Source: an uncultured Prochlorococcus sp. | Lineage (GTDB): Bacteria > Cyanobacteriota > Cyanobacteriia > PCC-6307 > Cyanobiaceae | Assembly (NCBI GenBank): GCA_902634515.1 | Contig: CACPKH010000007.1 | Coordinates: 1-55,558 of the forward strand | DNA: 55,558 nt | Reading direction: 5' to 3' | Shown here: one piece after another, positions 1 to 55,558 of the stretch | How the letters are laid out: each line of letters opens with the position of its first letter | Position numbering within the stretch: the first letter of the stretch is position 1 | Made by a program: the position numbers and the translations under genes | The notes under the pieces: model-generated | Databases searched by the model: none | What the model was told of the DNA's origin: nothing | What the model saw: the letters and a program-made list of their open reading frames with translations, nothing else

Positions 1-569
1 CTCCATCAGGGAAACAAGACCAACGAAGAGGAGGAGGTCGTGGAGATAAACGTAATCGTCGTTCTGATAGAAGGAATCAGGAAAGGGATTCAGAATGGCA
101 AGAAAGAGTTGTTCAGATTAGAAGAGTTTCTAAAACAGTTAAAGGTGGCAAGAAAATGAGTTTTAGAGCAATAGTTGTAGTAGGGAATGAAAAAGGGCAG
201 GTAGGTGTAGGTGTAGGTAAGGCAGGAGATGTGATAGGTGCAGTAAGGAAGGGGGTAGCTGATGGCAAGAAAAATCTTGTAAGAGTTCCTTTAACTCGTA
301 ATAGCTCTATTCCCACACTATCTAATGGCAGAGATGGTGCTGCTAGTGTTTTAATTCGCCCTGCGGCTCCTGGTACGGGTGTAATTGCTGGAGGATCTAT
401 TAGAACGGTTTTAGAGTTAGCTGGTATAAAAAATGTATTAGCCAAGCGATTGGGAAGTAAAACCCCTCTAAATAATGCAAGAGCTGCAATGGTTGCTTTG
501 TCTTTGCTTAGAACCCATAAAGCAACCGCTAAAGAAAGAGGCATTTCTCTTGAGCAGATTTATTCTTAA
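1..569 (+). CDS. rpsE: 30S ribosomal protein S5 (5'-truncated by window edge)
   Basis: S5 of the small ribosomal subunit, involved in decoding fidelity and mRNA entry. The reading frame is open from base 3, so the gene begins before the window. The visible N-terminal part is an Arg/Gly/Asp-rich stretch followed by [18 protein letters not shown], which leads into the conserved block [22 protein letters not shown] that is diagnostic of S5. The ATG at 156 lies inside the conserved double-stranded-RNA-binding domain and is not the true start. The gene is followed 5 bases later by rplO, the usual spc-operon order. Identification is certain; only the 5' end is missing. Confidence 0.97.
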
Positions 570-574
570 TTATC

Positions 575-1027
575 ATGACTATTACACTCGATTCATTAAA
601 ACCTAACAAAGGTGCTCGTACAAAAAAACTTCGCAAGGGTAGAGGTATAGCGGCTGGTCAAGGAGCTAGTTGCGGTTTTGGGATGAGAGGCCAAAAGTCT
701 CGTTCTGGACGTCCAACCAGACCAGGCTTTGAAGGAGGCCAAATGCCTCTATATAGACGTGTCCCTAAGTTGAAGCACTTTCCATTAGTAAATCAGAAAC
801 TTTATACGATAGTGAATGTTTCTGCCTTAAATGAACTTAAAGAAGGTAGTAAAGTCAATCTTGATTCACTTGTAAAAGACGGCATAGTTACTAGTCCTAA
901 AAGTCCTTTAAAAGTTCTTGGTAATGGAAAGTTAGATGTCAAGCTTTCAGTTCAGGCAGCTGCATTTACTAAGTCCGCTAAAAGCAAGATTGAAGCAGCT
1001 GGCGGAACTTGTGAAATCTTAGATTAA
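575..1027 (+). CDS. rplO: 50S ribosomal protein L15
   Basis: L15 of the large subunit, 150 residues, a normal bacterial length. The N-terminus has the family pattern [18 protein letters not shown] followed by the glycine/arginine-rich segment [21 protein letters not shown] that threads into 23S rRNA. The C-terminal half carries the [23 protein letters not shown] part of the globular domain. It lies between rpsE (5-base gap) and secY (12-base gap), so it is almost certainly co-transcribed with both. Confidence 0.98.
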
Positions 1028-1039
1028 TTAATTCTCTCA

Positions 1040-2371
1040 ATGCTTGTTAGTAGAGGTCGGAACCCAAGTGCTACAGAAGTAGTTTCTCAGTTAGTTCTCA
1101 ACAAAGAATTGAGAGGGAGAGTTTTAATTACTCTGGGAATGCTTTTGTTAGTAAGACTGGGAATTTATATTCCTGTCCCTGGAATTGATAGAAATGCTTT
1201 TAAGGAATTTATTCAGCAAGGAGGCCAGCTAATAGGTTTTTTGGATATTTTTACAGGAGGAGGAATCTCATCATTAGGTATTTTTGCATTAGGGATACTT
1301 CCATTTATTAATGCTTCAATAATTATTCAGCTTCTGACTGCTGCTTTACCTCAATTAGAAGATTTACAAAAAAATGAAGGCGAGGCAGGTAGAAGAAAGA
1401 TTGCTCAAATTACTAGATATGTAGCAATGGGTTGGGGACTTATGCAGAGTTTGGTATTTGCTCTAATTCTGAAGCAATATGCAATAGAAAGTCTTAGTGA
1501 AACTGCTTTTGTATTTCAAACAGCTATTGCTTTAGTAACTGGCTCAATGATAGTTATGTGGCTAAGTGAAATCATTACTGAAAGAGGTATTGGTCAAGGT
1601 GCTTCTTTGGTGATTTTTTTGAATATAGTTGCCACTCTGCCCAAGGCACTGAGTTCAACTATTGAGAAAGCTCAGACAGGAGATAGAAGCGATGTTTTAG
1701 GAATAATTGTTCTTTTAGTAGTTTTCTTAATCACTATTGTGGGAATTATTTTTGTACAGGAGGGTGCAAGAAAGTTGCCAATTGTAAGTGCAAAGCGTCA
1801 AATTGGAGGAACAGCATTACTTCCAAACAGGCAAAGTTATTTGCCTTTGAAATTAAATGCTGGAGGAGTAATGCCAATTATTTTTGCTTCAGCATTAATT
1901 TTTCTGCCGTTAACAATAGCTAATTTTGCCAAAGATACTTCTTTAGGCCCTTTTTTGACTAGAGCTGCAGGTTCATTGAGTCCTTCAGCAGCTAATCCTT
2001 GGCCATATGCAATTACTTTCTTTGCGTTGATACTAGGATTTGCTTTTTTCTATGCTTCTCTAACAATTAACCCTATTGACATTGCTTCAAATTTAAAGCG
2101 AGGAGGTGTTGCGATACCTGGAGTTAGGCCTGGTAGTGCTACATCAAAATACCTTTCTTCAGTGCAAAATAGATTGACTTTATTAGGAGGATTATTTCTA
2201 GGGTCAGTTGCGATAGTTCCTGCTGCAGTAGAAAGAGCAACTAATGTTCAAACTTTTCAGGGGTTAGGAGCAACTTCTTTGCTTATTCTTGTTGGTGTGG
2301 CTATAGATACAGCCAAACAAGTTCAAACTTATGTCATATCTCAAAGATATGAGGGTTTGGTTCGTCAATAG
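1040..2371 (+). CDS. secY: preprotein translocase subunit SecY
   Basis: Central pore subunit of the Sec translocon, expected in plasma and thylakoid membranes. It has 443 residues and about ten hydrophobic segments. Family landmarks are GIYIPVPGIDRNAF near the first transmembrane helix and plug, ALGILPFINASIIIQLL, the cytoplasmic loop with RQIGGTALLPNRQSYLPLKLNAGGVMP, and NPIDIASNLKRGGVAIPGVRPG near the C-terminus. The ATG at 1040 gives an N-terminus of the expected length. It sits between rplO and adk, the normal spc-operon position. Confidence 0.98.
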   Translation: MLVSRGRNPSATEVVSQLVLNKELRGRVLITLGMLLLVRLGIYIPVPGIDRNAFKEFIQQGGQLIGFLDIFTGGGISSLGIFALGILPFINASIIIQLLTAALPQLEDLQKNEGEAGRRKIAQITRYVAMGWGLMQSLVFALILKQYAIESLSETAFVFQTAIALVTGSMIVMWLSEIITERGIGQGASLVIFLNIVATLPKALSSTIEKAQTGDRSDVLGIIVLLVVFLITIVGIIFVQEGARKLPIVSAKRQIGGTALLPNRQSYLPLKLNAGGVMPIIFASALIFLPLTIANFAKDTSLGPFLTRAAGSLSPSAANPWPYAITFFALILGFAFFYASLTINPIDIASNLKRGGVAIPGVRPGSATSKYLSSVQNRLTLLGGLFLGSVAIVPAAVERATNVQTFQGLGATSLLILVGVAIDTAKQVQTYVISQRYEGLVRQ

Positions 2372-2418
2372 ATAATTCAATTTATTAGAAATTTTGAATT
2401 GATTTAATTTTGCAAAAA

Positions 2419-2970
2419 ATGAAAAACAAACTTCTTTTTTTGGGCCCTCCAGGAGCAGGCAAAGGAACACAGGCCTCCATTATTTGCTCCAATTTACAAT
2501 TAATGCATTTATCAACAGGAGAGTTGTTGAGAGCTGAAGTTGTTGGAGACACTGATATAGGTAAACAGGTTGCATTAATTATGAACAAAGGGGAGCTCGT
2601 TAGTGATGAGATTGTTTTGTCTATAGTTCGAAAAAAACTTGTAAATGCTAATCAAGCTGGTTGGTTGTTAGATGGTTTCCCTAGAAATCTTTTACAGGCA
2701 AAAGCATTGCAAACTTTATTAGATGAACTTTCTCAACCAATTCAAGCAGTTGTTTCAATAGAGATAAAGGATGAGATTTTGATTGAAAGGCTGATTTCAC
2801 GAGGCAGAACAGATGATACTGAAGAGGTAATTAGGAACCGTTTGAAAGTTTATAGAGAGCAGACTTCCCCATTGATAGATTTCTATGATCAATTGGGAAT
2901 GCTTAAGGCTGTGTTTGGTGAAGGTGATATAGAAGATGTCGCTCTGCGCATAAGGAAAGTTATAGAATGA
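2419..2970 (+). CDS. adk: adenylate kinase (short-lid type)
   Basis: Interconverts ATP + AMP and 2 ADP. The P-loop GPPGAGKGTQ lies at the extreme N-terminus, followed by HLSTGELLRAEV (AMP site), DGFPRN and a short lid (SRGRTDDTEEVIRNRL) without zinc-binding cysteines. I choose the ATG at 2419, giving 183 residues starting MKNKLLFLGPPG. A TTG at 2410 would add three residues. The gene follows secY as in most cyanobacteria. The infA gene often found just after adk is not present in the 46-base gap before rpmJ. Confidence 0.96.
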   Translation: MKNKLLFLGPPGAGKGTQASIICSNLQLMHLSTGELLRAEVVGDTDIGKQVALIMNKGELVSDEIVLSIVRKKLVNANQAGWLLDGFPRNLLQAKALQTLLDELSQPIQAVVSIEIKDEILIERLISRGRTDDTEEVIRNRLKVYREQTSPLIDFYDQLGMLKAVFGEGDIEDVALRIRKVIE

Positions 2971-3016
2971 ACGATGTAGTAGTATCTAAGTTTGCAAACG
3001 TGGGGATCTACACCAT

Positions 3017-3133
3017 ATGAAGGTGCGTGCCTCAGTCAAAAAAATGTGCGAAAAATGCCGGGTGATTCGTCGCCACGGCAGGGTAATGGTCATTTGCACT
3101 GCTACCCAAAAGCACAAGCAACGCCAAGGTTGA
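3017..3133 (+). CDS. rpmJ: 50S ribosomal protein L36
   Basis: L36, the smallest large-subunit protein, encoded here by 38 codons. The start is [14 protein letters not shown] and the end is QKHKQRQG. The zinc-ribbon ligands are visible as C11, C14, C27 and H33. A longer unrelated frame (2992-3321) covers the same bases but has no protein similarity, so the short frame is the gene. It lies between adk and rpsM, its conserved position. Confidence 0.97.
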
Positions 3134-3229
3134 CACTTTGGCTTTTTAGGAAAAAGATTTTTCTGAGGCTTTATTTTTTATTTAGCCAATTAAATCTTTT
3201 TTCGATTAGTTCCTTCGATTTAAATCTAA

Positions 3230-3595
3230 GTGGCAAGGATTGTTGGCATCGATATACCACGCGAAAAGCGGGTAGAAGTTGCCCTCACTTATATCTATGG
3301 GATTGGCTTGGCTCGAGCTAAGACCATTCTCGCCTCGAGCGGGGTTAATCCTGACATTAGAGTTAAGGATTTAGAGGATGGTGACGTCCAAAAACTTAGA
3401 GCTGCAACTGAAGCGTTCACGCTAGAAGGTGATTTGCGCCGTCAGGAAGGGATGGCTTTAAAAAGATTGCAAGACATTGGATGTCTTCGTGGTCGCCGCC
3501 ATAGGATGAGCCTTCCTGTTAGAGGTCAACGTACTAGAACTAATGCTAGAACTCGTCGGGGCTCTAGAAAAACTGTTGCAGGTCGGAAGAAATAA
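3230..3595 (+). CDS. rpsM: 30S ribosomal protein S13
   Basis: S13 of the small-subunit head, which contacts P-site tRNA and forms bridges to the large subunit. It has 121 residues and starts at GTG (3230) with [25 protein letters not shown]. The C-terminal basic tail has [21 protein letters not shown], typical of S13. A 96-base AT-rich spacer separates it from rpmJ, longer than the other gaps in this cluster. Confidence 0.98.
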
Positions 3596-3655
3596 GTCTT
3601 TTACCCACTGCCTTTTTTAAGGTTTCCCTTTTTTTATTCAACAAGGCCCAATCTA

Positions 3656-4048
3656 ATGGCCACACCCGCTAAGAAAACTGGTTCTAAAAAGAGTAAGCGC
3701 AACATCCCTAATGGTGTTGTGCATATTCAAAGTACCTTTAATAATACGATTGTTTCAATCACTGATACCAATGGTCAAGTGATTTCTTGGTCTTCAGCTG
3801 GTGCAAGTGGTTTTAAAGGTGCCAGAAAGGGCACACCATTTGCAGCTCAGACTGCTGCTGAAGCAGCAGCTAGAAGAGCTTTAGAGCAAGGCATGAGGCA
3901 GATAGAAGTTCTCGTTCGAGGTCCAGGATCCGGGCGAGAAACAGCTATTCGTGCCTTGCAAGTGGCTGGTCTCGAGATTACTTTGATCAGAGACGTAACT
4001 CCTCTGCCTCACAATGGTTGCAGGAGGCCCAAACGCAGACGCGTTTGA
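3656..4048 (+). CDS. rpsK: 30S ribosomal protein S11
   Basis: S11 of the 30S platform, 130 residues. Family landmarks are [21 protein letters not shown] near residue 20, [20 protein letters not shown], and the C-terminal [18 protein letters not shown]. It follows rpsM after 60 bases and precedes rpoA, the conserved alpha-operon order. Confidence 0.98.
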
Positions 4049-4102
4049 TTCCCTTCACATATCTGTGATCCCACCCCTTTACCTTTCTTATTGATTTAGA
4101 CC

Positions 4103-5041
4103 GTGTTGCAATACCAGATTGATCGGATCGAGCAGCAAGTTGCCGATGACCGTTCTCAAACAGGTTTATTCCTTATAGGACCTCTTGAAAGAGGTCAAGC
4201 TACTACTTTGGGGAACTCTTTGCGAAGAGTTCTAATGGGGGGACTAGAAGGCAGTGCTGTTACTGCTGTTCGCATTTCAGGAGTCAATCATGAATATGCA
4301 ACTATTCCTGGGGTTCGGGAAGATGTTTTAGATATTCTTCTAAATTGCAAGCAATTATCTGTTAATAGCAGAAGCTCAGAGCTTGAAATTGGACGCTTAG
4401 TGATTAATGGCCCAGCAGAAGTAAAAGCTAAAGACGTCCAGTTTTCTTCTCAGGTTCAAGTAGTTGATGGGGATCGCCCAATTGCAACTGTTCACTCTGG
4501 ACATAGCTTAGAGTTAGAATTACATGTTGAAAGAGGAGTTGGCTATAGGCCTGTTGATAGGCATAACGAAGAAACCACTGCAATTGACTTATTGCAGATT
4601 GATGCAGTCTTTATGCCGATAAAAAAAGTTAATTTCACTATTGATGAAACTGCAGTAGCTGAAGGCGGCTCCACTCGAGAAAGATTGAGGATGGAAATTG
4701 TTACTGATGGTTCAATGTCTCCTGATGATGCTTTGGCAGAGGCGGCAAATCAATTAATAGAACTCTTTCAGCCATTGGCAACTGTCACAATGGTTGAAGA
4801 AGTTCCGCAAGAACCCGAACCATCTGCTGAAGCACAGATTCCATTAGAGGAGTTGAATTTATCAGTTAGGGCTTATAACTGTTTAAAGCGCGCCCAAGTT
4901 AATTCTGTGTCTGATTTAATGGGATTCAGCTATGAGGATTTGCTAGAGATCAAGAACTTTGGTTCAAAATCTGCAGATGAAGTTATTGAAGCATTAGAGA
5001 GGATTGGAATATCGATCCCTCAGAGCAGAACTTCTGCTTAA
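4103..5041 (+). CDS. rpoA: DNA-directed RNA polymerase alpha subunit
   Basis: Alpha subunit, the assembly platform of RNA polymerase and contact for activators. It has 312 residues and starts at GTG (4103). The N-terminal domain has [23 protein letters not shown] and the dimerisation/beta-contact segments. An acidic linker ([14 protein letters not shown]) leads to the C-terminal helix-hairpin-helix domain [20 protein letters not shown] with [17 protein letters not shown]. It is flanked by rpsK and rplQ as in nearly all bacteria. Confidence 0.98.
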
Positions 5042-5071
5042 AATTTATTAGGTTATTGAACTTTTGGAATC

Positions 5072-5422
5072 ATGAGACATCAACTTCGAGTTCCTAAACT
5101 TGGTCGTCCAGCAGATCAGCGAAAAGCACTTTTAAGGGGTTTAACTACTCAACTGATAAAGGAAGGAAGAGTGAAAACGACCAAAGCTAGAGCAAAAGCT
5201 CTACGCGATGTAACCGAAAGGATGATTACCTTAGCTAAGGAAGGAAGCTTGAATTCCAGGAGAAGGGCTATTGGATATATCTATGACAAAAAACTTGTTC
5301 ATGCGCTTTTTGAAAAAGCTCAGGATCGTTATGGAGACCGCAATGGGGGATATACAAGAATAGTCAGAACAGTTCCGAGACGTGGAGATAATGCTGAGAT
5401 GGCTATCATAGAGCTTGTATAA
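5072..5422 (+). CDS. rplQ: 50S ribosomal protein L17
   Basis: L17 of the large subunit, 116 residues. The start [24 protein letters not shown] and the internal [20 protein letters not shown] are the family signature. The C-terminus [21 protein letters not shown] is complete. It ends the alpha-operon ribosomal genes; truA follows after about 100 bases. Confidence 0.98.
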
Positions 5423-5524
5423 GAATTAAATTAATTTCTCTTAAATAATTACCTGAAATCAATCGAATCAGACGGTTCTACAAAATTAAATGAAAACTCC
5501 AATACAAGGAGGATAGCTTTATTA

Positions 5525-6328
5525 GTGGAATATGATGGCTCTGATTTTTGTGGTTGGCAGAAACAAAAGCTTGGTAATAGCATTCAGGGGGTTTTGGAAG
5601 AGGCCATATTTTCTTTAGACTTGATGGGTCAAATAAAAGTTGTTGCTGCTGGAAGAACGGATGCTGGAGTTCACGCTTCAGCACAGGTAGTTCATTTTGA
5701 TAGTTGTGGTTTTATTCCTTCTGATCGATGGACATCAGCTTTAAATGGAAGATTGCCTGTCACAATTCGCGTAAGAGATGCTGCCTTAAGACCCTCTAAT
5801 TGGCATGCTTGCCATTCAGCAATTTTTAGAAAATATCGCTATACCATTTATAACGCTCGTTCAAATAATCTTTTTGTTGCGAAATGGAGTTGGCATAAGT
5901 ATCAATATCGTTTAGATGAAAAATTAATGAATATTGCTGCAAAAGGGTTGCTAGGAATGCATGATTTTACTGCTTTTCAAAAGCTTGGGAGCAATAGGGC
6001 CAATGCTATTACAACTATTCAGGATATTAAGGTCACTAGAGATTGTGACTTTTTGACTTTAGAAATACAGGCGAGTGGATTTTTATATGGAATGGTGAGG
6101 TTACTTGTAGGTCAGTTAATTGCTATTGGCGAACATCGGTTATCTCTAGAGAGCTTTGAAAGAAGGTGGAAAGCAAAGTTAAGGCATGAAGTCAAAGAAT
6201 CTGCACCTGCGAATGGATTGTGCTTAATTGCTGTCGGATATAAAGATCAAATTTTTTCAGAGAAAGTTTCTTTAGATAGTTTTCCTGGATTTAAGCTTAA
6301 AACTGCTGACCCACCTCCATTTCCTTAA
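5525..6328 (+). CDS. truA: tRNA pseudouridine synthase A
   Basis: Makes pseudouridine at tRNA positions 38-40. With the GTG start at 5525 the catalytic aspartate is D46 in [21 protein letters not shown] and [15 protein letters not shown] are further TruA landmarks. The start is uncertain. The in-frame sequence just upstream encodes RRIALL, which completes the first beta-strand of the family (RIAL..EYDG), yet no ATG, GTG or TTG occurs there back to the stop at 5432. An AAGGAGG motif at 5506-5512 lies 12 bases before the GTG, supporting that start. The gene sits between rplQ and rplM, as usual in cyanobacteria. Confidence 0.95.
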
Positions 6329-6525
6329 CAAGGGAATTTTGTATTGCAATTTTTTGGAATTGTCCAAATTATATGATTTTTATTTTTGAGTAAATTAATG
6401 CGAAGGTAAAAGTGTAAAATAATTGTTTGAGTGAGAAATTCTTCTTTAAGGACTTTTTTCTTGCTTTTTTAAACCTTCTGTCTTTATCAGGCAGATAGAT
6501 ACTAATTAATCGGCATCTGGCCGCG

Positions 6526-6978
6526 ATGAACAAGACTATTACACCTCCTATAGGCTCAATCGACCGTCAATGGTATTTGGTTGATGCAGAGAATCAGACT
6601 CTCGGCAGACTTGCTAGTGAAGTAGCTTCAGTACTTAGAGGGAAGAACAAGCCTAGCTTTACCCCTCATTTAGATACTGGTGACTTTGTAGTTGTCGTTA
6701 ATGCTGAGAAAATCAAAATAACTGGTAGAAAGGGAGATCAGAAGCTTTATCGTCGCCATTCAGGACGTCCTGGTGGTATGAAGGTTGAAACTTTTAATTC
6801 ATTGCAAGAGCGTATTCCAGAAAGAATTGTTGAGACAGCAATTAAAGGGATGCTGCCTCATAATTCATTAGGAAGACAGTTGTTTCGCAAATTAAAAGTT
6901 TATCGAGGATCTGATCATCCACATGCTGCTCAAAATCCTAAGCCCCTTACCCTTAATTCCACCGCATTAATTAAATGA
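6526..6978 (+). CDS. rplM: 50S ribosomal protein L13
   Basis: L13, an early-assembling large-subunit protein, 150 residues. Landmarks are [40 protein letters not shown], the [15 protein letters not shown] segment and [22 protein letters not shown]. The 197-base upstream region ends in a short GC-rich hairpin (6511-6523) next to the ATG. Its stop codon overlaps the rpsI start as ATGA, implying translational coupling. Confidence 0.98.
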
Positions 6979-7385
6979 ATAGTTCTTCAAGAAATAGTGT
7001 CGTTTATTGGGGTACGGGTAGAAGGAAAACTTCTGTAGCTAGAGTTCGTTTAATTCCTGGTAATGGCAAAATAATAATTAATGGTAGGCCTGGAGACCAT
7101 TATTTGAATTTTAACCCTGCTCATTTAGCTGCAGTAAAAGCACCATTAAATACTCTTGGTCTTTCAGATTCATATGATGTCTTAGTGAATGTATATGGAG
7201 GAGGTCTTACTGGACAGGCTGATGCAATTAAACAAGGGGCAGCAAGAGCCTTATGTGAACTTTCGGCTGATAATCGTAAACCTTTAAAAACTGAGGGTCA
7301 TCTTAGTAGAGATCCTCGAGCTAAGGAAAGGCGTAAGTATGGTCTCAAAAAGGCCAGAAAAGCTCCTCAGTTCTCAAAACGATAG
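6975..7385 (+). CDS. rpsI: 30S ribosomal protein S9
   Basis: S9 of the 30S head, whose C-terminal tail reaches the P-site tRNA. It has 136 residues. [21 protein letters not shown] at the N-terminus, [19 protein letters not shown] in the middle and the basic end [20 protein letters not shown] type sequence are diagnostic. The start overlaps the rplM stop by four bases (ATGA), the usual L13-S9 pairing. Confidence 0.98.
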
Positions 7386-7422
7386 AATCCTTTTTACTCT
7401 TACTTTTTTATTATTTTTTAAA

Positions 7423-7707
7423 ATGCCAAAAGAAGATATTCACCCAACTTGGTATCCAGACGCAAAAGTTATTTGCAATGGAGAAGTAGTAATGACTACT
7501 GGTGCGACTCAACCTGAAATTCATGTTGATGTTTGGAGTGGTAATCATCCTTTCTTTACTGGAACTCAGAAGATTTTGGATACAGAAGGTAGAGTTGATC
7601 GCTTTATGAGGAAATATGGGATGGCAAATTCTGAAACTGAATCTAATGATAAAAAAGCAACTAAAGAAAACGAAGATAATAAACAGAACTCAGAAGATAA
7701 ATCTTAA
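7423..7707 (+). CDS. rpmE: 50S ribosomal protein L31 with charged C-terminal tail
   Basis: L31, which bridges the 50S and 30S heads. The ATG at 7423 gives 94 residues starting MPKEDIHPTWYPDAKVICNG; a longer frame from 7339 would overlap rpsI and adds no conserved sequence. The core matches long-type L31, but only one cysteine of the zinc set is visible, so this is a zinc-independent form. After the conserved FMRKYGM there is a tail of about 25 residues rich in Lys, Glu, Asn and Asp, longer than in most bacteria. It follows rpsI after 37 bases. Confidence 0.95.
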   Translation: MPKEDIHPTWYPDAKVICNGEVVMTTGATQPEIHVDVWSGNHPFFTGTQKILDTEGRVDRFMRKYGMANSETESNDKKATKENEDNKQNSEDKS

Positions 7708-7743
7708 AATTTCAAAAATAAGATTTTCAGCAGTTTATATGGG

Positions 7744-8838
7744 ATGGATATTTCAACATTAAAGGCAAGATTAGAAACAGCTAAGTCAAGTTTCAAAAAT
7801 TTGGAACTACAATTAGCTGACCCAGATGTTGCTTCAGATCCTAAGCGTCTTGAAAGTGTCGCACGTGAGAGAGCAAGATTAGAACCTTTAGTGCTGGATT
7901 ATGAAGAACTTCAGGTAATAGAACAAGAGTGGTCGGATGCAAGAGATCTTTTTAGAGATAGTAAATCTGAAAAAGACTTAGAAGATTTAGCTCAGGAAGA
8001 AATGCAACGTTTAGAGCTTCTGCAAAGCGCCTTAATAAAGCGTTTAACCCTGGCTCTTTTGCCTAAGGATCCTCGAGATGAGAGAAGCGTAATGCTAGAG
8101 ATACGTGCTGGAGCTGGTGGAGATGAGGCATGTATATGGGCAGGTGATTTAGCTCGAATGTATGAAAGATATGGTCAAAAAGTTGGTTGGTCAGTCAAGC
8201 CAATGAGTGCAACAGAAGCTGATTTAGGCGGTTTTCGTGAATTAATTATTTCTGTTAAAGGAGCAGCAGTTTTTAGCCAATTAAAATTTGAAGCAGGTGT
8301 TCATAGAGTTCAGAGAGTTCCTGCAACCGAGTCTCAAGGAAGAGTACATACATCAACCGCTACAGTTGCTGTAATGCCTGAGGCTGATCCAGTTGAAGTA
8401 CAGATTGAACAAGGTGATTTGGAAATTAGTACGGCGCGTTCTGGCGGTGCAGGTGGTCAAAATGTCAATAAAGTTGAAACTGCAGTTGATCTATTGCACA
8501 AGCCAACAGGCATTAGAGTTTTTTGTACTCAAGAACGCTCTCAACTTCAAAACCGAGAGAGAGCTATGGAGATTTTGAGGGCGAAGTTATTAGAAATGGA
8601 GCTTGCAGAAGCTAATGCTAAAGAGAGGTCAGCAAGGTTGGCTCAAGTTGGGACTGGAGATAGAAGTGAAAAGATTCGAACATATAATTACAAAGATAAT
8701 AGAACTACTGATCATCGTTTAGGCGTTAATTTCCCTTTAGAGCAAGTTCTTGAAGGACAACTTGAAGATTTGATAGGAGCTTGTATAGCAGAAGAGCAAA
8801 GATTACAAATAGAAGAACTGGGTGACCAATTAAACTAA
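7744..8838 (+). CDS. prfA: peptide chain release factor 1
   Basis: Terminates translation at UAA and UAG. It has 364 residues. The catalytic GGQ motif is in [16 protein letters not shown] at about residue 237. The stretch [15 protein letters not shown] and the C-terminal RIRTYN-like segment [18 protein letters not shown] also match RF1; the RF2 codon-recognition signature is absent. It closes the ribosomal cluster and ends only 10 bases from the convergent HNH gene. Confidence 0.97.
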
Positions 8839-8848
8839 ATTTCTGGAG

Positions 8849-9355
8849 TTATATATCCCATCCAATTACATATTTACCCCATTCTTTATGGCATCCAGAA
8901 TCAATTTGTTTGCATGCCTCAAAGCTTAGTTTGCTTAAAGGTCTAAAAGGTTTTCGTTTTAATGACATATTTGCTTCTTGAGGAGTTCGGTTCCCTTTGG
9001 CTACATTGCATGACAGGCAGGCTGTTGTGACATTCTCCCAGGTGTCAGAGCCGCCTCTGCTTCTAGGCAGAACATGATCAATCGATAGTTTATCTCCTTG
9101 ATATCCACAGTATTGACAACAGTTGTTATCTCTTTGAAGAAGATTTTTTCTTGTTAACGATAATTCTCTATAGGGAACTTTGATGAAATACCTAAGCCTA
9201 ATTACTGTAGGTAGTTTTTTGTTTTTCCTAATACTGTGGTTATGATCTTCTTCTAAACTCTCAGCCTTGCCTTTAAGCATAAGCACAGTAGCCCTTCGCC
9301 ATGTTGTGATATTTAATGGCTCATAAGATGCATTTAGTACGAGAACTTTACCCAT
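8849..9355 (-). CDS. HNH endonuclease family protein
   Basis: A 168-residue HNH-fold protein of a type widespread as a single chromosomal copy in cyanobacteria; its cellular role is not established. A structural zinc site is visible as C80-x2-C83 and C113-x2-C116. The HNH elements are D93-H94 in LSIDHVLPRSRGG, N108, and N117 in CLSCNVAKGN. The N-terminal half (MGKVLVLNASYEPLNITTWRR) is the conserved family start. It converges on prfA and diverges from alr. Nothing nearby suggests a restriction or homing system. Confidence 0.85.
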   Translation of the reverse strand: MGKVLVLNASYEPLNITTWRRATVLMLKGKAESLEEDHNHSIRKNKKLPTVIRLRYFIKVPYRELSLTRKNLLQRDNNCCQYCGYQGDKLSIDHVLPRSRGGSDTWENVTTACLSCNVAKGNRTPQEANMSLKRKPFRPLSKLSFEACKQIDSGCHKEWGKYVIGWDI

Positions 9356-9424
9356 GCAAGCTCCCTAATTAGTTGTCATGCTAACTACAGAAACGTAGGC
9401 AGCAGTTTCTTTGATTACAAAAAC

Positions 9425-10573
9425 ATGTTATTGACTAAGATTGATCCTTGCCACAGAGCGTGGGTTGAAGTTAACCCTGCTGCGATTGAGGCGAATACAA
9501 AGATTATTAGAAATTTAATTTCTAAAAGATGTTTGTTAATGGCAGTTGTTAAGGCGGATGGCTATGGGCATGGAGCAGCAACAGTGGCAAATGCTGCATT
9601 GAGAGGAGGTGCTCAAAGCCTAGGTGTTGCAACCTTACAAGAGGGTATAAGTCTTCGTGAGAGTGAAATTAGTTGTTCAATACTTGTTCTTGGAAATTTG
9701 ACTAATTCTGAAGAATTAGGTGCATGTATTGACTGGAATTTAACGCCTACAATAAATAGTGAGAAAGAGTCTTTTTTATGTAATAAGTTGGCCCATGAGC
9801 GAGATAAGAGGATTAATGTTCATGTGAAAGTTGACACAGGAATGACAAGACTAGGATGCGGAATAAAAGAAGCGCCACATTTAATTCGTTTAATTGACGA
9901 ACTTTCGAATCTTTCTGTAGAAGGAATTTATAGTCATCTTGCTATGGCCGATGGAGATTTGAAGGATCAATCTGCTCAGATAACTGCTATGCAAAAACAA
10001 AAATTTCAAAATTTACTCATTAATATTTCCAATAGATCAGAGCCTATTTGTACTCATATTGCTAATTCCGCTGGAACACTGCGTGATACTACATTGCATT
10101 TCGATATGGTTAGGGTTGGTTTAGCTTTATATGGATATAGTCCAATTTATGAGGAAGAAGGAAAAACTTTTGGTCTGCAACCTGCGCTATCAGTTAAAGC
10201 AAGAATAACTTTTATTAGAGATGTCCCTCCTGGAACAGGTGTTAGTTATGGATATAAGTATGTGACTGATACTCCTAGGCGGCTTGCGGTTGTTGGAATT
10301 GGATATGCTGATGGAGTAGCAAGGTCTTTGTCTGACAAGATTTCTGTATTAATAAATGGTCAATTTTGGCCTCAAGTTGGTGCAATTACTATGGATCAAC
10401 TTTTGATTGATATAACAAATAGTTCTTCAATTGAAGTTGGCGATATTGTGACATTGCTTGGTTCTGATGGGAAAGAAGCTATAACTGCTAACGACTGGAG
10501 CAAAAAAATTGACTCTATCCCTTGGGAAATACTTTGTAGTTTTAAATATAGACTTCCTAGAGTGTTAATTTGA
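9425..10573 (+). CDS. alr: alanine racemase
   Basis: PLP enzyme that converts L- to D-alanine for peptidoglycan. It has 382 residues. The PLP lysine is K43 in AVVKADGYGHGA. Other family elements are HVKVDTGMTRLG, YSHLAMADG, HIANSAGTL, and the catalytic-tyrosine region GTGVSYGYKY, followed by GIGYADGVARSLS in the C-terminal beta domain. It lies divergent from the HNH gene and just upstream of tRNA-Ser. Confidence 0.97.
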   Translation: MLLTKIDPCHRAWVEVNPAAIEANTKIIRNLISKRCLLMAVVKADGYGHGAATVANAALRGGAQSLGVATLQEGISLRESEISCSILVLGNLTNSEELGACIDWNLTPTINSEKESFLCNKLAHERDKRINVHVKVDTGMTRLGCGIKEAPHLIRLIDELSNLSVEGIYSHLAMADGDLKDQSAQITAMQKQKFQNLLINISNRSEPICTHIANSAGTLRDTTLHFDMVRVGLALYGYSPIYEEEGKTFGLQPALSVKARITFIRDVPPGTGVSYGYKYVTDTPRRLAVVGIGYADGVARSLSDKISVLINGQFWPQVGAITMDQLLIDITNSSSIEVGDIVTLLGSDGKEAITANDWSKKIDSIPWEILCSFKYRLPRVLI

Positions 10574-10640
10574 TTATCCTAATAAATAATATGTATTCAG
10601 TCTTTCATAAGCGACTCTCTTGATAGGGTATTTATGCTTT

Positions 10641-10729
10641 GGAGAGGTGGCTGAGTGGTTGAAAGCGGCTCCCTGCTAAGGAGTTACAGGAGGCAACTTC
10701 TGTCGAGGGTTCGAATCCCTCCCTCTCCG
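10641..10729 (+). tRNA. tRNA-Ser (anticodon GCU)
   Basis: A type II tRNA with a long variable arm. The acceptor GGAGAGG (10641-10647) pairs with CCTCTCC (10722-10728), with G as discriminator. The anticodon loop CTGCTAA places GCT at 10675-10677, reading AGU/AGC serine codons. The T-loop TTCGAATC is present and CCA is not encoded. A bidirectional terminator follows at 10745-10780. Confidence 0.96.
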
Positions 10730-10744
10730 TTTAAAATTTTCCAT

Positions 10745-10780
10745 AAAAAAACCTGGAGTAAAAGCTCCAGGTTTTTTTTT
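10745..10780. terminator. bidirectional rho-independent terminator between tRNA-Ser and psaL
   Basis: Arms ACCTGGAG (10751-10758) and CTCCAGGT (10765-10772) form an 8-bp stem with a 6-base loop. It is flanked by seven A on the left and nine T on the right, so it can terminate transcription on both strands. It serves the tRNA-Ser side on + and psaL on -. Confidence 0.93.
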
Positions 10781-10782
10781 AA

Positions 10783-11382
10783 TTAACCTGCTGCCCAAAC
10801 ATTTTTTACAATGGGCATAATTGTATCAAGATGAAGCGTTCCGCATAATAACCATGCAAATACTGCACCACCACATCCACCTAGCCAAAAACCACTAGTA
10901 AAGTCAGCCCAACCTGATCTTGTGAATAAGTCAGCAGGTGGGTTCTCAACAGTGCTATCAGCTGGCTGCACGGCAGGAGCTTTCCCTGGTGCTGTATAAA
11001 GTACAAAAAGGGCTGTCAGAATATGCACAGCGCCTACAGTTGCGAGTAATCCAGCAGTAAGAGCAAAATCAGAATTGCGTAAAGGACCTGTCATTGCGTA
11101 AGGGCCATATAGCAAATATCCAAAAGCTGCACCTACCTCTAGGCCACGAAAATTTGGTGAAATTCCAGACCTATAAAAAGGAAGATTATTTATAAAAGCC
11201 TTTGTAAAATAACCACTATTGACAGGAGTTACCAAGTCTCCAACACATGGGTCAGACGCAGGGGTCACTGCCCACTGATCAGCTATTCCTATATCGTCAG
11301 GGCGAACCGTGCTGTCAATATACTTCTGGTTGAATTTGACAGGTTCAGCAGACTTTAAGAAGGGGTCTTGGAATTCAGTCAT
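10783..11382 (-). CDS. psaL: photosystem I subunit XI (PsaL)
   Basis: PsaL lies at the centre of the cyanobacterial PSI trimer and binds chlorophyll and carotenoid. It has 199 residues, longer than the roughly 150-160 of most freshwater cyanobacteria. Family motifs are [42 protein letters not shown] and the C-terminal hydrophobic helices. The extra length lies in the N-terminal region before PCVGDLVTP and in a loop ([19 protein letters not shown]), as in marine picocyanobacteria. It is downstream of psaI (44-base gap) and ends at a bidirectional terminator. Confidence 0.97.
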
Positions 11383-11426
11383 TGGCTAATAAAAAACTGG
11401 TTGACTAAGTTGATAAGCAGTCTGAT

Positions 11427-11543
11427 TTAATCTGCTGCTGTGATATGGCGCCCAACTAGCACAATAAATACTGCAGGGGTTATGAGCCCTATAAGAGGAA
11501 CAAATACTGCAGGTAGCCAGGTGGCCGCAAATTCGCTAGACAT
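11427..11543 (-). CDS. psaI: photosystem I subunit VIII (PsaI)
   Basis: A 38-residue single-helix PSI subunit next to PsaL, read MSSEFAATWLPAVFVPLIGL and ending LVGRHITAAD. The central helix with PAVFVPLIG and the proline (TPAVF) matches PsaI. It is too short for a length-filtered gene call. It lies 44 bases upstream of psaL on the same strand, the usual psaI-psaL pairing, and PsaI is known to help PsaL assemble. Confidence 0.93.
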   Translation of the reverse strand: MSSEFAATWLPAVFVPLIGLITPAVFIVLVGRHITAAD

Positions 11544-11666
11544 CGGATATACCAATTAAATCCTTTATTACTCTATATAGTGAAGAACTATTAGTAACAT
11601 TTAATGCCCATTGGTGACATAAAAGTTCAATCCAATTTGAATCCAACAGACATCTTTTCCTGAAAA

Positions 11667-12131
11667 ATGAATCAAATTTTTGCTGCAGGAGCAGCTTTTA
11701 TACTTGCTGGAGTCCTATGGGGGCTAGGGAAAAAGCCTCAAAGCTTTGAAACCGCATCCTTTGCCAAGTCCTTGCCTATTACTCCAAAAAGTCTTTTGTT
11801 TAAAAAGATCTCTTTAAAGGCTGTCCCGAAAATTTTGAATGAACAAAAAGTTTGGGAACAACCAAGTAATGCGAAAGAACGATTAGATCTTGCTAAGCAC
11901 TTAGAAGAATTAATGCTTTTAGGCCCTGAAGGAAGACTTAAAGCAATTCAAATTGCTTCTGATTGGGGAGATAAATCAGTAATTCCCTTACTTAAACGTG
12001 GTCTCAAGGATGCAGATAGTGGAATTGTTTGTATTGCAGCTAAAGCTATGGAGAAATTTCGTTGCCATTCTCCAGGAATTAAGCCTGATCAGATAGACCG
12101 CCCTCCACTTAATGTTTTTCTTATGCGATAA
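11667..12131 (+). CDS. conserved membrane-anchored HEAT-like protein
   Basis: A 154-residue protein of unknown function. The N-terminus (MNQIFAAGAAFILAGVLWGLG) is one hydrophobic segment that should act as an anchor or uncleaved signal. After a basic linker, residues about 70-135 (ERLDLAKHLEELMLLGPEGR, then KAIQIASDWGDKSVIPLLKR and GLKDADSGIVCIAAKAMEKF) look like two HEAT-type helical repeats. The pattern is familiar from marine picocyanobacterial hypothetical proteins. It diverges from psaI, and its 3' end overlaps the opposite-strand glycosyltransferase by 43 bases. Confidence 0.75.
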   Translation: MNQIFAAGAAFILAGVLWGLGKKPQSFETASFAKSLPITPKSLLFKKISLKAVPKILNEQKVWEQPSNAKERLDLAKHLEELMLLGPEGRLKAIQIASDWGDKSVIPLLKRGLKDADSGIVCIAAKAMEKFRCHSPGIKPDQIDRPPLNVFLMR

Positions 12132-13054
12132 ATTGGTCTTCCTTGACTTTCGTGATAAGTTCTAATCAATAATTCTCCTAAAAGTCCAAAGCAAAATAAT
12201 TGCACTCCTGCAACACCAAGAATTAATGCAAATGTTAAGAGTGGTCTAGAGCCAATATCTTCATTTCCAAGGAATTTAATTATTAATAGATATGAGCTAA
12301 TAAATAAACTTCCCAAGATCGCAAAGATTCCACCAAAACCAAAAATGTACATTGGTCTTGTGAGAAATCTGTTCATAAACCAAACAGTTAGTAAGTCCAT
12401 CATGACTCGGAAGGTCCTATCTATTCCATATTTGCTATTTCCATATTTTCTCTCTCGGTGGTTAACTTTTAATTCTGTAATTCTTGCGCCTTCAATATTT
12501 GCTAATACAGGCAGAAATCGATGAAGCTCTCCATAAAGCCTCATGTCAGCTAAAACTTCTTTTCTATATGCTTTTAAAGAACAACCATAATCATTTAGAC
12601 GTACCCCAGTGACTTTTCCAATTAATCTATTTGCAATTCTTGAAGGTAGCTTTCTTCTTATTTCTGCATCTTTACGATTATATCTCCAGCCACTTACTAA
12701 GTCATAACCTTCAGATAATTTATTTACTAGTAAGGGAATATCAGCAGGATCATTTTGCAAATCACCATCCAAGCTAACGATAACATCTCCATTTGAAATA
12801 TTAAAACCTGCTGCCATTGCTGCTGTTTGGCCATAATTCTTTCTTAGGATTACACATATAAGCTGTGGATAATCTTTACTTAATTTTTCAAGAACAAGAG
12901 CACTTTTATCAGTTGAGCCATCATTTACTAAAACTATTTCAAAACTTTTATAGTTTGGATGCATTGCATCCATAATTTCTTTGACCAATTGAGGAAGGCT
13001 ATCTTCTTCATTGAAGATTGGAATAACTACAGATACTTCTATAGGTTCAGACAT
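12089..13054 (-). CDS. family 2 glycosyltransferase, membrane-bound (GtrB/DPM1-like)
   Basis: Likely transfers a sugar from a nucleotide donor to a polyprenyl-phosphate or other lipid carrier at the membrane. It has 321 residues. The GT-A fold shows SVVIPIFNEEDSLPQLV, VNDGSTD (residues 43-49) and the DxD-like DGDLQNDP (96-98 onward). DYGCSLKAYR is the acceptor-side motif. Two C-terminal hydrophobic helices (about 230-250 and 265-290) match the ArnC/GtrB/DPM1 group. The substrate cannot be told from sequence. Its 3' end overlaps the HEAT-like gene by 43 bases. Confidence 0.88.
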   Translation of the reverse strand: MSEPIEVSVVIPIFNEEDSLPQLVKEIMDAMHPNYKSFEIVLVNDGSTDKSALVLEKLSKDYPQLICVILRKNYGQTAAMAAGFNISNGDVIVSLDGDLQNDPADIPLLVNKLSEGYDLVSGWRYNRKDAEIRRKLPSRIANRLIGKVTGVRLNDYGCSLKAYRKEVLADMRLYGELHRFLPVLANIEGARITELKVNHRERKYGNSKYGIDRTFRVMMDLLTVWFMNRFLTRPMYIFGFGGIFAILGSLFISSYLLIIKFLGNEDIGSRPLLTFALILGVAGVQLFCFGLLGELLIRTYHESQGRPIYRIRKTLSGGRSI

Positions 13055-13088
13055 TTATTTAGACTTATTGAATTTTTTGTCTAGAGAC

Positions 13089-13844
13089 TTAAGGCAGTGT
13101 TTTACCATCGTGACAATACTCAATTCTACCAATACTACGTAATTTTGATCTATAAAAGATAGAAATATGATTTTCTTTTGCAGGCTGCAATTCATCGATG
13201 CCAATCCCATTGCGACCATCCTTTTCCCCCGAACTGTGCCAATAAAGCTTCTGCCCTTTATACAATCCAACATGACTACATATATTTGGATCGCCAAAAA
13301 AAACCAAATCGCCTGGTATCAGTTCATCAAAGGTTTCACTATTGAATTGAATTTGCTTGCAAAATTTTTCTTGTTGATATGCATCACGAGGAAGCCAGAT
13401 GTCTTCACTTGCGAAGGAGCGTTGAATTAAGCCCGAACAATCAAAATTAGGTCCTATAGTCCCTCCCCATAAATATGAATTATTTATTTTTGAAGCCTCC
13501 TCTATCCATTTAAGTACATTCGGAATACGAATTTTTATTTCTTCTTTAGTTAATAGCCTAGGTTTCCAGGAATTGAGCAATACAGCATTGTTTTCAAGAT
13601 CTTTTTTCTTAAGCCAACAAATGTATCCATCTTCCAAAAGGCGCACTTTAATTTTAGGGATCGCAAGATTAAAAACTTCTTTTTCTGTACTTTTTAGAAT
13701 TTCAAACTTTCTACCAGCGTTAGCTTGCGTTGACAGTTCTGAATCATCCATCGAGTTCTTATATCCATTCACATCAACTTTGAGTTCCCAATAGGTCTCA
13801 GGAAGCATAATGTCGCTTGTAATAGTTTGTCTGAAGGACAACAT
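13089..13844 (-). CDS. NlpC/P60 family cysteine peptidase with N-terminal SH3-like domain
   Basis: Predicted gamma-D-glutamyl-diamino-acid endopeptidase acting on peptidoglycan peptides. It has 251 residues. The catalytic set is C136 in NFDCSGLIQ, H191 in CSHVGLY and H203. Residues about 20-80 form a bacterial SH3-like domain ending VRLLEDGYICWL. No signal peptide is obvious, so export is unclear. A second ATG at 13808 gives a 239-residue protein that starts at the SH3-like domain and may be the true start. It is divergent from, and nearly touching, the beta-lactamase-like gene. Confidence 0.88.
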   Translation of the reverse strand: MLSFRQTITSDIMLPETYWELKVDVNGYKNSMDDSELSTQANAGRKFEILKSTEKEVFNLAIPKIKVRLLEDGYICWLKKKDLENNAVLLNSWKPRLLTKEEIKIRIPNVLKWIEEASKINNSYLWGGTIGPNFDCSGLIQRSFASEDIWLPRDAYQQEKFCKQIQFNSETFDELIPGDLVFFGDPNICSHVGLYKGQKLYWHSSGEKDGRNGIGIDELQPAKENHISIFYRSKLRSIGRIEYCHDGKTLP

Positions 13845-13861
13845 TGATTAATTTGAGCCCT

Positions 13862-14752
13862 ATGGCTTTTTATAAAACAAGTCTTGAGATGAATAAGTTC
13901 CTTGAAGAACTTCTTGATAGGTTTTCAAATGAAGGACGTTTAAATCTTCATCAAAGTATATCTATTACTTGGATTAGTTATCCAAATAGAAGTCCTAAAG
14001 CCCAAAGTGGTTTAGGGACCGGTTGGTTGAATGAGAAATTAATTTATCCTGCAAGTGTTGTGAAATTAATATATGCCTGTGCAATAGAAGTTTGGTTGAA
14101 AAAAGATTTACTTGTAGATTGCCCTGAATTAAGAAGAGCTCAGGCAAATATGATTATTCATTCTAGTAATGATGCAACTAGTTACATAGTTGATCTTCTT
14201 ACAGGAACTAATAGTGGGATTTTTTTAAAAGAAGAAAGGTGGGAAGTATGGAAAAAACAGAGAAATTTAGTCAATGATTGGTTGAGCAGTTTAGGGTGGC
14301 CTGAATTGGAATTCGTTAATTGCTCTCAAAAAACGTGGGAGGATGGACCATATGGTAGAGATAGAAAATTTTATGGAGAGCAAAATCAAAATCGCAATTT
14401 ATTGACTACTGCATCAGTAGCAAGAATATTTGAAGGCATCATGACAAATAATCTTTTAACTCAATCATCTTGCAAAAGGTTAAAAAGCTTACTTTTTAGG
14501 TCTTTGGATATTCTTAAAAGAAAAGCTGATCCAGAGAATCAGATTGATGGATTTTTAGGAGAAGGTTTACCTAGAGGAAGTCAAATTTGGAGTAAGGCCG
14601 GTTTAATGAGTGAAGCACGTCATGACGCAGCTTGGTTGCAAACATCGAAAGGCAATCCAATGCTATTAGTAGTGTTTTGTATGGGTAAAGATCTTGCTAG
14701 AGATCAGTTTTTATTACCTGCATTAGCAGCTGAATTAATTAAGTGGGAATAA
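13862..14752 (+). CDS. class A beta-lactamase-like serine hydrolase
   Basis: A penicillin-recognising serine hydrolase fold protein; cyanobacterial members are more likely cell-wall enzymes than resistance genes, but this is inference. From the ATG at 13862 there are 296 residues. The SxxK motif is S65-V-V-K68 (PASVVKL), the SDN-like motif is SND (102-104), and the KTG-like motif is KAG (245-247). There is no clear signal peptide. A TTG at 13844 would add six residues and overlap the start of the opposite NlpC/P60 gene. The gene ends directly at the bidirectional terminator shared with psaB. Confidence 0.85.
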   Translation: MAFYKTSLEMNKFLEELLDRFSNEGRLNLHQSISITWISYPNRSPKAQSGLGTGWLNEKLIYPASVVKLIYACAIEVWLKKDLLVDCPELRRAQANMIIHSSNDATSYIVDLLTGTNSGIFLKEERWEVWKKQRNLVNDWLSSLGWPELEFVNCSQKTWEDGPYGRDRKFYGEQNQNRNLLTTASVARIFEGIMTNNLLTQSSCKRLKSLLFRSLDILKRKADPENQIDGFLGEGLPRGSQIWSKAGLMSEARHDAAWLQTSKGNPMLLVVFCMGKDLARDQFLLPALAAELIKWE

Positions 14753-14793
14753 AAAAAGACCTGTCAGAAATCAATTTGACAGGTCTTTTTTTT
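14751..14793. terminator. bidirectional terminator between serine hydrolase gene and psaB
   Basis: Arms GACCTGTCA (14758-14766) and TGACAGGTC (14777-14785) form a perfect 9-bp stem with a 10-base loop. Seven A precede it and eight T follow it, so it works on both strands. On the minus strand it terminates the psaA-psaB transcript. Confidence 0.95.
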
Positions 14794-14818
14794 AGCTCGA
14801 AATCTAGATCAGATTTAA

Positions 14819-17047
14819 CTATCCAAATTTACCAGCAGTTGATCCTATAACAAAGGCTGCATATGTTACGGCAGTACCAACAACGAAGTGAGTAACACCG
14901 ACTAAACGAGCCTGAACAATAGAAAGAGCAACGGGCTTATCTCTCCATCCAACAAGATTAGCTATTGGAGTTCTTTGATGAGCCCAAACAAGTGTTTCAA
15001 TCAACTCTTGCCAGTATCCTCTCCATGAAATTAGGAACATAAAGCCTGTAGCCCAAATTAAATGGCCGAATAGGAACATCCATGCCCATGGGGACAATGC
15101 ATTTACACCAAATGGGTTGTATCCATTGATTAACTGAGAACTATTAAGCCACAAATAATCTCTAAACCAACCCATTAGGTATGTACCTGACTCATTAAAT
15201 TGCGCAATGTTTCCTTGCCAAATAGCTAGGTGTTTCCAATGCCAGTAGAATTGGACCCAAGCAATTGTATTGACTGACCAGAACAGTGACATATAAGTAG
15301 CATCCCAAGCAGAAGAATCACAGGTGCCACCTCTTCCAGGTCCATCACAAGGGAAGGAATATCCAAAGTCTTTTTTATCAGGAATTAACTTAGAGCCTCT
15401 TGCATCTAGAGCACCTTTGATAAGGATCAAAGCCGTTGTATGTAAACCAAGTGCAATAGCATGATGAACTAAGAAATCTGCAGGCCCAATCGGAACGAAA
15501 TTAGTCGTTGCGTTTGGAGCATTAATCATATCCATCCAGTAATGATTTCCTGGCATGCTATTTGCTGCAAGAGTTGCTGAACTGCCTGCATTTGCTAGCA
15601 GTGCATCAATTCCATACATCACTTTTCCACTAAATGCTTGAAGAGCTTGAGCAAATACTGGCTCTACAAGAATTTGTTTTTCAGGGGTACCAAAGGCAAC
15701 AACTACGTCATTGTGAACATAGAGAGCCAAAGTATGGAATCCCAACAACATACATACCCAACTCAAATGACTAATTAGAGCTTCCTTAGTCCCTAGAACT
15801 CTTGCAAGAACATTATCTTTATTGAGTTCAGGGTCATAGTCACGGATGAAGAAGATTGCTCCATGCGAGAAGGCTCCAGTCATAAGCAATATTGCTATGT
15901 ACTGATGGTGTGTATACAGAGCTGCTTGTGTTGTGTAATCCCTGGCAATGTAGGCATATGAGGGTAAAGCACCCATATGGTGAGCTACTAAACTGCAAGC
16001 AGTGCCTAGACAAGCCAGTGCAAGTCCAAGTTGGAAATGCAGTGAATTGTTAACTGTTTCGTAGATACCATTGTGATTTACACCGAAATGACCTGTATGA
16101 GGATCATTTGGGTGAGAAGTATTGTGGGCTTCTGTGATCTCTTTAAGAGTATGACCAATACCAAAAGTATTTCTATACATATGGCCAGCAATTACAAATA
16201 TCACACCTATAGCTAGATGATGATGGGCAATATCAGTTAGCCAAAGAGATTCAGTACCTGGATGAAGGCCACCCATAAAGGTATACATTGCCGAACCGGC
16301 ACCCTCTGCAGTCCCAAAAACATGGTCTAGAGAATCAGGGTTTTGAGCGTAAGCTCCCCAGTTACCACTAAAGAAAGGTGCCAAACCATCTGGATGAGGT
16401 GCTACTGAAAGCCAATTGTCCCAGCCAACGTGCTGACCACGAGACTCGGGAATAGCTACGTGCACAAGGTGAGCATTCCAAGCAATACTGCTAAAGCCAA
16501 ATAAAACAGCTAAGTGATGATTTAATTGAGCTTCAGCATTTTTGAACCAGGCCAATGAAGGTCTGAACTTTGGTTGAAGATGTAACCATCCTGCAAACAG
16601 GAGCCAGCAAACCAAAATGTTTATGAATATTGCACCTTGATATAGCTGTTCATTTGAACGCATTCCGATCGTGTACCACCAATGATACAGACCTGAATAT
16701 GCAATATTTACTGGGCCACTTGCCCCAGCTTGGGTCATAGCATCTGTAATGCCTTGACCAAAGTGAGGGTCCCAAATTGCGTGAGCAATTGGCCGAACAT
16801 GTAGAGGGTCGGTGACCCACTGTTCGAAGTTGCCCTGCCAGGCGATATGGAACAGGTTCCCAGCAACCCAGAGACCGATGATTGCAAGATGACCGAAGTG
16901 TGTTGCGAAGATCTTTTGATAAAGAGCTTCTTCAGTCATGCCATCATGGCTCTCAAAATCGTGAGCCGTGGCAATGCCGTACCAAATACGACGGGTTGTT
17001 GGGTCCTGTGCCAGACCCTGATTAAACGAAGGGAATTTCGTTGTCAT
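14819..17047 (-). CDS. psaB: photosystem I P700 apoprotein A2 (PsaB)
   Basis: One of the two large PSI reaction-centre subunits; with PsaA it holds P700, the A0/A1 acceptors and the FX iron-sulphur cluster. It has 742 residues and about 11 membrane helices. The FX loop [12 protein letters not shown] and the following [18 protein letters not shown] are intact, supplying two cysteine ligands. The start [20 protein letters not shown] is standard. It follows psaA by 20 bases, so the two are one transcription unit ending at 14751-14793. Confidence 0.99.
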
Positions 17048-17067
17048 GTGGATAAGGTCAGGAAAGG

Positions 17068-19347
17068 TCAGCCGAGCCCAATAAGGCGGGCGTGGAAGAA
17101 GGCCCAGGTGGTCACTATGCCGCCTAGGAGGAAGTGAGTAACACCTACTGCACGACCTTGAGTAATTGAAAGAGCTCTAGGTTGAATAGTAGGAGATATC
17201 TTCAGTTTATTGTGTGCCCAAATAATGGACTCAAACAATTCCTGCCAATAGCCTCGTCCAGTAAATAGGAACATGAGACTGAAGGCCCAAATAAAGTGTG
17301 CTCCAAGGAATAACAAACTATAAGCAGCATTTGAGTTGCCATAGCCAGTTAGAACTTGTGATGATTGTGCCCATAGGAAGTCACGGAGCCAACCGTTAAT
17401 AGTGATAGAACTTTGAGCAAAGTTTCCACCTGTTAAACCCCATACATCACTTTGCATCTTCCATGAGAAATAGAAGATTACAACTGATAGTGAGTTATAC
17501 ATCCAGAAGAGACCAAGGAAAACATGGTCCCAAGAGGAGACTTGACAGGTACCACCACGACCTGGGCCATCGCAAGGGAACCTGAAACCAAGTTGAGCTT
17601 TGTCAGGAATCAGGCGTGAACTTCTTGCAAAAAGAACACCTTTAAGAAGGATTAGAACTGTTACATGAATAGTGAAAGCATGAACGTGATGGATCATTAA
17701 ATCAGCTGTTCCCAAAGGCATTGAGAAAGCTTCACTAACTCCACCAGGCAAAGCTTGGGTGGTTCCTACTAGTTGAGAAGTGCCAATAGAGCCATTCCAA
17801 AGGTTTTGGACCCATTGTGCCAAGAATGGCTGTAGCTGAATCCCTGTATCACTAAACATATCTTGAGGTCTTCCAAGCGCGCGCATTACATCGTTATGGA
17901 TGTAAAGACCAAAACTATGGAATCCAAGCCACATGCAAACCCAATTCAAGTGACTGATAATTGCATCGCGTGCTTTAAGTATTCGATCGAGAACGTTATC
18001 TATATGAAGAGCAGGGTCATAATCACGAATCATTGCGATGCCACCGTGAGCAGCGGCTCCACAAATAAATAGCCCTCCTATCCACATGTGGTGAGTAAAT
18101 AGACCAAGCACAGTTGGATAATCACCAGAAAGATATGGATAAGGAGGCAGAGCGTACATATGATGAGCAACCACAATGCTTGCAGAGCCAACCATCGCAA
18201 GGTTGATGCTTAATTGTGCATGCCAGCTATTGCTTAGGAATTCAAAGATTCCTTCATGACCCTTTGGTGCAGGGAAGAGAATTGGATCTCCTTTATGAAC
18301 ATCCATGATCTCTTTCATGCTGTGTCCAACGCCATGCACTGAATTACGCCACATATGTCCACCAAATATGGCGAAAACACCAAAGGCTAGGTGGTGATGA
18401 GAGATATCTGTCATCCAAAGGCTTCCTGTTACAGGATTTAATCCACCTTTGTTTGTCAAGATATCTGAGAAGGCCCACCAATTAAGAGTGAAGAAATTTT
18501 CAACTGTCCTTCCGGCAAGACTAGGGAAAATTTGACCTGCTACAGCTGGATTGCAAAGTCTTGGTGCGAGGTTAGTGACATCTGCGGCACTGGCAATAGT
18601 GACACCATCGATAGTCATGGGACTACCCGCATCTATCGCATCCAAAAGAGCTGCAACTGGAGCACCTATATGAATGAGGTGTCCTGCCCATGCAATTGAA
18701 CCCAACCCAATCAGAGCTATCTGATGGTGTTGAATCATAGGTTCAATCTTTTGGAACCATTCTAATTTTGGAGCTGCTTTGTGATAGTGATAAATTCCGC
18801 CATGGAGCATTACTGCTGCCATCACAACACCACCAATGGCTAAAGCCATTAGTTGAACTTCGCTGGTAATTCCCCAGGCCCTCCACATTTGAAAGATTCC
18901 AGATGTGATTTGAAGACCGTTGTAATTGGCACCTAAATCAGCATTAAGAATTTCCTGGCCAACAATTGGCCAAACTACCTGTGCACCAGGCTTTACGTGT
19001 GAGGGGTCGGCTAACCAACCGGTGTAATTAGAAAAACGTGCTCCATGGAAGAAAGCAGCACTCATCCAAATAAAGACGACTGCCAAATGTCCAAAATGAG
19101 CAGAAAAAATCTTTCTACTTGCCTCTTCTAGATCACCTAGATGAGTATCAAAGTCGTGAGCGTCAGCGTGGAGATTCCAAATCCATGTTGTGGTTTTGGG
19201 ACCTTTGGAAAGCTTAGAAGACCAGAACCCAGGTTTATTGAGTTTTTCAAAGTCAACAGGAGCATTGCCTCTATCGACTGGCTGGTCATAAGGAGTTGGT
19301 ACTCCTCCTTTAGCTTTTTCCCCACGTTCTGGTGGGCTAATGGTCAT
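17068..19347 (-). CDS. psaA: photosystem I P700 apoprotein A1 (PsaA)
   Basis: PSI reaction-centre subunit pairing with PsaB to bind P700 and the FX cluster. It has 759 residues. The FX loop [20 protein letters not shown] is intact. The start [20 protein letters not shown] matches the cyanobacterial N-terminus. The loop at about residues 231-285 ([13 protein letters not shown] through [15 protein letters not shown]) differs from the freshwater form and is of the marine-picocyanobacterial type. A long leader with a strong hairpin (19392-19438) lies upstream. Confidence 0.99.
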
Positions 19348-19756
19348 CGAGAAATTCCGCGAGGGATGGTTTCCAGGTGGTGTGTCACCAAGTTTTTAAA
19401 GTACTTAGATGAATATAAATCCATCTGTACTTAAAAACAGGATCCCTAATTAAGGGACCTAGTTTAGAAAGCATAGATCCGCGAGCCAGTTACTACGCCT
19501 GCAAGTAACAAATGTTCTATCCCCAGATCTGTTTTTGTTTAAATTCACTCTTAAAAATACTTATAAGACCCTTAAAAAAGAACTTTTTACGAGATTGTAG
19601 ATTTGCTCTGATCTATTGTTATGACTAGTATCGATAAGATATGACTTCGAACAAGTCTTTATAAAATATTGATTTCTGTAAAATCTTCTGAAAAACCCAC
19701 CAAACTCTAAATCTGTTAAGCGAATAGCACTAGGTCTGTCTTTTTCGTCTTATGAA
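19348..19756. other. divergent promoter/leader region between psaA and the cobalamin fusion gene
   Basis: This 409-base gap holds no convincing gene. On the psaA side it has a long hairpin (19392-19438) and a near-palindrome TCCCTAATTAAGGGA (19443-19457). A minus-strand TATGCT at about 19470-19475 could be a -10 element, which would give a leader of roughly 110 bases; this is a guess. On the other side, GACTT/AAGTC arms with a 5-base loop lie at 19643-19657. The bases just before 19757 continue the cobalamin frame without a standard start. I see no B12 riboswitch. Confidence 0.5.
19392..19438 (-). promoter_or_regulatory. long hairpin in the psaA 5' leader
   Basis: On the minus strand GTTTTTAAGTACAGATG pairs with CATCTAAGTACTTTAAAAAC around a 10-base loop. 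About 16 base pairs form, with small bulges (one A and two bases). The hairpin starts about 45 bases before the psaA ATG. No U-run follows it on the minus strand, so it does not look like a terminator. It is more likely an mRNA-stability or translation-control element. Confidence 0.6.
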
Positions 19757-19759
19757 TTG

Positions 19760-21520
19760 ATGAAAAGACTTCTTAATAGAGGTCATATTGATTTGTTGGC
19801 ATTGCCTCCTGGGGCAAGTTCTCAGATTGATTACCCTAAAAAGAATTTATTGATACAACCTTGTGTTGAGGTTATTGAGCAATACTGGGGAAAAGGCTCA
19901 GTCTTTATTTTTATTGGAGCTATAGGAGCTGTAGTAAGACTCATTTCACCTTATATAAATAGTAAAGAGAAAGATCCTGCAGTATTAGTGATGGATTGTA
20001 AAGGTAAGAATATTGTCCCTATTTTAGGAGGCCATTTTGCTGGAGCTGAAGAATTAGCTTTCAATCTTTCTGAAGATCTAGGTGGAAATCCTGTTCTGAC
20101 TGGATTCTCATCTGTTCATGAAATGCTTGCTTTAGATAGTTTTGGTCATGCTTGGGGGTGGAAACGAAATTCAGCAAAGGATCAGTGGAAACAGATAATG
20201 ATCGAACAGGCTAAAGGCCAAAAAATAAGCTTTTTGCAAAATGCTGGTTCAGGATTGTGGACAGAATCAAACAATGCCAAGCAATTAATCGATTTAAAAA
20301 AATCGATCAAGAAAAAAGAAAATCCATCCTTTTGTATTGGGTCAAAATCTTTTGAAAATTGTTCATGGCATCCTCCAGTCCTTTGGGTAGGTATTGGATG
20401 TGAAAGGAATACAACTATTAATCTTGTTTATCAAGCATTAAATGAAACCTTCGAGATTTCTCAACTGGCAAAGGAAGCTATTGCTGGTATAGCGACAATA
20501 GATTTAAAAAGAAACGAGCCTGCTTTGATTGAGCTAATTCAGAAAGAATCAATTCCAATAAAATTTTTTACTAGTGATGATCTTGCAAAAATTAAGGTTC
20601 CTAATCCCTCTATTGAGGTCAAGAAGGCTGTAGGAACATCTTCAGTTTCAGAAGCCGCAGCGCTCTTGTCAGCGGGGGAAGGGGCGACCTTAAAAGTAGA
20701 AAAAAGAACTTTTCATTCCACACAAAATGACTATGGTGCTGTAACCATTTCAATAGCTCAATCTGTAAGATCTTTTGCACCTAATCGCGGGGAGCTTCAT
20801 TTAGTAGGAAGTGGCCCTGGTGATTTAAGTTTGTTAACTCAAGATGCCCGCTTTGCACTTTCAAAAAGTGCAGTATGGATTGGTTATGAGAGATATTTAG
20901 ATCTCTTGGAACCATTAAGAAGGAATGATCAAGTTCGAGTGAATGGATTATTGACTCATGAAAGAGATAGATGTCAAGAAGCACTGCAATTAGCACAGGA
21001 AGGCATAAAAGTTGCCTTGGTATCTTCTGGAGATATTGGAATTTATGGAATGGCTGGATTGGCCTTGGAATTTTGGTTGAAACTTTTACCTAATGAACGT
21101 CCTTCTTTTAATGTGCATCCCGGTATTAGTGCGTTTCAATTTGCTGCTGCCAAAACAGGAGCCCCATTAATGCATGATTTTTGTGCAATTAGTCTGAGCG
21201 ATTGTCTTACTCCTTGGGAAAAAATTGAAGCTCGAATTAGTGCTGCAGCTTCAGCTGATTTTGTAATAGCTTTATATAACCCCAAATCAAAGGACCGTTA
21301 CTGGCAATTGAAAAGAGCTTTGCAACTTTTGCTTGACCATCGCTCCCCGACAACACCAGTTATTTTAGCGAGACAAATTGGGAGAGAAGAAGAAAATATT
21401 AGTTTTCATAAGCTTGAGTCTTTCCCAGAAGATCAAGTTGACATGCTTAGCCTTGTATTGATTGGAAATAGTATGAGTTTTGTTCAAGATGATCTATGTC
21501 TTACCCCTCGAGGTTATTAA
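19760..21520 (+). CDS. cobJ: bifunctional CbiG / precorrin-3B C17-methyltransferase (CobJ) fusion
   Basis: Cobalamin corrin-ring contraction. The N-terminal part is CbiG-like (cobalt-precorrin-5A hydrolase): GAIGAVVRLISPYINSKEKDP near residue 55, GGHFAGAEELAFNL, and the CbiG C-terminal domain from WVGIGCERNTT to about residue 310. From about residue 345 (ELHLVGSGPGDLSLLT) begins the SAM-dependent CobJ methyltransferase, with SSGDIGIYGMAGLA and HPGISAFQFAAAKTGAPLMH. The ATG at 19760 gives 586 residues; TTG at 19757 is equally possible. The upstream in-frame bases encode KRIALGLSFSSYEL, which looks like the missing first strand. lipA follows after 52 bases. Confidence 0.93.
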   Translation: MKRLLNRGHIDLLALPPGASSQIDYPKKNLLIQPCVEVIEQYWGKGSVFIFIGAIGAVVRLISPYINSKEKDPAVLVMDCKGKNIVPILGGHFAGAEELAFNLSEDLGGNPVLTGFSSVHEMLALDSFGHAWGWKRNSAKDQWKQIMIEQAKGQKISFLQNAGSGLWTESNNAKQLIDLKKSIKKKENPSFCIGSKSFENCSWHPPVLWVGIGCERNTTINLVYQALNETFEISQLAKEAIAGIATIDLKRNEPALIELIQKESIPIKFFTSDDLAKIKVPNPSIEVKKAVGTSSVSEAAALLSAGEGATLKVEKRTFHSTQNDYGAVTISIAQSVRSFAPNRGELHLVGSGPGDLSLLTQDARFALSKSAVWIGYERYLDLLEPLRRNDQVRVNGLLTHERDRCQEALQLAQEGIKVALVSSGDIGIYGMAGLALEFWLKLLPNERPSFNVHPGISAFQFAAAKTGAPLMHDFCAISLSDCLTPWEKIEARISAAASADFVIALYNPKSKDRYWQLKRALQLLLDHRSPTTPVILARQIGREEENISFHKLESFPEDQVDMLSLVLIGNSMSFVQDDLCLTPRGY

Positions 21521-21572
21521 TCTTTAATGAAGAAAGTTGCAAGTTTCCTTTTAAACTAATTTTGTTGATCAA

Positions 21573-22448
21573 ATGAGTTTGTTGAAACCTGATTGGTTGA
21601 GAGTTAAAGCACCACAGCATCAAAGAATAGGCGCTGTAGCAAATTTGTTGGTGGACTTAAAACTAAATACAGTATGCCAAGAGGCTAGTTGCCCAAATAT
21701 TGGGGAGTGTTTTGCAGGAGGGACAGCAACATTTCTAATCATGGGTCCAGCTTGTACTCGTGCTTGCCCTTATTGCGACATTGCTTTTGATAAGAGTCAA
21801 AGAAGTTTAGATTCTTCGGAACCTGACCGTCTAGGCGAAGCAGTTGCTCGGATGGCTCTTCACCATGTCGTTATAACTTCAGTAAATAGAGATGATTTGG
21901 AAGATGGTGGAGCCAGTCAATTTTTGGCTTGCATTAAAGCTGTTAGGGCATCATCTCCAAGTACAACTATTGAACTCTTGATTCCTGATTTCTGCGGCAA
22001 TTGGGAGGCATTAAAAGTTGTTTTAGATGCTGCTCCCAATGTTCTTAATCATAATATTGAGACTGTACCAAGACTTTATAAGCAAGTTAGACCTCAAGGA
22101 AAATATCAACGATCATTAGAACTTCTAAAAAGAGTTAGAGATGGTTGGCCGAGTGTTTACACAAAATCAGGGTTAATGGTAGGTCTAGGCGAAAACGACG
22201 ACGAAGTGAAGGAGGTCCTTATTGATTTACGTCGCAATCAAGTAGATATTGTGACAATTGGTCAATATCTTTCTCCAGGTTCAAAACATCTGCCGGTTCA
22301 ACGCTTTGTTTCGCCTGCTCAATTCGAACGGTATCGATACGAGGGAGAGAATCAACTCGGCTTTCTACAAGTAGTGAGTTCTCCTTTGACACGAAGTAGT
22401 TATCATGCAGGAGAAGTTCAAAAACTTATGAAGACTTATCCTCGTTGA
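21573..22448 (+). CDS. lipA: lipoyl synthase
   Basis: Radical SAM enzyme that inserts two sulphurs into octanoyl groups on lipoyl domains. It has 291 residues. The auxiliary cluster cysteines are C35, C40 and C46 ([12 protein letters not shown]) and the radical SAM cluster is C61, C65 and C68 (CTRACPYC). [22 protein letters not shown] and [10 protein letters not shown] are further LipA motifs, and the C-terminal RSSYHAGE serine motif is present. Its last 13 bases overlap the end of the opposite YciI-like gene. Confidence 0.98.
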
Positions 22449-22759
22449 TTACAATTTAAAAGTTTTCCAGCTACCGGTATCCATTCATGGAGCTCCCAAT
22501 CAACCAAATTATTTGTGATCATTGGATCTTGACTTATAAGAGATTGAGCTTCGTCAAAAGAACTTGCTTCAATGATTAATAACCCTCCTCCCCCAGGTTC
22601 ATTTTTTTTGCTTATTAGATAACCAGAAGATAATTTTTCCCCAGCCATACTAAGCTTTTTAACCCAACTTCTGTGCTTTTCTAAATATTCTTTCCTAACT
22701 TTTGGAACTAATTTCAGCGTCTTATCTGTAAAACGCTCAGTTTTTATATATAAAGGCAT
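22436..22759 (-). CDS. YciI-like (YCII domain) protein
   Basis: A 107-residue single-domain protein of the YCII/dimeric alpha-beta barrel group, whose biochemical role is mostly unknown. [20 protein letters not shown] and SSGYLISK, then [20 protein letters not shown] and [16 protein letters not shown], follow the YCII pattern, with a conserved histidine (residue about 31) and aspartate (DP). It begins 2 bases after the glutamate synthase stop on the same strand, so it probably shares its transcript. Its 3' end overlaps lipA by 13 bases. Confidence 0.85.
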
Positions 22760-22761
22760 GC

Positions 22762-25700
22762 CTATTGAATTGCTTTTTCAAGCCTTTCTAATCCAACTTT
22801 GCTCTTTTCGCTTGGAGGTACAAGAACTTTAAATAGTGCTTTTGATTCATTCCAGTTTTGAAGAAGTCTTTTTGCTTTCAAACTTTTAGTGTTAAGAAGA
22901 TGCTCTTCTAGTAGAGGCTTTAAAAGATCTTCTTGCTCTTTTGTGGTGAGTTGACACACTTCAACAATCTCTTTGTTTACTAGACTTTCTACTTTTTTAT
23001 CTTCATCTAAAAAGAATGCAATTCCCCCAGTCATTCCTGCACCAATATTTCGTCCAGTAGATCCAATTACGACAACTACTCCCCCAGTCATATATTCACA
23101 ACAGTGATCTCCTGCACCTTCTACCACTGTCTCCACACCACTATTTCTTACTGCAAAACGCTCGCCAGCCCTGCCAAGAGCAAATAGTTTTCCACCAGTA
23201 CCTCCATACAGACATGTATTTCCAAGAATTACTTGATTCGTCGCATTCTCTTCATTGCTTAATGGAATGATTGTTAACTGACCACCATTGATTCCTTTCC
23301 CCACGTAGTCATTGGCTTCTCCAACAAGAACTATGTTCATTCCCTGTAAAATGAAGGCTCCAAAACTCTGTCCTGCAGCGCCTTCAAAAATTAAATTTAA
23401 ATTTCCTTGAAACCCTTTATTACCATGTATTTGAGCAATTTCACCAGCGATACGGGCGCATACACTCCTATCTGTATTAACAATAGAAGTTTTTAAGGTT
23501 GTATGGCCATGATTAATGATTGCTTTTCTTAGAAATTCATTTTTTAAAAGCTTATCTTCAAGAATAGGACCGTTATTATGAGCTTCCTTTGGATGGTTAA
23601 GCCAGGACCGATCACTGCCTTCTTTTATTGGTTGGAGAAGAGAAGATAAATCAATTTCCTTAGTTTTCTCGAGACTAACATCTCTCATTTCTAGTAATTC
23701 AGTTTTCCCAATTAGTTCATTTAAACTGCTTATACCAAGGACACTAAGTATCTGCCTGACTTCTTCAGCGACAAAGAAAAAGAAATTTACTACGTGTTCA
23801 GGCAAGCCAGGAAACCGTTTCCTTAAAGCTTCTTGTTGAGTGGCTACACCGACTGGACATTTATTGGTATGACAAATACGAGCCATAATGCAGCCTTCGG
23901 CAATCATTGCAATTGATCCAAAACCATATTCTTCAGCACCTAGTAGAGCCGCAATTACAACATCCCATCCAGTCTTTAAGCCACCATCCGCTCTGAGAAG
24001 TACTCTTTCTCGTAATCCATTTTTAAGTAGAGATCTATGAACTTCAGTTAATCCAAGTTCCCAAGGTAAACCAGCATGCTTTATTGAACTTAAAGGGGAA
24101 GCTCCAGTTCCGCCGTCATGGCCTGAGATTTGGATCACATCAGCATTTGCTTTAGCTACACCTGCGGCAATTGTTCCTATGCCTATTTCTGCAACTAACT
24201 TTACGCTTACCTTGGCTTCGGGATGTACTTGGTGGAGATCATGAATCAGTTGGGCCAAATCCTCAATAGAATAAATATCATGATGAGGAGGTGGAGAGAT
24301 TAATGCGACACCAGGTTTGCTATTTCTAAGTCTGGCAATATATGAATCTACTTTTGGCCCAGGTAATTGACCACCTTCTCCAGGTTTTGCCCCTTGAGCA
24401 ATTTTAATTTCAAGCTGTTTACCACTTCTTAAATATTCAGGAGTAACTCCAAAGCGTCCAGAAGCGATTTGTTTAATTGCTGAACATGCAGTGTCACCAT
24501 TTTCTAGACCATGAATATTTGGCAAAGTAGATGAACAATGCTTATTGTCAACGTCATTAAGAACTTTGAATCTTTGAGGGTCTTCACCTCCTTCGCCACT
24601 ATTGCTCTTTCCTCCGATTCTATTCATTGCTATTGCTAAGACCTCATGCGCTTCTCTTGAAAGTGCGCCTAGGCTCATTCCGCCAGTACAAAATCTTTTA
24701 CAGATACTTTCAGCACTTTCTACTTCATCTAATGAGAGAGGTTTTGGTGCTTTGCGGAATGTTAGTAAGTCACGTAATGCTGTTACTGGTCTTGCTTCAA
24801 TAAGATTTTTGTATGTTGTGAAGTGATCATATTGTGGACCTGTTCTTACAGCAGCATGCAATGCCTTAGACATTTCAGGATTGTTTAAGTGGAACTCTCC
24901 TCCACTGCGATATTGAACAAAACCTAAGAACTCAAGCCTTTTTCGATTTAATTCAGGATAAGCTTTTGCATGAAAAGATATAGTTTCGTTGGCTAATTCT
25001 TTCAGAGTTAGTCCTGCAATGCGACTAGTCGTGCCGGCAAAAGCAACGTCAATAATATCAGCACCTATACCTACAGCTTCAAAGATTTGTGCTCCATGGT
25101 AACTAGCTAAAAGAGATATTCCAATTTTGGACAGAATCTTTCGTAATCCGTTTTCTAAAGCAACTTGTACGTTTGTTTGGGCAATCTGAATACTTAAGCC
25201 TGGGAGTTTATTGTTTTGAATAGATTTTTGAGTTTTAGGATGTTCCCACCAATGTCTTGTTGTTTCCCAAGTTAACCATGGGCATACAGCACTTGCTCCG
25301 TACCCAATTAGGCATGCGACATGATGAGTACTCCAGCATTGAGCCGTATCGATAACTATTGAAGCATCTAATCGAATGTTTTTGCTGAGCAAATGATGGT
25401 GCACTGCTCCAATAGCTAATAAAGGAGGTATATATGTTTGTTTTGGATTTATTCCTCGGTCTGAAAGTATTAGTATTCTAGTTCCACTGCGCACTAAGTT
25501 CTCAGCTTCCTTGCATAGCTTTTCAAGCCCATTGTTAAAAGCAATGAGCCCATCTTCGATAGTGATTAATGTTGAAAGTGTTGATACAGATAATGTTTGC
25601 TTTTTTAGCTCATCTAGCTCTGCTTCATTGAGAATAGGTGTATTTAAATGGACGACTGAAAACCCATCTGACTTTGGCTTAAGTGGTGAACCTCTTTTCC

Positions 25701-27348
25701 CTAAATGCATTTCTAGACTCATTACAAGTTTCTCTCTTAATGGGTCAATTGGAGGATTAGTGACCTGTGCAAACCTTTGCTTGAAGTAGTCATATAAGAG
25801 ATGTGGTTTATTTGAAAGTATTGCTAAAGGAATATCGTCTCCCATGCAATAAGTCGGTTCCTTCCCTTCGCTGGCCATTCCTTCAATGATGAGCTCATAA
25901 TCTTCCGATGAGAAGCCGAATGCAGTTTGCTTTTGAAGTAGATCTAAGCTTGCCAAATGGCTTTTTTCTCGCCAGGGTTGATTTTTTAAACTCAAGCGGC
26001 TTTTTGTGAGCCATTGTTGATATGGATGTCTATGAGCAACTTCCTTCTTGACATCCCAATTCCTTAAGAGCCTTTGATTTTGCAAATCAACAGCCAACAT
26101 TTGACCAGGGCCAAGCCTTCCTTTCTCAACGATTTTCTTGTCGTTTAGATCGACTACACCTGTTTCTGATCCCATGATTACAAAATTGTCTTCAGTTACG
26201 CAGTAACGTGCTGGCCGAAGACCATTCCTATCTAAAGTTGCTCCTACAAAGGATCCATCAGCGAATACAAGTAAGGCTGGTCCATCCCATGGTTCTTGAG
26301 TACAAGCTGAATATTCATAGAAAGAATTAATTTCCACCTCATCTTCTAACTCTGGCTGATTCCTAAATGCTTCTGGTACAAGAGTTAGAAGGCTGTCCGT
26401 TATGGGCCTGCCACTTCTGACTATTAGTTCAAGTGTTGCATCTAGATTTGCTGAATCACTAAATGATGAATTGACAACTGGTTTTAATTCTTCGCTTGCT
26501 GTGTCCCAAACTTCTTCTAAATTACTTTCCGTTGCTTTGGCCCAATTTAAATTGCCAAGCAGTGTATTGATTTCTCCATTGTGACCAAGAAGACGCATTG
26601 GTTGAGCTAGAGGCCATCTAGGGAGGGTGTTTGTACTGAACCTTCTGTGGTACACAGCAAAAGAGATTGAAAAACGTTCATCTTGTAAATCCTGATAAAA
26701 ATCTGATAAAACTTCAGACCTAACCATTCCTTTGTAAACGATTGTTCGCGTACTCAGAGAAGCTATATAAACTGTTTTGCTTTTATCCTTAAGGGCTTCT
26801 TTGCATTTTCTTTGTATCCGCCTTCTCAGTCGAAATAGTATTTTTTCAAGATCCTTTTCTTCAATTGATCCTTCTACAATCCATTGTTCAATAAAAGGCG
26901 CAGTTTTTTTTGCTAAAGGTCCAAGTTTTGAGGAATTTACAGGTACTACCCGCCAGCCTTTAGATATTAAGCCTAGAGAATTTGCTTCTTTTTCGGAAAT
27001 TTCTTTGACTGCATTTCGATCATTTTGATTTTTAGGCATAAAAAACATGCCTAATCCCATAGGGTTTTTATTTTTGATTGCTTCTGGCCAAACTGTTTTT
27101 AAAAAATTCCAAGGGATTTCACATAAAAGACCTGCTCCATCGCCAGAATCGCTATCTCCTCCACAACCTCCTCTATGTTCCATGCATTTCAAGCCTTTAA
27201 GAGCTTGTTGCAGGACCCAGTTGCTTTGAATGCCATCAATTTGAGCTAAAAAGCCTACGCCACATGCATCTCTTTCGCCAGTGATGGCGTGTGGAGAACT
27301 GCTATCGCAGTAGGGCCAATTAGGACTTCTTGGTTTGTGAGACATCAA
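22762..27348 (-). CDS. gltB: ferredoxin-dependent glutamate synthase, large subunit
   Basis: Makes two glutamates from glutamine and 2-oxoglutarate using reduced ferredoxin; it is the main ammonium-assimilation enzyme with glutamine synthetase. It has 1528 residues. A short propeptide precedes the nucleophile C29 (GERDACGVGF) of the class II glutaminase domain. The FMN-binding synthase domain has GGKSNSGEGGEDP and ISGHDGGTGASPLSSIKHAG, the 3Fe-4S cluster is in CIMARICHTNKCPVGVATQ, and a C-terminal beta-helix domain (GGTGGKLFALGRAGERFAVRN) closes it. No NADPH small subunit lies nearby, which fits the ferredoxin type. The gene is divergent from rpsL across 265 bases; I see no GTA-N8-TAC NtcA site there. 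Confidence 0.97.
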   Translation of the reverse strand: MMSHKPRSPNWPYCDSSSPHAITGERDACGVGFLAQIDGIQSNWVLQQALKGLKCMEHRGGCGGDSDSGDGAGLLCEIPWNFLKTVWPEAIKNKNPMGLGMFFMPKNQNDRNAVKEISEKEANSLGLISKGWRVVPVNSSKLGPLAKKTAPFIEQWIVEGSIEEKDLEKILFRLRRRIQRKCKEALKDKSKTVYIASLSTRTIVYKGMVRSEVLSDFYQDLQDERFSISFAVYHRRFSTNTLPRWPLAQPMRLLGHNGEINTLLGNLNWAKATESNLEEVWDTASEELKPVVNSSFSDSANLDATLELIVRSGRPITDSLLTLVPEAFRNQPELEDEVEINSFYEYSACTQEPWDGPALLVFADGSFVGATLDRNGLRPARYCVTEDNFVIMGSETGVVDLNDKKIVEKGRLGPGQMLAVDLQNQRLLRNWDVKKEVAHRHPYQQWLTKSRLSLKNQPWREKSHLASLDLLQKQTAFGFSSEDYELIIEGMASEGKEPTYCMGDDIPLAILSNKPHLLYDYFKQRFAQVTNPPIDPLREKLVMSLEMHLGKRGSPLKPKSDGFSVVHLNTPILNEAELDELKKQTLSVSTLSTLITIEDGLIAFNNGLEKLCKEAENLVRSGTRILILSDRGINPKQTYIPPLLAIGAVHHHLLSKNIRLDASIVIDTAQCWSTHHVACLIGYGASAVCPWLTWETTRHWWEHPKTQKSIQNNKLPGLSIQIAQTNVQVALENGLRKILSKIGISLLASYHGAQIFEAVGIGADIIDVAFAGTTSRIAGLTLKELANETISFHAKAYPELNRKRLEFLGFVQYRSGGEFHLNNPEMSKALHAAVRTGPQYDHFTTYKNLIEARPVTALRDLLTFRKAPKPLSLDEVESAESICKRFCTGGMSLGALSREAHEVLAIAMNRIGGKSNSGEGGEDPQRFKVLNDVDNKHCSSTLPNIHGLENGDTACSAIKQIASGRFGVTPEYLRSGKQLEIKIAQGAKPGEGGQLPGPKVDSYIARLRNSKPGVALISPPPHHDIYSIEDLAQLIHDLHQVHPEAKVSVKLVAEIGIGTIAAGVAKANADVIQISGHDGGTGASPLSSIKHAGLPWELGLTEVHRSLLKNGLRERVLLRADGGLKTGWDVVIAALLGAEEYGFGSIAMIAEGCIMARICHTNKCPVGVATQQEALRKRFPGLPEHVVNFFFFVAEEVRQILSVLGISSLNELIGKTELLEMRDVSLEKTKEIDLSSLLQPIKEGSDRSWLNHPKEAHNNGPILEDKLLKNEFLRKAIINHGHTTLKTSIVNTDRSVCARIAGEIAQIHGNKGFQGNLNLIFEGAAGQSFGAFILQGMNIVLVGEANDYVGKGINGGQLTIIPLSNEENATNQVILGNTCLYGGTGGKLFALGRAGERFAVRNSGVETVVEGAGDHCCEYMTGGVVVVIGSTGRNIGAGMTGGIAFFLDEDKKVESLVNKEIVEVCQLTTKEQEDLLKPLLEEHLLNTKSLKAKRLLQNWNESKALFKVLVPPSEKSKVGLERLEKAIQ

Positions 27349-27582
27349 TTTAGGCGCACTGTTTAGATTCTTCGTAGTTAATCGAAAGGCAGTTTGATTC
27401 GTATCAAATGATTCTAGAAATGCTTCATTTAATGATTTAAAACGTCAATGAGGCAAGAAATCAATTTTTTGCAGCTTATTTATGTAATAGCTTTTTATAC
27501 AAATACGTGCTTTTGATCAATTTAAATTAGAAAAATTTTTATTTAGGGATGTTGACCAAGTAGGATGAGAGATTGTGTATTC

Positions 27583-27599
27583 AGGTCAAAAACTGACCT
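27583..27599. promoter_or_regulatory. inverted repeat ahead of rpsL
   Basis: AGGTCA (27583-27588) and TGACCT (27594-27599) are perfect 6-base arms around AAAAC, ending 14 bases before the rpsL ATG. It could be an RNA hairpin in the str-operon leader, near the ribosome-binding region, or a protein operator. There is no T-run, so it is not a terminator. Confidence 0.45.
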
Positions 27600-27613
27600 C
27601 ATGACTATCGTCG

Positions 27614-27988
27614 ATGCCAACCATCCAACAGCTTATTAGAACTGAGCGACAGCGCCTTACGCGCAAAACTAAGTCGCCTGCATTACGTTCTTGTCCAGAA
27701 AGGAGAGGAGTATGTACTCGTGTGTACACTTCAACGCCTAAGAAACCTAATTCTGCATTAAGAAAAGTTGCACGTGTGCGTTTGACATCTGGATTTGAGG
27801 TTACTGCTTATATTCCTGGCATTGGCCACAATCTTCAGGAACATTCAGTTGTTTTGCTAAGAGGTGGAAGAGTGAAAGATCTCCCTGGAGTTCGTTATCA
27901 CATAATCCGAGGCACTTTAGATACTGCTGGAGTTAAAGATCGTCGTCAATCACGTTCTAAGTATGGGGCTAAATCATCTAAATCTTAA
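27614..27988 (+). CDS. rpsL: 30S ribosomal protein S12
   Basis: S12 of the decoding centre, 124 residues. [20 protein letters not shown] starts the protein. The conserved [17 protein letters not shown] and [28 protein letters not shown] blocks carry the loops where streptomycin-resistance changes arise in other bacteria; the residues here are the sensitive-type lysines. It heads the str cluster. Confidence 0.98.
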
Positions 27989-28019
27989 TTTAATCAAATT
28001 TTTTTATTAACTTAATGCT

Positions 28020-28490
28020 ATGTCTAGACGTAATGCAGCTGAAAAAAGGCCGGTTTTACCTGATCCACAATTTAATAATCGTTTGGCATCAATGATGGTT
28101 GCCAGATTAATGAAGCATGGTAAAAAATCTACTGCGCAAAGAATTTTGTCCCAAGCTTTTGGTCTTATTAATGAGCGCACTGGAAATGATCCAATAGAAC
28201 TGTTTGAAACAGCTGTTAAAAATGCCACTCCTCTGGTTGAGGTAAGAGCAAGACGAGTTGGGGGCGCTACCTATCAAGTTCCTATGGAAGTGCGTCAGGA
28301 AAGGGGAACAGCAATGGCATTGAGATGGCTTGTCAGTTTTTCAAGATCAAGAAATGGAAGAAGTATGGCTCATAAACTTGCTGGTGAACTTATGGATGCA
28401 GCTAATGAGGCAGGGAATGCAGTAAGGAAAAGGGAAGAGACGCATAAAATGGCAGAAGCAAACAAAGCATTTGCTCATTATCGATATTGA
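28020..28490 (+). CDS. rpsG: 30S ribosomal protein S7
   Basis: S7, primary binder of the 3' domain of 16S rRNA, 156 residues. [39 protein letters not shown], and the [21 protein letters not shown] block are diagnostic. It follows rpsL by 31 bases and is 93 bases before fusA. Confidence 0.98.
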
Positions 28491-28583
28491 ATTTTTGGTT
28501 TTAGTGTTTAGAAACTTTCTTTTTTTGCATGCTGACCTGTAGAGTCACATCCGCATTTTCTCAATCCACCCTGGAGAGTTATC

Positions 28584-30659
28584 GTGGCTCGCGCCTTTAA
28601 CCTGGAACGTGTAAGAAATATTGGTATTGCAGCGCACATTGACGCTGGAAAAACCACTACAACTGAAAGGATTCTCTTTTATTCTGGAGTAGTCCATAAA
28701 ATCGGTGAAGTGCATGATGGTGCAGCAGTTACCGATTGGATGGCTCAGGAAAGAGAAAGAGGAATAACCATTACTGCTGCTGCAATTTCAACAAGCTGGC
28801 AAGATCACAGGATTAACATTATTGATACTCCTGGTCACGTTGATTTCACTATTGAAGTGGAACGATCCATGAGGGTCCTTGATGGAGTGATAGCAGTATT
28901 TTGTGCGGTGGGAGGAGTGCAACCTCAATCAGAAACAGTTTGGCGTCAGGCAGATCGCTACTCCGTCCCTAGGATGGTTTTTGTTAATAAGATGGACCGA
29001 ACTGGAGCTGATTTTCTAAAGGTCTATGGACAAATTAAAGATAGGCTCAAGGCTAATGCCGCTCCAATTCAACTTCCTATTGGCGCAGAAGGAGACCTTT
29101 CAGGAATTATTGACCTTGTAGCAAATAAGGCTTACATCTATAAAAATGATCTGGGGACTGATATTGAAGAGACAGAAATTCCTGCTGATATGGCAGATCA
29201 AGCGGCAGAATGGAGAGAAAAACTGATGGAAACAGTTGCTGAGACAGATGAAACTTTGATTGAACAGTTTTTGGAAAACGGAGAATTAACTGAAGATGAA
29301 TTAAAGAGGGGTATCCGAGAAGGTGTTCTAAATCATGGTCTTGTCCCTCTGCTTTGTGGATCTGCATTTAAGAACAAAGGAGTTCAATTAGTCCTTGATG
29401 CAGTTGTTGATTATTTACCAGCTCCTGTAGATGTCCCTCCTATTCAAGGAGTCTTGCCAAGTGGCGATGATGCTGTAAGACCATCTGATGACAGTGAGCC
29501 TTTTAGTGCGCTTGCGTTCAAAGTAATGGCTGATCCGTATGGGAAATTGACTTTTGTGAGAATGTATTCAGGTGTTCTTGAAAAGGGTAGTTATGTTCTC
29601 AATTCAACTAAAGACGCAAAAGAGAGAATTTCGAGATTGGTAATTCTAAAAGCAGATGATCGTGAAGAGGTTGATCAACTAAGAGCCGGAGATTTAGGAG
29701 CTGTTCTTGGATTAAAAAATACAACTACTGGAGATACTCTTTGTTCAACAGATGAACCTATTGTTTTAGAAACATTATTTGTTCCTGAACCAGTTATTTC
29801 AGTTGCTGTTGAGCCAAAAACAAAAGGTGACATGGAAAAGCTTTCAAAAGCTTTAGTTGCATTGGCTGAAGAAGATCCAACTTTCAGAGTTAGTACTGAT
29901 CAAGAGACAAATCAAACTGTCATTGCAGGCATGGGTGAATTGCATCTTGAAATTCTTGTTGATCGAATGCTCAGAGAATTTAAAGTTGAAGCGAATATAG
30001 GTGCCCCTCAAGTTTCATATAGAGAAACAATTCGCTCTAGTTCGAAAGGAGAAGGTAAGTTTGCTCGTCAAACTGGAGGAAAAGGCCAATATGGTCATGT
30101 AGTTATTGAAATGGAACCTGGCGAACCTGGCTCAGGGTTTGAATTTGTAAATAAAATTGTTGGAGGAGTTGTACCTAAGGAATATATCGGTCCTGCATCT
30201 AATGGGATGAAAGAGACTTGTGAATCTGGTGTACTTGCTGGATATCCATTGATAGATGTAAAGGTAACTATGGTAGATGGTTCTTTTCATGATGTTGATT
30301 CATCAGAAATGGCGTTTAAGATCGCAGGTTCTATGGCATTTAAAGATGGGGTTAAAAAATGCAACCCTGTTCTCCTTGAACCAATGATGAAAGTAGAAGT
30401 AGAAGTCCCAGAAGATTTCCTAGGTTCTATTATTGGAGATCTGTCCTCACGAAGAGGCCAAGTAGAAGGTCAATCCATTGAGGATGGCCAATCTAAGGTT
30501 CAATCCAAAGTTCCTTTGGCTGAAATGTTTGGCTACGCTACTCAACTTCGATCTATGACCCAAGGTCGAGGTATATTTTCCATGGAGTTCAGCAATTATG
30601 AGGAAGTTCCTCGAAATGTTGCTGAAGCCATCATTTCCAAGAATCAGGGCAATTCCTGA
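28584..30659 (+). CDS. fusA: elongation factor G
   Basis: GTPase that drives ribosomal translocation. It has 691 residues with a GTG start at 28584. The G motifs are [15 protein letters not shown], the switch region with [17 protein letters not shown] and NKMDRTGAD. Domains II to V follow, with [19 protein letters not shown] in domain IV. It lies in the conserved rpsL-rpsG-fusA-tuf order. Confidence 0.98.
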
Positions 30660-30699
30660 TCTCTGCAATCCATTATTATTTTCCTGATTCTTTAAACAA

Positions 30700-31893
30700 A
30701 TGGCTAGAGAGAAGTTCGAAAGAAACAAACCTCATGTCAACATCGGCACTATTGGTCATGTTGATCATGGGAAAACAACTCTTACAGCAGCAATTACTAA
30801 TGTGCTAGCTAAAAAGGGTCAAGCAAAAGCCCAAGATTATGGTGATATCGATGGCGCTCCTGAAGAGCGTGAAAGAGGCATCACTATTAATACTGCCCAT
30901 GTGGAGTATGAGACCACAGCAAGGCATTATGCACACGTAGATTGTCCTGGCCACGCTGATTATGTAAAAAACATGATCACAGGAGCTGCTCAGATGGATG
31001 GAGCAATTCTTGTTTGTGCAGCTACTGATGGTCCAATGGCTCAAACAAAGGAACACATTCTTTTAGCTAAACAAGTTGGTGTACCAGCTTTGGTTGTTGC
31101 TTTAAATAAGTGCGACATGGTTGATGATGAAGAAATTATTGAACTCGTCGAGATGGAGATTGGTGAGCTTTTGGAAGGATATGGGTTCAAAGATGTTCCA
31201 ATCGTGAAAGTATCTGGGTTAAAGGCGTTAGAAGGTGATGCTGAATGGGAGTCCAAAGTTGAAGAGCTAATGTCTGCTGTTGATGAAAGTATCCCTGAGC
31301 CTGAAAGAGAAATTGATAAGCCTTTCTTAATGGCTGTTGAAGACGTTTTTTCTATTACAGGTAGAGGAACAGTTGCTACAGGTCGTATTGAAAGAGGAAA
31401 GGTAAAAGTAGGAGAAGAGGTTGAAATTGTTGGAATTAGAGACACCAGGCTGACTACAGTTACAGGTGTGGAGATGTTCCGAAAGCTTCTAGATGAGGGA
31501 ATGGCAGGAGATAATGTAGGCCTTCTTCTTAGGGGAGTTCAAAAAGAAGATATTGAACGAGGTATGGTTCTTGTGAAAAAAGGCTCTATTACTCCTCATA
31601 CCCAATTTGAAGGACAAGTTTATGTTCTCAAAAAGGAGGAAGGAGGGAGGCATACGCCTTTCTTTGCTGGATATCGTCCTCAGTTTTATATACGTACAAC
31701 AGATGTAACTGGACAAATCACTGCTTTTACTGCCGAAGATGGAAGTAATGTTGAAATGGTTATGCCTGGAGACAACATTAAGATGACTGGAGAGTTGATT
31801 TGCCCAGTAGCTATTGAGCAAGGAATGAGATTTGCTATTAGAGAAGGTGGGCGAACAATTGGGGCAGGTGTTGTTTCAAAAATTCTTAAATAA
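30700..31893 (+). CDS. tuf: elongation factor Tu
   Basis: Delivers aminoacyl-tRNA to the ribosome. It has 397 residues. The G motifs are [34 protein letters not shown] and [10 protein letters not shown]; domain II has [13 protein letters not shown] and domain III has [15 protein letters not shown]. It follows fusA by 40 bases. A strong hairpin with no T-run separates it from rpsJ. Confidence 0.98.
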
Positions 31894-31899
31894 CACATT

Positions 31900-31942
31900 A
31901 TTTAAACGATGATTAGGAAATTTGCTTAGTCATCGTTTAAAT
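31900..31942 (+). promoter_or_regulatory. strong hairpin after tuf
   Basis: Bases 31900-31917 can pair with 31925-31942 as an 18-bp stem, with thirteen perfect outer pairs (arms TTTAAACGATGA and TCATCGTTTAAA plus one A-T) and two G-U wobbles inside, around a 7-base loop. No T-run follows. It may mark the 3' end of a processed tuf mRNA or partly separate rpsJ from the upstream genes. Confidence 0.7.
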
Positions 31943-31956
31943 TAATAAACCAATGT

Positions 31957-31981
31957 TTCATGAATTTTCATTATTCATGAA
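31957..31981 (+). repeat. second inverted repeat between tuf and rpsJ
   Basis: Two copies of the self-complementary TTCATGAA (31957-31964 and 31974-31981) can pair with each other around a 9-base loop. They lie 15 bases after the tuf hairpin and 65 bases before rpsJ. The function is unknown. Confidence 0.5.
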
Positions 31982-32045
31982 CCTTGATCAAGGACCTTGA
32001 AAATTAATTTCTTTCCCTTTCTTGAGGAAACAAACTGGAACTGTT

Positions 32046-32366
32046 ATGACAACCGCTATTGCTCAGCAGAAGATAAGAATTCGCCTGAAAGCTTTTGATA
32101 GGCGGATGTTAGATCTTTCATGCGAAAAAATAATTGAAACTGCTGATAACACAGCAGCTACGGCAATTGGGCCAATCCCTTTGCCTACTAAGAGAAAGAT
32201 TTATTGCGTTTTAAGATCTCCTCATGTAGACAAGGATTCACGAGAGCATTTTGAGACTCGAACACATAGAAGGATTATTGATATATATAGTCCTTCTGCT
32301 AAAACAATTGATGCTTTGATGAAGCTTGATTTGCCAAGTGGAGTTGATATTGAAGTTAAGCTCTAA
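32046..32366 (+). CDS. rpsJ: 30S ribosomal protein S10
   Basis: S10, also the NusE partner in antitermination complexes. From the ATG at 32046 there are 106 residues, starting [53 protein letters not shown] is covered by family-conserved blocks. A TTG at 32022 would add eight unconserved residues. It ends the str cluster, as in other cyanobacteria. Confidence 0.98.
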
Positions 32367-32432
32367 TGCAAGAGATCTCTCAAAATGGTCAATAAGTAAT
32401 TAGTATCTAAAGTACTTTGGGATAATTTTCCT

Positions 32433-33095
32433 GTGACAGATCTATCAGTCAGGGAATTACCTCTATTTCCTTTGCCTGATGTGGTTTTATTCCCTCAGGA
32501 GGTACTTCCGTTGCATATTTTCGAGTCAAGATATCGAATAATGCTTAAAACAGTCCTAGAGGCTGATAGCCGCTTTGGAGTAGTCAGAATAAACCCCAAT
32601 AATAAAAAAATTGCAGATATTGGTTGTTGTGCTCAAATCATTAGACATCAATCTACTGAAGATGGACGAAGCAATATTGTTACTGTTGGACAGCAAAGGT
32701 TTCAGATTCTTGAAATTACAAGACAGGCTCCTTTCTTATCAGGATTAGTTAGTTGGATAGATGATGATCAGATTGAGAATCATGACGAATTAAAGCAACT
32801 TTCAGAATCTGTCTTGCTTGCTTTGAAAGATGTTGTCTCTCTTACAGCAAAGTTGACAGATTCGGAAAGGTCTTTGCCAGATGATTTGCCAGAGATGCCA
32901 AGAGAATTATCATTTTGGATAGCTTCTCATTTAGGTGGTCAAGTTGCTGAAGAGCAGCAGTATTTATTAGAAATGAAAAATACAACAAATAGACTTTTAC
33001 GTGAATATGAGATGCTTGATCATACGCGTAGGCAACTTGCAGCAAGAACTGTATTGAAAGAAACATTAAATAATGCAGATAAACCAAATAGTTAA
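32433..33095 (+). CDS. Lon N-terminal (LON substrate-binding) domain protein
   Basis: A stand-alone LON-N (PUA-like) domain protein, 220 residues, without the AAA or protease parts of Lon. The start is a GTG at 32433. The family pattern ELPLFPLPDVVLFPQEVLPL, then HIFESRYRIMLKTVLEADSR and FGVVRI, is clear, and the rest is helical with a coiled-coil tendency (EMKNTTNRLLREYEMLDH). A role in protein quality control is often supposed but not proven. Its stop overlaps the next start as TAATG. Confidence 0.9.
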   Translation: MTDLSVRELPLFPLPDVVLFPQEVLPLHIFESRYRIMLKTVLEADSRFGVVRINPNNKKIADIGCCAQIIRHQSTEDGRSNIVTVGQQRFQILEITRQAPFLSGLVSWIDDDQIENHDELKQLSESVLLALKDVVSLTAKLTDSERSLPDDLPEMPRELSFWIASHLGGQVAEEQQYLLEMKNTTNRLLREYEMLDHTRRQLAARTVLKETLNNADKPNS

Positions 33096-34027
33096 TGATC
33101 CCTATCTTTTTAATATCTGGCTCACTGGCCTTTTCTTTGTTTTTATTATTTAAATGGTCTAAAAATAATAGAAAATATATTTCTAGAAATAGTGTTTCTT
33201 TAGCATATGATTCGTGGACTAAAGATCGTCTTTTAGAGAAATTATGGGGGGAACATATTCATCTTGGCTATTACAAAGATTACTCTATTAAGTCAGACTT
33301 TAAAGAAGCAAAGGTTGAATTTGTTCATCAGTTGGTTAGATGGAGTGGCTTTGATAAGCTCCCTAAAGGATCGAGAATTCTTGATGTTGGTTGTGGTATA
33401 GGTGGAAGTGCAAGAATCCTTGCAAGAGAATATCAGTTTGATGTTCTTGGAATAAGTATTAGTTCAGAGCAAGTTAAAAGAGCTAATGAATTAACTTCTC
33501 AAGATTTGCCATGCCAATTTAAAGTTATGGATGCTCTTGATTTGCAATTAGAAGAAGGATCATTTGATGGTATATGGAGTGTTGAAGCTGGCGCACATAT
33601 GCCTAATAAGCAACTTTATGCTGATGAAATGCTTAGGGTATTACGTCCTGGAGGGATTTTAGCTATTGCAGATTGGAATCAGAGAGATATAAATGTTAAA
33701 CCAAAGACTTTCTTGGAAAATATTGTGATGAAAGAGTTGCTTTATCAATGGTCTCACCCAGAATTTGCAAGCATTAAATCTTTTAGAAAAAATTTATTAA
33801 GCAGTAAATATTGTGGAGGCCCCGTTGATATTGATGATTGGACAGAATTTACATTACCTTCATGGACTGACTCTATTCTGGAAGGAATTAAAAGACCAAA
33901 CGTATTTATTGAATTAGGTCCTCAGTCTTTTCTTCAAGGCTTTCGAGAAATTCCAACAATTTTATTAATGAGGTGGGCATTTAAAGTTGGATTAATGCAA
34001 TTTGGTGTTTTTAAAACAAGAGGTTGA
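33095..34027 (+). CDS. prenyl-benzoquinol methyltransferase (MPBQ/MSBQ type)
   Basis: SAM-dependent methyltransferase resembling Synechocystis 2-methyl-6-phytylbenzoquinol methyltransferase, used for plastoquinone and tocopherol synthesis. It has 310 residues. Residues 2-19 form a membrane anchor. SAM motif I is ILDVGCGIGGSARILA (95-110), then VWSVEAG-like GIWSVEAGAHMPNKQ and VLRPGGILAIADWNQRD. The C-terminus PTILLMRWAFKVGLMQFGVF matches that group from end to end. It starts within the stop of the LON-N gene (TAATG), suggesting coupling. Exact substrate is inferred. Confidence 0.88.
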   Translation: MIPIFLISGSLAFSLFLLFKWSKNNRKYISRNSVSLAYDSWTKDRLLEKLWGEHIHLGYYKDYSIKSDFKEAKVEFVHQLVRWSGFDKLPKGSRILDVGCGIGGSARILAREYQFDVLGISISSEQVKRANELTSQDLPCQFKVMDALDLQLEEGSFDGIWSVEAGAHMPNKQLYADEMLRVLRPGGILAIADWNQRDINVKPKTFLENIVMKELLYQWSHPEFASIKSFRKNLLSSKYCGGPVDIDDWTEFTLPSWTDSILEGIKRPNVFIELGPQSFLQGFREIPTILLMRWAFKVGLMQFGVFKTRG

Positions 34028-34032
34028 TCTGA

Positions 34033-34872
34033 TTATAATTCCATTTCAGAACTTATATAAGAGCCAAAATTTACAATATGTTCACAGAATGGATTTAATT
34101 CTTTTTTTAGTTTCTCATTAAGATTGTTGATATTTTTTCTTAATTCAATATCAACAAAAAAAACATATTCACCTAATTCTCTTTTTGAGGGACGAGATTC
34201 TATGCGACTCATGTTTAGTCCTAATTCAGCAATGCAATTTAAAGCTTTTAATAATGCTCCTGGAGTATTTGATTTTAATGAAAATGCCAGACTAGTAATT
34301 TCTCCTTCTTGATTTTGTTCTTTGTTTTCTAGTAATACAAAACGAGTCCTATTACCTGCTACATCATTAATTGGATATGCAAGCTCTTGAAGGCCTTTGA
34401 AGCCCGAAGATAATCGCGGGCCTATAGCAGCGCGGAATTTACTGCCTAGTACCATCCTGACGGCTTCTGAAGTTGAATTTGTCGGCAATTGTATTGCGCG
34501 CGGTAAGTTTTGGTTTAGCCATCCACTGCATTGGGCAAGTGCTTGAGGATGTGACAAAACTTCTGATACTCCTTCTAGAGGACCGCTACTTATTAATGCG
34601 TGTTTGATTGGTATTACTAGTGCTCTCCTAATAAATAGGTTTGGATTCCCCCATAATCCATCTAAGGTTGCTGTAACTCCTCCTTCTACAGAATTTTCTA
34701 TAGGTACTACAGCAGCTTCACAATGTTTATTGGCAACATATTCAATAACTGATCTGAGTCCAGGCAGTGGCAAGAACTCAGTATGCTCAAGGCTTTCAAG
34801 CTTTGCTAAAGCACTAGCAGCTTTTTCTGCATACGTTCCTTTTGGTCCGAGATAGGCCACTTGAGTTGGCAT
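34033..34872 (-). CDS. pheA: prephenate dehydratase
   Basis: Converts prephenate to phenylpyruvate in phenylalanine synthesis. The ATG at 34872 gives 279 residues starting MPTQVAYLGPKGTYAEKAA; a start at 34953 would add 27 residues that do not fit the family. The catalytic domain shows VPIENSVEGGVTATLD and the TRF motif in GNRTRFVLL. The C-terminal ACT domain has GALLKAL and the ESRPSKRELGEYVFFVD phenylalanine-sensing segment, so feedback inhibition is expected. It ends 5 bases from the convergent methyltransferase. Confidence 0.96.
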   Translation of the reverse strand: MPTQVAYLGPKGTYAEKAASALAKLESLEHTEFLPLPGLRSVIEYVANKHCEAAVVPIENSVEGGVTATLDGLWGNPNLFIRRALVIPIKHALISSGPLEGVSEVLSHPQALAQCSGWLNQNLPRAIQLPTNSTSEAVRMVLGSKFRAAIGPRLSSGFKGLQELAYPINDVAGNRTRFVLLENKEQNQEGEITSLAFSLKSNTPGALLKALNCIAELGLNMSRIESRPSKRELGEYVFFVDIELRKNINNLNEKLKKELNPFCEHIVNFGSYISSEMEL

Positions 34873-34926
34873 TAGTGAAAAAAGAGTGCAAGTGTCGATA
34901 TGATCATGCCGCGTCTGTTGCCAATC

Positions 34927-35451
34927 ATGTCTTTGGCTTTTGATGCCAGGCAAAAAATTGATTTGCCAGTAAACAGCAATGTAGAGCGACTTCCTGATTA
35001 TCTCTTACAACAGGAAAGGGTTGTGGGTGCAATGCTGGATTCGAAGAAATTAATTGCTTTAGGGCAAGGAAAATTCCGTTACAAAGTTACAAGTTTTAAG
35101 GTTTTTCAATTGCAAGTGAATCCTGTTGTATCGATCGCAGTGGTTAATACCGAGAATCTTTTGCAGATGCATGCAACAGATAGCACTTTGGATGGTTTGG
35201 GCTTAGTTGACGACTTTGAATTGAAACTTGACGCAAATTTACGAGCTACTAATAAAGGATTAGAAGGTGAGGCTTTATTAGGCGTGAAAGTCAGTCAACC
35301 ACCTTTATTGAAATTAATTCCACCAAGAATTCTTGAGTCAACAGGTCAATCAATTTTAAATGGAATTTTACTTGGCATAAAAGGAAGGGTTACTCATCAA
35401 TTGATTCAAGATTTTAAACAGTGGTGCCAAGAGAATGAGTTGGTTAATTAG
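34927..35451 (+). CDS. DUF1997 family protein
   Basis: A cyanobacterial and plastid protein family of unknown function. The ATG at 34927 gives 174 residues starting MSLAFDARQKIDLPV; ATGs at 34900 and 34906 would add nine or seven residues. DYLLQQERVVGAMLDSKKLIAL, then FRYKVTSFKVFQLQVNPVVSI, and the C-terminal LLKLIPPRILESTGQSILNG fit the DUF1997 pattern of a beta-rich domain with a helical end. It is divergent from pheA, and its last 8 bases overlap the opposite rnhB. Confidence 0.85.
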   Translation: MSLAFDARQKIDLPVNSNVERLPDYLLQQERVVGAMLDSKKLIALGQGKFRYKVTSFKVFQLQVNPVVSIAVVNTENLLQMHATDSTLDGLGLVDDFELKLDANLRATNKGLEGEALLGVKVSQPPLLKLIPPRILESTGQSILNGILLGIKGRVTHQLIQDFKQWCQENELVN

Positions 35452-36037
35452 ATGACATTAATTTTGAAAGAAATGTCGTTCTATGCATTTCTGTAGGACC
35501 TAATTTCTTGATAGCTTTGCAATGAAATGCTGTCCCATAACCTACATTTGTTTCAAGTCCATATAAGGGGTATTCCAAGGCAAATTCTTTTATGAGCTTA
35601 TCTCTAGCTTCTTTTGCTAAAACGCTTGCAGCAGCAATTTCAGAAGATTTACTTTCACCTTTGATTAATGTCTTTTGTTTGCCTTCCCAAATACGAATAG
35701 GCAAAGATCCATCAACTAAAATTAACTCTGGTTTAATTGATAAACCAAAAATAGCTCTAATCATTGCCTTTTCGGTCGCATATCTAATACCTAAGGCATC
35801 AATTTCTCCAGACGAAGCTTGACCTATTGACCAAGAGCATGAAAGTTCCTTGATAAGAGGAACTAAATGTGCCCTTTTGCTTGATGTTAGTAATTTGCTA
35901 TCTTTTAAACCCTCTTCAGTTAATTTCAAACCATTTTTTTTACTTAATACCACTGCACACGCATAAACGGGCCCAAATAATGCACCTTTACCTACTTCAT
36001 CTATACCAGCGATTGTTTTAATTCTCGTCAATTTCAT
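35444..36037 (-). CDS. rnhB: ribonuclease HII
   Basis: Cleaves RNA in RNA-DNA hybrids and at single ribonucleotides in DNA. The ATG at 36037 gives 197 residues starting MKLTRIKTIAGIDEVGKGAL, with active-site D13 and E14; the further acidic residues are in LILVDGSLPI and the ASVLAKEARDKLI block. An ATG at 36076 would add 13 residues unlike the family. The start overlaps the last 20 bases of rne, and the polyarginine codons of rne provide its purine-rich upstream region, so translation is probably coupled. Confidence 0.96.
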   Translation of the reverse strand: MKLTRIKTIAGIDEVGKGALFGPVYACAVVLSKKNGLKLTEEGLKDSKLLTSSKRAHLVPLIKELSCSWSIGQASSGEIDALGIRYATEKAMIRAIFGLSIKPELILVDGSLPIRIWEGKQKTLIKGESKSSEIAAASVLAKEARDKLIKEFALEYPLYGLETNVGYGTAFHCKAIKKLGPTEMHRTTFLSKLMSSN

Positions 36038-37913
36038 TAGAAGCTGATGACCTTCTTCTTCTCCTTCTTGAGTCATCTATTTCTTTTTCAGAATCATCTT
36101 TATCAGATTCATTTGGGTTAATATTTTCAGAATCTTCTTTTTCTTCAGACTGACTAATATCAATTTTTTCGTGTAGATTTTTATCTTTTCCTTTTTTTAT
36201 CATTTCGCTTTCTTCTGCCTTCTTTATTATTTCTTTCTCAGTACTTGAATTATCAATACTAACTTTACTTGTTTCACGACTATTTAAGGGCTTACCTTTT
36301 TTTGTCTTTTTACCTGCATTCTCTCCCAGTTGTTTCTGAAATTCTTCCAGAACAATTTCTGCATCTTCCCCTTCTCTAATTATATGTACCAAATGATTAT
36401 TATTGGAAGGTTGTTGATCTAAAAGTAGTTTTGGATTTAAGCCTAAAGAACTATATACATATTCATGGTCTTCATCTATCTTAATCCCTATTATTTCAGG
36501 ATCTTGTTTTGAAGATGTCGCTTCTATTTCATTATTTTCTATGTTATTTGATGTTGCATTGCTTTCATTAACTTGCTGAGTTTCCTGTAACTTTTGCTTT
36601 ATATTATTTATATCTTGAGAGATGCTTGCTTTTTTGTTTGACTCTTCAGCTTGTATTAAGCCACCTTTAGTTGCCAGTGGTTGCAGATCTTCTTTACCAG
36701 GTATTTGAACAATATGTCCAAGACCATTGCAGCTAGAACAGGTTTTGCTAAAAAGCTCATAAATATTTTGGCCTTGTCTTTTACGAGTTAGTTCTACTAA
36801 ACCTAGTTCAGTTAATTGAGCTATTTGAGGCCTTGCTGCATCATTTTTGATCGAAGATGTGAAATATTCTAGTAATTGGAGTTGATCTCTTCTGGATTCC
36901 ATATCAATAAAATCTATTATAATTACTCCACCTATATTCCTTAATTTCAATTGCCTTGCTATTTCGATGGCAGCTTCACAGTTTGTCCAAAGAACTGTTT
37001 CTCGGGAATTTGCAGATCTTGTAAAAGAACCTGAATTTACATCTATAACAGTTAAAGCTTCAGTCGGTTCAATAATAATATAACCGCCAGATGGTAGATC
37101 TACCCTTGGCTTTAATGCATTGAAGATAGTGCTGTTTATTTTATAATGATCTAAGAAGTCTGTTGGTTCCGTGTGATGTTCAATTTCAATATTGTTTGCT
37201 GCACCTTTTAAGAAATTTTTAGCTCTTTCAGAAGCATTAGCTGTGTCAACAATTATTTTTACAAGATCTGGTTTCACATGATCACGAAGAACCCTATTTA
37301 TAAAATCCTCTTCTCTATTTAATAAGACTGGAGGCGATGAAACTTCCGCTGCATTTTGTATCGATTCCCATTGCTTTAAAAGATTTTCTAAATCGCTAAT
37401 AATTAACTCTTCATTTATCTCGTTAGCTTCTGAGCGAATAAGAAGACCAGTGCCTGGTGGCTTAATTAAAACTCCTAATGCGCGTAATCTGTTCCTTTCA
37501 TTTTCGGAATTGATTCTACGAGATATATTTACCCCTTGACCATTTGGTTGAAGTACTAGATATCTTCCAGGTAAAGATAAATTCCCAGTAAGCCTTGGTC
37601 CTTTTGAACCTGTAGGCTCTTTCATTACTTGAACTAAAACTTTCTGACGGGGCTCTAGTAATTCATTTATTCCTGATGCATTTTTTTTCAATCTTAGTGG
37701 TCCTAGATCTGTGACATGAATAAATCCATTTTTTTCACTTGCCCCAATATTGACAAAAGCGGCATCTATTCCTGGGAGAACGTTCTCAATGGTTCCTAGA
37801 AAAACATCTCCAATTTGATATCGACCCTGTGCGACGATGAATTCGTCTACTCTTTCATCTGTAAGCAAGGCTGCTATGCGCAGCTGCTCAGCGATGACAA
37901 TTTTTTGCGGCAT
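36018..37913 (-). CDS. rne: ribonuclease E/G family endoribonuclease
   Basis: Main mRNA-decay and rRNA-processing endonuclease. It has 631 residues. The S1 domain (about 35-120) has YQIGDVFLGTIENVLPGIDAAFVNIG; the catalytic core has VIDVNSGSFT and GGVIIIDFIDM with the metal-binding aspartates; the Zn-link is CSSCNGLGH. The C-terminal 190 residues are low-complexity, rich in Lys, Glu and Ser, and end with RRRRRRSSA (616-624), the nonapeptide reported to bind PNPase in cyanobacteria. It overlaps rnhB by 20 bases. A 243-base leader precedes it. Confidence 0.97.
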   Translation of the reverse strand: MPQKIVIAEQLRIAALLTDERVDEFIVAQGRYQIGDVFLGTIENVLPGIDAAFVNIGASEKNGFIHVTDLGPLRLKKNASGINELLEPRQKVLVQVMKEPTGSKGPRLTGNLSLPGRYLVLQPNGQGVNISRRINSENERNRLRALGVLIKPPGTGLLIRSEANEINEELIISDLENLLKQWESIQNAAEVSSPPVLLNREEDFINRVLRDHVKPDLVKIIVDTANASERAKNFLKGAANNIEIEHHTEPTDFLDHYKINSTIFNALKPRVDLPSGGYIIIEPTEALTVIDVNSGSFTRSANSRETVLWTNCEAAIEIARQLKLRNIGGVIIIDFIDMESRRDQLQLLEYFTSSIKNDAARPQIAQLTELGLVELTRKRQGQNIYELFSKTCSSCNGLGHIVQIPGKEDLQPLATKGGLIQAEESNKKASISQDINNIKQKLQETQQVNESNATSNNIENNEIEATSSKQDPEIIGIKIDEDHEYVYSSLGLNPKLLLDQQPSNNNHLVHIIREGEDAEIVLEEFQKQLGENAGKKTKKGKPLNSRETSKVSIDNSSTEKEIIKKAEESEMIKKGKDKNLHEKIDISQSEEKEDSENINPNESDKDDSEKEIDDSRRRRRRSSASNEIDEN

Positions 37914-38156
37914 ATAAGAAAAGTGATAATTCTGCTTAGTTGAGTATTTTCAAAATGTGCAGTCTCGCTGCGATGAGTTAGATAAAAAATTAAAAGCCAA
38001 AGTTCTTTGGAAGAAGTGGCAAAGTTGCTAATAAGCAATGATTTTTGTTATCCGAATGAGTCTGGTCGGACTTTTTGAGAAGAGATAAGCTTTTCTTCCT
38101 TAAAACTTAGGTATGGCAAGCTCTAAAGGAGCTCTGTCACTAACCCTATATATATA
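37914..38156 (-). promoter_or_regulatory. rne upstream region
   Basis: These 243 bases separate the radical SAM/DUF2344 gene from rne on the same strand. They contain no gene. Long 5' leaders on rne mRNAs mediate autoregulation in other bacteria, so an AU-rich leader here could have that role, but I do not see a specific conserved structure. A run of alternating TA lies at 38148-38158, next to the upstream stop codon. Confidence 0.35.
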
Positions 38157-40844
38157 TTAGCACCTTTTCAAGACCAATTGGGTTCTTTGTAGTTCAGTTA
38201 TTTTTAGAGAATTGCCTAAAAATGCTTCTAGCCAGCATTTTATATAATCGGGCTTTATGTTTTTCCCTAATGGACTAATAAAAGACCTTAATTCTATTTC
38301 TATAGTATTACTATGGATGCATTTTTTATTGCTTTTTGAATATGCTTTTATTTTTAGAGATTTTAACTCTGGCTTAAAATCCCTTTCTCTTTTTCTTCCT
38401 TTTTTATCTGAGTCAACCCATATTAAATGCTTTGAGTTAGAAATATTTTCTATTGCTTTATTCCATTGAGATATGTCAGTTAATTTTTTAGAAATTATAG
38501 TTACTTTAAATCTCCAAATTGCTTCTATTATTTCTTGTGAGAGACTTATTTTCTTAATAGGTATCTTCTCTGCTTCAAGCAACTTAATCCCATCTGGTAA
38601 AACTTTCTGAAGCTTTTCTAATGCAATTTTTGTATTTACTTCTTTATAAAAGTCAATATACATCCATTCATTTAAAGCTTCTACTCCAAGAGGTAAAGCA
38701 AGACCAATTTGCATGCGAGGTAAAGGATGAAAGCCTCCTGAGAAACTAACAGGTAATTGGCTTCTTCTTAATGCTCTTTCTAATAACCTCATTAGATCTA
38801 AGTGACTTATTAGATGCATAGGTCTTCTTTTCTCGAAGCAAAATCTTAGACGGTTCTTTCTTTCAACAGGAGGCTCATAATTAATCCTAACCTTAGGAAT
38901 GTCTAGAGACTTTGTTATTTGATTGTGGCCTAGATTAGGTCCGCAAACTCCGCAGCTGCTACATTCGTTAAATGAACAATCATCTACTACTTTTTCAGCA
39001 AGAGCTAACTTAAAATCTTTGATAAGCCATTTTTTGTTTATTCCAGTATCAATATGGTCCCATGGGAGTGATTGTGAACAAAAGTGGATTAAATCTTCTT
39101 CTGTAAATGCCTTTGCTTTAAACCAATCTCCTAATTCTAGTTTTCTTAGTTCTTCTTCGAGGCCTGCTTTAGCAATTGCAGATGTCCATGCTTGATAAGC
39201 TCGATCTTGTGATTCAAACCATGCATCCATACCAGCTCCAGATTTCCATGCAGATTCAATAACAGACGCAAGGCTCCTATCTCCACGACCTAGAAAATTT
39301 TCAATGCAGGAAATTCTTACATCGGTGAAATTTACTTTGATACCTTTTAATGAAGCAAATGTATCTTTTAGAAGTTTTTGAAGTCTTAGAAATTCAGATT
39401 TGGAAACGCTATGCCATTGAAATGGTGTATGAGGTTTTGGAGTGAAATTACTTATAGTTATATTTAGATTTAAATGGCCTAAATCCTTACATTCCTTTTG
39501 AAGCCATTCACAGCTCCTAGGGATACCCATGACATCTGCATCTGTTTCACCTGGCAAGCCAATCATAAAATAAAGTTTTACTCGCTTATAACCGTTCTCC
39601 ATTGCTGTTCTTATGCCTTTAAGAAGGTCCTCATTTGTTAGGCCTTTATTAATTATGTCTCTAAGTCTCTGAGTACCTGCTTCAGGAGCAAAAGTAAGTC
39701 CTGCCTTTCGAGTTCCACCAAGAATATGGGCAATATCATTATCAAATCTGTCAATTCTTTGGCTTGGTAGTTGCAAGGTTATATTTTTCTCTGCCAAACG
39801 ATTCCTTAGCTCAACTCCAACTGCAGGTAAAGCTAGATAATCACTACAACTAAGAGAAAGAAGAGAGAAATCACTATATCCAGTGTTTTCCATGCCTTTC
39901 TCTACAGCATTAATTATTTCATTTGGATCAACATCTCTTGCTGGTCTAGTCAACATCCCAGGCTGGCAAAAACGGCAACCTCTTGTACAACCTCTACGAA
40001 TTTCTATAGTTAATCGATCATGGACAGTTTCAATATTTGGTACTAACCCAGTTGCATATTGGGGCATTGGATTAGCTACTCGTCTAAGGATTCTTTTCGG
40101 AAGATGAGATCTTAATGGCTTTACTAATGATGATTTTTTTTCAGCACTATATAAAGATGGAACATATACACCTGGAACTTCTGATAGTGAAAGCAAAGTT
40201 TCAGATCGTTTGAGATCTAATTTTTTACATTCTGAAATTACTAATCCAATTTCTGGTAATAGTTCTTCTCCGTCTCCAAGAGCAATAAAGTCAAAAAAGG
40301 ATGCATATGGTTCAGGATTACTTGTAGCAGTTGGTCCTCCAGCAAAAACTAATGGTGAGGCCTTTGGATCATTTAGAGAAAGATTTGAGCGATCTTTTGA
40401 ATGAATCGGTATTTGTGCTAAATCAAGCATTTCTAAAATATTTGTTGCCCCAAGCTCATAACTAAGACTGAAGCCCAAAATGTCAAATGCTTTTAAAGGA
40501 AGGCGCGATTCAACTGCAAATAAAGGTATGGATTCTTTTTTTAATTTCTTAGCCAGATCATTGCCAGGCAGATATGCTCTATCGCATAGTTGATTAGGAA
40601 TCTGATTGAGAATGGAATAAAGAATTATATGGCCAAGATTGCTTGCTCCTACTTCATAGAGTTCAGGATATGAAAGAACCCATCGAATATTGTTTTTTAA
40701 CCAAGATTGTTTTTTAACTCCAAGCTCATGCCCCATATATTGAGCAGGCTTAGAAATATCTATATTGACCAATTGATCAAAATCAATTGGTTCAAATGAG
40801 CTGATTTTATCTTTCTCAAGATTTGAAACTGTCTTCACAGTCAA
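38157..40844 (-). CDS. radical SAM protein (TIGR03960 type) fused to DUF2344 domain
   Basis: An 895-residue radical SAM protein of unknown substrate. The N-terminal ~270 residues resemble a cobalamin-binding-type fold (GFSLSYELGATNILEMLDLA, then PLVFAGGPTATSNPEPY). The radical SAM cysteines are C286, C290 and C293 in RRGCTRGCRFCQPG. A cysteine-rich hinge follows (CSFNECSSCGVCG, about 640). From about residue 675 there is a DUF2344 domain (RPMHLISHLDLMRLLERAL, then LPVSFSGGFHPLPRMQIGLA). The two parts are separate genes in many bacteria, where they often lie next to rne/rng, as here. A role in RNA or ribosome modification is plausible only by that context. Confidence 0.88.
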   Translation of the reverse strand: MTVKTVSNLEKDKISSFEPIDFDQLVNIDISKPAQYMGHELGVKKQSWLKNNIRWVLSYPELYEVGASNLGHIILYSILNQIPNQLCDRAYLPGNDLAKKLKKESIPLFAVESRLPLKAFDILGFSLSYELGATNILEMLDLAQIPIHSKDRSNLSLNDPKASPLVFAGGPTATSNPEPYASFFDFIALGDGEELLPEIGLVISECKKLDLKRSETLLSLSEVPGVYVPSLYSAEKKSSLVKPLRSHLPKRILRRVANPMPQYATGLVPNIETVHDRLTIEIRRGCTRGCRFCQPGMLTRPARDVDPNEIINAVEKGMENTGYSDFSLLSLSCSDYLALPAVGVELRNRLAEKNITLQLPSQRIDRFDNDIAHILGGTRKAGLTFAPEAGTQRLRDIINKGLTNEDLLKGIRTAMENGYKRVKLYFMIGLPGETDADVMGIPRSCEWLQKECKDLGHLNLNITISNFTPKPHTPFQWHSVSKSEFLRLQKLLKDTFASLKGIKVNFTDVRISCIENFLGRGDRSLASVIESAWKSGAGMDAWFESQDRAYQAWTSAIAKAGLEEELRKLELGDWFKAKAFTEEDLIHFCSQSLPWDHIDTGINKKWLIKDFKLALAEKVVDDCSFNECSSCGVCGPNLGHNQITKSLDIPKVRINYEPPVERKNRLRFCFEKRRPMHLISHLDLMRLLERALRRSQLPVSFSGGFHPLPRMQIGLALPLGVEALNEWMYIDFYKEVNTKIALEKLQKVLPDGIKLLEAEKIPIKKISLSQEIIEAIWRFKVTIISKKLTDISQWNKAIENISNSKHLIWVDSDKKGRKRERDFKPELKSLKIKAYSKSNKKCIHSNTIEIELRSFISPLGKNIKPDYIKCWLEAFLGNSLKITELQRTQLVLKRC

Positions 40845-40939
40845 AAAAACTTTTTTCTATATATATCTTATTTATTTATCCACTATTAACACATTGACCT
40901 TTTTCATAGCAGGATGAAAAGGGTTTAAAAATTCTTCAC

Positions 40940-42166
40940 GTGGTTAAGGTCAACGAAAATTACTTAAAACTCAAGGCTGGATATCTCTTTCCAGAAATCG
41001 GAAGGAGAGTAAATGCATTTAGTGAAGCTAATCCTAAAGCAGATTTGATACGTCTTGGGATTGGTGATGTCACTGAACCTCTCCCCCCAGCTTGTTGTAA
41101 AGCAATGCAAGCTGCTGTTGAAGAGATGTCTACTCAAAATGGATTTCATGGGTATGGTCCTGAGCAGGGATATTTTTGGTTAAGAGAGACTATTGCTAAA
41201 AATGATTTTCAGAAAAGAGGATGTGGAATTGACCCAGATGAAATCTTTATCTCTGATGGATCTAAGTGTGATAGCAGTAATATTCTTGACATTCTTGGAG
41301 AAGGGAATCGAATTGCAGTAACCGACCCTGTTTATCCTGTTTATGTAGACAGCAATGTAATGGCAGGGCATACAGGATTGGCTGGTTCCAATGGTCGTTA
41401 TGCAGGCCTTTCTTACATTGCCTTAAACGCTGCCAATGGATTTCAAGCTGAAATTCCCAATGACCCTGTTGATTTAATCTATTTATGCTTTCCAAATAAT
41501 CCAACTGGCGCTGTTGCTACTAAACAGCATTTATCTGATTGGGTTGAATATGCAAAGAAACATGATGCACTAATCCTGTTTGATGCTGCTTATGAGGCTT
41601 TTATTCAAGATCCTTTACTGCCACATTCAATATTTGAAATTGATGGAGCTAAAGACTGTGCAATTGAATTTCGCTCATTTTCAAAGAATGCAGGTTTTAC
41701 AGGTACAAGATGCGCTTTGACTGTCATCCCTAAATCACTAAAAGGGATAGGCTTAAATGGAGAAGAAGTTGATTTATGGTCTTTATGGAATAGGCGCCAA
41801 TGTACCAAATTTAATGGAGTTAGCTATATAGTCCAAAGAGGTGCACAAGCTATTTATTCATTAGAAGGGAGATCCCAAGTTAATTCTCTAGTTAGTTTTT
41901 ATATGGAAAATGCTGAAATAATTAGGAATCAGCTTGCAAAAGTAGGGTTTGAAGTTTATGGAGGCAAAAATGCTCCATATGTTTGGATAAAGGCCCCTGA
42001 AAACATCGATTCTTGGGAGTTTTTTGACTTTTTATTGCAACAGGCAAATGTGGTTGGAACTCCTGGCAGTGGCTTTGGCGCCTCAGGAGAAGGATTTTTT
42101 CGCCTTTCAGCATTTAATTCTCGAGAAAATGTAGAAGAAGCTATGCGAAGAATCACTAGGATTTGA
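40940..42166 (+). CDS. dapL: LL-diaminopimelate aminotransferase
   Basis: PLP enzyme converting tetrahydrodipicolinate directly to LL-diaminopimelate for lysine and peptidoglycan; this route is typical of cyanobacteria, plants and chlamydiae. It has 408 residues from a GTG at 40940. The PLP lysine is K249 in [57 protein letters not shown] and FDAAYEAFI are DapL landmarks. It diverges from the radical SAM/DUF2344 gene across 95 bases and is followed by clpS. Confidence 0.97.
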
Positions 42167-42226
42167 TGGAGTATTTTGTTGTTATGTCTATTGAAAAGTA
42201 AATTAGAAGAAATTAACCATTTTGAA

Positions 42227-42538
42227 ATGGTAGAAGCTACAGGTAGTAGCCCTGGCGGTTCGGCTGTTCTTGAAAAGCAATCTGAACGAGTCAGAAAGAA
42301 GTCTCCTCTTTACAAGGTTTTACTTCATAACGACCCTGTAAATACAATGGATTATGTAGTTATGACCTTGCGTCAAGTAGTACCTCAATTAACTGAGCAA
42401 GATGCAATATCTATAATGCTTGCAACGCATAATACTGGGATTGGTCTTGTGATAGTTTGCGATTTAGAACCTGCTGAATTTTATTCTGAATCTCTCAAAG
42501 CAAAAGGACTTACTAGTACTATTGAGAGAGAAGACTGA
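42227..42538 (+). CDS. clpS: ATP-dependent Clp protease adaptor ClpS
   Basis: N-end-rule adaptor that delivers substrates to ClpC/ClpA. The ATG at 42227 gives 103 residues starting MVEATGSSPGGSAVLEK; a TTG at 42176 would add 17 poorly conserved residues. The core KVLLHNDPVNTMDYVVMTL with VVPQLTEQDA contains the N-degron pocket, and MLATHNTGIG is the Clp contact region. It follows dapL by 60 bases. Confidence 0.94.
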   Translation: MVEATGSSPGGSAVLEKQSERVRKKSPLYKVLLHNDPVNTMDYVVMTLRQVVPQLTEQDAISIMLATHNTGIGLVIVCDLEPAEFYSESLKAKGLTSTIERED

Positions 42539-42609
42539 TTAACTTACTAACTCCTTTTTATCAAAATAAATTTATTCAACGTAGGAGTTGGATACCAACA
42601 ATATTATTT

Positions 42610-43434
42610 TTGCCAATTTTATATTTTTTGGGATGGCTGTTGGCTCAGCCTGTATCTTTTTTCTCTTTTGGTCTTGATCCTAATGATATTTCCTTATTAG
42701 GAACAGCGTTTACTTTTGCTTTTTTCCTTATTTGTCTCCCTGGTTGGATTAAATATAGATGGAGAAGAGAAAGGCCTTGGAGTGAGTTAGGTCTTTATCA
42801 TTCCGGAGTTAAACCTTGGATTGGAGATTTTGTTAAAGGTTTCTTGTGGTCATTGCTGTTGATTTTTATCTTGCTAATGTCTTTATTACTTGGTGGTTGG
42901 TTTGTATGGGTGGGTGAATTTAGTTTGGATAAGTTATTAAATGCAGTTTTGTTGGGAGTTGGAGTTGGTTTTGCAGAGGAATTGGTTTTTAGAGGATGGC
43001 TTTGGGGGGAAATGAATTATTTGGTTGGTTCTAGGTGGAGTGTCTTTATTCAGTGTGCAATTTTTAGTATTTCTCATATAAGGTTTAAATTAGGCTTTTT
43101 AGAATTAAATGCACTTTTAATAGGATTATTTTTGCTCGGACTTCTTCTATCTCTGAGACGTATTCTAGACAAAGGCTCTCTTGTTGGTGCAATTAGCTTG
43201 CATGGTGGATTGGTAGGTAGCTGGTTCTTTATTACTTCAGATTTGATAGATATTTCGCAAAATGCACCTTTTTGGATTACTGGTCCGGGAGATTTAACAC
43301 CTAATCCTATTGGGGGCATTGTTGCTATTTGCTCTCTTTGTTTGATTTTATTTTTTTACCGAAAAGCTTTTGCTATGGCTGGATTACCTTTTAATGGAGA
43401 ACGCAATGCTTCATCTAAAGGTGCAATGCCATAG
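42610..43434 (+). CDS. CPBP family intramembrane glutamic endopeptidase
   Basis: An ABI/CAAX-protease-like membrane protein. With the TTG start at 42610 it has 274 residues and about seven hydrophobic segments. The motif 1 residues are E123-E124 and R128 in FAEELVFRGWLWGE, H156 lies in SISHIRFK, and SLHGGLVGSW is motif 3-like. The start is doubtful: the open frame continues upstream as RRSWIPTILF, which would complete the first membrane helix, with an ATT at 42538 overlapping the clpS stop. Its 3' end overlaps the opposite radical SAM gene by 79 bases. Confidence 0.88.
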   Translation: MPILYFLGWLLAQPVSFFSFGLDPNDISLLGTAFTFAFFLICLPGWIKYRWRRERPWSELGLYHSGVKPWIGDFVKGFLWSLLLIFILLMSLLLGGWFVWVGEFSLDKLLNAVLLGVGVGFAEELVFRGWLWGEMNYLVGSRWSVFIQCAIFSISHIRFKLGFLELNALLIGLFLLGLLLSLRRILDKGSLVGAISLHGGLVGSWFFITSDLIDISQNAPFWITGPGDLTPNPIGGIVAICSLCLILFFYRKAFAMAGLPFNGERNASSKGAMP

Positions 43435-44954
43435 TCTCTTTCAAGTAAATTCATTACTGTTTTCCCAAAGTTTTCTGGATAGCTATCAAAAGCTTCTAAA
43501 CATATTCGACCAAATTCTTTGCCCATTGGCTCAGGGTTCCACAAAAGTTTCCTTGCAGTCCAAGGCATCATGCTCATAGGGTTATAGCCAGGCTTTAAAA
43601 TACCTTGTTCGAAACCATACTGTTCTAGGTGAGTATGAGGCTGAAGGCCAATAAAGAAAATAGCAGGTTCAACATTTTCTATACCAAAGATTCTTTCAAG
43701 TTCCCTGTGATATGCAATCGTCTGTCTTATCGTTTCTGGTCTTTCATCAATAACATTGAATGAGTAATTTACTGATACATGATCAGAAAAACCTGCTTGA
43801 GCAAGTAAAGAACAATTTTCAAGTACAGTTCTTAAGTTATATCCCATTCGCATTTTTCTCACTAATTCTTGGGATCCCGAAGTTATGCCAATTTCGAAAT
43901 AACTCATACCTGTTTGAACCATTAAATCTGCTAATTCAGCATCAAGATTATCTGCTCGAATGTAGGCAGCCCATTTAATATCATTCAGATGTTCTTTTTG
44001 AATGCCTCTTAAGAGTTCTTTTGCGTCGTTTATATAACGACGCGCAGGAATGAATTGAGCATCTGTAAACCAAAAGTTTCTAACGCCTAATTTATAGAGC
44101 TGCTTCATCTCACTAATCACTTCTTCTGCTGGATTGACTCGAACTTGTTTGCCTTCGACTACTGTGTATACGCAATAACAACAATTATGTGGACATCCTC
44201 GTTTAGTTTGGACACCTATATAGAAGTCTCCTCCTTCTATATACCAATTCAACTGAGGCCAAATAGAAGAGATGTAGGAATAATTGCAAGCCGTTTTGAT
44301 TGCGCTCGTAGGCTGTTCATGTATCAATCCTGTTCGAGGTTGTTCACCAACAACAAAGCATCTTTCATTAGAAATTTCTTTTCCTAGAAGTAATTTTTCT
44401 AATAAGGGTTCTCCTTCTCCAATGGAGAGAATTGTGCCTTTAGGTAATGTCTTCCCCAGCTGTTCGTAAAATACACTTACAGCGCCTCCTCCAATCAATG
44501 CTCGAGCATCAGCTTTATGAATTTGAGCTTGCCTCAGACCTTTTTTAATTAAATGTTGGTTTCTCCACAATTCTCCATAATGACTTTTCATTAATCGGAC
44601 CCCGCCTAATGCGCCCCTGATTCTCTTAAGAGGGTTCTTTGCATAAAAGGCTTCAAAAGAATATTGCAAAGGATTGCCTCCACGGCCATCAACAGGTGCA
44701 TATATTTGAATGTCTCGCCAAGAAAAAACTAGTAATGATGGTTTGAAATCATTGATATTTGCTATTAATACACGCTCAACATCTATTATGGGCAATGCTG
44801 CAAGATCCAGAATCTTTTGAGATAAGTTTGGGAAGCATTTATGTAAATGATCTGCCAAATAGATTGGCCCTATAGGGAAAATAGGGTTGCATGGCAATCT
44901 AATTAGTAAGACATTCTCATTATTTATATTTGGACTTAATTCTCTGGAAGGCAT
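43356..44954 (-). CDS. B12-binding-type radical SAM protein
   Basis: A 532-residue radical SAM protein of the class with an N-terminal cobalamin-binding-like Rossmann region (about 15-190: NVLLIRLPCNPIFPIGPIYL, then FKPSLLVFSWRDIQIYAPVD, LIGGGAVSVFYEQLG). The iron-sulphur cysteines are C254, C258 and C261 in KRGCPHNCCYC. The TIM-barrel part follows (GVRNFWFTDAQFIPARRYI, then YFEIGITSGSQELVRKM). The cobalamin-binding DxHxxG motif is not evident, so B12 use is uncertain. The substrate is unknown. It overlaps the convergent CPBP gene by 79 bases. Confidence 0.85.
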   Translation of the reverse strand: MPSRELSPNINNENVLLIRLPCNPIFPIGPIYLADHLHKCFPNLSQKILDLAALPIIDVERVLIANINDFKPSLLVFSWRDIQIYAPVDGRGGNPLQYSFEAFYAKNPLKRIRGALGGVRLMKSHYGELWRNQHLIKKGLRQAQIHKADARALIGGGAVSVFYEQLGKTLPKGTILSIGEGEPLLEKLLLGKEISNERCFVVGEQPRTGLIHEQPTSAIKTACNYSYISSIWPQLNWYIEGGDFYIGVQTKRGCPHNCCYCVYTVVEGKQVRVNPAEEVISEMKQLYKLGVRNFWFTDAQFIPARRYINDAKELLRGIQKEHLNDIKWAAYIRADNLDAELADLMVQTGMSYFEIGITSGSQELVRKMRMGYNLRTVLENCSLLAQAGFSDHVSVNYSFNVIDERPETIRQTIAYHRELERIFGIENVEPAIFFIGLQPHTHLEQYGFEQGILKPGYNPMSMMPWTARKLLWNPEPMGKEFGRICLEAFDSYPENFGKTVMNLLERDYGIAPLDEALRSPLKGNPAIAKAFR

Positions 44955-45060
44955 TAATTCATGAGGATGAATGGGCTCATCTTTTTTATTTTACTTGCCT
45001 CTTAAAATGATAGATATAACTCTTTTAGCCAAGACCTCTTGGAGTAACATTTTGTACAAA

Positions 45061-45132
45061 TGCCGGTGAATGGAATTGAACCATCGACCTACTGGTTACG
45101 AATCAGTTGCTCTACCACTGAGCTACACCGGC
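45061..45132 (-). tRNA. tRNA-Thr (anticodon CGU)
   Basis: A 72-base tRNA on the minus strand. The acceptor GCCGGTG pairs with CACCGGC, and A is the discriminator at 45061. The D-arm is GCTC/GAGC and the T-arm GATGG/CCATT around TTCAATT. The anticodon loop TTCGTAA places CGT at 45098-45100. The lowest anticodon-stem pair (31-39) is an A-C mismatch. CCA is not encoded. A palindrome TTTGTACAAA (45051-45060) abuts the 3' end, and a CCAAG/CTTGG hairpin lies at 45029-45042. Confidence 0.95.
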
Positions 45133-45193
45133 ACTTAGAGAAACTGTACATGCCAACTTAATGTTTTTATAGGATTGGTAACTTGAAACTATT

Positions 45194-45430
45194 GTGAACT
45201 TAGATCCCAAAGTACGTCAAAAACTTTTAAAAGAGTCTAAGACCCCTTTTCTTGGTGTTAGGCGTTTGATATGGGGAGCATTGCTAGGTTCAGCTTTGCT
45301 TGGCTTAATAATCATGCTTTCAAGAACATTGGGAGGCGAGAATGTTCCTTTGAGCGATTTTGGTATTCAATTGCTTGCATTATTCCTTTTTAGTGGACTG
45401 ATTTATTTTGATCGTAGTCGTAGCAATTGA
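45194..45430 (+). CDS. DUF3493 family small membrane protein
   Basis: A 78-residue protein with a GTG start at 45194 and two hydrophobic helices (LIWGALLGSALLGLIIML and FGIQLLALFLFSGLIYF). The N-terminus DPKVRQKLLKESKTPFLGVR is the conserved DUF3493 pattern. The family is cyanobacterial and plastid; a plant member (LPA3) helps photosystem II accumulate, so a role in photosystem assembly is possible. Its last 51 bases overlap the opposite membrane-protein gene. Confidence 0.85.
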   Translation: MNLDPKVRQKLLKESKTPFLGVRRLIWGALLGSALLGLIIMLSRTLGGENVPLSDFGIQLLALFLFSGLIYFDRSRSN

Positions 45431-46021
45431 TGAAGCAAAGTTTAGTTGATTCAAGCATTTGGCATCAAACCCTAGACAAAGTTGATTCGAGCGAATTTGC
45501 TCACTAGTCACGTATTCTGACTTAGTTAAAAGCTCTTCTCGCCTAGTAAGGAGCCAGATACTAAAGCAAATTTGATGCCATTGCCAAGTGATTAAATACA
45601 GGAGTGGTATTGAAAAAATTAAATTAACTATTCGTGAAAAATTGTGAAAAGGTGAAATTGATGCGAGCAGTAATGCCGAGCCATCTATTAACCAAAAACA
45701 ATAAGTGAGGATAATGGTCCCTAATATGAAAACAAGCTTTGGAATAATATTTAATTGCATATTATTGATTTGATGTTGTGTGATTGATCTACCTTTAAGA
45801 GGAAGCTTGATGAAAAGGAATGAGGCCCAGTCTGCAGGCCTTTTGAATAAGGCTACTGTTGGGGTAAGAATTGCAATGCCTGTGATAGTGATTCTTTGAA
45901 TTGTAGGTATTGGCCCTAAAGGTGCCCCTGCAAGAATGAGCCTTAAAAGTATAAACTCTAGTGGAATAAAGCCTAAGCCGAGTAGTTGTATCCATAGAAT
46001 TGGCTCTTTATAAGTTGACAA
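45380..46021 (-). CDS. conserved cyanobacterial membrane protein
   Basis: A 213-residue protein of unknown function with about four hydrophobic helices (about 8-30, 45-62, 95-120, 130-150). The start EPILWIQLLGLGFIPLEFIL followed by FKRPADWASFLFIKLP recalls the cyanobacterial low-complexity tail membrane protein family, but the low-complexity tail is absent here. The start codon is a TTG at 46021 and no ATG is available near it. It lies 26 bases after infB on the same strand and is probably its operon partner. Its 3' end overlaps DUF3493 by 51 bases. Confidence 0.7.
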   Translation of the reverse strand: MSTYKEPILWIQLLGLGFIPLEFILLRLILAGAPLGPIPTIQRITITGIAILTPTVALFKRPADWASFLFIKLPLKGRSITQHQINNMQLNIIPKLVFILGTIILTYCFWLIDGSALLLASISPFHNFSRIVNLIFSIPLLYLITWQWHQICFSIWLLTRREELLTKSEYVTSEQIRSNQLCLGFDAKCLNQLNFASSIATTTIKINQSTKKE

Positions 46022-46047
46022 GGCTTTAAATATTTATTGCAAGAGAT

Positions 46048-49000
46048 TTACTTAGTTAGTTTCCTGCGTTGTGTGACTAGTTTGTATCCATTAATAATGT
46101 CACCTTCTTGCCAGTTAGCGAATCTATCGCAACCAATACCACATTCAAAACCACTAGCTACTTCTTTGACGTCATCCCTATTCCGACGCAGTGAGTCAAG
46201 GTCTCCTTCGAAAACTACTTGATCCCCACGATTAACCCGAACTCTACAATTCCGTTGTAATTTCCCATTATTGATATAACATCCGGCAACGGCACTTCGA
46301 CCAATAGTAAAGATAGCTCTTACCTCGGCTTGGCCTAGCTTTTCTTCTACCATGTCTGGCTCTAGGAGACCTTCCATTGCGGACTGAATATCCTCTAGAA
46401 GTTTATAAATGACTTCATAGTCTCTAACGTCTACTCCATTAGTATCTGCAGCTCGCTTTGCTCCAGATGCCATAGAGGTATTGAATCCAACAATTACCGC
46501 TCCAGATGCTGCTGCAAGGTCAACATCAGTTTCAGTAATTTCTCCTGGCGCAGAAAGAAGTACTCTCACTTGAACTTCATCTTTTGGCAATTGTTCTAGA
46601 GAACCTAAGATTGCTTCTATACTTCCTTGAACATCTGCTTTTAAAATTAAATTTAGTTCTTTTAAGTTACCTTCATTTGCTTGTCCCGACATTGATGAAA
46701 GAGACACTCGCCTAGTAGCCATTTGCTGAGCAAGTCGGGTAGCGCGTGCATCAGATGCTCTATCACCAACAATACTTCTTGCAGACTTTTCATCTTGATA
46801 TACTTCAAATTCATCTCCTGCGGTTGGAACTTCATTAAATCCAAGAGCTTCAACTGGGCATGAAGGTCCAGCTTCTTTAAGCCGTCCTCCATTTTCATCA
46901 ACCATTGCACGTACTTTACCTAGGACTTGACCAGCTGCTATAACGTCGCCGGACTTGAGTGTTCCATTTTGAATGAGCAATGTTGCTACAGGCCCTTTTG
47001 CTTTATCTAAGTGAGCCTCAATGACAGTGCCTTTGGCAAGTCGATCTGGATTTGCTTGTAAATCCTCTACTTCTGTAACAAGTAAAATCATCTCTAAAAG
47101 TTTGTCAATATTTTCTCCTTTAATTGCACTAACTGGAACCATTACAATATCTCCACCCCATTCCTCTGCTACTAACTCTTGCTCGGATAATTCTTGTTTA
47201 ACCCGATCAGGCGAAGAACCTTCTTTGTCAATTTTATTGATTGCGACAACTATTGGTACTTTTGCTGCTCGTGCATGGCTGATTGCTTCTAATGTTTGAG
47301 GGCGAACTCCATCATCTGCAGCGACAACAAGAACGGCTACATCCGTAACTTTTGTACCTCTTGCACGCATTGCTGTAAATGCTTCGTGTCCAGGGGTATC
47401 AAGGAAAGTTAGCTTTCTTTTTTGTTTTTCATGATCTATTTCAATTTGATATGCACCGATATGTTGAGTGATTCCTCCTGCTTCTCCAGCAGCAACTCTG
47501 GCTTTTCTAATAGCATCTAGAAGACTTGTTTTTCCATGATCTACGTGCCCCATCACAGTAACTACAGGCGGCCTTCTTATTAAATGCTTTTTATCAGCTT
47601 CTTCAATCATCTCAACAGTTTTCTTGGCTGCTTCTTCTACATCGTCTTGTAAAACTGGAACGCCAAATTCTTCTGCAACAGTTTCAATAGTTGATAGGTC
47701 TAATGATTCTGTAACGGTTGCTGTTATCCCTTTGAAGAACAGTGATTTAATAATTTCTGAACTTTCAACACTCAGTTTGTCAGCAAGCTCTTGAACAGTC
47801 AGATTATCTTCTGGAACAACTATCATTTCCGGTCTGACTTGCTTGGCTTCGCGAGCAGCTCTTAGTTCCATAGCTCTTCTCCGTTGTCTTTGACGAGTTG
47901 ATTCTTTTTTGCGTTTGCGATTGCCTGATGTTGTTTTAGGAGATGCTTTTTGATTATCTTTTGGCTTGTTAGAAGGACGGGCCAAGCTTGCAGATAGCAG
48001 AACAGCATCTTGTTCAGAAGCAAACCCACTAGTTTCTGTAGTTAAAGAATCATCATTTTCACCAATAATATGAACCTTCTGTCTTTGCTTTTGAGGGGTT
48101 TTATTTCTCAATGCTTCAAGCTTGGCAGAGTCATCCCAGTCAGATCTTCTCCTTCCGGAACCAGCTGCACCTGGCCTATGAGAGGGCTTTTTAGGCGGGC
48201 CTGAAGGAGTAGGCCTATTTGCAGTAGCAGGCCTATTTGCAGTTGGTTTTGTTCCACTAGATTTCTCTTTATTCGATCTATCAGAGGAATTCTCTGGTCT
48301 CCTTTGTTGTGGAGGCGATCCTGGTCGTCTTGGGGGTGTAGATCCTGAAGAACCACCAGTGGGCTTTTGGATCTGCATTAATTCTCCTGGTGCCACTGGC
48401 CTTCTCATGCCCGATGGCATTCCAGGCCTTTGACGCATTGGATTTCTTCCATCTCTTGGAGGTTTATTAGATGAAGAATTTGGACCACCTCGATAATTTG
48501 TCCCTCCCCCGCGATAGCCATCTCTATTCCTATTGGGATTAGGTTTGTTACGACGTATAGGAGCACCAACTAGTTCTAGTGAATTTCCTTTTAGAGAAGG
48601 CTTGCTTGGTTTATTGGGTAAAGCCTGTTTAGGTTGATTCTTTTGAGCTCTTACTTGCTTATTATTTCTTGGTTCTTGGCTCTTTGGACTATTAATGAGC
48701 CTGGCATTTCCAGGTTTGCTTGATTGAATAGGGCCCTTAGGTCTAGTTGGTGGCGGAGTGATTAGTGGCTTAGGTTGATTAAGTTTTGCTTTGGGTAAAG
48801 GTGGTTTATTCGTTAAGGGAGCTTTATGGGATTGAATCTGAGACGTTTGATTTTTCTCTAAATCTTTTTGACTTTGAGTGACTTTTTCAGGGGGTATAGC
48901 ATTAACACTAGTCTTTTGATGATTTGCTTTTTGAACAGATTTGATTTCAGGTTGTTTTTTTAGTGGAGTTGTAGACTGTTTAACTTCTTTTTCAGGAGGC

Positions 49001-49455
49001 CTGGTTGGTTTTTGAGGCTCATTTAGTTTTGAACTACTTGGATTGGCATTTCTTGATAAGCCAGATGTGGTTATTGATGGTTGACTCTTAGGCTTAGCAT
49101 TCAAAGAAGGACGTACTGGCGCCTTTGAAATGATTTGATTATTTTGAGAAGTCTTTTTGTGAGAGGAAATAGTTGATTTCTCTGATAACTTGTTTTTACT
49201 CTCAATAGGTTCTGAAACTGCCTTTTTTACTGACAAGATTTCTTTACCTTTAGGCTTATTTTTATTGTCATTACTGATATTGCTTTGCTTTTTACCTAAA
49301 AACTCTCTTATTTTCTTTGCCTCATTGTCACTAATTGAACTGCTGTGACTTTTGACCGTGATTGAAAGTTTTTTGGCTGCATTAAGCACGTCTTTATTTT
49401 CCAGGTTTAGGTCCCTGGAAAGCTCATAGATTCTAATTTTGCCGCTGCTGGTCAT
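46048..49455 (-). CDS. infB: translation initiation factor IF-2
   Basis: GTPase that places initiator tRNA on the 30S subunit. It has 1135 residues. The IF2-N domain ([20 protein letters not shown]) is followed by a very long low-complexity region of about 450 residues rich in Lys, Pro, Asn, Ser and Gly, with a local duplication around [14 protein letters not shown] second IF2-N-like helix bundle ([20 protein letters not shown]) precedes the G domain with [23 protein letters not shown] and NKIDKEG, then the C-terminal domains. A 14-base palindrome covers the ribosome-binding site. Confidence 0.98.
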
Positions 49456-49463
49456 TAAGTTCT

Positions 49464-49477
49464 CCAGTAATTACTGG
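49464..49477 (-). promoter_or_regulatory. perfect 14-base palindrome over the infB ribosome-binding site
   Basis: CCAGTAATTACTGG is perfectly self-complementary and ends 8 bases before the infB ATG. On the mRNA, the last GG plus the next AG form the GGAG Shine-Dalgarno core, so the palindrome includes part of it. With no loop bases it is a poor hairpin; a protein operator or RNA dimerisation site fits better. Confidence 0.5.
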
Positions 49478-49537
49478 CAATTTGTGCTTGAAACCTTGTT
49501 TAGAGAGATGAGGCCCTTTTTATAATGCCTCAAAAGT

Positions 49538-49798
49538 TTAATCATGGCAGTGATCTAGCCTATTTCGCAGAACCTCTACAAGACTTAATTCCACCCGAGA
49601 TCTGAGTGCTCTTTGTAGACGTTTGCGTTTCCAAGCATCCTCAAGACAAGTTTCATTTGGGCATAGATATGCTGATCGACCCATGCCATTCTCGAGGACC
49701 ACTCCATCCCGATAATCTTTTGTCACTTTCCAAAGCTTTTTACGATCAATTAGCTTTTTACAAGCGACGCAACGACGTAGGACGGGACGTTGGTTCAC
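49538..49798 (-). CDS. ylxR: YlxR family RNA-binding protein
   Basis: Small YlxR/DUF448 protein, 86 residues, encoded in nusA-infB operons of many bacteria and thought to bind nucleic acid. Family motifs are RRCVACKKLIDRKKLWKVTK, the GRSAYLCPNETCLEDAWKR block and the basic KRLQRALR helix. The GTG start overlaps the nusA stop as GTGA (49795-49798), so translation is coupled to nusA. Confidence 0.92.
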   Translation of the reverse strand: MNQRPVLRRCVACKKLIDRKKLWKVTKDYRDGVVLENGMGRSAYLCPNETCLEDAWKRKRLQRALRSRVELSLVEVLRNRLDHCHD

Positions 49799-51216
49799 CG
49801 GGTTCCATCCTCTTCAGGATTAGTTTCATCTTCTATATTAGAAACTTTATCGGCTTCAGTATTCTCTTCGGGATTGGATTCATTTAATTCTTCTTCTTCT
49901 AAATCATTAGATTCTTCCTCCTCATCCTCAGGGAGTGGATAAAGTTCTCTTAAGCGAGCATCCTCTTCTGCTCTAGCTGCTTGTTCAGCAGCCAAACGTT
50001 CTTCAGCTTCTCTTTGTAGAGACTCCTCTTCTTCTCTTTGTTCTATTAGCTCTGCGACTACAGAATCTTCAGCTGCTTGATCATATTCTTGAGAATTCTT
50101 GATATCTATCTTCCATCCAGTTAACCTTGCAGCCAATCGAACATTTTGGCCTTCACGCCCTATAGCAAGACTAAGTTGATCGGGAGGAACAAGAACATGA
50201 GCATGTTGACCTTCTGGATCCACAAGTCTTACAACTTCTACTCTTGCTGGGCTTAATGAATTAGATATGTATTGAATAGGATCTGATGACCAACGAATGA
50301 CATCTATCTTTTCTCCACGCAGTTCATTTACTACTTGCTGAATTCTTGACCCTCTTGCTCCTATACATGCTCCAACAGGGTCCACTTCTCGTTCAAGGCT
50401 ATCTACTGCAACCTTTGTTCGAGGGCCTACAGATCTTGTCGGTGGGTTTGCTTCACGGGCAACGGCAACAATTTTAACTGAACCTTCTTGGATTTCAGGG
50501 ACTTCATTCTCAAATAAATAAACAACTAAACCAGCATTAGCTCTACTTACAAAAAGTTGAGGTCCCCTTCTTGGAACTTCACTAACTTCTTTAAGAAATA
50601 CCTTAAATGTTGCATTTGCCCTGTAATTATCATTGGGAAGTTGATCCCTTTTCGGTAGTTCTGCTTCAACTTCTGGTCTTCCTAAGCCTGAACTAACTGC
50701 CATTATTACTGATTGCCTTTCAAATCTAATAACTCTTGCTGTTAATACAGGGTCTTCCAAATCAGCAAATTCTTCCTGAATCATTCTTCGCTGTTGGTCT
50801 CTAAGCTTTTGGGCTAAAACTTGTTTCGTTGTGGAAGCTGCCATTCTTCCAAACTCTTCTTTTTCAGGAGTAACATCTAGTACTACTGTGTCCCCAATCT
50901 GTGCATCTTCTGCTACTTGCATAACCTCTGCTAAGGCTATTTGATGATCTTCACTTTCGACTTCTTCTACAATTATTTTGCTAGCTAACACTCGATAACC
51001 TTCTTCATCTAAATCTAGACCAACGTCAAAATTACTAAAATATTCTTCTTCAAATGGGTTCTCATTGATTCCTAGATAAAGAGTTCTTCTGTATCTTTCA
51101 TAGCCCTTTAACAAGGCTTCTCTAAGAGCAGTTTCTACGACTTGAGCAGGGAGCTTTTTCTCCTCGCTTATGTCTTCGATGAGGTTATTGAGTCCAGGGA
51201 GAAGAACTAGTGCCAT
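49795..51216 (-). CDS. nusA: transcription termination/antitermination factor NusA
   Basis: Binds RNA polymerase and modulates pausing, termination and antitermination. It has 473 residues. The N-terminal domain contacts polymerase, the S1 domain has DTVVLDVTPEKEEFGRMAAS nearby, and the two KH domains carry PVGACIGARGSRIQQVVNEL and IGREGQNVRLAARLTGW. The C-terminus is a Glu-rich acidic tail of about 80 residues rather than the AR repeats of E. coli. It follows rimP by 54 bases. Confidence 0.97.
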   Translation of the reverse strand: MALVLLPGLNNLIEDISEEKKLPAQVVETALREALLKGYERYRRTLYLGINENPFEEEYFSNFDVGLDLDEEGYRVLASKIIVEEVESEDHQIALAEVMQVAEDAQIGDTVVLDVTPEKEEFGRMAASTTKQVLAQKLRDQQRRMIQEEFADLEDPVLTARVIRFERQSVIMAVSSGLGRPEVEAELPKRDQLPNDNYRANATFKVFLKEVSEVPRRGPQLFVSRANAGLVVYLFENEVPEIQEGSVKIVAVAREANPPTRSVGPRTKVAVDSLEREVDPVGACIGARGSRIQQVVNELRGEKIDVIRWSSDPIQYISNSLSPARVEVVRLVDPEGQHAHVLVPPDQLSLAIGREGQNVRLAARLTGWKIDIKNSQEYDQAAEDSVVAELIEQREEEESLQREAEERLAAEQAARAEEDARLRELYPLPEDEEEESNDLEEEELNESNPEENTEADKVSNIEDETNPEEDGTR

Positions 51217-51270
51217 CTATGATGGGGGGATTGAAATGATTGGTGGAGAGAAAAGGTAGAGCTTTTTTGC

Positions 51271-51738
51271 TTAACCTGTAGGGTTTGTAAGACGAACTTC
51301 TATAACGTCTTTTCGAGGAATTTTGCTTATCCTCCCTTTGATATTAATTATCAAATGAGCCTTGGTTCTTGCATGAAGTAAGCCACTTTTTAGAAGTTCA
51401 GAATTTTCCTTATTTCTAAAGAGTACTTCAATTGGGAACCCTTTGAACGTGTCATATTCTCGATCAGATTGAAGAACATCCCTTAAACCAGGGCTACTAA
51501 TTTCAAGTACGTATGGAGAATTAAGAAGTTGGGATAACTCAATTGCTTCTCCCATAGGTGTGCTGAAAAGCGCACAATCTTCTAAAGAAACATCCATTCC
51601 ATTTTTTTGACGGATTTGAACTTGAATGGTTAATGGAATCTTACTGGCATTAAATTTAATGCCAACAACTTCTAAGCCCTTCTCACCAGCTGCATTGGAT
51701 GCAAGATGCTTTAAATCTGTGACGATTTTATTAGACAA
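51271..51738 (-). CDS. rimP: ribosome maturation factor RimP
   Basis: 30S assembly factor, 155 residues. AAGEKGLEVVGIKFN, then VSLEDCALFSTPMGEAIE and YVLEISSPGLRDVLQSDREY, are the RimP signature. The start is TTG (51738); an in-frame stop lies four codons upstream, so no earlier start is possible. No clear Shine-Dalgarno sequence precedes it. Instead CCTGCCTC abuts the start and is complementary to a segment of the leader. It is the first gene of the rimP-nusA-ylxR-infB unit. Confidence 0.95.
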   Translation of the reverse strand: MSNKIVTDLKHLASNAAGEKGLEVVGIKFNASKIPLTIQVQIRQKNGMDVSLEDCALFSTPMGEAIELSQLLNSPYVLEISSPGLRDVLQSDREYDTFKGFPIEVLFRNKENSELLKSGLLHARTKAHLIINIKGRISKIPRKDVIEVRLTNPTG

Positions 51739-51760
51739 GAGGCAGGATTACATCGGGCAT
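51731..51760 (-). CDS. possible nine-codon leader peptide overlapping the rimP start
   Basis: ATG at 51760 opens MPDVILPLV and stops with TAA at 51731-51733, inside rimP codons 2-3, in a different frame. The ATG lies in the loop of the TCGGGC/GCCCGA hairpin. No ribosome-binding site is obvious. If translated it would place a ribosome across the rimP start. This is a suggestion, not an established gene. Confidence 0.25.
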   Translation of the reverse strand: MPDVILPLV

Positions 51761-51815
51761 AAGGCCCGACAGTTTCAGTTTTAACCTGCCTCCAATTAAG
51801 GAGGTAACCGTCAGG
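51739..51815 (-). promoter_or_regulatory. rimP operon leader with alternative RNA pairings
   Basis: Reading the minus strand, a first hairpin pairs CCTCC (51800-51804) with GGAGG (51789-51793) around TTAATT, extended by CCTG/CAGG. A second hairpin is TCGGGC/GCCCGA (51753-51769). The segment GAGGCAGG (51785-51792), part of the first hairpin, is also an exact complement of CCTGCCTC (51739-51746), which touches the rimP TTG. Thus one pairing leaves the start open and the other hides it. A minus-strand TATTAT at about 51833-51838 could be the -10 element. Read on the plus strand, the first hairpin is followed by six T and could be a terminator of an antisense RNA. Confidence 0.5.
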
Positions 51816-51928
51816 CTTTTTTATAATACTGGATTATCTTTTGTTTTTTATAATCACACTGTTTTTTGCTTTATTAGTTTCATTTGAATTAATCTATTTG
51901 AGGACGATTTAAAAAAATCGTTTTTTAA

Positions 51929-53062
<1,134 letters not shown>

Positions 53063-53097
53063 ATATCTTGCTACTCTCACGCCAATGAGTTTTTAAG

Positions 53098-53811
53098 ATG
53101 TTGGACTTACAATCACAAATGAAAGAGGCAGTTGCCAATGCTGCTGTTGATTTAATTCAAGATGGAATGGTTCTTGGCCTAGGTTCAGGATCAACTGCTG
53201 CATTAATGATTAAGGCTTTAGGACATAAAATTTCTATTGGAGAACTTAAAGACATAGTTGGAGTCACAACTTCTTTCCAGGGTGAGGTTTTAGCTGCTGA
53301 GTTAGGCATACCTTTAAAAGGCTTGTCTTCTGTATCCAGCATTGATTTGGCTATTGATGGAGCTGATGAGGTGGATCCCAGTTTTCAGTTAATCAAAGGT
53401 GGTGGAGCATGCCATGTTCAAGAAAAATTGGTTGCATCCATCGCAAAGAAATTTGTTATTGTTGTTGATTCAAGCAAAATAGTTAAAAGATTAAACTTAG
53501 GATTTAAGCTTCCAGTTGAAGTTTTACCTACTGCTTGGCATTTGGTTAGAAATAAGTTGAATGATCTTGGCGGGACTTCAGAATTAAGAATGGCAACTAA
53601 GAAGGCTGGACCAATTGTTACTGATCAAGGAAATCTCGTTTTAGATGTAATATTTGAGGGTGGTATAGATGATCCTAAGTTAATTGAAAGCCGTATAAAT
53701 AATATTCCTGGTGTTCTGGAGAATGGCTTATTTATTGATCTTGCTAATGAAGTATTAGTGGGTGAGATTAATAATGGCTTGGCTAATGTTATTCGTTTGG
53801 AGAAATGTTAG
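53098..53811 (+). CDS. rpiA: ribose-5-phosphate isomerase A
   Basis: Interconverts ribose-5-phosphate and ribulose-5-phosphate in the Calvin cycle and pentose-phosphate pathway. It has 237 residues. Motifs are [18 protein letters not shown] near the N-terminus, the active-site block [22 protein letters not shown], and IVVDSSKIV. Its last 23 bases overlap the opposite-strand hisD. Confidence 0.97.
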
Positions 53812-55126
53812 TTTCTCTGATTTGTATTGACTTTGCATGACTAAATAGTCCTTCACTATTTGCTAGTTCAATAATTGACTCTTTGGTTGCATTAAATGCA
53901 TTCTGATTAAAATCAATAATAGATGTATTTTTCATGAAAGTTTCAACTCCTAATGCACCACTATACCTTGCACTCCCTGAAGTAGGCAATGTATGGTTTG
54001 GACCAGCAATATAATCTCCCACAGCTTCTGGACTCCATGGCCCTATAAAAATCGCACCTGCATTAGTAACTTTATCAATTAAATGATATGGATTATTTAT
54101 TATTAACTCAAGGTGCTCTGGAGCAAAATAATTGCTTAGATTTATACAATCGTTAAGATCTTTGCATACAACTAATACACCCCATTTCCTTAAAGCTTCT
54201 AAGCATATTTCTTTGCGTGGATGGTCCTTCAGTTGTTCCATTATCTCCTTGTTAACAATACCTTCTATATCTGATTCTGTTGTTAATAAGATTGTTGCTG
54301 CTAAAGGATCATGCTCTGCTTGAGCAAGCAGATCTGCAGCTAAATGTTTAACATTGGCACTTTTATCTGCGATAATTAATACTTCACTTGGGCCAGCAAG
54401 AGAGTCAATACCAACTTCACCATAAACGTGTTTCTTTGCCAAGGTTACATATAGATTACCTGGTCCAGTTATTACATCTACTTGAGGCATGGATTGAGTG
54501 CCATAAGCCATAGCAGCAATTGCTTGGGCACCTCCTATACGAAAGATTCTGTTAACTCCTACTAAGTATGCAGCTGCCAAAACAGTAGTGTTTATTTCAC
54601 CATTCCCTCCAGCTGGAGAAACCATAATTATCTCTTTCACACCTGCTACCAATGCAGGTATTGCATTCATTAAAACTGTACTAGGGTAAGCAGCTCTTCC
54701 TCCTGGGATATAAATACCAGCCTTTTGCACTGCTTTCCACTTTCTCTCTAAGACTTCTCCATGTGGACCTTTAAAGCGAATGTTTTTTGGAATTTGATGT
54801 TCATGAAAATCTTGAATACGTTTTTTTGCTGAAATTAGAGCATCTTTTAGTGATTGAGGGGTATTTTGCCATGCTTGATTAACGATTTCTGGTGATATTT
54901 CTAGTGGCTCAGGATTAAAGCCATCATATTTTTGTGTGTATTTAGCAAGTGCTTGATCCCCATTGCTTTTTACATCTTCAAGAATCTCCTCAACTATTTT
55001 TAAAGCATCTTGTTGTTCAGTAACTTTAGTCCTATTGGATATTCTTTCCAGTTCAGCTAATGCTTCCTGGTAATTGTTTATACAATTAATTATTTGACCT
55101 TTTTGAGACAATCGACTCACTTTCAA
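53789..55126 (-). CDS. hisD: histidinol dehydrogenase
   Basis: Zinc and NAD enzyme for the last two steps of histidine synthesis. It has 445 residues. [21 protein letters not shown]-type sequence ([20 protein letters not shown]), [47 protein letters not shown] and [16 protein letters not shown] are the family motifs, including zinc-ligand histidines. The start is TTG at 55126 or GTG at 55120. Its 3' end overlaps rpiA by 23 bases. Confidence 0.97.
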
Positions 55127-55233
55127 CTCTTAACCAAGTTAGGACCTTGACTAATAAATTGTCTTGTATTTGGACAAAACTTTTTTTTAGCTTGTTTGTT
55201 AGGGTATTGTGGAACTTTGAATCAACCTTTTAA

Positions 55234-55539
<306 letters not shown>

Positions 55540-55558
55540 ATTAAACATCTTAGTTTTT

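Follow-up and report, generated by a model that had tools for sequence, protein, structure and literature searches.

A probable two-state leader RNA with mutually exclusive conserved pairings upstream of rimP-nusA-ylxR-infB in Cyanobiaceae

Is the short leader in front of the rimP-nusA-ylxR-infB operon a switch, and if so, which of its pairings exclude each other and what would they control? To our knowledge, few regulators are known in Prochlorococcus and marine Synechococcus, and the control of transcription and translation machinery output is largely unknown in these organisms. The operon, whose products are ribosome-assembly, transcription, and translation-start factors, lies on the minus strand of the window (the whole 55,558-nucleotide stretch of DNA analyzed here), and an earlier note on this DNA had called its leader switch-like, with one strand able to pair either upstream in a CCTCC/GGAGG hairpin or downstream with a complement at the rimP start codon. 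Elsewhere, the rimP-leader (Naville and Gautheret 2010) was the most ubiquitous attenuator of its survey, with NusA feedback proposed, and feedback of NusA on its operon through leader hairpins is described for E. coli and B. subtilis, in the latter as NusA autoregulation by NusA-stimulated termination in the ylxS(rimP)-nusA leader (PMC2965389 and PMC12288461).

The start of rimP is well constrained, since an in-frame TAA stop just upstream of the TTG excludes a longer rimP in the window genome and leaves the TTG at 51738 as the only plausible start. An upstream start with GGAGG as its Shine-Dalgarno sequence seemed possible by eye in one relative (L004), and the in-frame stop of the window rules against it. 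The leader (Table 1) lies within a short divergent intergenic region (51739-51949) common to rimP and a plus-strand gene at 51950, which encodes a trypsin-like (HtrA/DegP-type) serine protease. Read 5' to 3' on the minus strand from 51816, it is GCCUGACGGUUACCUCCUUAAUUGGAGGCAGGUUAAAACUGAAACUGUCGGGCCUUAUGCCCGAUGUAAUCCUGCCUC followed by UUG. It is preceded by a -10-like box of the TANNWT type in 80 of 81 leaders (TAGAAT, TAGATT, or TACATT in relatives) at near-fixed spacing to the motif, with 59-61 nt (interquartile range; 81 leaders) between box and P5 core, so that the transcript probably begins no more than a few bases from the motif; in the window its start is expected at about 51814-51818, where P1 begins. 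The order in relatives is the -10-like box, GCCUGRCGG..ACCUCC..GGAGGCAGGU..CYGRUCGGGC..GUCCGA, and then UUG. The 103-nt window leader has a folding energy of -34.2 kcal/mol (z = -3.8 relative to dinucleotide shuffles, 1 of 200 of which was as stable), and no intrinsic terminator or terminator-like site was found in it.

Table 1. Positions of the operon genes and leader elements in the window
Feature	Positions	Strand	Sequence	Remark
rimP	51271..51738	-		first gene of the operon
nusA	49795..51216	-		
ylxR-like ORF	49538..49798	-		name from the earlier note and gene order
infB (IF-2)	46048..49455	-		name from the earlier note and sequence
rimP start codon	51736..51738	-	UUG	
-10-like box	51823..51828	-	TATTAT	
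P1/P2 5' strand	51806..51816	-	GCCUGACGGUU	pairs with 51774-51764 in state A
P3 5' arm	51800..51804	-	CCUCC	pairs with 51793-51789
P3 3' arm	51789..51793	-	GGAGG	state A
P4 hairpin	51776..51788	-		state A; CAG (51788-51786) with CUG (51778-51776)
Shared strand	51764..51774	-	AACUGUCGGGC	3' strand of P1/P2; seven of its columns pair in either state
P5 3' arm	51752..51758	-	GCCCGAU	state B
P6 5' strand	51785..51792	-	GAGGCAGG	state B; exact complement at 51746-51739
P6 3' strand	51739..51746	-	CCUGCCUC (DNA CCTGCCTC)	exact 8-base complement; abuts the start codon
Candidate P7 3' strand	51720..51727	-	AAUCGUCA	rimP codons 4-7; putative partner 51813-51806 (UGACGGUU)

For comparative analysis, 400 genomes of the family were searched for RimP, and 381 of them yielded a homologue. 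Leaders were collected from about 90 family genomes spanning more than 30 genera, and an 88-sequence Cyanobiaceae alignment, fitted to the first of two folds described below (state A), underlies the P1 and P5 pairing and covariation figures. The leader is recognizable by eye in nearly all closer relatives, a model of it (R1) detects it in 88 of 92 sources at E <= 0.001, and among named genomes its pattern was found in Prochlorococcus sp. MIT 0701, AG-409-P03, AG-412-I05, AG-363-B04, and AG-409-B13, which identifies the bacterial family as the Prochlorococcus/Synechococcus group. The model gives a single strong match per genome, which in the cases checked immediately precedes rimP. Weak additional matches in seven genomes (E 0.007-0.1; G410, G185, G021, G166, G007, G139, and G188), considered as second copies or occurrences outside the family, were treated as chance; those whose loci were inspected have no rimP nearby, and the one in G410 is about 105 kb from nusA. 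The core string in a viral contig (L159) was likewise attributed to chance: it falls inside an ORF in antisense orientation, and the model score there is only 12 bits (E 0.19). In 78 of 81 family genomes rimP begins with TTG, vs mostly Met at the aligned start in other cyanobacterial families. One genus (g17; L086 and L107), whose small, AT-rich genomes of about 1.7 Mb probably represent high-light Prochlorococcus, keeps rimP but lacks the whole element, with no leader match better than E 0.01 among the matches listed, and hence the leader is dispensable.

In the first of the two folds, state A, the leader forms a three-way junction at its 5' end, with conserved joining sequences, in which a P1/P2 stem closes the hairpins P3 and P4. 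In the predicted state-A fold of the window leader, which as a whole reaches -29.9 kcal/mol, this stem is an unbroken 11-pair helix. P1 was not part of the earlier note. It is paired in 94.0% of alignment cells and covaries on four pairs, its covariation of 0.280 was reached by no shuffle and compares with 0.03-0.17 (best 0.165) for slid controls, and its cognate energy was never equalled by strands swapped between genera (0/5000, five draws, one genome per genus). By minimum-energy folding under state A, at least four P1 pairs form in only 46 of 81 genomes. P3 (51804-51800 with 51793-51789) is the CCTCC/GGAGG hairpin of the earlier note; it is paired in 95.6% of cells, with compensatory changes on both sides at the outermost and innermost pairs. 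P4, paired in 77.6% of cells, is present in the state-A fold of the window leader. In freshwater-type genera (L074, L079, and L135) P3 carries a long insertion, and P4, with GCAG/CUGC, is stronger. The P3 5' arm is paired with GGAGG; its counterpart in genus g34 is GGAGGGUGAUC, near an extended Shine-Dalgarno sequence.

The alternative fold, state B, is built around the GC-rich hairpin P5 (GTCGGGC CTTAT GCCCGAT, minus strand 51770-51752; in RNA, UCGGGC..GCCCGA), which the earlier note had correctly located between its two partner strands. P5 is paired in 92.7% of cells with 32 double-change cells, its core G-C pairs are present in 85 of 88 sequences, and its covariation (0.272) was reached by no shuffle and compares with 0.01-0.12 (best 0.121) for slid controls; because P5 is absent from the state-A model to which the alignment was fitted, this pairing count is not favored by the fit. 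The 5' arm of P5, GUCGGGC (51770-51764), is part of the strand that closes P1/P2, so P1 and P5 cannot form together, and since both are conserved on one strand, the RNA must use both. As judged from the aligned sequences, this covarying, exclusive pair is the actual switch signature. The earlier description of the leader as switch-like thus stands with respect to conserved exclusive pairings, but the best-supported exclusive pair is P1/P5 rather than the one it named.

State B is the more stable fold, by 4.3 kcal/mol in the window (-34.2 vs -29.9) and with a median advantage of 5.1 across 81 genomes, and the minimum-energy structure of the window leader contains P5 and exactly the downstream pairing of the earlier note, here P6. 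Blocking P5 is predicted to open the region from -12 to +9 around the start codon in the window, from 0.43 to 0.92 unpaired; over 81 genomes the effect is modest, with a mean of 0.60 vs 0.52 and a higher value in 62 of 81. P5 ends 13-15 nt (interquartile range, 81 genomes) before the start codon, and the longest T run after it is at most two in 72 of 81 leaders, so no U-tract follows.

P6 was the centerpiece of the earlier note, all of whose positions proved right: GAGGCAGG at minus-strand 51792-51785 has an exact 8-base complement directly abutting the TTG (51738-51736). That such a complement is unlikely to arise by chance holds in the window genome, where P6 reaches -17.6 kcal/mol, 3.7 s.d. 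beyond shuffled partners, but not across the alignment at fixed register, where only 71.9% of cells are paired and 46 of 500 shuffles are as good. Of the two helices for which the earlier note had proposed a covariation test, P3 has changes on both sides; the covariation of P6 is not significant at fixed register. A register-free test favored the true partner over all genomes (0/20000), and with one genome per genus gave only about p = 0.006-0.16. P6 is strong (beyond z -1.64) in 38 of 81 genomes and is kept despite quite different sequence in L069 (GGGAGGGUGAU/AUCACCCUCUC), L083 (GGGGGAC/GUCCUCC), L056, and L067. In L006, L024, L028, L029, and L053 it is weak or missing, and in L003, the sampled congener of the window genome, it is reduced to GGAGGC/GUUUCU, a partial loss in a close relative that weakens the case for P6 and leaves that for the switch as a whole in place. 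From its distribution, P6 is best taken as an addition to state B that depends on the lineage.

A further candidate helix, P7, forms in the state-B minimum-energy fold of the window and is seen only in part of the family. Its UGACGGUU strand would be the one freed from P1, and P7 and P6 together would enclose the start codon in the window genome. Only two leaders, L003 and L046, read GAUGG instead of GRCGG, and the same two alone have Val replaced by Ile at codon 6, through a G-to-A substitution by which the P7 pair is regained; other genomes do not show such compensation, and P7 is therefore kept as a candidate only. As a general feature of the family it was rejected: between-genera swaps with one genome per genus did as well in 28-393 of 5000, the mean z against synonymous shuffles is -0.9, and P7 occurs mainly in three to five genera, in none of them far beyond synonymous shuffles.

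Outside the family, all 24 of 24 cyanobacterial loci inspected (L108-L131) carry a GTGGG..CCCRC hairpin followed by a TTTTT U-tract before rimP, and compared with these outgroups, Cyanobiaceae have kept the hairpin core, lost the U-tract, gained P1, and placed the hairpin at a narrow distance from a nearly invariant UUG. Position and core sequence suggest that P5 descends from the rimP-leader terminator. No Rfam family was detected in the window leader or in 17 relatives (E up to 5), a direct search with RF01770 gave no match at the window leader and none over its cut-off in two genomes of another family (G409 and G428), and none of 12 of the outgroup loci scanned reached any Rfam cut-off; RF01770 ("rimP") appears to be too narrow. 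Like the rimP-leader attenuator, the element sits directly upstream of rimP-nusA-infB and has a hairpin with a GGGc..gCCC core; unlike it, no U-stretch follows the hairpin, the score is below the RF01770 cut-off, and a conserved strand further upstream (P1) competes with P5 within a three-way junction, whereas the widespread form is described in PMC2965389 without an antiterminator or larger conserved element. The gammaproteobacterial tandem rimP-leader of the same paper is also similar in having two alternative pairings, CCCg..cGGG besides GGGc..gCCC, as do P1 and P5, but it has two terminators with U-tracts, and here there is one hairpin with no U-tract and a fixed start-codon distance. The B. 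subtilis ylxS(rimP)-nusA leader likewise precedes the same operon and is autoregulated, by intrinsic termination (cited in PMC12288461), whereas no terminator-like site was found here. The leader also resembles ribosomal-protein mRNA leaders with translational feedback, being a structured, lineage-restricted 5' leader of a translation-machinery operon in single copy per genome, though the rimP-nusA-ylxR-infB operon contains no ribosomal protein gene. Position and hairpin core were already known; the two-state junction lacking a U-tract is neither in Rfam nor in the open-access literature searched, where no earlier description of this leader was found.

What, then, would the exclusive folds control? 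Since the U-tract is gone, no terminator-like site is found, and the spacing to UUG is narrow, translational control is the simplest reading, and we consider it probable, if short of assured, that the leader is a two-state cis-regulatory RNA acting on the operon, most likely at rimP translation, with an operon product or ribosome status as the probable trigger. It is unlikely that control is transcriptional, with P5 descended from the rimP-leader terminator or pause hairpin, P1 as its anti-hairpin, and NusA setting read-through by acting on RNA polymerase at P5; the shared GGGc..gCCC core, the outgroup terminators, and NusA-stimulated leader termination in B. subtilis (PMC2965389 and PMC12288461) speak for it, but the missing U-tract, the lack of any terminator-like site in the window leader, and the narrow spacing between P5 and the start codon, which suggests ribosome access, speak against it. 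A NusA-dependent pause operating with no U-tract may be a variant of this reading.

That P5 and P3 are static stabilizing or RNase-processing elements, with the P1 complementarity only reflecting G+C-rich conserved sequence, would fit the consensus that RNAalifold itself returns, which has only the mutually compatible P3 and P5; we hold it improbable because P1 shows covariation at four pairs and outdoes every between-genera swap even though it and P5 exclude each other. A conserved, aptamer-like junction at the 5' end with an exclusive expression platform resembles the architecture of a small-molecule riboswitch, the three-way junction then being a metabolite aptamer, but metabolite riboswitches usually reach several metabolic genes, whereas strong matches here occur only upstream of the non-metabolic rimP operon, once per genome and in one bacterial family, and such an aptamer seems very improbable. 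We give the least credence to an RNA thermometer or cold-response leader in which temperature shifts the balance of states; the E. coli rimP-nusA-infB operon is cold-induced (PMC6511841) and the states differ by only a few kcal/mol, but the P1 and P5 pairs are conserved more tightly than a stability balance alone needs.

Under translational control by a two-state leader, we infer from the pairings which state would be on, how translation would be affected, and what the trigger may be. In state A, P1/P2 would close P3 and P4 and occupy the P5 and P6 strands, leaving the start region open; being transcribed first, this state could form first. In state B, the more stable by a few kcal/mol, the shared strand would move to P5, ending about 14 nt before UUG, and in many genomes, including that of the window, P6 (possibly with P7 into codons 4-7) would also close around the start codon. 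The trigger would probably be an operon product or ribosome status under its control (NusA, RimP, IF-2, or the 30S subunit), so that the operon would regulate itself by feedback, as the earlier note had thought plausible; the choice of likeliest trigger follows the precedent of NusA feedback on this operon in E. coli and B. subtilis.

The P3 5' arm, ACCUCCUU (51793-51804 region), equals the anti-Shine-Dalgarno sequence of the 16S 3' end. With its GGAGG and ACCUCC, P3 copies Shine-Dalgarno/anti-Shine-Dalgarno pairing, for which reason the leader may sense 30S subunits. On this ground we advance, as a rather unlikely and speculative scenario, that the rimP-leader attenuator lost its U-tract in Cyanobiaceae and was rebuilt as a translational switch that may respond directly to 30S subunits, free or immature (or to an operon product bound to them); if true, 30S sensing would set the output of the 30S-maturation and IF-2 genes.

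Together, the two covarying and mutually exclusive folds in front of the NusA/IF-2 operon, in the place of the most widespread bacterial attenuator, provide a concrete, testable element in Prochlorococcus and marine Synechococcus, and an example from nature of an attenuator whose control has shifted from transcription to (probably) translation.
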